Below, piece after piece: positions 1 to 34,150 of a stretch of 34,150 bases of DNA (positions are counted from its first letter, which is position 1; the number at the start of each line of letters is the position of its first letter). A model generated the notes under the pieces. It ran no database searches, was not told where the DNA came from, and saw nothing but the letters and a program-made list of their open reading frames with translations. Where the stretch lies: contig JAJFUE010000044.1 in the NCBI GenBank assembly GCA_021372575.1, positions 1 through 34,150 of the forward strand, read 5' to 3'. A program made the position numbers and the translations under genes. This stretch comes from a bacterium. Its GTDB lineage: Bacteria > Sumerlaeota > Sumerlaeia > MVZB01.

Positions 1-378
1 CGCGTATCGGTTAATGGCCAGCAGTATGATGTTGAGGTCGAGGTTCTCGATGAGGGCTATGCGCGTCCCGTCGCCGCGGCCCCCGCGGCCCCGGCCGCCC
101 CGTCCGCGCCGATTGCCCCGCCCGTGGCGCCGCAGGTCCCCGTGGCGGCCCCGGCTCCGGCCGGCGCCAAGGTGATGAACTGCCCGATCCCGGGCACCGT
201 CGTCGAGGTGCAGGCCCAGGCCGGCCAGACGGTCAAGCGCAACGATCCGTTGATGATCATCGACGCCATGAAGATGAACACCCAGATCAGCTCGACCTAC
301 GACGGCGTGATCAAGGAAATCCTGGTCAAGCCCGGCGAGCCCGTCAAGATGGGCCAACCGCTCGTCTCGTTCGAGTAA
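1..378 (+). CDS. Biotin carboxyl carrier subunit or domain, 5' end outside window
   Basis: The frame is open from base 1 and ends at TAA 376-378, so the start is missing. The visible 125 residues begin with a strand like VNGQQYDVEVEVL, followed by an Ala/Pro-rich flexible linker (about residues 20-55) and a biotinyl domain. The lysine of DAMKMN is the expected biotin attachment site (the family consensus is AMKM), and the sequence ends with the usual GQPLVSFE strand. This layout fits the small biotin subunit of sodium-pumping decarboxylases (MmdC/GcdC type) or the C-terminus of oxaloacetate decarboxylase alpha or pyruvate carboxylase B. Only the upstream sequence can decide between these. The domain carries CO2 on biotin between carboxyltransferase and decarboxylase partners. 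Confidence 0.9.
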   Translation, partial: RVSVNGQQYDVEVEVLDEGYARPVAAAPAAPAAPSAPIAPPVAPQVPVAAPAPAGAKVMNCPIPGTVVEVQAQAGQTVKRNDPLMIIDAMKMNTQISSTYDGVIKEILVKPGEPVKMGQPLVSFE

Positions 379-385
379 GTCTGAA

Positions 386-470
386 GTTCGTAGTTCCGCC
401 TTCAGGCGGAATTATGGGTAGAGGTTCGTAGTCCCGCCTTCCGGCTCGTCCGCCTGAAGGCGGGACTACC
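386..470. repeat. Two dispersed hairpin repeats in the gap before rpoN
   Basis: Two copies of a hairpin repeat beginning GTTCGTAGT follow the biotin carrier gene. The first (386-411) folds on CCGCC/GGCGG. The second (424-470) has a perfect 14-bp stem, 428-441 against 456-469, with a 14-nt loop. A third copy lies just after rpoN (2324-2350). No T-run follows, so these do not look like intrinsic terminators. The rest of the 379-687 gap becomes AT-rich (about 590-640) and should hold the rpoN promoter, but I see no convincing -35/-10 pair. Confidence 0.75.
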
Positions 471-687
471 ATCCCAAGCAATTTTCAGGCTAGATCGCGC
501 CCGACCGCTCTCAAACCCGCTCCCTTTCTCAATTGGAACGATTTATGAATCATTGCCATTGCTGGCATTAAGTCAAGATATGGCATCTCCGCATCAATTT
601 TTTTAAAAATTTTATTTTTCCCCTCTTGCGCGAAACGCCTTTCTCGCGATAAGGTAATTGTATCCTTGAGAGCGCGAACGGCCACGT

Positions 688-2322
688 ATGGCACTCAACC
701 TGCAACAGCTCCAAAAACAAACGCAACGGCTCATCATGACGCCGCAGATGCAGCAGTCCATCCAGCTCCTGCAGCTGAACTCGCTGGAGCTCGAGCAGAT
801 GGCCCAGCAGGAGCTTCTGGAAAATCCCTTCCTCTCTCTCGAGGAAGACGAGCCGACCGAGCCGACGGCCGACACCCGCGCCGATCAAGCCTCCGCCCCC
901 GAAACCGCCGCCAACGATGACCTGGCGAGCGACATCGACATTTCCGACCGTTCCGACGAAAACCGGGGCGACGAAATTTCCGCCGAGCCCGCCGAAGCCG
1001 CCGAACTGATCGATGCGCCATTCTCCGGCGGCGACGGCGAAAGCCCCGATTTTGAAGCTTCCGCTCCCGAAGCCGCCCTGGACGAGGGCGCGGCCGAGCC
1101 CCCCGCCATCGACGCCGTTCCCGAGCACTTCGAGGACGTCGATCTCAACTGGGACGACTACTACAGCGACGCCGAGAACCCGACCTACATGGGCGGGACG
1201 AACGAAGAGAGCGAAGACCGCGACTTCACCGAATACACCCCCGCCCGCACCTCGCTCTACGACAGCCTCGACTGGCAGCTTCGCTGCAGCTCGCTCGACG
1301 GCATCGACGCCGAGATCGGCCAGTACCTCATCGGCAGCCTCAACGACGACGGCTACATCGACCCGCAGGTCCTCGCCGAGGCCGCGGAGAAGTTCAACGT
1401 CCCGCCCGAGCAGGTCGAGCGCGTCCTCTCGATTGTCCAGGAATTCGACCCCCCCGGCATCGCCGCGCGCTCGCTTTCGGAATGCCTCCTCAACCAGATG
1501 AAGCAGCTCGGCTCGTACAGCGAGCTGGCGCGCAACGTCATCGAAAACCACATGGTCGCGTTCCAGAAGAAAAAATTCCGCGAGCTGGCGCGCGATCTCA
1601 ACGTCGATGAGTCGGTCCTGCGCGACCTGTTCCAGAAGGTCTGCCGCCTCGAGCCCCACCCCGGCCGCTCCCTCACGAAGGAATCGGTCCAATACATCCA
1701 GCCCGACGTGTTCGTCAAGCTCATCGACGGCGAGATGATGATCTACCTGAACGAGGGCCTTACGCGGCGGCTGTCGGTCGATCGCTATTACCGCCGCCTC
1801 CTGCGCCAGCACGCCCAGGCGATGAGCGGCGCCGAGCGCGAATACGCGATGGAGAAATACCGCGCCGCGCTCACACTCATCAAGAACATCGAGAAGCGCA
1901 AATCGACCATCCTGCGCGTCACCGAGGCGATCATGGAAGTCCAGCGGCCGTTCCTCGAGCGCGGCGTCGAGGCCTTGAAGCCCCTCACCCTGCGCGAGGT
2001 CGCCGACATGGTCGGCATGCACGAATCGACCGTCGCGCGCGTCACCAGCCGCAAATACGTCGAGACCCCCCAGGGCACCTATCCGCTCAAGTTCTTCTTC
2101 TCCAGCTCCATCGAGACCGAGGGCTCCGAGGCCGTCAGCTCGCGCGTGATCAAGGACAAGCTCCAGTCGATCATCAGCGCCGAGGACTCGCGCCGCCCGA
2201 TGTCGGACCAGAAGATCGTCGAACTGCTGCGCAAGGACGGCTACGACATCGCCCGCCGCACCGTCGCCAAATACCGCGAACAGCTCAAAATCCTCCCCGC
2301 CAAATACCGCCGCCAGGCATGA
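688..2322 (+). CDS. rpoN: RNA polymerase sigma-54 factor RpoN
   Basis: This 544-residue protein is the alternative sigma factor that directs RNA polymerase to -24/-12 promoters and needs AAA+ activators to open DNA. Region I (residues 1-50) is the typical Gln/Leu-rich activator-responsive segment (MTPQMQQSIQLLQLNS). Residues about 50-160 form a long acidic region II. The core-binding region follows, then a helix-turn-helix (TLREVADMVGMHESTVARV) for -12 recognition. The RpoN box ARRTVAKYRE at residues 522-531, which contacts the -24 element, is intact. The length is slightly above the usual 450-500 because of region II. The gene appears monocistronic, and none of the usual neighbours (hpf, ptsN, lptB) are present. 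Confidence 0.98.
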   Translation: MALNLQQLQKQTQRLIMTPQMQQSIQLLQLNSLELEQMAQQELLENPFLSLEEDEPTEPTADTRADQASAPETAANDDLASDIDISDRSDENRGDEISAEPAEAAELIDAPFSGGDGESPDFEASAPEAALDEGAAEPPAIDAVPEHFEDVDLNWDDYYSDAENPTYMGGTNEESEDRDFTEYTPARTSLYDSLDWQLRCSSLDGIDAEIGQYLIGSLNDDGYIDPQVLAEAAEKFNVPPEQVERVLSIVQEFDPPGIAARSLSECLLNQMKQLGSYSELARNVIENHMVAFQKKKFRELARDLNVDESVLRDLFQKVCRLEPHPGRSLTKESVQYIQPDVFVKLIDGEMMIYLNEGLTRRLSVDRYYRRLLRQHAQAMSGAEREYAMEKYRAALTLIKNIEKRKSTILRVTEAIMEVQRPFLERGVEALKPLTLREVADMVGMHESTVARVTSRKYVETPQGTYPLKFFFSSSIETEGSEAVSSRVIKDKLQSIISAEDSRRPMSDQKIVELLRKDGYDIARRTVAKYREQLKILPAKYRRQA

Positions 2323-2996
2323 CGTTCGTAGTCCCGCCTTCTGGCGGAACGATCCCATCGCTGGCGAATCCCTTATTCCAAGGGGTTCGCTGTTTTGCTT
2401 TCAGGATGAAACTATTGAGTCCTGCCTGTTTTCCGGCAGGGTGTTGAAATAATCCCGCAGGGACGACCGCTTTCAGCCCGCCACGACAGTGGCGGGAAAA
2501 ATTCAATGTGGAGTGCGGCAGCTTGCTGCCGCTTAGAGTGCTTCTCGAAAGTTTTGTCCGCCTCGTGCTCGTGCTCGTGCTCGTAATCGTAATCGAACCA
2601 ATCATCGATTCGCCAAACTTGGAACCATCTCGATTGGCGCATTGCCGGAAAACTTTTGTCAATCACGTTAGCTCTCGTACTCCACATGGGCGCCCGCGAC
2701 TCTCTGCCCCAAATTCCGTTTCTTTCTCCCAAAAAAAATTTCACTTTTTTTAAGATTAAGTTTCCTAAGGGCCATAAGGGTCGCTAAGGGAAGTGACTTT
2801 TTCATAACTTCTCTGTTACTCTCATCCTCGCGCCGGGAAAACTCCCCCGGCCCCCGATTCCTGACCCTGTTCATTCACCCATGCTCTCCATAACCTCCCA
2901 TTTTCATTGCTCATTGCTCATTTCTCATTTCTCATTCAATTTGTTCTTTCACCCTTAACCCTTCACCATTCACTCTTTGCATAGGTCCTTTCGCCC
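2323..2996. other. Repeat-rich noncoding stretch after rpoN
   Basis: This 674-bp gap holds no convincing gene. It carries a series of unrelated small palindromes: the GTTCGTAGT hairpin (2324-2350), CCTGCC/GGCAGG (2421-2440), CCCGCCAC/GTGGCGGG (2477-2496) and GCGGCAGC/GCTGCCGC (2515-2532). The compound hexamer element with its long flank follows (2563-2661). After about 2745 the DNA is AT-rich, with a run of CATTTCTCATT-like short repeats at about 2905-2940. Open frames here translate through repeats and have biased composition, so I do not count them as genes. Confidence 0.7.
2563..2661 (-). repeat. Compound hexamer repeat, copy 1, long form
   Basis: Read on the minus strand this is (CGATTA)2(CGAGCA)3 plus CGA (2563-2595). 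It is preceded on that strand by a 66-bp flank (2596-2661) shared with the copy at 28020-28123. About 50 of 66 aligned flank positions are identical, including the blocks CGATTCGCCAAAC, GGAACCAT, CATTGCCGGAA and ACTTTTGTCA. It lies downstream of rpoN, with no minus-strand gene immediately ahead of it. Confidence 0.9.
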
Positions 2997-3656
2997 ATGC
3001 CCGAAGCCGCCGCCACCACCACCACCACCACCCTCTCCGCCTGCTGCGACATCGCCGAGCAGATTCTCCTTCATGGTTTCCAGCAACTCCAAGCTTCCCC
3101 CACCCCCTGGAGCGCCCTCGATCAGGCCGTCGATATTCTCGCCCGCGTCACCGCCGTCCGCAAATCGCTGATCCACCTTTCCGAGCGCCCATCGCCCAAA
3201 CAGGTAGGTCGGGTCTCCGACCCGACTCCGCAACCTCCCGCGAGCGATACCCCCACCGATTCCGACAATCGTCAAACGTCCGATGCAGTAGCCCGAGCGT
3301 CAGCGAGGGACAACCATTCCGATTCGCCATCTCCCGATTCGCTTTCGCCTGACCCCGATTCCCATGATCGTCAATCCCCAGACCCTTCCGTCTCCTCGAT
3401 CCACTCGATCCACTCGATTCGCTCCATCCCCGCGATGCCCCTGAGCCGCATTGCCGGCGCGCTCACCCGCGTCATGGCCGACATTGCCCGCCACCGCGCC
3501 GAGTTGCAACACCTCTCTCCCGAGCCGCAAAACACCCCGTCGCCCGACGTCCACCCCTCCGATCCCGCCAATCCCAATCGCCCGGAGTGGGAACGCCGCT
3601 CTCCTGAGCGGCACGCCCCCGCCCCAGCCGAAGTCTCACCCCCCAACTCCAGTTGA
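2997..3656 (+). CDS. Hypothetical Pro/Ser-rich protein interrupted by dispersed repeats
   Basis: I do not recognise this 219-residue product. Residues about 10-62 (DIAEQILLHGFQQLQ through VRKSLIHLSE) look helical. A second helical patch around residues 147-170 (RIAGALTRVMADIARHRAEL) also resembles a folded segment. Between and after them the sequence is a low-complexity Asp/Ser/Pro/His linker. The linker DNA contains three unrelated dispersed hairpin repeats (3204-3227, 3288-3314, 3595-3612) and a 9-bp tandem repeat (about 3394-3425, read as SIHSIHSIRSI), all without breaking the frame. It may be a real gene with a tolerant linker, or an ancestral gene whose middle and tail are now repeat-derived. 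The Pro-rich tail could be non-native. Confidence 0.45.
   Translation: MPEAAATTTTTTLSACCDIAEQILLHGFQQLQASPTPWSALDQAVDILARVTAVRKSLIHLSERPSPKQVGRVSDPTPQPPASDTPTDSDNRQTSDAVARASARDNHSDSPSPDSLSPDPDSHDRQSPDPSVSSIHSIHSIRSIPAMPLSRIAGALTRVMADIARHRAELQHLSPEPQNTPSPDVHPSDPANPNRPEWERRSPERHAPAPAEVSPPNSS
3204..3227. repeat. GTAGGTCGGG hairpin repeat inside a coding frame
   Basis: GTAGGTCGGGTC faces GACCCGAC with a very short loop. Related copies lie at 10382-10406 (after ddl) and 11565-11589 (between convergent genes). This copy lies in frame inside the hypothetical gene at 2997-3656. Confidence 0.75.
3288..3314. repeat. GCCCGAGCG/CAGCGAGGG repeat unit
   Basis: This short unit resembles a repeat I associate with intergenic DNA of planctomycete-type genomes. 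It lies in frame in the hypothetical gene at 2997-3656. Only one copy is visible in this window, so its repeat status rests on recall, not on internal comparison. Confidence 0.5.
3595..3612. repeat. GCCGCTC/GAGCGGC hairpin
   Basis: A perfect 7-bp stem with loop TCCT, preceded by GAGTGGGAAC. It is the third palindrome inside the hypothetical gene at 2997-3656. It resembles the other compact GC-rich hairpins scattered between genes here. Confidence 0.55.
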
Positions 3657-4046
3657 CGCCCATCGCGTCTTCGCGCCCGGATTTCCGCCCGCACCCCTCT
3701 TTGCAATCCATCTCGCCCCTTCTTCTCAACCGCTCCCCCCAGCGGACGCTTCCGGCTGTACACCTGCCTGCTGACCGATAAAATCCGCCTTTTTGATGCC
3801 CTCGTTGCCGGGCGGTGGCGCCCCTCGCAAATAAGCGTCCGTCACGGAACGGCGCTCAGAAATTCTCCTAAGTTCCCTTTTTTCAGCGCGCCAACCATTC
3901 TTTTGTCGTAATTTTATAAAATATACCTAAACCCGCTCATTGACTTTACGTGTTTGTAGTTCTAGGATATGCGGCAATTTACCACGTGGCGGGTCCACGT
4001 GTTTAAGTATCCGGCTGAAGGAATTTGCGGTTTAGGAGCGAGGACG
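3657..4046. other. Leader and promoter region before the NagB-LmbE gene
   Basis: This 390-bp stretch has no convincing gene. The first part is GC-rich and Pro-codon-like in one frame, probably decayed or repeat-derived DNA. From about 3890 the DNA becomes AT-rich and carries the promoter described at 3940-3968. An open frame from ATG 3969 would start at or upstream of the likely transcription start, so I do not use that codon. Confidence 0.5.
3940..3968 (+). promoter_or_regulatory. Candidate housekeeping promoter for the NagB-LmbE gene
   Basis: TTGACT (3940-3945) and TAGGAT (3963-3968) are separated by 17 bp, in an AT-rich stretch directly upstream of the gene. The transcription start would be near 3975, giving a leader of about 70 nt before the chosen TTG start. 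Confidence 0.55.
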
Positions 4047-6446
4047 TTGAGTACGACTTCCATGAAGAAAAAACGGGCAAAATCAACAGTTCGCACGGTC
4101 GTTGACGCAGCCAAGCTGTCCCTGGTCGAGAAATTTTACCTCGAGAAATCCGGTCGCAAGGCCCTTTATGGCCCGGCCGAAAAAATCCCCGTCATCGAGG
4201 TCGGCAACTTCCCGGCGCTCGGCCGCCTGACCGCCCTGCGCTTCCTCGAGTGGGTCCTTGACAACCCCGAGGGCGTCATCAGCCTGCCGACCGGCAAGAC
4301 CCCCGAATATTTCATCAGTTGGGTCAAGCACTACCTGCGCAAGTGGGAAGGCAAGTCGGTCCAGGAAGAGCTGGCCCAGATCGGCCTGACCGCCCCAACG
4401 CGCCCGCGCATGGACGGCCTGCACTTCGTCCAGATCGACGAGTTCTACCCCATCGACTCCTCGCGCCACAATAGCTTCCATTATTACGTCACGCGCCACT
4501 ACCTGCGCGACTTCGGCCTGAACCCCGACCTCGCCATGCTCATCGACCCCGGCGTCATCGGCGTCCGCCCCGGCGAGGACCTCGACACGATTTTCCCCGG
4601 CGGCCGCGTCGATCTGTCGCTGCGCTCGCGCAACCCCAAGAGCGAGCTTGAAGAGCGCCAGCGCGACATGATCGTCTCCGTCGATCAGTTCTGCTGCGAA
4701 TACGAAGACCGCATCCGCCAGTTGGGCGGCCTGGGCTTCTTCCTCGGCGGCATCGGCCCCGACGGCCACATCGGCTTCAACGCCCGCGGCTCGGACCTGT
4801 TCTCGCCGACGCGCCTGACCTACACCAACTACGAGACAGAAGCCGCCGCGGCCGGCGATCTCGGCGGCATCGAGGTCTCGCGCGGCCGCCCCGTCATCAC
4901 GATCGGCCTCGGCACCATCACGTATAACCCCAACGCCGTCGCCCTCATCTTCGCCGCCGGCGAGGCCAAGGCCAAGGTCGTCTCCGACGCCGTCCAGCGC
5001 GACCGCCACGTCCTGTATCCGGCCACGTCGCTGCACGGCATGCCGAACGCCCGGTTCTACCTGACGACCGGCGCCACCGTCCGCCTCGAGGAACGCAACC
5101 TCGAGGACATCATGAAGGCCGAGGCCATCAGCGACAACCTGGTCGAGAAGCACGTCATCGATTGTGCGCTCAAGCTCAAGGTGCGCCTCGACGAGCTCAA
5201 GGAAGGCGACGAGCAGGGCAACCGCGCCCTCTCGCACCTGATCGACCGCACCGGCAAGCCCCTGCCCGAGCTCGCCGATTACACCCGCGAGCGGCTCCTC
5301 CAGAAGATCAACCGCGGCCTCGAGGACGTCGATAACCAGTCGATCCTCCACACCGGCCCGCACCACGACGACATCATGCTCGGCTACATGCCGTACATCA
5401 TGCACCTCGTCCGCCGCTCGACCAACTCCAACTATTTCTACATCCTGACGAGCGGCTTCACCTCGGTCACCAACCACTTCCTGGCCAACCTGCTGCACGA
5501 CGTCCAGGAATTCATGGCCGCCGGCCAGTTCGACGAGGACCAGGCCAACGGCGACCTCGAGCCGAACAACAAGTCGGCGCGCGCCGTCGAAGTGTTCCGC
5601 TTCCTGGACGGCATCGCCGCGCGCAACGAGAAGATGCGCCGGCTCGCCCAGGCCCGCCGCACGCTCGTCAACCTGATCTCCGTGTTCGAGGATGAGGACT
5701 TCGACAACCTCGCGCACCGCATCAGCGAAACGCTCAACTACCTCGACACGCTCTACCCGGGCAAGAAGGACGTCCCGATCGTCCAGCGCCTCAAGGGCAT
5801 GCAGCGCGAATACGAGGAAGAGCTCGTGTGGGCCTACGTCGGCGCCGGCCCCGACCGCGTCTTCCACGGCCGCCTCGGCTTCTATACCGGCGACATCTTC
5901 ACCGAGCAGCCGACCCGCAACCGCGACGTCGAGCCGGTCCTGGCCCGCCTGCACAAGATCAAGCCGTCGATCGTCACGCTGGCGTTCGACCCCGAGGGCT
6001 CCGGCCCCGACACGCACTACAAGGTCCTGCAGGTCCTACACGAGGCCCTTCAGATTTACCACGAGCAGACCGGCTCCTCGCCGAAGGTCTGGGGCTACCG
6101 CAACGTGTGGTACCGGTTCCACCCGGCCGACGCCAACGTGTTCGTCCCGGCGTCGTTCAACACGATGGCGATCATGGAGCACGCCTTCATGCACTGCATG
6201 GGCTCGCAGAAGGCGGCGTCGTTCCCGAGCCACGAGTTCGACGGCCCGTTCTGCCAGCTGGCCCAGAAGCTGTGGGTCGAGCAGTTCGGCATGCTGGAAA
6301 CGTGCCTCGGCGAGCGGTTCTTCATCGAGAATCCGAGCCCGCGCCTGCGCGCCACCCGCGGCTTCGTGTTCCTCAAGATGATGGAGCTGGACGAGTTCTC
6401 CGGCCAGGCGCGGCGCCTCGCCACCCTGACCGAAGGCGACAAGTAA
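4047..6446 (+). CDS. Glucosamine-6-phosphate deaminase-like / PIG-L (LmbE) deacetylase fusion
   Basis: This 799-residue protein joins two amino-sugar domains. The N-terminal NagB-like half has LPTGKTPEYF (about residue 79, phosphate loop), VQIDEFYP (catalytic Asp region) and GGIGPDGHIGFNARGSD (about 235, catalytic Asp/His). The C-terminal half opens with HTGPHHDDIMLGY (about 435), the metal-binding signature of LmbE/PIG-L de-N-acetylases. Such fusions are known, for example in Bacteroidetes. Canonical NagB has Glu in FNEP, but here the residue is Ala (FNAR), so classical ring-opening catalysis may differ. I chose TTG 4047 because AGGAG (4034-4038) lies 8 nt upstream and the promoter at 3940-3968 lies too close to ATG 3969. 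ATG 4062 is the next option. Likely role: deacetylation and deamination of GlcNAc derivatives to fructose-6-phosphate (inference). Confidence 0.88.
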   Translation: MSTTSMKKKRAKSTVRTVVDAAKLSLVEKFYLEKSGRKALYGPAEKIPVIEVGNFPALGRLTALRFLEWVLDNPEGVISLPTGKTPEYFISWVKHYLRKWEGKSVQEELAQIGLTAPTRPRMDGLHFVQIDEFYPIDSSRHNSFHYYVTRHYLRDFGLNPDLAMLIDPGVIGVRPGEDLDTIFPGGRVDLSLRSRNPKSELEERQRDMIVSVDQFCCEYEDRIRQLGGLGFFLGGIGPDGHIGFNARGSDLFSPTRLTYTNYETEAAAAGDLGGIEVSRGRPVITIGLGTITYNPNAVALIFAAGEAKAKVVSDAVQRDRHVLYPATSLHGMPNARFYLTTGATVRLEERNLEDIMKAEAISDNLVEKHVIDCALKLKVRLDELKEGDEQGNRALSHLIDRTGKPLPELADYTRERLLQKINRGLEDVDNQSILHTGPHHDDIMLGYMPYIMHLVRRSTNSNYFYILTSGFTSVTNHFLANLLHDVQEFMAAGQFDEDQANGDLEPNNKSARAVEVFRFLDGIAARNEKMRRLAQARRTLVNLISVFEDEDFDNLAHRISETLNYLDTLYPGKKDVPIVQRLKGMQREYEEELVWAYVGAGPDRVFHGRLGFYTGDIFTEQPTRNRDVEPVLARLHKIKPSIVTLAFDPEGSGPDTHYKVLQVLHEALQIYHEQTGSSPKVWGYRNVWYRFHPADANVFVPASFNTMAIMEHAFMHCMGSQKAASFPSHEFDGPFCQLAQKLWVEQFGMLETCLGERFFIENPSPRLRATRGFVFLKMMELDEFSGQARRLATLTEGDK

Positions 6447-6547
6447 AAGATGAAACATGAAAGATGAAAGATGAAATGTTACCCGTCGTGGGGTAAATAA
6501 CAGATGTCGGATGAAAATTAATTTCATCTTTCATCTTTCATCTTTCT
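6447..6547. repeat. (GATGAAA)n long hairpin between the fusion gene and cstA
   Basis: The left arm 6461-6477 and right arm 6521-6537 are perfect 17-bp inverted copies built from the heptamer GATGAAA/TTTCATC. They extend to about 25 bp with few mismatches. The 43-nt loop contains a second small hairpin, TTACCC (6479-6484) with GGGTAA (6491-6496). The right arm ends 11 nt before the cstA start, so it would lie in the cstA leader or terminate the upstream transcript. A related GATGAAA/TATGAAA run occurs at 23257-23296. Confidence 0.8.
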
Positions 6548-6558
6548 GGGCATTTCCC

Positions 6559-8457
6559 ATGAACTCTCTGTGGCTGGTCATTGGTGCTTTCGCGGCGTTC
6601 GCCGTCGCGTATCGATTCTACGGAGCGTTCCTGGCCACCAAGGTAGCCATGCTCGACGACAGCCGGACGACTCCGGCCTTCCGCCTCCGCGACGGCGTCG
6701 ATTATCACCCCACCAACAGATTGGTGCTTTTTGGCCATCACTTCGCGGCGATCGCCGGGCCCGGGCCGCTGGTCGGGCCCGTGCTTGCCGCGCAGTGGGG
6801 CTATTTCCCCGGCTTTATCTGGATCGTGATCGGCGCGTGCCTCGCCGGCGGCGTGCACGACTTCGTTGTCCTGTGGGGCTCGGTGCGCAAGGACGGCCGT
6901 TCTCTCCCGCGCATCGCCCGCGAAACGATCGGCCCGCTCGCGGGGCTCACGACCTCCGTCGCGACGCTGTTCATCGCAATCAGCATCCTGGCCAGCGTGG
7001 CCATCGTCGTCGTCAACGCCCTGGCCAAGAGCCCGTGGGGCATGTTCACGATCGTCGTCACCATTCCGGCTGCGCTGCTCACGGGCGCATGGATGTACAA
7101 AATCCGCCCCGGTCACATCGGCGAGGCCTCCGCCGTCGGCGTCACGATCGTGTTGCTGGGCGTGCTGCTCGGCAAGCCGTTCGCCGATTCGGCCATGGCG
7201 CACTGGCTGCTGTTCAAGCCCGAGCACCTCTCGATCATCCTGCCCTGCTACGCGTTCGTCGCCTCCGTGCTGCCGGTGTGGGTGCTGATGTGCCCGCGCG
7301 ACTACCTGAGCTCCTACATGAAGATCGGCGTGATCGCGCTGCTGGCGGCCGGGATCCTGTTCGTGCACCCGACGCTCAAGATGCCGGCGACGACGCCGTT
7401 CCTCGCCAATGGCCCGGTGATCAGCGGCCCGGTCTGGCCGTTCGTCTGCATCGTGATCATGTGCGGCGCGCTCTCGGGCTTCCACGCGCTGGTCGCCTCG
7501 GGCACCACGCCGAAGATGATTTACCGCGAATCCGACATCAAGCCGATCGGCTACGGCGCGATGGTGCTTGAAGGCGCGGTGGCGCTCATGGCCCTCATCG
7601 CCGCGTGCGCGCTCGAGCCCGGCGACTACTTCGCGATCAACATGGCCCAGGCCAATCCCGCCCAGCAGGCCCACTACAACAGCTTCGTCGCGACCACGAC
7701 CGGCCAGGGCTGGGATATCAACGTGCGCGAGCTGCCGACGCTGGAAAAGGAAGTCCAGGAAGACCTGCGCGGCCGCACGGGCGGCGCGGTGACGCTGGCC
7801 GTCGGCATGGCCAAGGTCTTCTCGAACATCCCCGGCATGAAGACGCTCGTCGCCTACTGGTATCACTTCGTCATCATGTTCGAGGCCCTGTTCATCCTGA
7901 CGCTCCTCGAGACCGGTACGCGCGTCGCGCGGTTCGTGTTCCAGGAAACGGTGGCGTATTTCAAGCCCGGCTCGGCCACGCAGGCCCACCAGGTCAACTG
8001 GTTCTCGAATGTGGTCCTGAGCGCCGCGACCTGCGCTGCGTGGGGCTACCTGCTGTGCAACAACAACATCAACACGCTGTGGCGCATGCTCGGCATCTCC
8101 AACCAGCTCCTCGCCGCGATCGCGCTGGCGATCGGCACGACGTTCATCCTCGAGAACTCGCGGCGCCGGGTCTATGCGCTCTGCGCCGGCATCCCGTGGG
8201 CCTTCGCGAGCGTCACGATCGTGATCGGCAGCGTCATGAGCATAGGGCAGTGGTGGAACCAGAGCATGACGGAAAAGATCCCCGGCCAGGTCGTCCAGCT
8301 CCGGCTGATGTGCGTGCTCGGAACGATCATGCTTGTGCTCACGGCGCTGATCACGATCGATGCGATCCGCAAGTGGATCCAGATTCTCTCGACGCCGCCG
8401 GTGAAGCCGACGCCCGAAAAGCCGGCCGAAGTGCCGGCCGAGGCCCTCGCCGAATAA
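6559..8457 (+). CDS. cstA: Carbon starvation protein CstA family transporter
   Basis: This 632-residue polytopic inner-membrane protein has many hydrophobic segments. The family hallmark lies near residues 50-110: RDGVDYHPTNRLVLFGHHF, then AGPGPLVGPVLAAQWGY and a GGVHDFVVL stretch. CstA proteins take up pyruvate or peptides, typically when carbon is scarce. Enterobacterial CstA is about 700 residues, so this is slightly short but covers both the CstA core and the C-terminal membrane domain. The tail PTPEKPAEVPAEALAE is a hydrophilic cytosolic extension. I chose ATG 6559 because it begins directly with the first membrane helix (MNSLWLVIGAFAAFAVAY). An in-frame ATG at 6511 lies inside the GATGAAA hairpin. 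No btsSR or cstR regulator is nearby. Confidence 0.95.
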   Translation: MNSLWLVIGAFAAFAVAYRFYGAFLATKVAMLDDSRTTPAFRLRDGVDYHPTNRLVLFGHHFAAIAGPGPLVGPVLAAQWGYFPGFIWIVIGACLAGGVHDFVVLWGSVRKDGRSLPRIARETIGPLAGLTTSVATLFIAISILASVAIVVVNALAKSPWGMFTIVVTIPAALLTGAWMYKIRPGHIGEASAVGVTIVLLGVLLGKPFADSAMAHWLLFKPEHLSIILPCYAFVASVLPVWVLMCPRDYLSSYMKIGVIALLAAGILFVHPTLKMPATTPFLANGPVISGPVWPFVCIVIMCGALSGFHALVASGTTPKMIYRESDIKPIGYGAMVLEGAVALMALIAACALEPGDYFAINMAQANPAQQAHYNSFVATTTGQGWDINVRELPTLEKEVQEDLRGRTGGAVTLAVGMAKVFSNIPGMKTLVAYWYHFVIMFEALFILTLLETGTRVARFVFQETVAYFKPGSATQAHQVNWFSNVVLSAATCAAWGYLLCNNNINTLWRMLGISNQLLAAIALAIGTTFILENSRRRVYALCAGIPWAFASVTIVIGSVMSIGQWWNQSMTEKIPGQVVQLRLMCVLGTIMLVLTALITIDAIRKWIQILSTPPVKPTPEKPAEVPAEALAE

Positions 8458-8491
8458 GATGCGGATTCAATTAGATCAAGCGTAATTGGTT

Positions 8492-8530
8492 CGATTACGA
8501 TTACGATTACGAGCACGAGCACGAGCACGA
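8492..8530 (+). repeat. Compound hexamer repeat, copy 2
   Basis: (CGATTA)3(CGAGCA)3 plus CGA, preceded by AATTGGTT as in copies 1 and 7. It lies 34 nt after the cstA stop and 73 nt before the trmB start, oriented towards trmB. Confidence 0.95.
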
Positions 8531-8603
8531 ATGGATGGACCTCGGCTAGCGCTCTAAAACACCCGGCATCTCCGCCGATCCCTGCGCCGCTGCGACAAGA
8601 TCG

Positions 8604-9272
8604 ATGACCCCATTCAAGCCAGTTCCCGAAGAGGCCCTCAGCCTCGAAATCCCGTTGAAATCGATGGAGCCGCCACTCGATTGGTCCGCACTTTTCGGCC
8701 GCGCCGCCACCAACGCCATCGAGATCGGCACCGGCAACGGCGTCTTCCTCGCCTCCGAGGCGGCGAAGCTGCCGGGGTTCAACTTCATCGGCATCGAGCG
8801 CGATCTCGAGTTCTATTACAAGATGGTCCGGCGCGTTCATGCGGCTAGCCTCGCGAACGTGCGCACGACACCGGCCGACGCCCTCGACGTTCTCGAACAC
8901 TGGATCCCGCCGGCGTCGGTCGCGCGGATTTACTGCTACTTCAGCGATCCGTGGCCCAAGCGCCGCCACGCCGCGCGGCGCGTGCTTTCGCCGGCCAACC
9001 TTCCGCTGATCGAGCGAGTCTTGATACCCGGCGGCGAGTTCCGCTTCAAGACCGACGTTGGCTACTACTTCAACCTGGCGATCACGGCCTTGCGCAAGCA
9101 GTCCGGTTGGACGATTGTAGAGAGTGCCAGGCTGCCGCCGCCGGACGTCGCGAAGGGCGAGGTCGTCACGAACTTCGAACGCAAGGCCCGCGAAGCCGGC
9201 AGCGAAGTGTGGGGCCTTATCGCCCGATATCATGAGCCGTCACCCGCTTCGTGCTCGTGCTCGTGCTCGTAA
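8604..9272 (+). CDS. trmB: tRNA (guanine-N7-)-methyltransferase TrmB
   Basis: This 222-residue protein forms m7G46 in tRNA using S-adenosylmethionine. The SAM-binding motif is AIEIGTGNGVFL (about residues 38-49), followed by FIGIERDLEF. The family signature YCYFSDPWPKRRH (about 112-124) corresponds to the usual F-PDPWPKKRH. FKTDVGYYF and TNFERKAREAG near the C-terminus match the conserved TDxxxY and TxFE blocks. The end is odd. After LIARYHEP the last residues (PSPASCSCSCS) are encoded by the compound hexamer repeat at 9249-9281, whose first TAATCG unit supplies the TAA stop. The native stop has apparently been lost or overwritten. The fold should be complete without this tail. Confidence 0.95.
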   Translation: MTPFKPVPEEALSLEIPLKSMEPPLDWSALFGRAATNAIEIGTGNGVFLASEAAKLPGFNFIGIERDLEFYYKMVRRVHAASLANVRTTPADALDVLEHWIPPASVARIYCYFSDPWPKRRHAARRVLSPANLPLIERVLIPGGEFRFKTDVGYYFNLAITALRKQSGWTIVESARLPPPDVAKGEVVTNFERKAREAGSEVWGLIARYHEPSPASCSCSCS

Positions 9273-9281
9273 TCGTAATCG
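9249..9281 (-). repeat. Compound hexamer repeat, copy 3, overlapping the trmB 3' end
   Basis: On the minus strand this is (CGATTA)2(CGAGCA)3 plus CGA. On the plus strand the units read TGC-TCG (Cys-Ser) through the end of trmB, and the first TAATCG gives its stop at 9270-9272. Only 28 bp separate the repeat from the ddl start. Confidence 0.95.
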
Positions 9282-9309
9282 AAAGCGCTCACCATGGATC
9301 GGATGGCAA

Positions 9310-10377
9310 ATGACTTCTGCTGAACCCACTCGGATCGCTCTCATCTTCGGCGGCGTCAGCCCCGAGCACGACATCTCCATCTCGTCGGCGTCGCAGGTGG
9401 CCGAGGGCCTGCGCGAACTCTCGAAAACGCGCCCGCTCGTCGTCCGCGCCATTTACATAACCCGCGACGGCGACTGGGTGTGGGGCCCGTTCGACCCGGC
9501 CGTCCTGCCGGGCTGCGAATTCGTCAAGAGCGCGCGGCGTTGGGACGTCGAACCGGAGATTTACAAGGCCGAGAAGCTCGATTTCGCAAAGTCGCTGGCG
9601 CGGCTCGTGGAGCGGAAGGTCGATGTCGCGCTCATGATCCTGCACGGGACGATGGGCGAGGACGGCCGCATTCAGGGCGCGCTCGACTTGGCCGGCATCC
9701 CCTACGCGGGTTCGGGCGCGGCGGCGTCGGCGCTGGCGCTGGACAAGGCGCGCTGCCTCGCGGTCTTGAATTCGGCCCGCCTGCCGATCGCGCCGTCGGT
9801 CCTCGTCCAGAACGGCCAGGCCTCGCCGGACAACATCGAAAAGGCGGTCGGATTCCCGTGCGTGGTCAAGCCAAGCGCCGGCGGCTCGAGCGTCGGCGTG
9901 ACGATCGTGAGGAAGCGCGAGGAACTGGCCGAGGCGCTGGCGCGCGCCTATGAAGTCGATCGCGACGTCGTCGTCGAGCAATACGTTCCCGGCCGCGAGT
10001 TCACGTGCGGCCTGCTCGAGCGCGACGGCGAGCTGATCGCGCTGCCGGTCATCGAGATCGTGCCGCCTCCAGGTCGCTTCTTCGACCTCGAGGCGAAATA
10101 CACGCCGGGAATGACGAAGGAAATCTGCCCCGCGCCGATTCCCGATGAGCTCTCGCGCTCGATCCAGACGCTTGCGCGTGCCGCGCACCTGACGCTCGGC
10201 TGCCGCGGGTTCTCGCGCGTCGATTTCATCGCCGACCCCTCGCGCCCGACGATCATCGAGATCAACACGATCCCCGGCATGACGGCCACGAGCCTGCTGC
10301 CGCAGGCCGCCGCCGCGATCGGCATCAACTTCCCGAGCCTCATCGGGCTGATGCTCGATTCCGCGCGTCACGACTGA
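9310..10377 (+). CDS. ddl: D-alanine--D-alanine ligase
   Basis: This 355-residue ATP-grasp enzyme makes D-Ala-D-Ala for peptidoglycan in the cytoplasm. The N-terminal domain has IFGGVSPEHDISISSA. The central block LHGTMGEDGRIQGALDL leads into YAGSGAAASALALDK. The ATP-grasp part shows VVKPSAGGSSVGV, VEQYVPGREFTCG and the metal-binding IIEINTIPGMT. It ends with a normal LPQAAAAIGINFPSLI block, and the length is typical (300-370). ATG 9310 is chosen because the conserved GG-S-EH block begins about 13 residues later. The open frame extends upstream through trmB and the repeat, but there it is only shadow sequence. There are no other cell-wall genes beside it, so this is not a classical dcw arrangement. 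Confidence 0.95.
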   Translation: MTSAEPTRIALIFGGVSPEHDISISSASQVAEGLRELSKTRPLVVRAIYITRDGDWVWGPFDPAVLPGCEFVKSARRWDVEPEIYKAEKLDFAKSLARLVERKVDVALMILHGTMGEDGRIQGALDLAGIPYAGSGAAASALALDKARCLAVLNSARLPIAPSVLVQNGQASPDNIEKAVGFPCVVKPSAGGSSVGVTIVRKREELAEALARAYEVDRDVVVEQYVPGREFTCGLLERDGELIALPVIEIVPPPGRFFDLEAKYTPGMTKEICPAPIPDELSRSIQTLARAAHLTLGCRGFSRVDFIADPSRPTIIEINTIPGMTATSLLPQAAAAIGINFPSLIGLMLDSARHD

Positions 10378-10381
10378 AAGG

Positions 10382-10406
10382 GTAGGTCGGGTTTGTGACC
10401 CGACTC
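10382..10406. repeat. GTAGGTCGGG hairpin after ddl
   Basis: GTAGGTCGGGT pairs with ACCCGAC around a TTGTG loop, 5 nt after the ddl stop. It belongs to the same family as 3204-3227 and 11565-11589. It could stabilise the ddl mRNA end. The downstream sequence CTCTTCCCCTTT is only weakly terminator-like. Confidence 0.7.
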
Positions 10407-10469
10407 TTCCCCTTTACGCCATTCAATTTTTCTTTGCGTCCCAGGCGGCTTTGCGGTTCATATGGATTG

Positions 10470-11465
10470 ATGAAGCCGATTGCTTACTTTCTCGTTGTCG
10501 TCTTCCTGCTTGGATGCGCGCGGGGCAGGTATGTCGATCGCGATCCGTCGCGACTGAAGTCGCCGCCGACTGACTTCTCGTTCAACGCGCTCTTCGTCGG
10601 CGATTCGTTTTGCTCCTACAATTTCTTCGAAGATCACGAGGAGCATCCATTCGACCCGTATGCCGATCACTTCGACCCGATCGACGCGTGGTGGTGCGCC
10701 GAGGCCTCGCTTCTGGTCTATGTCCCCGACGAGCAGTTTGTGCGCGCCCGGCTCGCGCGCGCCGGTATTCAGGGTGTTGATTACGTTTACAGGCATGGTC
10801 CGGCGACGGGCCCGGACACCCAGTTCTTTGTCGCCGCGTGCGATGACTTCGTCCTCGTCAGCTTTCGCGGCAGCGAGCCGAACATCGCCGATTGGGTCAC
10901 GAACTCGAAATTCGTGCTGACGCCGTTTGAGAACGGACGCGTGCACAGCGGGTTTTTGCAGGGACTCGACGAGGCGTGGAACGAAGGCGGGCTCGGCCGG
11001 CGGCTCGAACGATTGTATCAGGAGAATCCGGAGCGGCCGGTGTGGTTTACGGGGCACAGCCTCGGCGGCGCGGTGGCGACGCTCGCGGCCGCGCGCTGGT
11101 TCGACGCGCACACGACGGCAACGGGGGCGGCGTATGTGTTCGGCATGCCGCACGTGGGCGACCGCAGGTTTTGCAGGTCGGTTCGGTTCCCGCTGTGGCG
11201 CGTGATCCATAAGACGGACCTGATCCCGCTGCTGCCGCCGTCGGGAGGATACGCCGATGCCGGCGGGCTTAAGTGGATCGGGGAGGATGGCAGGCTGAAA
11301 GACGAGTGGAATGCGAAGAGCGTCACGCCGGCGACGAACGCGAAATTCTTGATCGCGAATTGGCGGAGAGGGCGATGGGTGTGGCTGCCGGGAGACGTGG
11401 TCGATCACTCGCCGCTCTATTATGCGATTTACTTTTACGATCGGGTTGTGGATGAAGTGGACTGA
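10470..11465 (+). CDS. Class 3 lipase family lipoprotein
   Basis: This 331-residue alpha/beta-hydrolase is predicted to be membrane-anchored. The N-terminus MKPIAYFLVVVFLLGC is a short lipoprotein signal peptide with lipobox FLLGC, so Cys16 should be lipidated. The nucleophile elbow GHSLGGA places the catalytic Ser at residue 197. FVLVSFRGSEPNIADW matches the class 3 lipase oxyanion region, and a later HKTDLIPLLPP segment carries the likely Asp. Such enzymes hydrolyse acylglycerols or related esters in the envelope or outside the cell. ATG 10470 is chosen because it starts exactly at the signal peptide. An upstream in-frame ATG (10395) would add 25 residues ahead of it. The gene converges on oppC. 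Confidence 0.88.
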   Translation: MKPIAYFLVVVFLLGCARGRYVDRDPSRLKSPPTDFSFNALFVGDSFCSYNFFEDHEEHPFDPYADHFDPIDAWWCAEASLLVYVPDEQFVRARLARAGIQGVDYVYRHGPATGPDTQFFVAACDDFVLVSFRGSEPNIADWVTNSKFVLTPFENGRVHSGFLQGLDEAWNEGGLGRRLERLYQENPERPVWFTGHSLGGAVATLAAARWFDAHTTATGAAYVFGMPHVGDRRFCRSVRFPLWRVIHKTDLIPLLPPSGGYADAGGLKWIGEDGRLKDEWNAKSVTPATNAKFLIANWRRGRWVWLPGDVVDHSPLYYAIYFYDRVVDEVD

Positions 11466-11471
11466 GTGGGC

Positions 11472-11507
11472 GAATGGACCTGATGGACCTGATGGACCGA
11501 ATGGACC
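11472..11507. repeat. Four 9-bp tandem repeats
   Basis: Four units of GAATGGACC/TGATGGACC follow the lipase stop by 6 nt and run straight into hexamer copy 4. A similar 9-bp tandem (CACTCGATC-like) lies at about 3394-3425. Confidence 0.85.
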
Positions 11508-11514
11508 GATATTA

Positions 11515-11553
11515 CGATTACGATTACGATTACGAGCACGAGCACGAGCACGA
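11515..11553 (+). repeat. Compound hexamer repeat, copy 4
   Basis: (CGATTA)3(CGAGCA)3 plus CGA, with a further degenerate unit at 11507-11514. It sits between the convergent lipase and oppC genes, the only copy in such a position. Confidence 0.95.
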
Positions 11554-11564
11554 CTTAAAAACAG

Positions 11565-11589
11565 AGTCGGCTCGAAGAGCCGACCTACC
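11565..11589. repeat. AGTCGGCTC/GAGCCGAC hairpin between convergent genes
   Basis: A stem of about 9 bp, AGTCGGCTC...GAGCCGACC, of the GTAGGTCGG family, lies directly before the oppC stop codon. Its position between converging genes would suit a bidirectional transcription stop. On the minus strand the bases just after it are TCTGTTTTTAAG, a modest T-run, so termination of oppC is plausible. Confidence 0.6.
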
Positions 11590-11590
11590 T

Positions 11591-12646
11591 TTACTTCATT
11601 GAGCCCTGCAGGCGCGGGTCGATGACGTCGCGGAGGGCGTCGCCGACGAGGTTGAACGCGAGGACCGCGATGAAGATCGCCACGCACGGCGGCGGGATGA
11701 GGTGCGGCGCGGTGAACAGGTTGTCGTAGCCCGAGCGCAGCATGTTGCCCCATGACGGATCGGGCGGCTGGACGCCGAACCCGAGCCAGGAGAGGCCGGC
11801 CTCGACGAGGATCGCGGTGGCGATGCCGAACGTGACGCTGATCATGACCGGGGCGAGCGAGTTCGGCAGCAGGTGCCGGAAGATGATGCGCGAATGGCCG
11901 GCGCCGAGCGCGCGCGCGGCGGTCGTGAAATCGGATCCGCGCAGCCGGATGATCTCGCCGCGCGCGTAGCGCGCGATGCCGACCCAGTTCGTGAGGCCGA
12001 TGACGATCATCACGTTCTCGATGCGCGGCGGGAACCACGCGAGGATCCCGAGGATCAGGAAAAACGTCGGGAAACACATGATGATCTCGATGAAGCGCGA
12101 GATCGAGATGTCGGTCCAGCCGCCGGCGTAACCGGCGATCGCGCCGAAGAACAGGCCGATCAGCACGGCGATTCCCATCGAGATGAAGCCGACCTTCATC
12201 GAGACGGAGGTGCCGTGGATCATGCGCGAGAGGATGTCGCGGCCGACTTCGTCGGTGCCGAGCATGTGCAGCCGCGACGGCGATTGCAGCGGCAGCGCGG
12301 CCATCTCGAGCGGCCCGAAGGGGATCGGCGTCCACAGCGCCCAGTCGCCGCGGCGCGGATTGAATTCCTGTTTGAACACGAAGCTCGCGCGATTGAACGG
12401 CGGCGAGTGGAAGATTACGCGCCCGACGAGCGGGATCTGCCGGAACGTGTCGATCACGGCCGGCGCGTAGAGCTTGCCGTCGAAGCGGCACAGGATCGGG
12501 CGCTCGCTCGCCAGCATCGGCGCGAAGAACGCGACGAGGAACATGACGACGACGATCACGAGGCCGACCATGCCGAGTTTGTAATGGCGGAACTGCCGCC
12601 AGATGCGGCCCCAGAAGCCGGGGGATTTGGTATTCTGCTCAGTCAT
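11591..12646 (-). CDS. Peptide ABC transporter permease, OppC/DppC type
   Basis: This 351-residue inner-membrane permease is of the peptide/nickel importer class. The N-terminal FWRHYKLG-type block is FRHYKLGMVGLVIVV, the usual opening of OppC proteins. About 60 residues of extra periplasmic sequence follow before HMLGTDEVGRDILSRM, the diagnostic DppC motif. The cytoplasmic EAA loop that contacts the ATPase is RGSDFTTAARALGAGHSRI. The end, NLVGDALRDVIDPRLQGSMK, is canonical. The gene overlaps oppB by 8 bp (12639-12646), so translation is probably coupled. It is last in its operon, and no OppD/OppF ATPase gene follows. Confidence 0.93.
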   Translation of the reverse strand: MTEQNTKSPGFWGRIWRQFRHYKLGMVGLVIVVVMFLVAFFAPMLASERPILCRFDGKLYAPAVIDTFRQIPLVGRVIFHSPPFNRASFVFKQEFNPRRGDWALWTPIPFGPLEMAALPLQSPSRLHMLGTDEVGRDILSRMIHGTSVSMKVGFISMGIAVLIGLFFGAIAGYAGGWTDISISRFIEIIMCFPTFFLILGILAWFPPRIENVMIVIGLTNWVGIARYARGEIIRLRGSDFTTAARALGAGHSRIIFRHLLPNSLAPVMISVTFGIATAILVEAGLSWLGFGVQPPDPSWGNMLRSGYDNLFTAPHLIPPPCVAIFIAVLAFNLVGDALRDVIDPRLQGSMK

Positions 12647-13643
12647 AGCTCACCCTCGGATCGACGAGGCCGTAGGCGAGGTCGGCCAGGAGCGTGCCGG
12701 CCAGGACCATGACGGCTGTGATGAAGTTGAGCGCCATGAGCGTCGGGTAGTCGCGCTGCAGCACCGATTCGAAGAACAGGCGCCCCAGGCCCGGCCAGTT
12801 GAACATCGTCTCGAGGATGACGGAGCCCGACAGCAGCGCGGGGAAGGTGAGGCCGAGCAGCGTGATGAACGGGATCAGGCTGTTGACGAACGCGTGTTTC
12901 AGGATGACCTGCGTTTCGCTGAGGCCCTTGGCGCGCGCCGTGCGGATGTAATCCTGACGGATGACCTCGAGCAGGTTCTGGCGGACGAAGCGCGAGTAGT
13001 AGGCGAGCGAGCCGACCGTCTCGCAGACCGTGATCATGAAATAATGGCGGCCGAGGTCGATGCATTTGCCGAGCGTGGAGAGCTGCGCGTAGTTGTCGCT
13101 GTGCATGCCGCGGAACGGGAACAGTTCCAGTTTCACGCCGAGGTACAGGATGAGCAGCATGCCGATCACGTACGACGGAATCGAATACACCATATAGAGC
13201 GTCGTGGAAACGGAACGGTCGAACGGCCCGTTTTGGCGCGCCGCGCTGTAGATTCCGATCGGGGTCGAGATGATGAAGGCGAGGAGGATGGAGAGGATCG
13301 CGACGGACATGGTCGGCCACAACGCGTCGCGGATTTTGCTCGCGACCGCGCGGCCGTCATAGAACGATGTGCCGAAATCCAAATGACACAATCGATCCAT
13401 CCAATTGTAATACTGGACGTAAACCGGCTGGTCGAGGCCGTAATACTCGCGCAGTTGCTGATAGACGCGCTCGGAGACGCGCTTGCCCTGCAGCCCGACG
13501 GTGCGCGCCTGCGCCGGGTCGCCGGGGGCGAGCTTGATGATGACGAACGTGATGATGGTGATGCCGAACAGCGTGACAAGCCCCGTCATGAAGCGGCGCA
13601 TGAGGTAGCGCGCCATCGGCGGGATGTTGGGGATCATTCGCAT
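12639..13643 (-). CDS. Peptide ABC transporter permease, OppB/DppB type
   Basis: This 334-residue inner-membrane permease is the partner of the OppC-like gene. It opens with RYLMRRFMTGLVTLFGITIITFVIIKLAPGDPA (quoted in parts here: MRRFMTGLVTLFGI and KLAPGDPA), the standard OppB start. A periplasmic segment with YYGLDQPVYVQYYNW precedes the second helix. The EAA loop is IRTARAKGLSETQVILKHA, and the ending LADLAYGLVDPRV is typical. The start at 13643 has a second ATG two codons on, with a weak purine stretch upstream. The 100-bp gap to the binding-protein gene contains hexamer copy 5. Confidence 0.94.
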   Translation of the reverse strand: MRMIPNIPPMARYLMRRFMTGLVTLFGITIITFVIIKLAPGDPAQARTVGLQGKRVSERVYQQLREYYGLDQPVYVQYYNWMDRLCHLDFGTSFYDGRAVASKIRDALWPTMSVAILSILLAFIISTPIGIYSAARQNGPFDRSVSTTLYMVYSIPSYVIGMLLILYLGVKLELFPFRGMHSDNYAQLSTLGKCIDLGRHYFMITVCETVGSLAYYSRFVRQNLLEVIRQDYIRTARAKGLSETQVILKHAFVNSLIPFITLLGLTFPALLSGSVILETMFNWPGLGRLFFESVLQRDYPTLMALNFITAVMVLAGTLLADLAYGLVDPRVSYD

Positions 13644-13678
13644 TTCGTGCCCGTCTCTTTATGTGGGAACGTATCCGT

Positions 13679-13705
13679 TCGTGCTCGTGCTCGTAATCGT
13701 AATCG
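13679..13705 (-). repeat. Compound hexamer repeat, copy 5, inside the transporter operon
   Basis: On the minus strand this is (CGATTA)2(CGAGCA)2 plus CGA, the shortest copy. It lies between the binding-protein and oppB genes, 35 nt upstream of the oppB start and pointing towards it. Confidence 0.93.
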
Positions 13706-13745
13706 GATCCGATGATCGCGCGATCAACATCATCATATCACAACG

Positions 13746-15557
13746 TTACTGGCGCAGGGCCTGGTTGGCCGGGACCCACCACACGTTCCATCCGGGGTAG
13801 AACATTGCCAGGCCGACGGGGGAGAGCTGCATGCCGCGCAGGCGCTTGTGGACGGCCGACAGGAGGGGGGCGTTGGTCATGAACGTGTACGGCTGGTCGT
13901 CGTAAATGATGTGGCTGAGCTCCTGGTAGATTTTGGCGCGCTTTGCCGGGTCGAATTCGCGGCGGCCGGCGTCGAGGAGCTGATCGGCGCGGGCGTTCTT
14001 GTAGCCGCCGTAATTGCGCCCGCCGTTGTATTGCGAGCTGTGCCAGATGTTCCATTCGCCCTCGGGGTCGGTGCCGCTGCCCCATGCGGCCATGCAAGCC
14101 TGGAATTCGTGGTTGTGCGTCATCTGCTGGAAGACGGTCCACTCGATGACGCGCGTCTTGAGCGAGACGCCGATCGGCTCGGCCTTGAGGTCGTTGGCGA
14201 AGATGGCGGCAACTTTTTCGCTGGTCGCGGCGCCCTGCGGGATGAGGATCTCGAACTCGAACTTGACCGGCTTGCCGTTGACCGTCTTGTAGCGCCAGCC
14301 GTCGTCGGGGTTCATCTTCCAGCCGGCTTTATCGAGGAGCTTCGCGGACAGTTGCCGGTCGAACGGGAGGAGCTTGATCGTGGGGTCATACATCCAGGAG
14401 TCGGGGTGGAAGATGCCGTGGGCCTGCTGCGGGAGGTTGTAGCCGAGTTCGCGGATGATGCGCTGGATGTCGAGCGCGCAGGTCATCGCGCGGCGCACGC
14501 GGATGTCGCTGAAGAACGGGTTGGAGCCGTCCATGTTCCAGCCGATATAGCTGTAGATCCACTGCGGGCCGTAAGCCTTGCGGCCGTTGGCGGCGAAGTC
14601 GCTGTCGTTGGTCTCGCGGGCGAACTGCTGCGACGTGAGGCGCTCGATGTAGTCGAGCTGGCCCTGCTTGAAGAGAAGCAGGGTGGTCTGCGGGTCGGGC
14701 TGGATCTTCATGATGATGCGCTTGAAGTAGGGCTTCGTGCCCTTGTAGTCCTCCCAGCGCTCATAGACGAGGCGGTCGTTGGGGATCCACTGCGCGAGCT
14801 TGTAGGGGCCGAAGCCGACGACGCCCTCGCGGTTATACTTGTTGTAATACGGGCCGCTGATGAGGTCGGGGTGCGCCTTGCGCTCGACGGGGTTGTCGTA
14901 GATGTGCTTGGGGATGATCGGGTAGGAGATGTTCCAGCGCGTGACGGCGAGGGCTTCCTTCGTGACGAAGCGAATCGTGCGCGCGTCGATTGCCTGAACG
15001 TCGGCGATCTGGTCGGTGGCGGTCTTGTAGGCGGGGCTCGGGACCTTGTCGTCGTTGATCGCCTGCCACGAGAAGCGGAAGTCTTCGGCGGTGAAGGGCT
15101 GACCGTCGTGCCACGTGAGGCCGGGCTTGAGCTTCACGGTCCAGACGAGGTGGTCGGGCGATTCTTCGTAGGACTCGACCATGTCCTTGTTGACGACCCA
15201 GTTCATCTTGGCGTCGCCGGTGAACGGGATTTGATAAATCGGATCGACGGCCATCTGGTCAACGACCGCCGACTGGAAGATCGGGTTGAGGTTGGTCGGG
15301 CTGCCGTCGAGCTGCCAGATGAGGGTTTCGTTGGACGCGATTTCGGCCTTGTTTTGCGGGGCCGGTTGGAACATGTCGGGCTGGTTGACGAGCGGGTCCT
15401 TGTGGGGGTCATAGACGACGGTTTGGGTCGAGGTCGTGGATTTAGTCGAGGATTCGTCGGGGCCGCGGCGGATGTCCTCGATGTTTTGCTTGCAGGCTTG
15501 CAATGCGAACAAGAGCGAAATGAGAATCGCGAAACTCGTGAGAGTCGATCTGGTCAT
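13746..15557 (-). CDS. Peptide ABC transporter substrate-binding lipoprotein
   Basis: This 603-residue protein is of the SBP_bac_5 (OppA/DppA) family and captures peptides in the periplasm for the permeases encoded downstream. The signal peptide MTRSTLTSFAILISLLFALQAC ends in a lipobox (quoted as ALQAC), so Cys22 should be lipid-anchored. After a Ser/Thr-rich linker come the family blocks: TLIWQLDGSPTNLNPIF, VWTVKLKPGLTWHDGQP (the WHDG hallmark) and AEDFRFSW. SDIRVRRAMTCALD matches the conserved VR.A...AID region. ATG 15557 is chosen for the signal peptide. The frame is open far upstream, but only through repeat DNA. It is the first gene of the operon and has a candidate promoter at 15620-15648. 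Confidence 0.95.
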   Translation of the reverse strand: MTRSTLTSFAILISLLFALQACKQNIEDIRRGPDESSTKSTTSTQTVVYDPHKDPLVNQPDMFQPAPQNKAEIASNETLIWQLDGSPTNLNPIFQSAVVDQMAVDPIYQIPFTGDAKMNWVVNKDMVESYEESPDHLVWTVKLKPGLTWHDGQPFTAEDFRFSWQAINDDKVPSPAYKTATDQIADVQAIDARTIRFVTKEALAVTRWNISYPIIPKHIYDNPVERKAHPDLISGPYYNKYNREGVVGFGPYKLAQWIPNDRLVYERWEDYKGTKPYFKRIIMKIQPDPQTTLLLFKQGQLDYIERLTSQQFARETNDSDFAANGRKAYGPQWIYSYIGWNMDGSNPFFSDIRVRRAMTCALDIQRIIRELGYNLPQQAHGIFHPDSWMYDPTIKLLPFDRQLSAKLLDKAGWKMNPDDGWRYKTVNGKPVKFEFEILIPQGAATSEKVAAIFANDLKAEPIGVSLKTRVIEWTVFQQMTHNHEFQACMAAWGSGTDPEGEWNIWHSSQYNGGRNYGGYKNARADQLLDAGRREFDPAKRAKIYQELSHIIYDDQPYTFMTNAPLLSAVHKRLRGMQLSPVGLAMFYPGWNVWWVPANQALRQ

Positions 15558-15619
15558 TGCGTGGCCTCGTTGAGGTTGATGCGGGCGCGCCGGCGGCGCC
15601 GTCGCGTTACACATGAACC

Positions 15620-15648
15620 ATTTTATTTGGATGGCGGGCAAAACACAA
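15620..15648 (-). promoter_or_regulatory. Candidate promoter of the peptide-transport operon
   Basis: On the minus strand TTGTGT (15643-15648) and TAAAAT (15620-15625) are spaced by 17 bp. Transcription would start near 15613, leaving a leader of about 56 nt before the binding-protein start. Confidence 0.5.
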
Positions 15649-15799
15649 GGCGAGGGCGCTTGAGACGATGGCTGTAAAAAACGTTCAGGCAAAACCGCAA
15701 AACAGCAAACAGCGAGAATGAAAAAGCGCGGAGGCCGCGAAATTGAATGTAAAATGAGCGCAAATATTGGAGAACATAGTCGCACGTCATGGAACGCCA

Positions 15800-16007
15800 A
15801 GCCCCGGCAGGGGCGATACAAGTTAGCCCAGCGCGTCAGCGCTGGGACAGCGGTTCCATCAGTCGTACCGCGCCCCGGCAGGGGCGGCACAACGGAGCGA
15901 TACAAATCTGTGTCGCCCCTGCCGGGGCTCGGACTGTTCATGGACACGCTACCCAGGGTTCCGCTTCGCTCCACCCTGGGCTAACTTGTATCGCCCCTGC
16001 CGGGGCT
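15800..16007. repeat. Nested palindromic repeat mosaic
   Basis: This mosaic fills much of the 574-bp gap between divergent genes (15558-16131). Outer arms 15800-15831 and 15976-16007 are a perfect 32-bp inverted repeat. Inner arms 15872-15891 and 15910-15928 are a near-perfect inverted repeat carrying the same GCCCCGGCAGGGGCG core. Two further hairpins sit inside: CCCAGCGC/GCGCTGGG (15827-15846) and CCCAGGGT/ACCCTGGG (15952-15980). The core palindrome CCCCGGCAGGGG therefore occurs four times, twice in each orientation. No coding sequence is convincing here. Confidence 0.92.
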
Positions 16008-16083
16008 CGGGTCACGGCTGAATTCGCCGGGCAAGAAACAGCCGGACGGTATGCAATAGCTTGGTTCTGGCTACGCCAGCTTA

Positions 16084-16116
16084 GGATTACGAGCACCAGC
16101 ACGAGCACGAGCACGA
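16084..16116 (+). repeat. Compound hexamer repeat, copy 6
   Basis: GGATTA, then four CGAGCA-type units (the second is CCAGCA), then CGA. It ends 15 nt before the AI-2E family permease start, the closest approach to a start codon of any copy. Confidence 0.9.
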
Positions 16117-16131
16117 CGATTCCCGAAATGG

Positions 16132-17442
16132 ATGGCAAACATGGCGTTCAGTCTTGACCAGTTCTACAAGATCAATCGGCGGGCGCTGATCTGGGTGATC
16201 TTGTTCGGACTCCTGTGGATCCTGCGCGATTTCTTTGGGCTGATCTTCGTCACGTTCCTGCTGACGTTCTTCGCCACGGTGCTGATCCGGCGCATCGAGA
16301 AATACGTGCCGATCGCCCGGCGCGCCGTGGTGGTCCTTGTTTATGGGATTCTCATGCTTGCGTTCGCGACGTTTGTGCGGTTTGCGATCCCGGAAGTGTC
16401 GAGCCAGGCGTGGAAATTCTTCAACCAGATCGGCCAGATGGAAAAGAACCTGACGTCGGCCAAGACGAGCGCCGTCAGGAAATACCCCTTCCTCAACACG
16501 CTGTTCAACGAGATCATCCGCAGCGACCTCTCCGAGGAGGCGCTGACGGCGTCGGGGATTACCGCGCGCGAGCAGAAGATTTTCGCGATGAAGGAATCGC
16601 GCGACGCCCAACTGGCCATCCTGGGCGGACACTCGCCGGAGCAGGTTCTGGCCCGGGTGAGCGACTACACCACTTCCGAGACCTCCGCCGCCAAGGAATG
16701 CCGGAGCCTCGAAAAACAAATCGCGCTCACGCAGGGCGAACAGGACGAGGCGCTGCTGCGGGCGTTCCTCAACAAGCAGGCGATCCAGATCGGCCAGCAG
16801 ATTCCGCGGCTCGTCAAGGCGCTCGGCGCGATTACGACCGGCCTGTTGATGGCGATCCTGTTCAGTTTCCTGATCTCGCTCGATATCGGGCGGCTCGGGC
16901 GCGAGATCCAGAGCCTGCGCTCGTCGCGGCTGAGGGACTTCTATGAAGAGGCCGCGCAGCCGGTGGTGCGCTTTTGCTACGTGCTCGGCCGCGCGTTCCA
17001 GGCGCAGGCGACGATCGGCTGCGTCAATACGTTCCTGACGCTCATTGGGTTGCTGATCCTCGGCATCCCGTCGATCGCGCTGCTGTCCTTGACCGTGTTC
17101 CTGTGCAGCTTCATCCCGGTCTTGGGCGTGTTCATCTCGACGATCCCGATCGTGCTGGTGGCGATCAACACCGGCGGGCTGAGCCTCGGCATCTGGGCGG
17201 TCATGATGATCATCGTGATCCACATTATTGAGGCTTACATCCTGAATCCGATGATTTACGGCCACCACATGCAGCTCAACCCGGTGCTGGTGTTGATGAT
17301 CCTGTTCGTCGGCCACCACCTGTTCCCGCTGTGGGGCATGCTGCTGGGCGTGCCGGTGACGTATTACGTGCTGCATGACGTGTTTGGGGTGCCTGTCCTG
17401 CAGATCGAGCCCAAGGGGGGGCAAAAGTCCGGCCCCGGCTGA
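16132..17442 (+). CDS. AI-2E family (UPF0118/PerM-like) permease
   Basis: This 436-residue inner-membrane protein has paired N-terminal helices (RALIWVILFGLLWILRDF and FVTFLLTFFATVL). A long soluble segment of about 150 residues follows, then four or five C-terminal helices. The C-terminal block IHIIEAYILNPMIYGHHMQL followed by LNPVLVLMILFVGHHLFPLWGMLLGVP (quoted in parts: NPMIYG, GMLLGVPV) is the family signature. Members have been linked to AI-2 export, Na+/H+ antiport or uptake of other small solutes, so the substrate cannot be assigned. The start may be ATG 16132 or ATG 16141 (MAFSLDQFYK). Neither has a clear Shine-Dalgarno, and hexamer copy 6 lies directly upstream. Confidence 0.9.
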   Translation: MANMAFSLDQFYKINRRALIWVILFGLLWILRDFFGLIFVTFLLTFFATVLIRRIEKYVPIARRAVVVLVYGILMLAFATFVRFAIPEVSSQAWKFFNQIGQMEKNLTSAKTSAVRKYPFLNTLFNEIIRSDLSEEALTASGITAREQKIFAMKESRDAQLAILGGHSPEQVLARVSDYTTSETSAAKECRSLEKQIALTQGEQDEALLRAFLNKQAIQIGQQIPRLVKALGAITTGLLMAILFSFLISLDIGRLGREIQSLRSSRLRDFYEEAAQPVVRFCYVLGRAFQAQATIGCVNTFLTLIGLLILGIPSIALLSLTVFLCSFIPVLGVFISTIPIVLVAINTGGLSLGIWAVMMIIVIHIIEAYILNPMIYGHHMQLNPVLVLMILFVGHHLFPLWGMLLGVPVTYYVLHDVFGVPVLQIEPKGGQKSGPG

Positions 17443-17761
17443 TTCTAAATCCGCGAATCAGGACGATTCGGGAATCCACCCATGAAAAACATGTCTTCAT
17501 GACTGAGAATATTGAGGTTGCAACGATTTCGAACGAAAAATGCGTTTTGCGATCTTTTTCACCTTGACTCAGGGTGTGTCGAGATCAATAATTCTTCAAC
17601 GTTTGTAAGCCGCGGTCGAAGTGGGCATGATGAGTTTTGTTATGAATGCGGCAAACTTTAACTTTGGCCCAGGTAGAAAGGAGGGGTAGGGGAAAGCGTT
17701 GCTTTGGACCTTTTTCCAGAAGTGAAACCATCCATTTTCTTGAATTCATGAGGAGAGAGAG
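17443..17761 (+). other. Promoter and long leader of the first beta-helix gene
   Basis: This gene-free stretch has a small hairpin CGAATC/GATTCG near 17453-17469 after the permease. A promoter follows: TTGACT (17564-17569), 17 bp, AATAAT (17587-17592). The -10 ends 170 nt before the ATG, the same distance as for the third beta-helix gene. The leader holds AAAGGAGG (17677-17684), 77 nt upstream of the start, besides the functional GAGGAG just before ATG 17762. Confidence 0.6.
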
Positions 17762-19225
17762 ATGAAGAGACTGATTTTAATCGCGATTTGTGCATGCCTG
17801 TTTGGCTCGATGGCCTATGCGGTCAACATCAATGTCGGCGCCGGTTCCTCGATCCAGACGGCGATCAACGGCGCGAGCGACGGCGACACGATCACGCTGA
17901 CCAGCAGCGCGCTCTATAAGGAAAACCTTCGCATTTCCAAGTCGATCAAGCTTGTGGCCGCCACCGGTCAGAACCCCGTGATCGAACAGGCCGACAACAC
18001 CACCACCGCTCCGGTGATCCTGGGCGTGACCGCCTCGCCGGCCAACATTCAGATCGGTTCGCTGACCGGCGGCCGCATCATCTTCCAGTATCTGAAGTGG
18101 GGCTTCGGCACGGCGGCCACCATGCCTGTGGGCCATATCTATATGGGCGTGACCACCGGCAGCACGGTGCTTATCGAAAACTGCGATATCACCTCCACCG
18201 GCCCCACGACCTACGGCCCGGTTTCAGGCATTGCGCACCACCAGAATCCCGCCTCGGTTACGCTCCGTTACGTCAATATGAATCTGAACCGCGCCGATTA
18301 CGCCGCGGGCGGCACCTCCGCCAACCGCGTCGGCTGCACGGGCATTGACATCTCCAACAACAGCCCGACGGGCGGCTCCACGATTACCCGCCGGATTCCG
18401 GGCCCGTCCTATACACTGGACCACGTCCGGATCAAGGGTTATGTCCGCGCCGGCCTGTGGCTGCACTACACCAGCATGACGCTGGCCTGCGACTATGTCG
18501 ATGTCGGCACTTTCAACGAGAATATGCTGATCCAGACCGCGAACATCCCGTGGGGACCGCTGGTTGCGTTCAACGGTTCTGCGACATGGACCGGCCGCAT
18601 CCAGAACAGCATCTTCCAAGGCCCGCGCAACTATGCCGCGTTCGGCAAAATCGGGCCTGACGGCACGAGCATCACGCTGAGCCGCACCGTCATTTTGGGC
18701 TCGGGCGGGACGAACCTTGCATACGGCGCCTTGGATATCGGCACACAGTCCGCTGCTCCGACCGCATGGCCGGTCAATAAGTTGAACGTGACGATCGATC
18801 ACTGCGATCTCGTTCATCTGGGGGCTACCCCCGCGTCCGCGCTGGTCAAGGCCTCGGTGGTCGCCAACTCCAACATGAACGTGAGAATCAGCAACAGCAA
18901 CATCTATTCGCAGAACGCTCGGGCGATCAACATCACGACGACGGACACGACGGATGTGTACGTGTTCAACAACAACAATATTTATGGCGCTCTGCCCAAC
19001 ACCGGCTTCAGCATCGTCTCCAGCACGAATGACATTTCGTACGACCCGCTGTATTTCGACGCGATGAATGGCGACATGCGCTATTACAACAACACGCTGA
19101 AGACCGCCGACTCGGTCGGTGGCCCCATCGGCACCAACGGCGGCTACGGCGATGTGTATAACGGCATCATCGCCGGCAACCCGGGCGTCATCAACCGCGC
19201 CCACGGTTGGACGGTTCTAAAGTAG
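17762..19225 (+). CDS. Secreted right-handed beta-helix protein, paralogue 1
   Basis: This 487-residue protein has a Sec signal peptide, MKRLILIAICACLFGSMAYA, cleaved after AYA. The mature part begins VNINVGAGSSIQTAINGA and DGDTITLTSSALY, the usual opening of pectate-lyase-like and DUF1565-type parallel beta-helices. Regularly spaced Asn/Ile strands such as VLIENCDIT, ISNSNIYSQN and VYVFNNNNIYG look like helix rungs. No catalytic residues are evident, so a surface or structural role is as likely as polysaccharide binding. The C-terminus INRAHGWTVLK is shared by all three paralogues. The start has a strong GAGGAGAGAG site. A terminator follows at 19254-19285, so the gene is its own transcription unit. 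Confidence 0.85.
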   Translation: MKRLILIAICACLFGSMAYAVNINVGAGSSIQTAINGASDGDTITLTSSALYKENLRISKSIKLVAATGQNPVIEQADNTTTAPVILGVTASPANIQIGSLTGGRIIFQYLKWGFGTAATMPVGHIYMGVTTGSTVLIENCDITSTGPTTYGPVSGIAHHQNPASVTLRYVNMNLNRADYAAGGTSANRVGCTGIDISNNSPTGGSTITRRIPGPSYTLDHVRIKGYVRAGLWLHYTSMTLACDYVDVGTFNENMLIQTANIPWGPLVAFNGSATWTGRIQNSIFQGPRNYAAFGKIGPDGTSITLSRTVILGSGGTNLAYGALDIGTQSAAPTAWPVNKLNVTIDHCDLVHLGATPASALVKASVVANSNMNVRISNSNIYSQNARAINITTTDTTDVYVFNNNNIYGALPNTGFSIVSSTNDISYDPLYFDAMNGDMRYYNNTLKTADSVGGPIGTNGGYGDVYNGIIAGNPGVINRAHGWTVLK

Positions 19226-19253
19226 CATCGCTGTTTGATTTGAATTACCTTTC

Positions 19254-19285
19254 GGGGGGCGGCTTCCAGCCGCCCCCTTTTTTTT
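19254..19285 (+). terminator. Intrinsic terminator of beta-helix gene 1
   Basis: A 10-bp GC stem, 19255-19264 against 19268-19277, has a TCC loop and is followed by eight T residues (19278-19285). Confidence 0.95.
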
Positions 19286-19556
19286 GTTCGCCGTAAAAAT
19301 ACAACCAAATCCGTAATACTGTATGGAAAAAATACTTTCTAAATATGAATCAAAATAGTTGACACGAAGGTCCGGATGATATAGTCATTTAATTACTTTA
19401 AGTCGGTCTTGTAATTTCGTAAGAAATGCAAAACCTCTAACCTAACAACGTGGATATTTCAACATCGTGATAAGGAGGTGATGCAGCTTTCGGCGTTTGT
19501 GCGCCATCTCGTTGTTCAACCCATTTTTACACAAGTTAGACATCGGAGTGTGAGAG
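19286..19556 (+). other. Promoter and long leader of the second beta-helix gene
   Basis: AT-rich DNA carries TTGACA (19359-19364) and TATAGT (19380-19385), with a short 15-bp spacer. The -10 ends 172 nt before the ATG. The leader contains AAGGAGGTGAT (19472-19482), an extended complement to the 16S rRNA tail, 78 nt upstream of the start. The proximal ribosome site is GGAG before GTGTGAGAG. An open frame from GTG 19478 runs into the gene in another frame and is not counted. Confidence 0.55.
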
Positions 19557-21002
19557 ATGAAGAAAGTTCTGATAATTTTGGCTTTCGTGTGCTTCGTGGC
19601 TTCGGCGCACGCGGCGTCGTCGGTTTCCGTGCCGGGCGACTTTGCCACGGTTCGCGCGGCCATCGCCGCGGTTGACGACGGCGGCACCATTACCATTACC
19701 AACAGTGCCACCTATGCCGAACCCAACCTGCTGATCGCGAAGCCCCTCAAGATTTACGCGGCGACCGGCCAGTCGCCGGTCATCAAGAACGATGGCACCA
19801 CCAACGCCACGTTCTTGAGATTTACGCAGACCGGTGACGTCCGGATCGGCTCCCTCACCGGCGGCCGGATCCAGTTCGTTTTCGTGAGAGGCGCAACAGG
19901 GACCCAGCCGGGGACGCAGTGGGTTCAGCTGGACCATACCACGGACAGCTTGATCGCTTTTGAGAACATCGACATCCTGTGCACCGGCACGACCGGCGTG
20001 ACCGCCAACATCCAGAGCATCACGCAGAATCAGGCCACGAACACCATGAAAAAGGCGAATGTTTCGTGGAGTTACTGCACGCTCGATTGGGGCCGTCAGG
20101 CCGCCTACCTTACCGGCTCGCAATACGGCATGTGCATTGGCAGCACCGGCTACATCGGTTCCACCAGCCAGGGCGGCCCGAAATGGACGCTTGACCACGT
20201 CAAGATCAAGAACTACAACCGCTCCGGCATCTGGCAGCAGACGAGAGATGCGGAACTCAACATGAACTATTGCGAAGTCGGCACGTACGGCGAGCGCTTC
20301 GGCACCGCCACCGGCAACCCGTGGGGCGGCATTGTTAATAACCAGGCCGCCGCCCGCTGGGTCGGCCGCATTAACAACACCATCTTTCGTGGGCCGGCCA
20401 CCTATTCGGGTTGCAATATCACGGCCCCCGGCACGAGCGTGACCCTGTCTAAAACCGTCTTCCTGAACGGTTACAACATCAACGGGACCGGCGCTGTCGG
20501 CGCACTCCAAATCGGTGGCGCCGCATCGACGACGGCGTTTAATGGCCGGATGTACATCACGGCCGATCACTGCGATTTCGCCGACATGAGCGTTGTCGGC
20601 TCGAATGCGGCTGCGATCTTCCGGTCAGCCACGACGGCAAACGAAAACACCTCCATCACGCTGACCATCACCAATAGCAACATCTATTCGGTGAACAACA
20701 AGCCCGTGAACCTGCTGACGTGGGTTGCTGGACGGGATGTTTTCAATTCCAGCTACAACAACGTCTATGGCGCCGGCGCCAGCGCTGGCTACACCGCCGG
20801 CACGGGCGACATCTCGTATGATCCGCGTTACTTCGATGCGACCGGCAGCGACATGCGCTATTACAACAATACGCTGAAGACCGCCGACGCTGTCGGTGGC
20901 CCCATCGGCACCAACGCCGGTTATGCCGACGTGATCGGTGGCATCGTTCCGGGCAACCCGGGCGTCATCAACCGCGCCCACGGCTGGACGGTGTTGAAGT
21001 AA
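19557..21002 (+). CDS. Secreted right-handed beta-helix protein, paralogue 2
   Basis: This 481-residue protein has signal peptide MKKVLIILAFVCFVASAHA. The mature start SSVSVPGDFATVRAAIAA and DDGGTITITNSATY corresponds to the opening of paralogues 1 and 3 but is the most divergent of the three. Shared landmarks are GSLTGGRIQF, WTLDHVKIKNYNRSGIW, VTLSKTVFLNG, ITADHCDFADM and the end DMRYYNNTLKTADAVGGP. The fold should be a solenoid of rungs, and no active site is recognisable. The distal C-terminal region resembles paralogue 1, while the last 35 nt of coding sequence plus the terminator resemble paralogue 3 almost exactly, which suggests exchange among the copies. Confidence 0.85.
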   Translation: MKKVLIILAFVCFVASAHAASSVSVPGDFATVRAAIAAVDDGGTITITNSATYAEPNLLIAKPLKIYAATGQSPVIKNDGTTNATFLRFTQTGDVRIGSLTGGRIQFVFVRGATGTQPGTQWVQLDHTTDSLIAFENIDILCTGTTGVTANIQSITQNQATNTMKKANVSWSYCTLDWGRQAAYLTGSQYGMCIGSTGYIGSTSQGGPKWTLDHVKIKNYNRSGIWQQTRDAELNMNYCEVGTYGERFGTATGNPWGGIVNNQAAARWVGRINNTIFRGPATYSGCNITAPGTSVTLSKTVFLNGYNINGTGAVGALQIGGAASTTAFNGRMYITADHCDFADMSVVGSNAAAIFRSATTANENTSITLTITNSNIYSVNNKPVNLLTWVAGRDVFNSSYNNVYGAGASAGYTAGTGDISYDPRYFDATGSDMRYYNNTLKTADAVGGPIGTNAGYADVIGGIVPGNPGVINRAHGWTVLK

Positions 21003-21030
21003 TCACGGCTTGATTTCAGTCAAAGCCTTC

Positions 21031-21062
21031 GGGGGCGGCCGATTTCGGCCGCCCCTTTTTTT
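21031..21062 (+). terminator. Intrinsic terminator of beta-helix gene 2
   Basis: The GGGGCGGCCGA/TCGGCCGCCCC stem (21032-21042 and 21045-21055) is followed by seven T residues. It is nearly identical to the terminator of gene 3. Confidence 0.95.
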
Positions 21063-21341
21063 GCCTGGTTGAAGTGTTCAAATCCTGGGTGTTGTCAGCG
21101 ATTCATCACTTGGTTTCTGTTGCTCGCGTGACAGAAAAAGAGGTTGACTATTTTACCGATGGATCGCTTAATCTTGCTTGAAGTCATCTGAAAATATATG
21201 TCGGGCTTCTGAAGCGGCCTTTGGGGCCGGAGCGGATTTTGGGTCTTTTTTCGAAATCATCCCCACCGGAAGGAGGGTCATTGGTCGAAAGGCGTTTTTT
21301 ATTGGATGCTTCATGAAACAATTTGATTCAAGGAGCGCACG
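21063..21341 (+). other. Promoter and long leader of the third beta-helix gene
   Basis: TTGACT (21144-21149), 17 bp, CTTAAT (21167-21172). The -10 ends 170 nt before the ATG, exactly as for gene 1. An internal AAGGAGG (21270-21276) lies 65 nt upstream of the start and is followed 4 nt later by TTG 21281, which could open an 11-codon leader peptide ending at TGA 21314-21316. The proximal site AAGGAG lies about 8 nt before ATG 21342. Confidence 0.55.
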
Positions 21342-22775
21342 ATGAGAAATTTGCTTTTGGCATTTGTTTGCCTGGCCTTCATCGGTTCAACAGTCCATGC
21401 GGCCAACATCGATGTCGGCGCCGGCGCGTCGATCCAGACGGCCATCAACGGCGCCTCGGACGGCGACACCATCACGCTCACCAGCAGCACCGTTTATAAG
21501 GGAAACCTTCGCATCAACAAATCGATCAAGCTGGTGGCCGCAGCCGGCCAGACGCCGAAGGTCGAACAGCTTGACAACACCACCACGGCTCCCGTGATCC
21601 TGGGCGTCACCGCCAGTCCGAGCTCGGTTCAGCTGGGCTCGGCCACGGGCGGCCGGCTCACGTTCCAGTATCTGAAGTGGGGCATCGCCACGGGCGCCAC
21701 GCTGCCGTCGGGCATGATCCGCATCGACTCGACGACCGGCAGCACGGTCCTCATTGAGAACTGCGACATCATCTCGACGGGCCCCGATACCTACGGGTTC
21801 TGCTCGGGCATCGTCCACGGCGCCAATCCCGCCACGGTCACGGTGAAGAACACCAATATCAACCTGAACCGCGCCAATTACACCGCCGGCGGCGACTCCG
21901 GCAGCCGCTGCTATGCCTACGGCATTGAAATCGGCGATACGCACGCGGTCACCTACATGACGCGCCGCATCCCCGGCCCGGTCTATAACCTCGACCACGT
22001 CCGCATCAAGAACTACCTGCGCGCCGGCATCTGGCTGCAATACACCAGCGCCACGCTGAACGCCAGCTACATCGATGTCGGCACGGTCGGCGAAGCATGC
22101 AACGCCGGCACCGTGATGCCGTGGGGCCCGCTGATTTCATTCCACCAGGCCTCCACTTGGACCGGCCGGATCGACCACAGCATTTTCCAGGGCCCGGCCA
22201 ACTATCACGGCTTTGGCGCGATTGGTCCCAACGGCACGAGCATCACGATGACGCGCAGCGTCGTTCTCGGCAAAGCGACGTCGGCCAGCTACGGCGCGAT
22301 CTATGCCGCCGAGCCGAACTCGGCCGTGGGAAACACCTCGTCGAAGTGCCGGCTCACGATGGACCATTGCGACATCGCTTCGCTCGGCGCCGACGGCGGC
22401 GCGATCCTGAAGAACGCCGCGGGCGCCAACAACTCGCTGCTTGTGAACATCACGAACAGCAACCTCTACTCGGCGTCGGCCAACGCCGTGAACCTGACTC
22501 TTGCCGCCGGTGAGTCGTTCACCTCGAATTACAACGACGTGTTCGGCGCCACGGCGAACGTCGGCTACACATTCGGGGTTCATGACCTTTTGCTGAATCC
22601 GAACTATATCGACGTGAACGCCGCCGATATGCGCTATGACAACAACGCGTTGAAGGTCGGCGATTCGACCGGCGGGGCGATCGGCACCAACGGCGGTTAC
22701 GGCGATGTCGTCACGGGCATCGTCCCGGGCTTTGGCGTGGTCAACCGCGCCCACGGCTGGACGGTGTTGGAGTAA
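21342..22775 (+). CDS. Secreted right-handed beta-helix protein, paralogue 3
   Basis: This 477-residue protein has signal peptide MRNLLLAFVCLAFIGSTVHA, then NIDVGAGASIQTAINGAS. The first 350 residues follow paralogue 1 closely, for example DNTTTAPVILGVTASP, FQYLKWG, STVLIENCDI and RRIPGP before the LDHVRIKNY strand. The C-terminal section diverges (DMRYDNNALKVGDSTGG) but the last residues NRAHGWTVLE are conserved. The fold should be a secreted beta-solenoid. An envelope, matrix or glycan-binding role is inference. It has its own promoter, leader and terminator. Confidence 0.85.
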   Translation: MRNLLLAFVCLAFIGSTVHAANIDVGAGASIQTAINGASDGDTITLTSSTVYKGNLRINKSIKLVAAAGQTPKVEQLDNTTTAPVILGVTASPSSVQLGSATGGRLTFQYLKWGIATGATLPSGMIRIDSTTGSTVLIENCDIISTGPDTYGFCSGIVHGANPATVTVKNTNINLNRANYTAGGDSGSRCYAYGIEIGDTHAVTYMTRRIPGPVYNLDHVRIKNYLRAGIWLQYTSATLNASYIDVGTVGEACNAGTVMPWGPLISFHQASTWTGRIDHSIFQGPANYHGFGAIGPNGTSITMTRSVVLGKATSASYGAIYAAEPNSAVGNTSSKCRLTMDHCDIASLGADGGAILKNAAGANNSLLVNITNSNLYSASANAVNLTLAAGESFTSNYNDVFGATANVGYTFGVHDLLLNPNYIDVNAADMRYDNNALKVGDSTGGAIGTNGGYGDVVTGIVPGFGVVNRAHGWTVLE

Positions 22776-22803
22776 TCACGGCTTGATTTCAGTCAAAGCC
22801 TTC

Positions 22804-22834
22804 GGGGGTGGCCGATTTCGGCCGCCCCTTTTTT
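22804..22834 (+). terminator. Intrinsic terminator of beta-helix gene 3
   Basis: The GGGGTGGCCGA/TCGGCCGCCCC stem contains one G-T pair and is followed by six T residues (22829-22834). It differs from the gene 2 terminator stem by one base. Confidence 0.93.
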
Positions 22835-22854
22835 CGCTGCATGTTTTCACGGAC

Positions 22855-22892
22855 AAAAAGAATTCCCCGCCGGGCCTTCATGGCCGGCGGGG
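22855..22892 (-). terminator. Intrinsic terminator of the ferredoxin gene
   Basis: On the minus strand a CCCCGCCGG/CCGGCGGGG stem (22865-22873 and 22884-22892) is followed by AATTC and five T residues (22855-22859). It lies 26 nt after the ferredoxin stop and converges with the gene 3 terminator. Confidence 0.8.
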
Positions 22893-22917
22893 AAAATCCA
22901 TTCGGACGATGTGCGAA

Positions 22918-23151
22918 TTACTCGCCGTCGTCGCCGATGCACTCGACCGGGCAGCCGTCCTTGGCGTCGGCGCACAACTGCTCTTCTTCGGCGCCCTCGG
23001 GCTGCTTCATGACGAAGGAATAGCCGCCGTCTTCGCTGCGGCCGAAGTTGTTCGGGGCGGTCGCGCGGCAGGCATCGCAATCGATGCAAGTGTTATCAAC
23101 ATAGAATTTGCCCGGAACGTTTTCGGGCAGCCGGGAGCTCTTGTCAGCCAT
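22918..23151 (-). CDS. Small single-cluster ferredoxin
   Basis: This 77-residue protein is a cytoplasmic electron carrier. The cluster motif is CIDCDAC followed by RATAPNNF, with the fourth ligand far downstream in CPVECI. This spacing fits the single [4Fe-4S] ferredoxins of the Fer4_13/Fer4_15 type. The C-terminal IGDDGE tail and overall acidity fit a soluble redox protein. ATG 23151 is chosen because GGAGGG lies 9 nt upstream on the minus strand. A longer frame would add 19 residues without any motif. A small hairpin CTGGCA/TGCCAG (23189-23205) lies in the leader. The next gene upstream encodes a large Fe-S flavoprotein, but functional pairing is not shown. Confidence 0.9.
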   Translation of the reverse strand: MADKSSRLPENVPGKFYVDNTCIDCDACRATAPNNFGRSEDGGYSFVMKQPEGAEEEQLCADAKDGCPVECIGDDGE

Positions 23152-23256
23152 CTTTGGAATCCCTCCTGGGGGTCTGTAATCGAGCCGTCTGGCAAAAGCT
23201 GCCAGCACATGGTTATCAATCAGCTTACCGAACGAGGCGGAGAAATCAAGGAGAGA

Positions 23257-23296
23257 GATGAAAGATGAAATATGAAAGATGAAATATGAAAAATGA
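23257..23296. repeat. GATGAAA/TATGAAA short tandem run
   Basis: Five to six units alternating GATGAAA and TATGAAA lie between the flavoprotein 3' end and the ferredoxin leader. They are built from the same heptamer as the hairpin at 6447-6547, but no inverted partner is present here. Confidence 0.75.
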
Positions 23297-23316
23297 TCCG
23301 ACTGATCCGATCGATG

Positions 23317-26214
23317 CTAGAGACGGGAGCGGATGAGTTCGATGGGGTGGAGGGCGCGGCGGCCGGTGCCGTCGGCGATCTGGTGGCGGCAGGAGAAGCC
23401 GGCGGCGACGATGCGCGTCGCGGGCGCGGCGGCGCGAATCGCCGGGAACAGCCGGTCCTCGCCCATCTTCACCGAAATTTCGTAATGATTTTTTTCGTAA
23501 CCGAACGCGCCCGCCATGCCGCAGCAGCCGGCGTCGATCAGGCTCGCGTCGAGACCTTCGGCGCGCTTGAGCAGCGCGATCGCGCCCTGCACGCCGTAGA
23601 TCGCCTTCTGATGGCAGTGGCCGTGCAGGAGGACTTTTTCAATTGCGGCGCCTGTTTTGCGCCACGGAAGATTGCAGCGGCCGGCGGTGATTTCGTCGAG
23701 CAGGAAGTCCTCGATCGGGCGCACGGCAGCGCGCACGACGCGACCCAGTTCGGCATCGTCGATCAGGTCGGGAAGGTCCTCGGTGAGCGCGGTGGCGCAG
23801 CTGGGCTCGAGCATGAGGATCGGAATGCCGGATTTGGCATAGGGCTCGAGGCCGCGCATGGTCTTGGCGCCTTCCCTGCGGGCGTCCTCGAGGAAACCCT
23901 TGGAAATCATGGGCCGCTGGCAGCAGCCGGGCCGGATGACTTCGACGCGGTAGCCGGCGGCTTCGAGGACTTCAATCGCGGCGCGGCCGACGCCGGTTTC
24001 GAAATGCTCGCTCCACGTGTCGGCGAACAACGCGACGCGGCGGCCGGTGGTTGACGTTTTGTGCGAACCAAACCATGCCGTGAGCTTTTGCGCCGCAAAG
24101 GCCGGCAGCGTGCGGCGGTGATCGATGCCGAACCCCATTTCGAGTGCCGATTTCATGGCGCCGTTTTTCATCGCCGCGTTGATCACCGGCGCGAGCGCGC
24201 CCGAGGCCCACCGCGCGCGGCTTGGCATGTTGGCAAACAGCCGCTCGCGCGGCGACGACCCGGACTTGAGATGATGCTGGTGCAGGACCTCGGCCTTGAG
24301 GCGCGTCATGTCGATGTTGTTCGGGCACTCGTTGGCGCAGCTTTTGCATGCCACGCACAGGTCCATGACCTCGAGGATCCGCGGGCTCGCGATCGCGTCG
24401 GGGCCGAGTTGGCCGGTCATCGCGAGGCGCAGGGCGTTGGCGCGGCCGCGCGTCGAATGCTCCTCGTCGCGTGTGACGATGAAGGACGGGCACATCGTGC
24501 CGGCGAGCGTCTTGCGGCACGCGCCGACCCCCGTGCATTGCTCAACGGATTTTCGGAATCCATCCTCGTCCCGGTAGTGGAACATCGGCTTGTCGAAAAC
24601 CTGCCGATATCCTTCGAAAAACCGCATGTTCTGATCGACGGGCGGCGTGTCGATGATCTTGCCGGGGTTCATCAGGCCGGCCGGGTCGAAAAGATTTTTC
24701 AGCCGGCGAAAGGCCGCGTAGAGTTGTGGCCCGAAAAATCTTTCGTTGAAGCCGCCGCGCACGAGGCCGTCGCCGTGCTCGCTGCTGAACGAGCCCTTGT
24801 AGAACAGGACGCGCTCGAAGACCTCCGATTGGATCGCCTTGAACACTTCCATCTCGGCGCGGTCGTGCAGGTCGAGGAGCGGCCGCACGTGGATGAGCCC
24901 GACGCTGGCGTGCGCGAACACCGAGACCTTGCGGCCGTGCTTCTCGCAGATCGCGACGACGTCCTCGATGTAGTGCGGGAGGTGCTCGAGCGGGACGGCG
25001 GCGTCCTCGATGAACGGCACCGGCTTGCGGTCGCCCTTGATCGTCGTCATCAGCCCCAGCGCGTTCTCGCGCATCGTCCACACTTCGCCGATGCTTTTGG
25101 CGTCGAGCATTTTCGGGAACGCGTAACCGATGCCGATGTCCTCGAGGAGCTGGATCATGATCTCGATCTTGCCGTCGAGCTCGGTGCGGGACGCGCCGAA
25201 AAACTCGACGACGAGCACGCCGGCGGGATCGCCATCGACGAACCCGCACATGTCGCGCGTGAGCAGGTTCGCGCGCGCGCGGTCGATGATGATGCCGTCC
25301 ATCAGTTCGACGGACGCCGGCCCGCAGCCGACGATCGGGCCGACGGCCCGCAGGCAATCGTGCAGCGACGCGAAATGTGGAACGCACACGCCGCGCATCT
25401 TCGGCAGCGGCTCGAGGTTGACCTTCGCCTCGAGGATGAGGCCGAGCGTGCCTTCGCTTGCCGAGACGATGTGCGACATGTTCCACGGGAATTCGCGCGC
25501 GAACGCGTCGAGCGCATAACCGCCGCAGCGGCGCAGCGTTTTCGGGTATCGCGCGACGATTTCGTCGCGGTTGGCGTCGATCAGCTTCTTGAAATCGCGA
25601 TAGATCTCGCCTTCGCGATTTTGTTGGGCGCACCTGGACGCGTATTGGGCTTGATCGATCGGGCCAAGCTTGAGGATCTCGCCGGTCGAGAGTGCGAGTT
25701 CCAGCCCGAGCAGGTGATGGATCGTCGTGCCGTAGAGGATCGAGCGCATGCCGGCCGAATTGTTTGAAATCATCCCGCCGATATTGGCGCGACTGGAGGT
25801 GGCCGGGTCGGGGGCGAAATGCAGCCCGTGCTCCTTGAGCATCGCGTTGAGCTCGTCGCGCACGAGGCCGGGCTCGACGCGCGCCCAGCGTTCCTCGACG
25901 TTGAGCTCGATCAGGCGGCGCATGTGTTTGGAGACGTCGATCACCACGGCGCGGGCGACGGTCTGGCCGGAGAGGCTGGTGCCGCCGCCGCGCGGCAGGA
26001 TCGGCGCGCCCAGCTCGCGGCAGACTTCCATCGCGGCCAGCGCGTCCTCGCGGTCGAGCGGCACGACGACCGCGAGCGGCGTGATCTGGAACATGCTCGC
26101 ATCGGTGGCATACAGCCCGAGCGAAACGGGATCATCGAGCACCTCGCCGCGCACGCGTCGCCGCAGCGCAGCGGTTAAGTTTTGCTGATTGATGGCGGTC
26201 GCGTCAGACATCAT
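23317..26214 (-). CDS. FAD-linked oxidase / Fe-S / CCG-domain fusion (YdiJ-type 2-hydroxyacid dehydrogenase)
   Basis: This 965-residue flavoprotein combines modules that are separate in glycolate oxidase (GlcD plus GlcF). Residues about 35-260 are the FAD-binding PCMH domain (LPRGGGTSLSGQTV; then SSRANIGGMISNNSAG). Residues about 270-530 are the FAD-oxidase C-terminal domain, including SSEHGDGLVRGG. Two Fe-S ligand groups follow: CTGVGACRKTLAGTMCPSF and CVACKSCANECPN. The CCG part shows PGCCQRPM, LEPSCAT, HGHCHQK and DAGCCGMAGAFG. The layout matches YdiJ/Dld-like enzymes that oxidise D-lactate or D-2-hydroxyglutarate and pass electrons on. The substrate is not decided. Two adjacent ATGs (26214, 26211) are possible starts. 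Confidence 0.93.
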   Translation of the reverse strand: MMSDATAINQQNLTAALRRRVRGEVLDDPVSLGLYATDASMFQITPLAVVVPLDREDALAAMEVCRELGAPILPRGGGTSLSGQTVARAVVIDVSKHMRRLIELNVEERWARVEPGLVRDELNAMLKEHGLHFAPDPATSSRANIGGMISNNSAGMRSILYGTTIHHLLGLELALSTGEILKLGPIDQAQYASRCAQQNREGEIYRDFKKLIDANRDEIVARYPKTLRRCGGYALDAFAREFPWNMSHIVSASEGTLGLILEAKVNLEPLPKMRGVCVPHFASLHDCLRAVGPIVGCGPASVELMDGIIIDRARANLLTRDMCGFVDGDPAGVLVVEFFGASRTELDGKIEIMIQLLEDIGIGYAFPKMLDAKSIGEVWTMRENALGLMTTIKGDRKPVPFIEDAAVPLEHLPHYIEDVVAICEKHGRKVSVFAHASVGLIHVRPLLDLHDRAEMEVFKAIQSEVFERVLFYKGSFSSEHGDGLVRGGFNERFFGPQLYAAFRRLKNLFDPAGLMNPGKIIDTPPVDQNMRFFEGYRQVFDKPMFHYRDEDGFRKSVEQCTGVGACRKTLAGTMCPSFIVTRDEEHSTRGRANALRLAMTGQLGPDAIASPRILEVMDLCVACKSCANECPNNIDMTRLKAEVLHQHHLKSGSSPRERLFANMPSRARWASGALAPVINAAMKNGAMKSALEMGFGIDHRRTLPAFAAQKLTAWFGSHKTSTTGRRVALFADTWSEHFETGVGRAAIEVLEAAGYRVEVIRPGCCQRPMISKGFLEDARREGAKTMRGLEPYAKSGIPILMLEPSCATALTEDLPDLIDDAELGRVVRAAVRPIEDFLLDEITAGRCNLPWRKTGAAIEKVLLHGHCHQKAIYGVQGAIALLKRAEGLDASLIDAGCCGMAGAFGYEKNHYEISVKMGEDRLFPAIRAAAPATRIVAAGFSCRHQIADGTGRRALHPIELIRSRL

Positions 26215-26306
26215 TCGGAGAAGATAGCATGATCAGCGCACGCAAGGAAGGATGCAATGGCCCGAACGTGAGGGGGGGATTACCGTTCTCTTTTATGTAT
26301 TGCATG

Positions 26307-27140
26307 CTAAAACAGCGGCTTAGACTTTTCATTCATGCGGTCCTTGTTGAGATTCCGCAGCTCCGGATACCACCACCGATCGGATCGCGGACGGAACCAT
26401 TCACGCCCAATGCTTTTTTCAATGCGGTTGCACGGTGTTCTCCATCCGGTCACATATTTAGCCGTATCGCGCGTCGCGATCAGAATCATGCCGCCATCTT
26501 CAAGTTCGACTTTCTCGCAGTCCATTCTGTCAAACTTCTCTCTGCCCATGATCTCGATGTAATCGGGTCCGAAGAGAGTGATTATAGAAGCACCCATTAA
26601 ATGCCGCGTCATTTCCCATGAACGGCTATCGGATTGGCTTTCGAAGTACCCGTATGATGGCTCAATGAGTGGGTTGAGTTCCACGAAGAGGTTCACGATG
26701 TCATCGAGATGCTGTTGGATGGTCTCTTGATTTTTCTGAACGCGGATGTTGATATCTGCCCTGCGGATAAAATAGCCCATATTATTGGGGCGTTGGACAA
26801 TTCTGCCGCCGCCCGGCTCCGGCAACTTGATCCACGCCTCGCTTTTATTTTGATTGGCGCAGAAAAGAAATGATTCCAAGTCGGGATCGCCCGAGATGAT
26901 TTGGATATATTCCTCCAGGTCGATCCTGCGTTCCGGTGGAATCTCCTTGAGCTCGTTATCGTCGACGGCGTATACGTCGATATTCTTGTCTTTCCAAAAA
27001 CCGTCGTCCGTAGTGTATTTCCAATCGATCCACGACAGGTTTCGAGCAATCGTGCGGATGATATCGCCGAGTTCGGGTCGGATATCCTTGCAGAAAAAGA
27101 GGTCGGCATACATGGTCGCGATCTCGGGATTCTTTCCCAT
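26307..27140 (-). CDS. Unknown protein of lower GC content, possible immunity-like
   Basis: I do not recognise this 277-residue cytosolic-looking protein with confidence. It has no signal peptide or membrane helix. It is rich in charged and aromatic residues, with three segments: an N-terminal acidic stretch (VDDNELKEIPPERRID), a central YGYFESQSDSRSW and a conserved-looking stretch LFGPDYIEIMGREKFD then VELEDGGMILIAT. The last resembles the FGP-Y-...-GRE...-GG pattern I associate with bacterial immunity families such as Imm52/DUF3396, but this is a weak impression. GC content is visibly below that of its neighbours, consistent with recent acquisition. The ribosome site AGGAGG, 6 nt before ATG 27140, is strong. 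Confidence 0.6.
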   Translation of the reverse strand: MGKNPEIATMYADLFFCKDIRPELGDIIRTIARNLSWIDWKYTTDDGFWKDKNIDVYAVDDNELKEIPPERRIDLEEYIQIISGDPDLESFLFCANQNKSEAWIKLPEPGGGRIVQRPNNMGYFIRRADINIRVQKNQETIQQHLDDIVNLFVELNPLIEPSYGYFESQSDSRSWEMTRHLMGASIITLFGPDYIEIMGREKFDRMDCEKVELEDGGMILIATRDTAKYVTGWRTPCNRIEKSIGREWFRPRSDRWWYPELRNLNKDRMNEKSKPLF

Positions 27141-27190
27141 GAAGGACCTCCTGCCGGTTCGGGCGTGATTGGGAACTTAAACCGAAAAAA

Positions 27191-27979
27191 TTACTCCGGG
27201 CTCCAGCCCCAGACGTGGATCGGGCAGCAGTCGATGAAACCGAGGCGGGCATACAGACCCTGACCCATGGGTGTGGCTTGAAGGGCCGCGTAATGGCAAC
27301 CCTCGGCGCGGCCGCATTCGATGAGGTGGCGCACGAGTGCCTCGGCGACGCCGCGCCGGCGGCCCGCGGGCAGTGTGCCGACCCAATAAATGCCCGCCGT
27401 GCCCTGGTCGGCATACATGGTCGCGCTGCCCAACGGCTCGCCGCCAATGTAGCCGATGAACTGGGCGATGCCGAACGGCGCGCCGCTCGCCTTGGCGAGG
27501 TTCGTCATGCCGCGAAACGCCATGACCGTGGTGTCGTGCAGGCTGAACGCCTCGGCGGTGATGTCGGTGGCCACGCGCAGTAACTCGGGGCCGTTCACCT
27601 TGCAGATTTTCAGCGATTTGGGCGGGTTGGCCTGCGGCGGCAGCGGCTTCGTGATGTCGGCGGCCATCGCGCGCCAGTCGAACAGGTGACGCAGTCCCTG
27701 CGCTTCGAGCCACTCGCGCGGAGCCTGCCCTTTCAGGTAATCGTAATGAATGAGCCAGAACGGCGTGCGCGAGCGGCGGAAGCGTTTCATGCGGTTGATG
27801 AGTTCCGCGCGCGCGTCTTCGGTGTTCAGCTCGGAGACGTAAATGCGATCGAGCCCCGCCACGCCCGTGTGGATGGTGCGCGTGAAATCACCTTCAATCG
27901 GTTTTCCGCCGATCGCAAGCGCGACCTGCCGCGAGTAACCCCACTGCGCCGATTCAACGAGTTTTGGGAGAGAAACCAT
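27191..27979 (-). CDS. GNAT family N-acetyltransferase
   Basis: This 262-residue protein has a GNAT fold in its C-terminal half. Motif A is WVGTLPAGRRRGVAEALV (the RRRGVA loop binds acetyl-CoA pyrophosphate), preceded by GEPLGSATMYAD and followed by LQATPMGQGLYARLGF. The N-terminal 120 residues (VSLPKLVESAQWGYS, then RIYVSELNT) may be a partner or second, degenerate acetyltransferase domain. The substrate is unknown. ATG 27979 is the most natural start. The same frame stays open upstream through hexamer copy 7 and would add 39 residues including (DY)3(EH)3, which I regard as repeat-derived. No clear Shine-Dalgarno precedes 27979. It lies 50 bp after the lower-GC unknown gene's start and may share its transcript. 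Confidence 0.85.
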   Translation of the reverse strand: MVSLPKLVESAQWGYSRQVALAIGGKPIEGDFTRTIHTGVAGLDRIYVSELNTEDARAELINRMKRFRRSRTPFWLIHYDYLKGQAPREWLEAQGLRHLFDWRAMAADITKPLPPQANPPKSLKICKVNGPELLRVATDITAEAFSLHDTTVMAFRGMTNLAKASGAPFGIAQFIGYIGGEPLGSATMYADQGTAGIYWVGTLPAGRRRGVAEALVRHLIECGRAEGCHYAALQATPMGQGLYARLGFIDCCPIHVWGWSPE

Positions 27980-28019
27980 GGGTCGTATCGACTTGGAGCG
28001 CTTGCCGAAGGATTTCCGT

Positions 28020-28123
28020 TCGTGCTCGTGCTCGTGCTCGTAATCGTAATCGTAATCGAACCAATTACCGATTCGCCAAACCGGGAACCATTCCATCAGG
28101 CCATTGCCGGAAGACTTTTGTCA
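28020..28123 (-). repeat. Compound hexamer repeat, copy 7, long form
   Basis: On the minus strand this is (CGATTA)3(CGAGCA)3 plus CGA (28020-28058), preceded by the 65-bp flank 28059-28123 shared with copy 1. It ends 40 nt upstream of the acetyltransferase ATG and points towards it. Confidence 0.93.
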
Positions 28124-28187
28124 CTCTCTCTCGTGATCGATTTCACAAAGCGTCACGGTAAATCGTCAACGTTTGGGCGGTCGTTCG

Positions 28188-28946
28188 TCAATCAAATTTA
28201 ACCGGTTTGCCGGAGAAAACGCGCCAGACGAACATCGGGTTGCCGATGACGTAGCGGCGCCACAGCCGGCCGGGCTCGAGCGTGAGCCGAAACAGCCATT
28301 CGAGGCCGGCGCGGCGCATCCAGACCGGCGCGCGGGAGCGGGTGCCGGAATAGTATTCGAGCAGCGCGCCGACGCACCACCATGCCCGCGGCCGCCCGGC
28401 GCGCGACCACTCGATCGTGCGGCGCTCCTGGCGCGGCGCGCCCATGGCGACGATCACCAGGTCGGGGTCGGCGGCATCGATCTCGGCGCCGACCTTTGCG
28501 GCCGACGCGTCGTCGAGGAAGCCATGGTGGACATACACGAAGTTGATCGCCGGCGACCAGGCGCGGAAGAGCTGGGTGGCGCGTTCGGCTTCGCCGGGGC
28601 GGCCCCCGACGAGCGCGAGGCGCAGTCCGGCCGCGGCGGCGCGCCCGATGAAGCGGCGTGTGAAATCGCCGGCGTTGATCCGCTCCGGGATCCCGGCCCC
28701 CGTGCGCCTCGACGCCCACACGACCGCCTGGCCGTCCGCGTAGAGGCAGTCCATCGCCGCGAGCGCGCCGGCGTGGGCGCGATCCTCGAACGCCAGGTTG
28801 ACCTGCGCGGCGTTGAGGTAGCCGACGGTAAAAACGTCCGCCCGCGATTGCGCGCGCCCGATCAGCACGTCGATGAACTGATCGGTGGTCAGCCGCGCCA
28901 GTTGCAGGCCAAGAAAGGACTGGGTTGGAATCGGCGCTTCCATCAT
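28188..28946 (-). CDS. WecG/TagA/CpsF family glycosyltransferase
   Basis: This 252-residue, GT26-type enzyme adds a sugar (often N-acetylmannosamine or its uronate) to an undecaprenyl-linked acceptor during exopolysaccharide or cell-wall glycan synthesis at the inner membrane. Conserved blocks are VGYLNAAQVNLAF, ADGQAVVWASRRTG, RINAGDF, MGAPRQE and CVGALLEYYSG. The C-terminal RAPVWMRRAGLEWLFRL and GRLWRRYVIGNP are the membrane-associating region. The length is typical. Two ATGs in tandem (28946 and 28943) are both possible starts. There are no other glycan-export genes adjacent. The nearest functionally related gene is the truncated polysaccharide deacetylase at the window end. Confidence 0.93.
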   Translation of the reverse strand: MMEAPIPTQSFLGLQLARLTTDQFIDVLIGRAQSRADVFTVGYLNAAQVNLAFEDRAHAGALAAMDCLYADGQAVVWASRRTGAGIPERINAGDFTRRFIGRAAAAGLRLALVGGRPGEAERATQLFRAWSPAINFVYVHHGFLDDASAAKVGAEIDAADPDLVIVAMGAPRQERRTIEWSRAGRPRAWWCVGALLEYYSGTRSRAPVWMRRAGLEWLFRLTLEPGRLWRRYVIGNPMFVWRVFSGKPVKFD

Positions 28947-29110
28947 TGCTGAAAATTGAGCAATCCGGCGGCCGAAGTCAAAGAAATTACTTCACAATTT
29001 TCACGCCGGCGTTTTATGCTGCGTCGATCTTCAGCCTGGGTGTGGAAAAAATTTTCGAGTCGTTCTTCGTCCGGCACGGCAACATTTGAAACTTCAAAGG
29101 AGTCGGAACG

Positions 29111-29992
29111 ATGCCTGTTCAGGTTCAATGCAGCTGCGGGAAATCGTATAACCTGCGCGATGAATTCGTCGGCAAGACACTCCAGTGCCCGCAATGCGGC
29201 GGGACGTTCGAGGTCGGCAAGCCCGCCGCCGGCCCGGCGGTCGATCCCGCGTTCGACCGCGACAAGTTCCTGCTGCGGCAGAAGGCGCTCACGATCAACG
29301 AGAAGTATTACGCATGGGACGAGAACGGCCGCACGGTGCTGTTCATCGAGCGCCCCGCGCACCTGCTGCGCAACCTCGGCGCAATCCTCGCCGCGATCGC
29401 GACATTCTTCGTGACCGTGTTCGTGTTTGTCGCCATTGCCGATCTCATCAAGGGAGGGGTTGGAGCCGCCATCGCCATTTTGGGATTCATCATCGCCATC
29501 GTTGCCACCGCGTTCGTTGGGCTCGGCCTCAGCAAGAAGCGCCACACGAACTTCTACCGCGACGACACGAAGGGCGAGATGCTCCTGCAGGTGTTCCAGG
29601 ACAAGAAGTTCCAGCCGATCGTCGCGACCTACACGATCGCCGACGCGCAGGGCAACGCAATCGGCTACCTGCGCAAGAACTACCTCTACAACATCTTCCG
29701 CAAGCGCTGGGTATGCCTGGCGCCGGACGGCGCGACGCAGGTCTGCATGGCGATGGAGGATTCGATCATCCTGTCGCTGCTGCGGCGGTTCCTCGGGCCG
29801 CTGTTCGGCGTGCTGCGGACCAACTTCATCATCGTGCAGCAGGCCGGCGGCGACGTGCTCGGCGAGTTCAACCGCAAGTTCACGCTTCTGGATCGTTACG
29901 TTCTCGACATGACCGGCGACCCGCACCGATTGATTGATCGCCGAATCGCAATCGCGCTCGGCGTGATGCTCGACACCGGCGAAAGACGCTAA
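29111..29992 (+). CDS. Zinc-ribbon membrane protein with scramblase-like C-terminal domain
   Basis: This 293-residue protein starts with a zinc ribbon, CSCGKSYNLRDEFVGK and CPQCGGTF, with four Cys in two CxC/CxxC knuckles. Residues about 88-145 contain two hydrophobic segments (ILAAIATFFVTVFVFVAIAD and GVGAAIAILGFIIAIVATAF), so it is an inner-membrane protein. The C-terminal half (VFQDKKFQPIVATYTIAD through KFTLLDRYVLDMTGDP) resembles the LURP/phospholipid-scramblase-like fold, including RRIAIALGVMLDTGE at the end. The function is unknown. Ribosome site AAAGGAG lies 8 nt before ATG 29111. The rhomboid gene follows only 5 nt later, so the two are probably co-transcribed. Confidence 0.75.
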   Translation: MPVQVQCSCGKSYNLRDEFVGKTLQCPQCGGTFEVGKPAAGPAVDPAFDRDKFLLRQKALTINEKYYAWDENGRTVLFIERPAHLLRNLGAILAAIATFFVTVFVFVAIADLIKGGVGAAIAILGFIIAIVATAFVGLGLSKKRHTNFYRDDTKGEMLLQVFQDKKFQPIVATYTIADAQGNAIGYLRKNYLYNIFRKRWVCLAPDGATQVCMAMEDSIILSLLRRFLGPLFGVLRTNFIIVQQAGGDVLGEFNRKFTLLDRYVLDMTGDPHRLIDRRIAIALGVMLDTGERR

Positions 29993-29997
29993 GGGCC

Positions 29998-30792
29998 ATG
30001 TTGGACGATCGCGACCAGATTGAGGAAATGCCACAGGCGGCGCTGCCGGTCGAGGATGCCGATCCGGCCGCGCCGCCTGAACCCGCGCCCATCCTGATCA
30101 CCGATGACATGCTGACGCCCGAGCCGCCGCGCGATCCGCGCAAGGACTTCGAGCGCGGCATGTCGATGCTCCCGATGGCCACGATCATTCTCATGATCAC
30201 GAATGTCGCGATCTTCATCTGGCAGGTCGCCGCCGGGACGCTGTTGAACGAGCAAACGATCATCGCAGCCGGGGCGCTCGTGCGCGAGCGCGTGGTAAGC
30301 GGCGGCGAGGGCTGGCGGCTCGGTTCGGCGATGTTCCTGCATGGCAGCTTCGACCACCTGATCGGCAACATGATCGTCCTTTATATTCTGGGCGTCGCGT
30401 GCGAGCACGCCTACGGCTGGCGGCGGATGCTGGGGCTTTACCTGGCCGCGGGGCTGACCGGCGCGCTGCTGTCGATGGCGATGTCGCCCGGGCCGTCGGT
30501 TGGGGCGTCGGGGGCGATCTTCGGCCTGTGCGGCGGCGTGATCACGTTCCTCTACCGGCACCAGGAGCACTTCTTCCTGCGCGACAAGCGGATCGGATTT
30601 GTGCTGGCGTTCTGGGCGGTCTATACGATCGCGACGGGATTCCTGACGCCGTTCGTCGATAACTTCGCGCACATCGGCGGGGCCTTGGGCGGCGCGGCGG
30701 CGGCGCTGGTGCTGAGGTCGCCGCTGGTTCAACGGGTTCATCAAGAAAAGACCCTGCGCGAGAAGTATCCGGTCGGCCGCGACCGTCCCTAG
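29998..30792 (+). CDS. Rhomboid family intramembrane serine protease
   Basis: This 264-residue protein has a soluble acidic, Pro-rich N-terminus (about 55 residues), then six membrane helices. The catalytic serine lies in GASGAIFG (about residue 172), and its partner histidine in FAHIGGALGG (about 225). The loop-1 block MFLHGSFDHLIGNM contains the conserved His/Asn of the oxyanion region. Rhomboids cleave transmembrane helices of client proteins. The 5-nt gap to the upstream zinc-ribbon protein suggests a two-gene operon, and that membrane protein is a possible client or partner (inference). ATG 29998 is preceded by AAGGG. Confidence 0.92.
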   Translation: MLDDRDQIEEMPQAALPVEDADPAAPPEPAPILITDDMLTPEPPRDPRKDFERGMSMLPMATIILMITNVAIFIWQVAAGTLLNEQTIIAAGALVRERVVSGGEGWRLGSAMFLHGSFDHLIGNMIVLYILGVACEHAYGWRRMLGLYLAAGLTGALLSMAMSPGPSVGASGAIFGLCGGVITFLYRHQEHFFLRDKRIGFVLAFWAVYTIATGFLTPFVDNFAHIGGALGGAAAALVLRSPLVQRVHQEKTLREKYPVGRDRP

Positions 30793-30914
30793 TTTCTTCG
30801 GAGGGCGATATTGGTTTCAGTGGGTGGGCGTAACTTGCGTCCGGCCAGCGCAATGCGTTGCGCGGCGGGATGGCCGGCGGTAGAATTGAAACTGGGGACG
30901 CCCGGGAGATGGAT

Positions 30915-30947
30915 CGATTACGATTACGAGCACGAGCACGAGCACGA
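30915..30947 (+). repeat. Compound hexamer repeat, copy 8
   Basis: (CGATTA)2(CGAGCA)3 plus CGA, preceded by GAGATGGAT. It ends 31 nt before the amrS start, oriented towards it and in frame with it (reading DYDYEHEHEHE). Confidence 0.95.
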
Positions 30948-30978
30948 ACGTGAGCGCGAAGACGATAATGGGGACAGT

Positions 30979-32055
30979 ATGAAAAACGCCGAGACCAGTT
31001 TCCCCGCCAGGTGGTGGCGCGTTCAGGAGGACGGTCGCATCGAGTGCGAGCTTTGCCCGCGCCGCTGCCGGCTGCGCGAGGGGCAGAGGGGCTTTTGCTT
31101 CGTGCGCCAGAACGAGGGGGGGCGGCTGGTCCTGACCACCTACGGGCGCAGCTCGGGGTTCTGCATCGATCCGATCGAGAAGAAGCCGCTCAACCAGTTT
31201 TACCCGGGGTCGGCGGTGCTGTCGTTCGGGACGGCGGGGTGCAACCTCGGCTGCCGGTTCTGCCAGAACTGGGACATCAGCAAGGCGCGGCAGATGGACC
31301 GACTGGCCGACCAGGCCTCGCCGGAGGCGATCGCCCGCGCGGCGCAAGAGCGCGGGTGCCGGTCGGTGGCGTTCACCTACAACGACCCGGTGATCTTCGC
31401 CGAATACGCGCTCGACACGGCGGCCGCGTGCCACGAGCTCGGGGTGAAGACGGTGGCGGTGACGGCGGGTTACATCGAGCCGCCGGCGCGGGCGGAGTTC
31501 TTCGCCGGGATGGACGCGGCCAACGTCGATCTCAAGGCGTTCACCGAGGAGTTCTACAAGGAGCAGTGCTTCGCCGAGCTGGCGCCGGTGCTGGAGACGC
31601 TCGAATTCATTCACCGCGAGACCTCGACATGGATGGAGATCACGACGCTGCTCATACCCGGGTTGAATGATTCGGAGGCCGAGCTTCACCGGCTGACGGA
31701 GTGGGTGGCCGAACGGCTCGGGCCGGACGTGCCGCTGCATTTCACCGCGTTCCATCCGGACTTCAAGGTGACGGAGCTGCCGCCGACGCCGGCGGCGAAA
31801 CTGCAACAGGCGCGCCGGATCGGGCTCGGCAAGGGGCTGCATTACGTTTATACCGGGAACGTCCATGATCCCGAGGGCGCGAACACGTATTGTCCCAAAT
31901 GCGGCAAGGTCGTGATCGAGCGCAACTGGTACGACCTGGGGGCTTACCACATCCGCGACGGCAAATGCGAGTTTTGCGGGCAGACGATTGCCGGTCGGTT
32001 CGGCGAAGGCGCCGAAAGCTGGGGCACGCGCATGACGCCGGTACGAATGAGTTAA
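30979..32055 (+). CDS. amrS: AmmeMemoRadiSam system radical SAM enzyme AmrS
   Basis: This 358-residue radical SAM protein is related to pyruvate formate-lyase activating enzymes. An N-terminal Cys cluster, CELCPRRCRLREGQRGFC, precedes the radical SAM motif in FGTAGCNLGCRFCQNWDIS, where CxxxCxxC binds the [4Fe-4S]/SAM cofactor. AFTYNDPVIFAEY and ITTLLIPGLND are conserved in the family. Two C-terminal knuckles (CPKCGK and CEFCGQ) form a zinc-ribbon-like end. The reaction of this system is not settled. Its usual partners AmrA (AMMECR1) and AmrB (Memo) are not in the window. ATG 30979 is chosen since RWWRVQEDGRIECELC follows at the expected distance. The frame remains open upstream through hexamer copy 8 for 56 codons. 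Confidence 0.92.
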   Translation: MKNAETSFPARWWRVQEDGRIECELCPRRCRLREGQRGFCFVRQNEGGRLVLTTYGRSSGFCIDPIEKKPLNQFYPGSAVLSFGTAGCNLGCRFCQNWDISKARQMDRLADQASPEAIARAAQERGCRSVAFTYNDPVIFAEYALDTAAACHELGVKTVAVTAGYIEPPARAEFFAGMDAANVDLKAFTEEFYKEQCFAELAPVLETLEFIHRETSTWMEITTLLIPGLNDSEAELHRLTEWVAERLGPDVPLHFTAFHPDFKVTELPPTPAAKLQQARRIGLGKGLHYVYTGNVHDPEGANTYCPKCGKVVIERNWYDLGAYHIRDGKCEFCGQTIAGRFGEGAESWGTRMTPVRMS

Positions 32056-32163
32056 TCCGTAATCATCTGATTCATTCCAAAAGATCCGTATTTTCATTTA
32101 GCGCCGATCCAAGCGGATTTTGCAAACGGTTGTGTCGAGTCAATCATCAGGCGGCGGAATAGA

Positions 32164-32277
32164 TGATCGAACCGATCAATCGGTTCAAATATGAATGCGA
32201 TCGGGTCCGGGGGTTGGTTCGGCTCGCAAGCTCGCCGAACCAACCCCCGGCTTTGAGCTCGAACCACTTCGTGGTTC
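32164..32277. repeat. Triple-hairpin element, copy L
   Basis: Three consecutive hairpins fill most of the 286-bp gap between amrS and the histidine kinase. H1 is GAACCGAT/ATCGGTTC (32169-32186). H2 is a perfect 17-bp stem (32207-32223 with 32234-32250). H3 is GAACCAC/GTGGTTC (32261-32277). The same order and orientation recur in copy R at 33521-33633, with compensatory changes. No T-run follows any stem on either strand. Confidence 0.9.
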
Positions 32278-32341
32278 AAAAATAACCATCCAATTCGGAG
32301 GCGCTGCACTTCGGAGACACCGCACTGGAACCCAAGACAAT

Positions 32342-33499
32342 TTACGGCAAATCGATGCGGAACGTTGTTGAGCCTTTTTCGGGGGTGGAATCGAAGGAGA
32401 CTTTGCCGCCGAGGTAGCGTTCGCCGAACAGCTTCATGCTGTAGGTGCCGATGCCGCGGCCTTTCTGGGCCTTGGTGCTGAACGACCGTTTGAACAGTTG
32501 CAACTGAACCTGCTCGGGGATCACGCCGGGGTTGGTGACGAAGAACGAGGGTTTGCCGTCCACGCGTTCGAATCCGAGCTTGACGGTCGCGCCCTGATCG
32601 ACCGCTTCCATCGCGTTCTTCGTCATGTTGGTGAGGATGCGTTCGAGAAGCATGCGGTCGCTGGTGATTTTCTCCTGATCAGCGATATCGGTGACTTCGA
32701 GGGATTTTCCCTTTGCGGATTCGTGCGCGAGGAAGACGGTGTGGATGACATCGAGGAGCTCGCGGACGTCGATTTCGTCCTGGTTGATGCTGAGCGTTCC
32801 GTTTTCGGCCTCGAGGAGGCGGCGCTGGTCCTCGATCTCCTGCTTGAGGCGGCGCGAGAGGGTCAGGATGCGATTGGCGGCCTCCTTGGGGTCGAGGCTG
32901 TCGATCGTCTGCATGAGCGAGCTCCAGCCCATGAGGCCGCCGACGGTGTTCATGATGTCGTGGAAGAAGGTGCGCTCGAGGGCCTGGCGGCGCTTGTCGC
33001 CGCTGATGTCGTGGAAGGTGAGGACGGTGAACTCGTGGTTGCCGGACTTGATGGGTGTGGCGCGGACGCGGAATTCGAGCGAGTCCTCGCCGCTGGCGCC
33101 GGCGACGGTGGCGAGGCACTCGCCGGTGACGGGTTCGCCCTGGGATTGCGACGCGAGGATGGAAATGACGGCGCCGCAGGTGGCGCAGTTCTTGGACGTG
33201 CCGCAGCCGCCGGGGCCCTTGGCCGCATGGATGCAGTTGAGGATCTCGCCGGGGCGTTCGCCGAACAGGCAGCTCGGGTCGTCGATTTTCAAGTCGGTGA
33301 GCAACTGCCGGTTCATCGCGAGGACCTGGCGCTGCGGGTTGAGGATCATCAGGTAGCCGTCGATGGAGTCGAGGATCGCGCGGAAGAGTGGGTTGTCCTG
33401 AACGAACCGGCTCATGGACGCGACGTCTTCCGAACTGGCGCGTTCGGGCGGCGCGAACCAGGTTGAGGGCTCGGGTGAAGGCATTGGATCGTCGGCCAT
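32342..33499 (-). CDS. PAS-domain sensor histidine kinase with Cys-rich insert, orphan
   Basis: This 385-residue soluble kinase has no signal peptide or membrane helix. A PAS domain (about residues 35-165) contains the insert CIHAAKGPGGCG, TSKNCATCGA, with four Cys that could bind metal or a cluster or sense redox. The phosphoacceptor region is RTFFHDIMNTVGGLMGWSS (His about 180), an HxxxN form seen in the cytosolic kinases of this group. The ATP-binding domain shows NMTKNAMEAV (N box), GRGIGTYSMKLFGE (G box) and KGSTTFRIDL. No response regulator is adjacent. The gene is bracketed by triple-hairpin elements at 32164-32277 (downstream) and 33521-33633 (upstream), the latter beginning 22 nt before its ATG. 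Confidence 0.92.
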   Translation of the reverse strand: MADDPMPSPEPSTWFAPPERASSEDVASMSRFVQDNPLFRAILDSIDGYLMILNPQRQVLAMNRQLLTDLKIDDPSCLFGERPGEILNCIHAAKGPGGCGTSKNCATCGAVISILASQSQGEPVTGECLATVAGASGEDSLEFRVRATPIKSGNHEFTVLTFHDISGDKRRQALERTFFHDIMNTVGGLMGWSSLMQTIDSLDPKEAANRILTLSRRLKQEIEDQRRLLEAENGTLSINQDEIDVRELLDVIHTVFLAHESAKGKSLEVTDIADQEKITSDRMLLERILTNMTKNAMEAVDQGATVKLGFERVDGKPSFFVTNPGVIPEQVQLQLFKRSFSTKAQKGRGIGTYSMKLFGERYLGGKVSFDSTPEKGSTTFRIDLP

Positions 33500-33520
33500 G
33501 ATGAAATCCCGTGGGTTGAC

Positions 33521-33633
33521 TGATCGAACCGGTCAACCGGTTCTGATTTTCGTGTCATCCAACCGTGGGTAGGTTCGTCGAACAAGTTCTCCGAACCAAC
33601 CCACGGTTGGAGATCGAACCGCTGCCGCGGTTC
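33521..33633. repeat. Triple-hairpin element, copy R
   Basis: H1 is GAACCGGT/ACCGGTTC (33526-33543). H2 is a 19-bp stem with one mismatch (33559-33577 with 33592-33610), whose loop holds a nested GAAC/GTTC. H3 is GAACCGC/GCGGTTC (33616-33633). It is a second copy of the element at 32164-32277, in the same orientation, and lies in the leader of the histidine kinase gene. Confidence 0.9.
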
Positions 33634-33706
33634 AACGACATTCAAGTTGTCTAGTTCACATGCTCAATTACAAATATATACGAAATCGGGCGCGCGCGAC
33701 AAGGAG

Positions 33707-34150
33707 TCAGGTGTTGCGGCGGAGGACGGCGGTGCGCAGGCGGTCGTAGAGGCGGTTGCCGAGGACGGTCTTGGCGAGGTCGCGCAGGCGGGCCGAGCGG
33801 GCCATGGCGCGGACCTGGCGATCGTCGCCGGCAAGAAGCCGCTCGAGGAAATCTTCCTTCAGCCAGTTGGTGATCGGGACGCGGGGCCGGTCGAGCGGAT
33901 CATCGACGGGCGAGGCGAGGGCGATGCGCGAGGTGAAGAGGAACCGGTAGCCGGCCGCGCCGATGCGGTCGCGGAGGCGCGCGCTGAGGCGGCCGCCGGG
34001 GAGCGACATGCCGGGAACCGGGACGCCCAACAGATCCTCGAGCCGGGCGCGCGAACCGCGCAGTTCGTTGTCCATTTCGAAGGCGGCGAGGTCGGAGAGG
34101 TAACGATGCGTGCGGCCGTGCGCGCCAATGAGCATCCCGGCCGAGGAAAG
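33707..34150 (-). CDS. Polysaccharide deacetylase family protein, 5' part outside window
   Basis: The frame is open to the window edge and ends at TGA (33707-33709), so only the C-terminal 147 residues are seen. SSAGMLIGAHGRTHRYLSDL carries the HxxxxH metal-binding motif of NodB-type carbohydrate esterase family 4 (the family form is SHTxTHP-L). SLPGGRLSARLRDRI and AGYRFLFTS match the following arginine-containing and strand motifs. The first catalytic Asp motif must lie upstream, outside the window. Such enzymes de-N-acetylate peptidoglycan or exopolysaccharide. An ATG at 34135 lies inside the domain and is not the true start. Confidence 0.85.
   Translation of the reverse strand, partial: LSSAGMLIGAHGRTHRYLSDLAAFEMDNELRGSRARLEDLLGVPVPGMSLPGGRLSARLRDRIGAAGYRFLFTSRIALASPVDDPLDRPRVPITNWLKEDFLERLLAGDDRQVRAMARSARLRDLAKTVLGNRLYDRLRTAVLRRNT

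Follow-up and report, generated by a model that had tools for sequence, protein, structure and literature searches.

Among described systems, those closest to the repeats analysed here pair a Y1 HUH transposase with short hairpins. In the REP/BIME/REPIN-RAYT systems (TnpA-REP, class 2 of Quentin), a 5'-footed hairpin of 21-65 nt with the foot GT[AG]G occurs in many intergenic copies and in inverted pairs, and it flanks a Y1 HUH gene whose product has a YxxxNP motif (PMC6006769, PMC8266576, PMC3116915). Members of the IS200/IS605 family (IS608 and ISDra2; subclass 1.1) are short single-gene units with subterminal hairpins at both ends, one per end in IS608, lying on the same strand; their transposases carry Y[IV]ENQ and their copies are of high identity. 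For subclass 1.2, defined by DH[IV]H, WQ and YxxxQxxHH and found mostly in Cyanobacteria and Bacteroidetes, Quentin et al. (2018) reported neither REP nor terminal structures (PMC6006769), while TnpA-Y1 class 3, from Planctomycetes and Acidobacteria, has several atypical structures and the motif YV[VI]xEQ (PMC6006769).

The three-hairpin elements of the present locus and its relatives belong, as a variant, with the REP/RAYT and IS200/IS605 elements. Like REPs they form many intergenic copies, footed hairpins and inverted pairs, and in relatives they flank a Y1 HUH gene, but they consist of three ordered hairpins over ~100-115 nt rather than one, the foot in the family of the window is GATC, the transposase motif is YxxxQxxHH, and gene and ends are tightly packed in the manner of an insertion sequence. 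They resemble IS200/IS605 elements in Y1 HUH homology, in hairpins at both ends and in the short single-gene unit, but each end has three hairpins and the two ends are inverted. The transposases share DHVH, WQ, YxxxQxxHH and a length of about 150 aa with subclass 1.2, although here they come with three-hairpin ends and from Planctomycetota, Verrucomicrobiota, Acidobacteriota and Sumerlaeota. Class 3 is similar in its several atypical flanking structures, which are at times high-copy; however, its motif YV[VI]xEQ occurs in none of 79 proteins collected here and its CnGA foot was not seen in the family of the window. The reading we favour, with a probability of roughly 0.77, is that L and R, the two elements of this locus, each represent a solo copy, REP-like and non-autonomous, of an end of a putative Y1 HUH transposon of the subclass 1.2 type.

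Both elements lie in a stretch of 34,150 nt (the window), on either side of a histidine-kinase-type gene (HATPase_c; 32342-33499, minus strand) that is not part of either. The first-pass annotation had described three hairpins in the same order in each element, with TGATC before each H1, and this is what we find. Element L (32164-32277, plus strand), of the CTCGCAAGCTCG-tip subfamily, comprises H1 (32169-32186, plus strand; GAACCGA TCAA TCGGTTC, foot TGATC), H2 (32207-32250, plus strand), which is a perfect 17-bp stem, and, 10 nt further on, H3 (32261-32277, plus strand; GAACCAC TTC GTGGTTC). Element R (33521-33633, plus strand), of the subfamily with the CGAACAAGTTC tip and CCGTGGG stem, comprises H1 (33526-33543, plus strand; GAACCGG TCAA CCGGTTC, foot TGATC), H2 (33563-33606, plus strand), whose pairing can be extended outward to 33558-33611, and H3 (33616-33633, plus strand; GAACCGC TGCC GCGGTTC, foot AGATC); the four-letter H3 foot is GATC in R and GCTC in L. 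Folded as single-stranded DNA, L and R have z scores of -7.5 and -7.9, and none of 200 shuffles folds equally well. In the minimum-energy fold of L an overlapping TGATCG/CGATCA hairpin takes the place of H1, an alternative that is not conserved, since the GATCA it needs is missing from most copies. Elsewhere in the window, 15800-15846 on the minus strand matches the Acido-Lenti-1 sRNA family (51.2 bits).

L and R belong to a dispersed repeat of ~113 bp. With L as query, BLAST returns 40 copies of full length from this genome, and a covariance model made from 42 BLAST-found copies, a search that the first-pass annotation had suggested, finds about 73 strong copies on a one-strand count, so that the possibility that no other copies exist falls away; the model also gives weak echoes on the opposite strand, because the hairpins are palindromes. 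The family consensus is TGATCGAACCGGTAAACCGGTTC-N18/20-CCGGGGGTAGGTTCG...CGAACCAACCCCCGGCTTTGAGATCGAACCGCTTCGCGGTTC, laid out as H1, about 20 nt, H2, 10-12 nt and H3. H2, which had been said to differ throughout between L and R while still pairing, does pair, but it falls into a few subfamilies with a stem base of CCGGGGG or CCGTGGG and a tip of CTCGCAAGCTCG or CGAACAAGTTC. The hairpin feet are GATC or TATC, and the similarity of H1 and H3 feet holds roughly within this family; as a general rule, identical feet fail across phyla. The solo copies are diverged (median identity 76%) and give no sign of recent activity. Some ten of them (L019, L021, L023, L026-L029, L031, L039) sit inside a ~210-bp unit bounded by the inverted repeat CTAGTGTAGTGTCTC / GAGACACTACACTAG; because it is clear in only about ten copies, we rejected the idea that elements in general end at this outer repeat and take it to mark a nested subfamily. 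Just past L, 32278-32330 bears a degenerate likeness to that unit's outer portion (CAATTCGGAGGCGCTGCACTTCGGAGACACCGCACTGG). The same genome (G000, e.g. L301-L307) has, at dozens of places, a second inverted repeat of high copy number, in which GGAATTCCTGTTCGGAGTTCAAACTTCAGTTTGC and its complement enclose a short loop. One three-hairpin copy (L046) lies within the loop of this second repeat, which occurs elsewhere without it, and this single case in a diverged repeat suggests an insertion of one repeat into another; a search of flank joins among the collected loci found no clean empty site.

The same three-stem order, which the annotation had proposed to look for in relatives, recurs in seven other genomes (G001, G008, G011, G015, G016, G021 and G030) of a class set of 39 examined with the covariance model. 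Their stem sequences are quite different and their feet are of GTC or GACG types, with order and spacing alike. In G008, G021 and G030 the units mostly form inverted pairs that point outward, with 22-92 bp between the two facing H1s. The gene-less pairs of G021 align with one another along their full ~240 bp, at an identity of about 75-83%, and since most of these alignments end within 2-3 nt of the H3 ends and the flanks are unrelated, the pair is a discrete repeated unit. Two contigs of the set are identical to deposited Candidatus Sumerlaeota / Sumerlaeia records, C142 of G008 to JAFGFN010000083.1 over 3450 bases and C493 of G037 to JAFIGB010000055.1 over 2281 bases, and these matches identify the class of the window as Candidatus Sumerlaeia.

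What links these units to a transposase is the gene that some pairs enclose. On one contig of G008 (C112; L128), a Y1 gene, found like the others as a PF01797 (Y1_Tnp) match, lies between inverted units at 22002-22112 (minus strand) and 22631-22741 (plus strand), and such a gene sits exactly between outward units also in G011 (C61; L159), in G030 (C40, and C41; L203) and in G021 (C98; L199). In G030, three gene-less pairs have ends that share 73-84% identity with those of a gene-bearing unit (L203). The enclosed proteins are about 150 aa long with the motifs DHVH, WQ and YxxxQxxHH; their profile matches the TnpA structures of IS608 (ISHp608) and ISDra2 in PDB (E 5e-17 for the ISHp608 transposase), and three of five score above the cut-off of NCBIfam NF033573. 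Judged by its motifs, the relatives' transposase has the signature of subclass 1.2 (DH[IV]H, WQ, YxxxQxxHH, about 148 aa), and among named relatives YxxxQxxHH is present in 77 of 79 proteins, the median length being 150 aa. Among the examined PF01797 matches of the window genome, none has ends of the L/R type (GATCGAACC-type), and in some (L181, L183, L187) the three-hairpin ends differ in sequence from that type; a partner whose ends do match may have been lost, may be unassembled (the assembly has 214 contigs) or may have diverged. One of these loci (L187, 388-583) is a hybrid that fuses a three-hairpin unit of another family to the window family's linker, H2 and H3, the H1 of the latter being replaced. 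In another genome (G002), tandem hairpin repeats of ~84 bp adjoin a Y1 gene (L207, 2383-2817). No link to a defence system emerged, as PADLOC gave no match.

How general such ends are was surveyed at 80 named Y1 loci from about ten phyla, by reading 220 nt on each side outward for H1, H2, CT and H3. At a threshold of 17, 77 of 155 flanks contain an outward three-hairpin unit, compared with 1.8 in dinucleotide shuffles and 7 in the same flanks read inward, a fraction that is descriptive because scoring, the CT demanded after H2 and the threshold were all settled once some flanks and failures had been inspected. A stricter rule without CT, fixed before the named loci, finds units in 49 of 157 flanks; the corresponding figures are 1 of 471 for shuffles, 20 of 157 for inward reading and 1 of 69 for control regions in the far flanks. 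Twenty-eight genes have a unit on both sides, the median distance from the gene to the start of H1 is 20 nt, and spacing is near-constant, with about 23 nt between H1 and H2 and, in most units, 11-13 nt between H2 and H3. Units occur in 35 of 45 flanks in Planctomycetota, 18 of 23 in Verrucomicrobiota, 12 of 19 in Acidobacteriota and 2 of 47 in Bacteroidota; half of the 155 flanks, including most of those from Bacteroidota, show none under the scan rules. These loci do not sample subclass 1.2 at random, since they are the best-scoring relatives of a query made of class genes, several of which already had three-hairpin flanks. Within the class set, genes of the subclass 1.2 type have a unit in 37 of 62 flanks and subclass 2 (YxxxNP) genes in none of 14, the latter a small sample of seven genes because the gene finder missed several loci.

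It is conceivable, though we think it improbable, that the unit is instead a host element, for example one related to the nucleoid or to replication, into or beside which Y1 transposons insert. The genome of the window does contain many solo copies without a transposase, and REP elements are known insertion targets of other mobile elements. However, units occur on either side of transposase genes, always outward and at a median of 20 nt, each gene-bearing unit has stem sequences of its own that are alike at its left and right ends, and the gene-less pairs are sharp-ended.

Equally improbable is that the family is primarily a structured RNA, transcribed mainly in mRNA 3' ends, with a part in stability, processing or termination or a function in trans, its dispersal being secondary. 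Such a role could draw on the paired stem changes, which hold well beyond L and R. Over 42 copies, 94.9% of stem cells are paired, and 57 cells are changed on both sides, compared with 22.9 in shuffles, although these counts are not independent events because copies descend within subfamilies. The A-T to G-C exchanges reported for H1 and H3 are borne out (H1 pair 12-17: GC 27, AU 14; H3 pair 108-115: GC 23, AU 19), and H2 behaves likewise (pair 49-89: GC 33, UA 7). The earlier proposal of selection for structure gains support from these changes, which count for the transposon reading as well, and from other families and phyla, where the three-stem design recurs with stems unrelated in sequence. 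Gene context, taken from a codon-usage gene caller written for this analysis, bears on both readings. In line with the favoured one, 71 of 73 copies show no overlap with coding calls and, of the 64 with neighbours on both sides, only 4 lie in divergent gene pairs. An RNA role could draw on the 48 of these 64 in which the H3-side neighbour has its 3' end toward the element, and on tandem gene pairs, where orientation against transcription prevails by 26 to 12. It could also draw on the cells without Watson-Crick pairing, which favour G-U on the minus strand (21 vs 9). However, this G-U preference is due mostly to a single pair in a single lineage, a Y1 preference for one strand at replication forks would likewise yield an orientation bias, no T-tract follows H3, the 3'-most hairpin of the element, and inverted bracketing of transposase genes across phyla is not predicted by an RNA role. 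Covariance models of known Rfam RNAs give no match above the gathering score at L or R. An intrinsic terminator was rejected as well, the two terminator-like calls around H1 of R being within the number expected from shuffles.

The gene context of the copies is REP-like and unlike that of the leader of one gene. A riboswitch or leader role for the family was rejected because of this context, and the suggestion that R is a regulatory leader is not supported as the family's function, because copies adjoin unrelated genes, mostly at gene 3' ends; it is possible that R acts locally on the 5' region of the kinase gene. Nor do L and R behave as a pair. They are in direct orientation but only 73.9% identical, and they rank 52nd and 43rd in each other's list of 72 other copies; the nearest relative of L is a copy on contig 88 (C88; 91.3% identity) and that of R a copy on contig 132 (C132; 90.4%), and given this low mutual identity and the closer relatives elsewhere, we take them to be two independent insertions. 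A cassette made up of the kinase gene and its flanks, moved by exchange or excision between L and R, had been proposed. Two copies in direct orientation around one gene are in keeping with it, but it is very improbable, since L and R are of different subfamilies, each with nearer relatives elsewhere, about 71 further copies adjoin unrelated genes and no recombinase is seen at the locus.

On the favoured reading, that L and R are solo ends of a Y1 transposon, the full form would be a subclass-1.2-type Y1 gene of ~150 aa bracketed by outward three-hairpin ends. Its transposase would recognise the hairpins while the DNA is single-stranded, probably at replication forks, cut next to them by means of the HUH/Tyr active site, and paste the units elsewhere, steps modelled on known Y1 biochemistry (PMC8266576, PMC6006769). 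Gene-less pairs would have arisen by gene loss, and solo units would be single ends spread likewise in trans.

Whether the three-hairpin end also marks a distinct and widespread class of HUH-Y1 element (subclass 1.2), in which an inverted compound end of near-constant spacing replaces the single hairpin of IS200/IS605 and seeds REP-like repeats, is in our judgement an evenly balanced proposition. The literature open to search contains no description of such ends. One genome of the class (G030) holds autonomous and gene-less units together and would be suited to a direct cleavage or transposition assay. If the favoured reading is right, a high-copy repeat of a little-studied candidate phylum would be accounted for, and subclass 1.2, reported without associated structures, would gain a candidate DNA substrate in several phyla.
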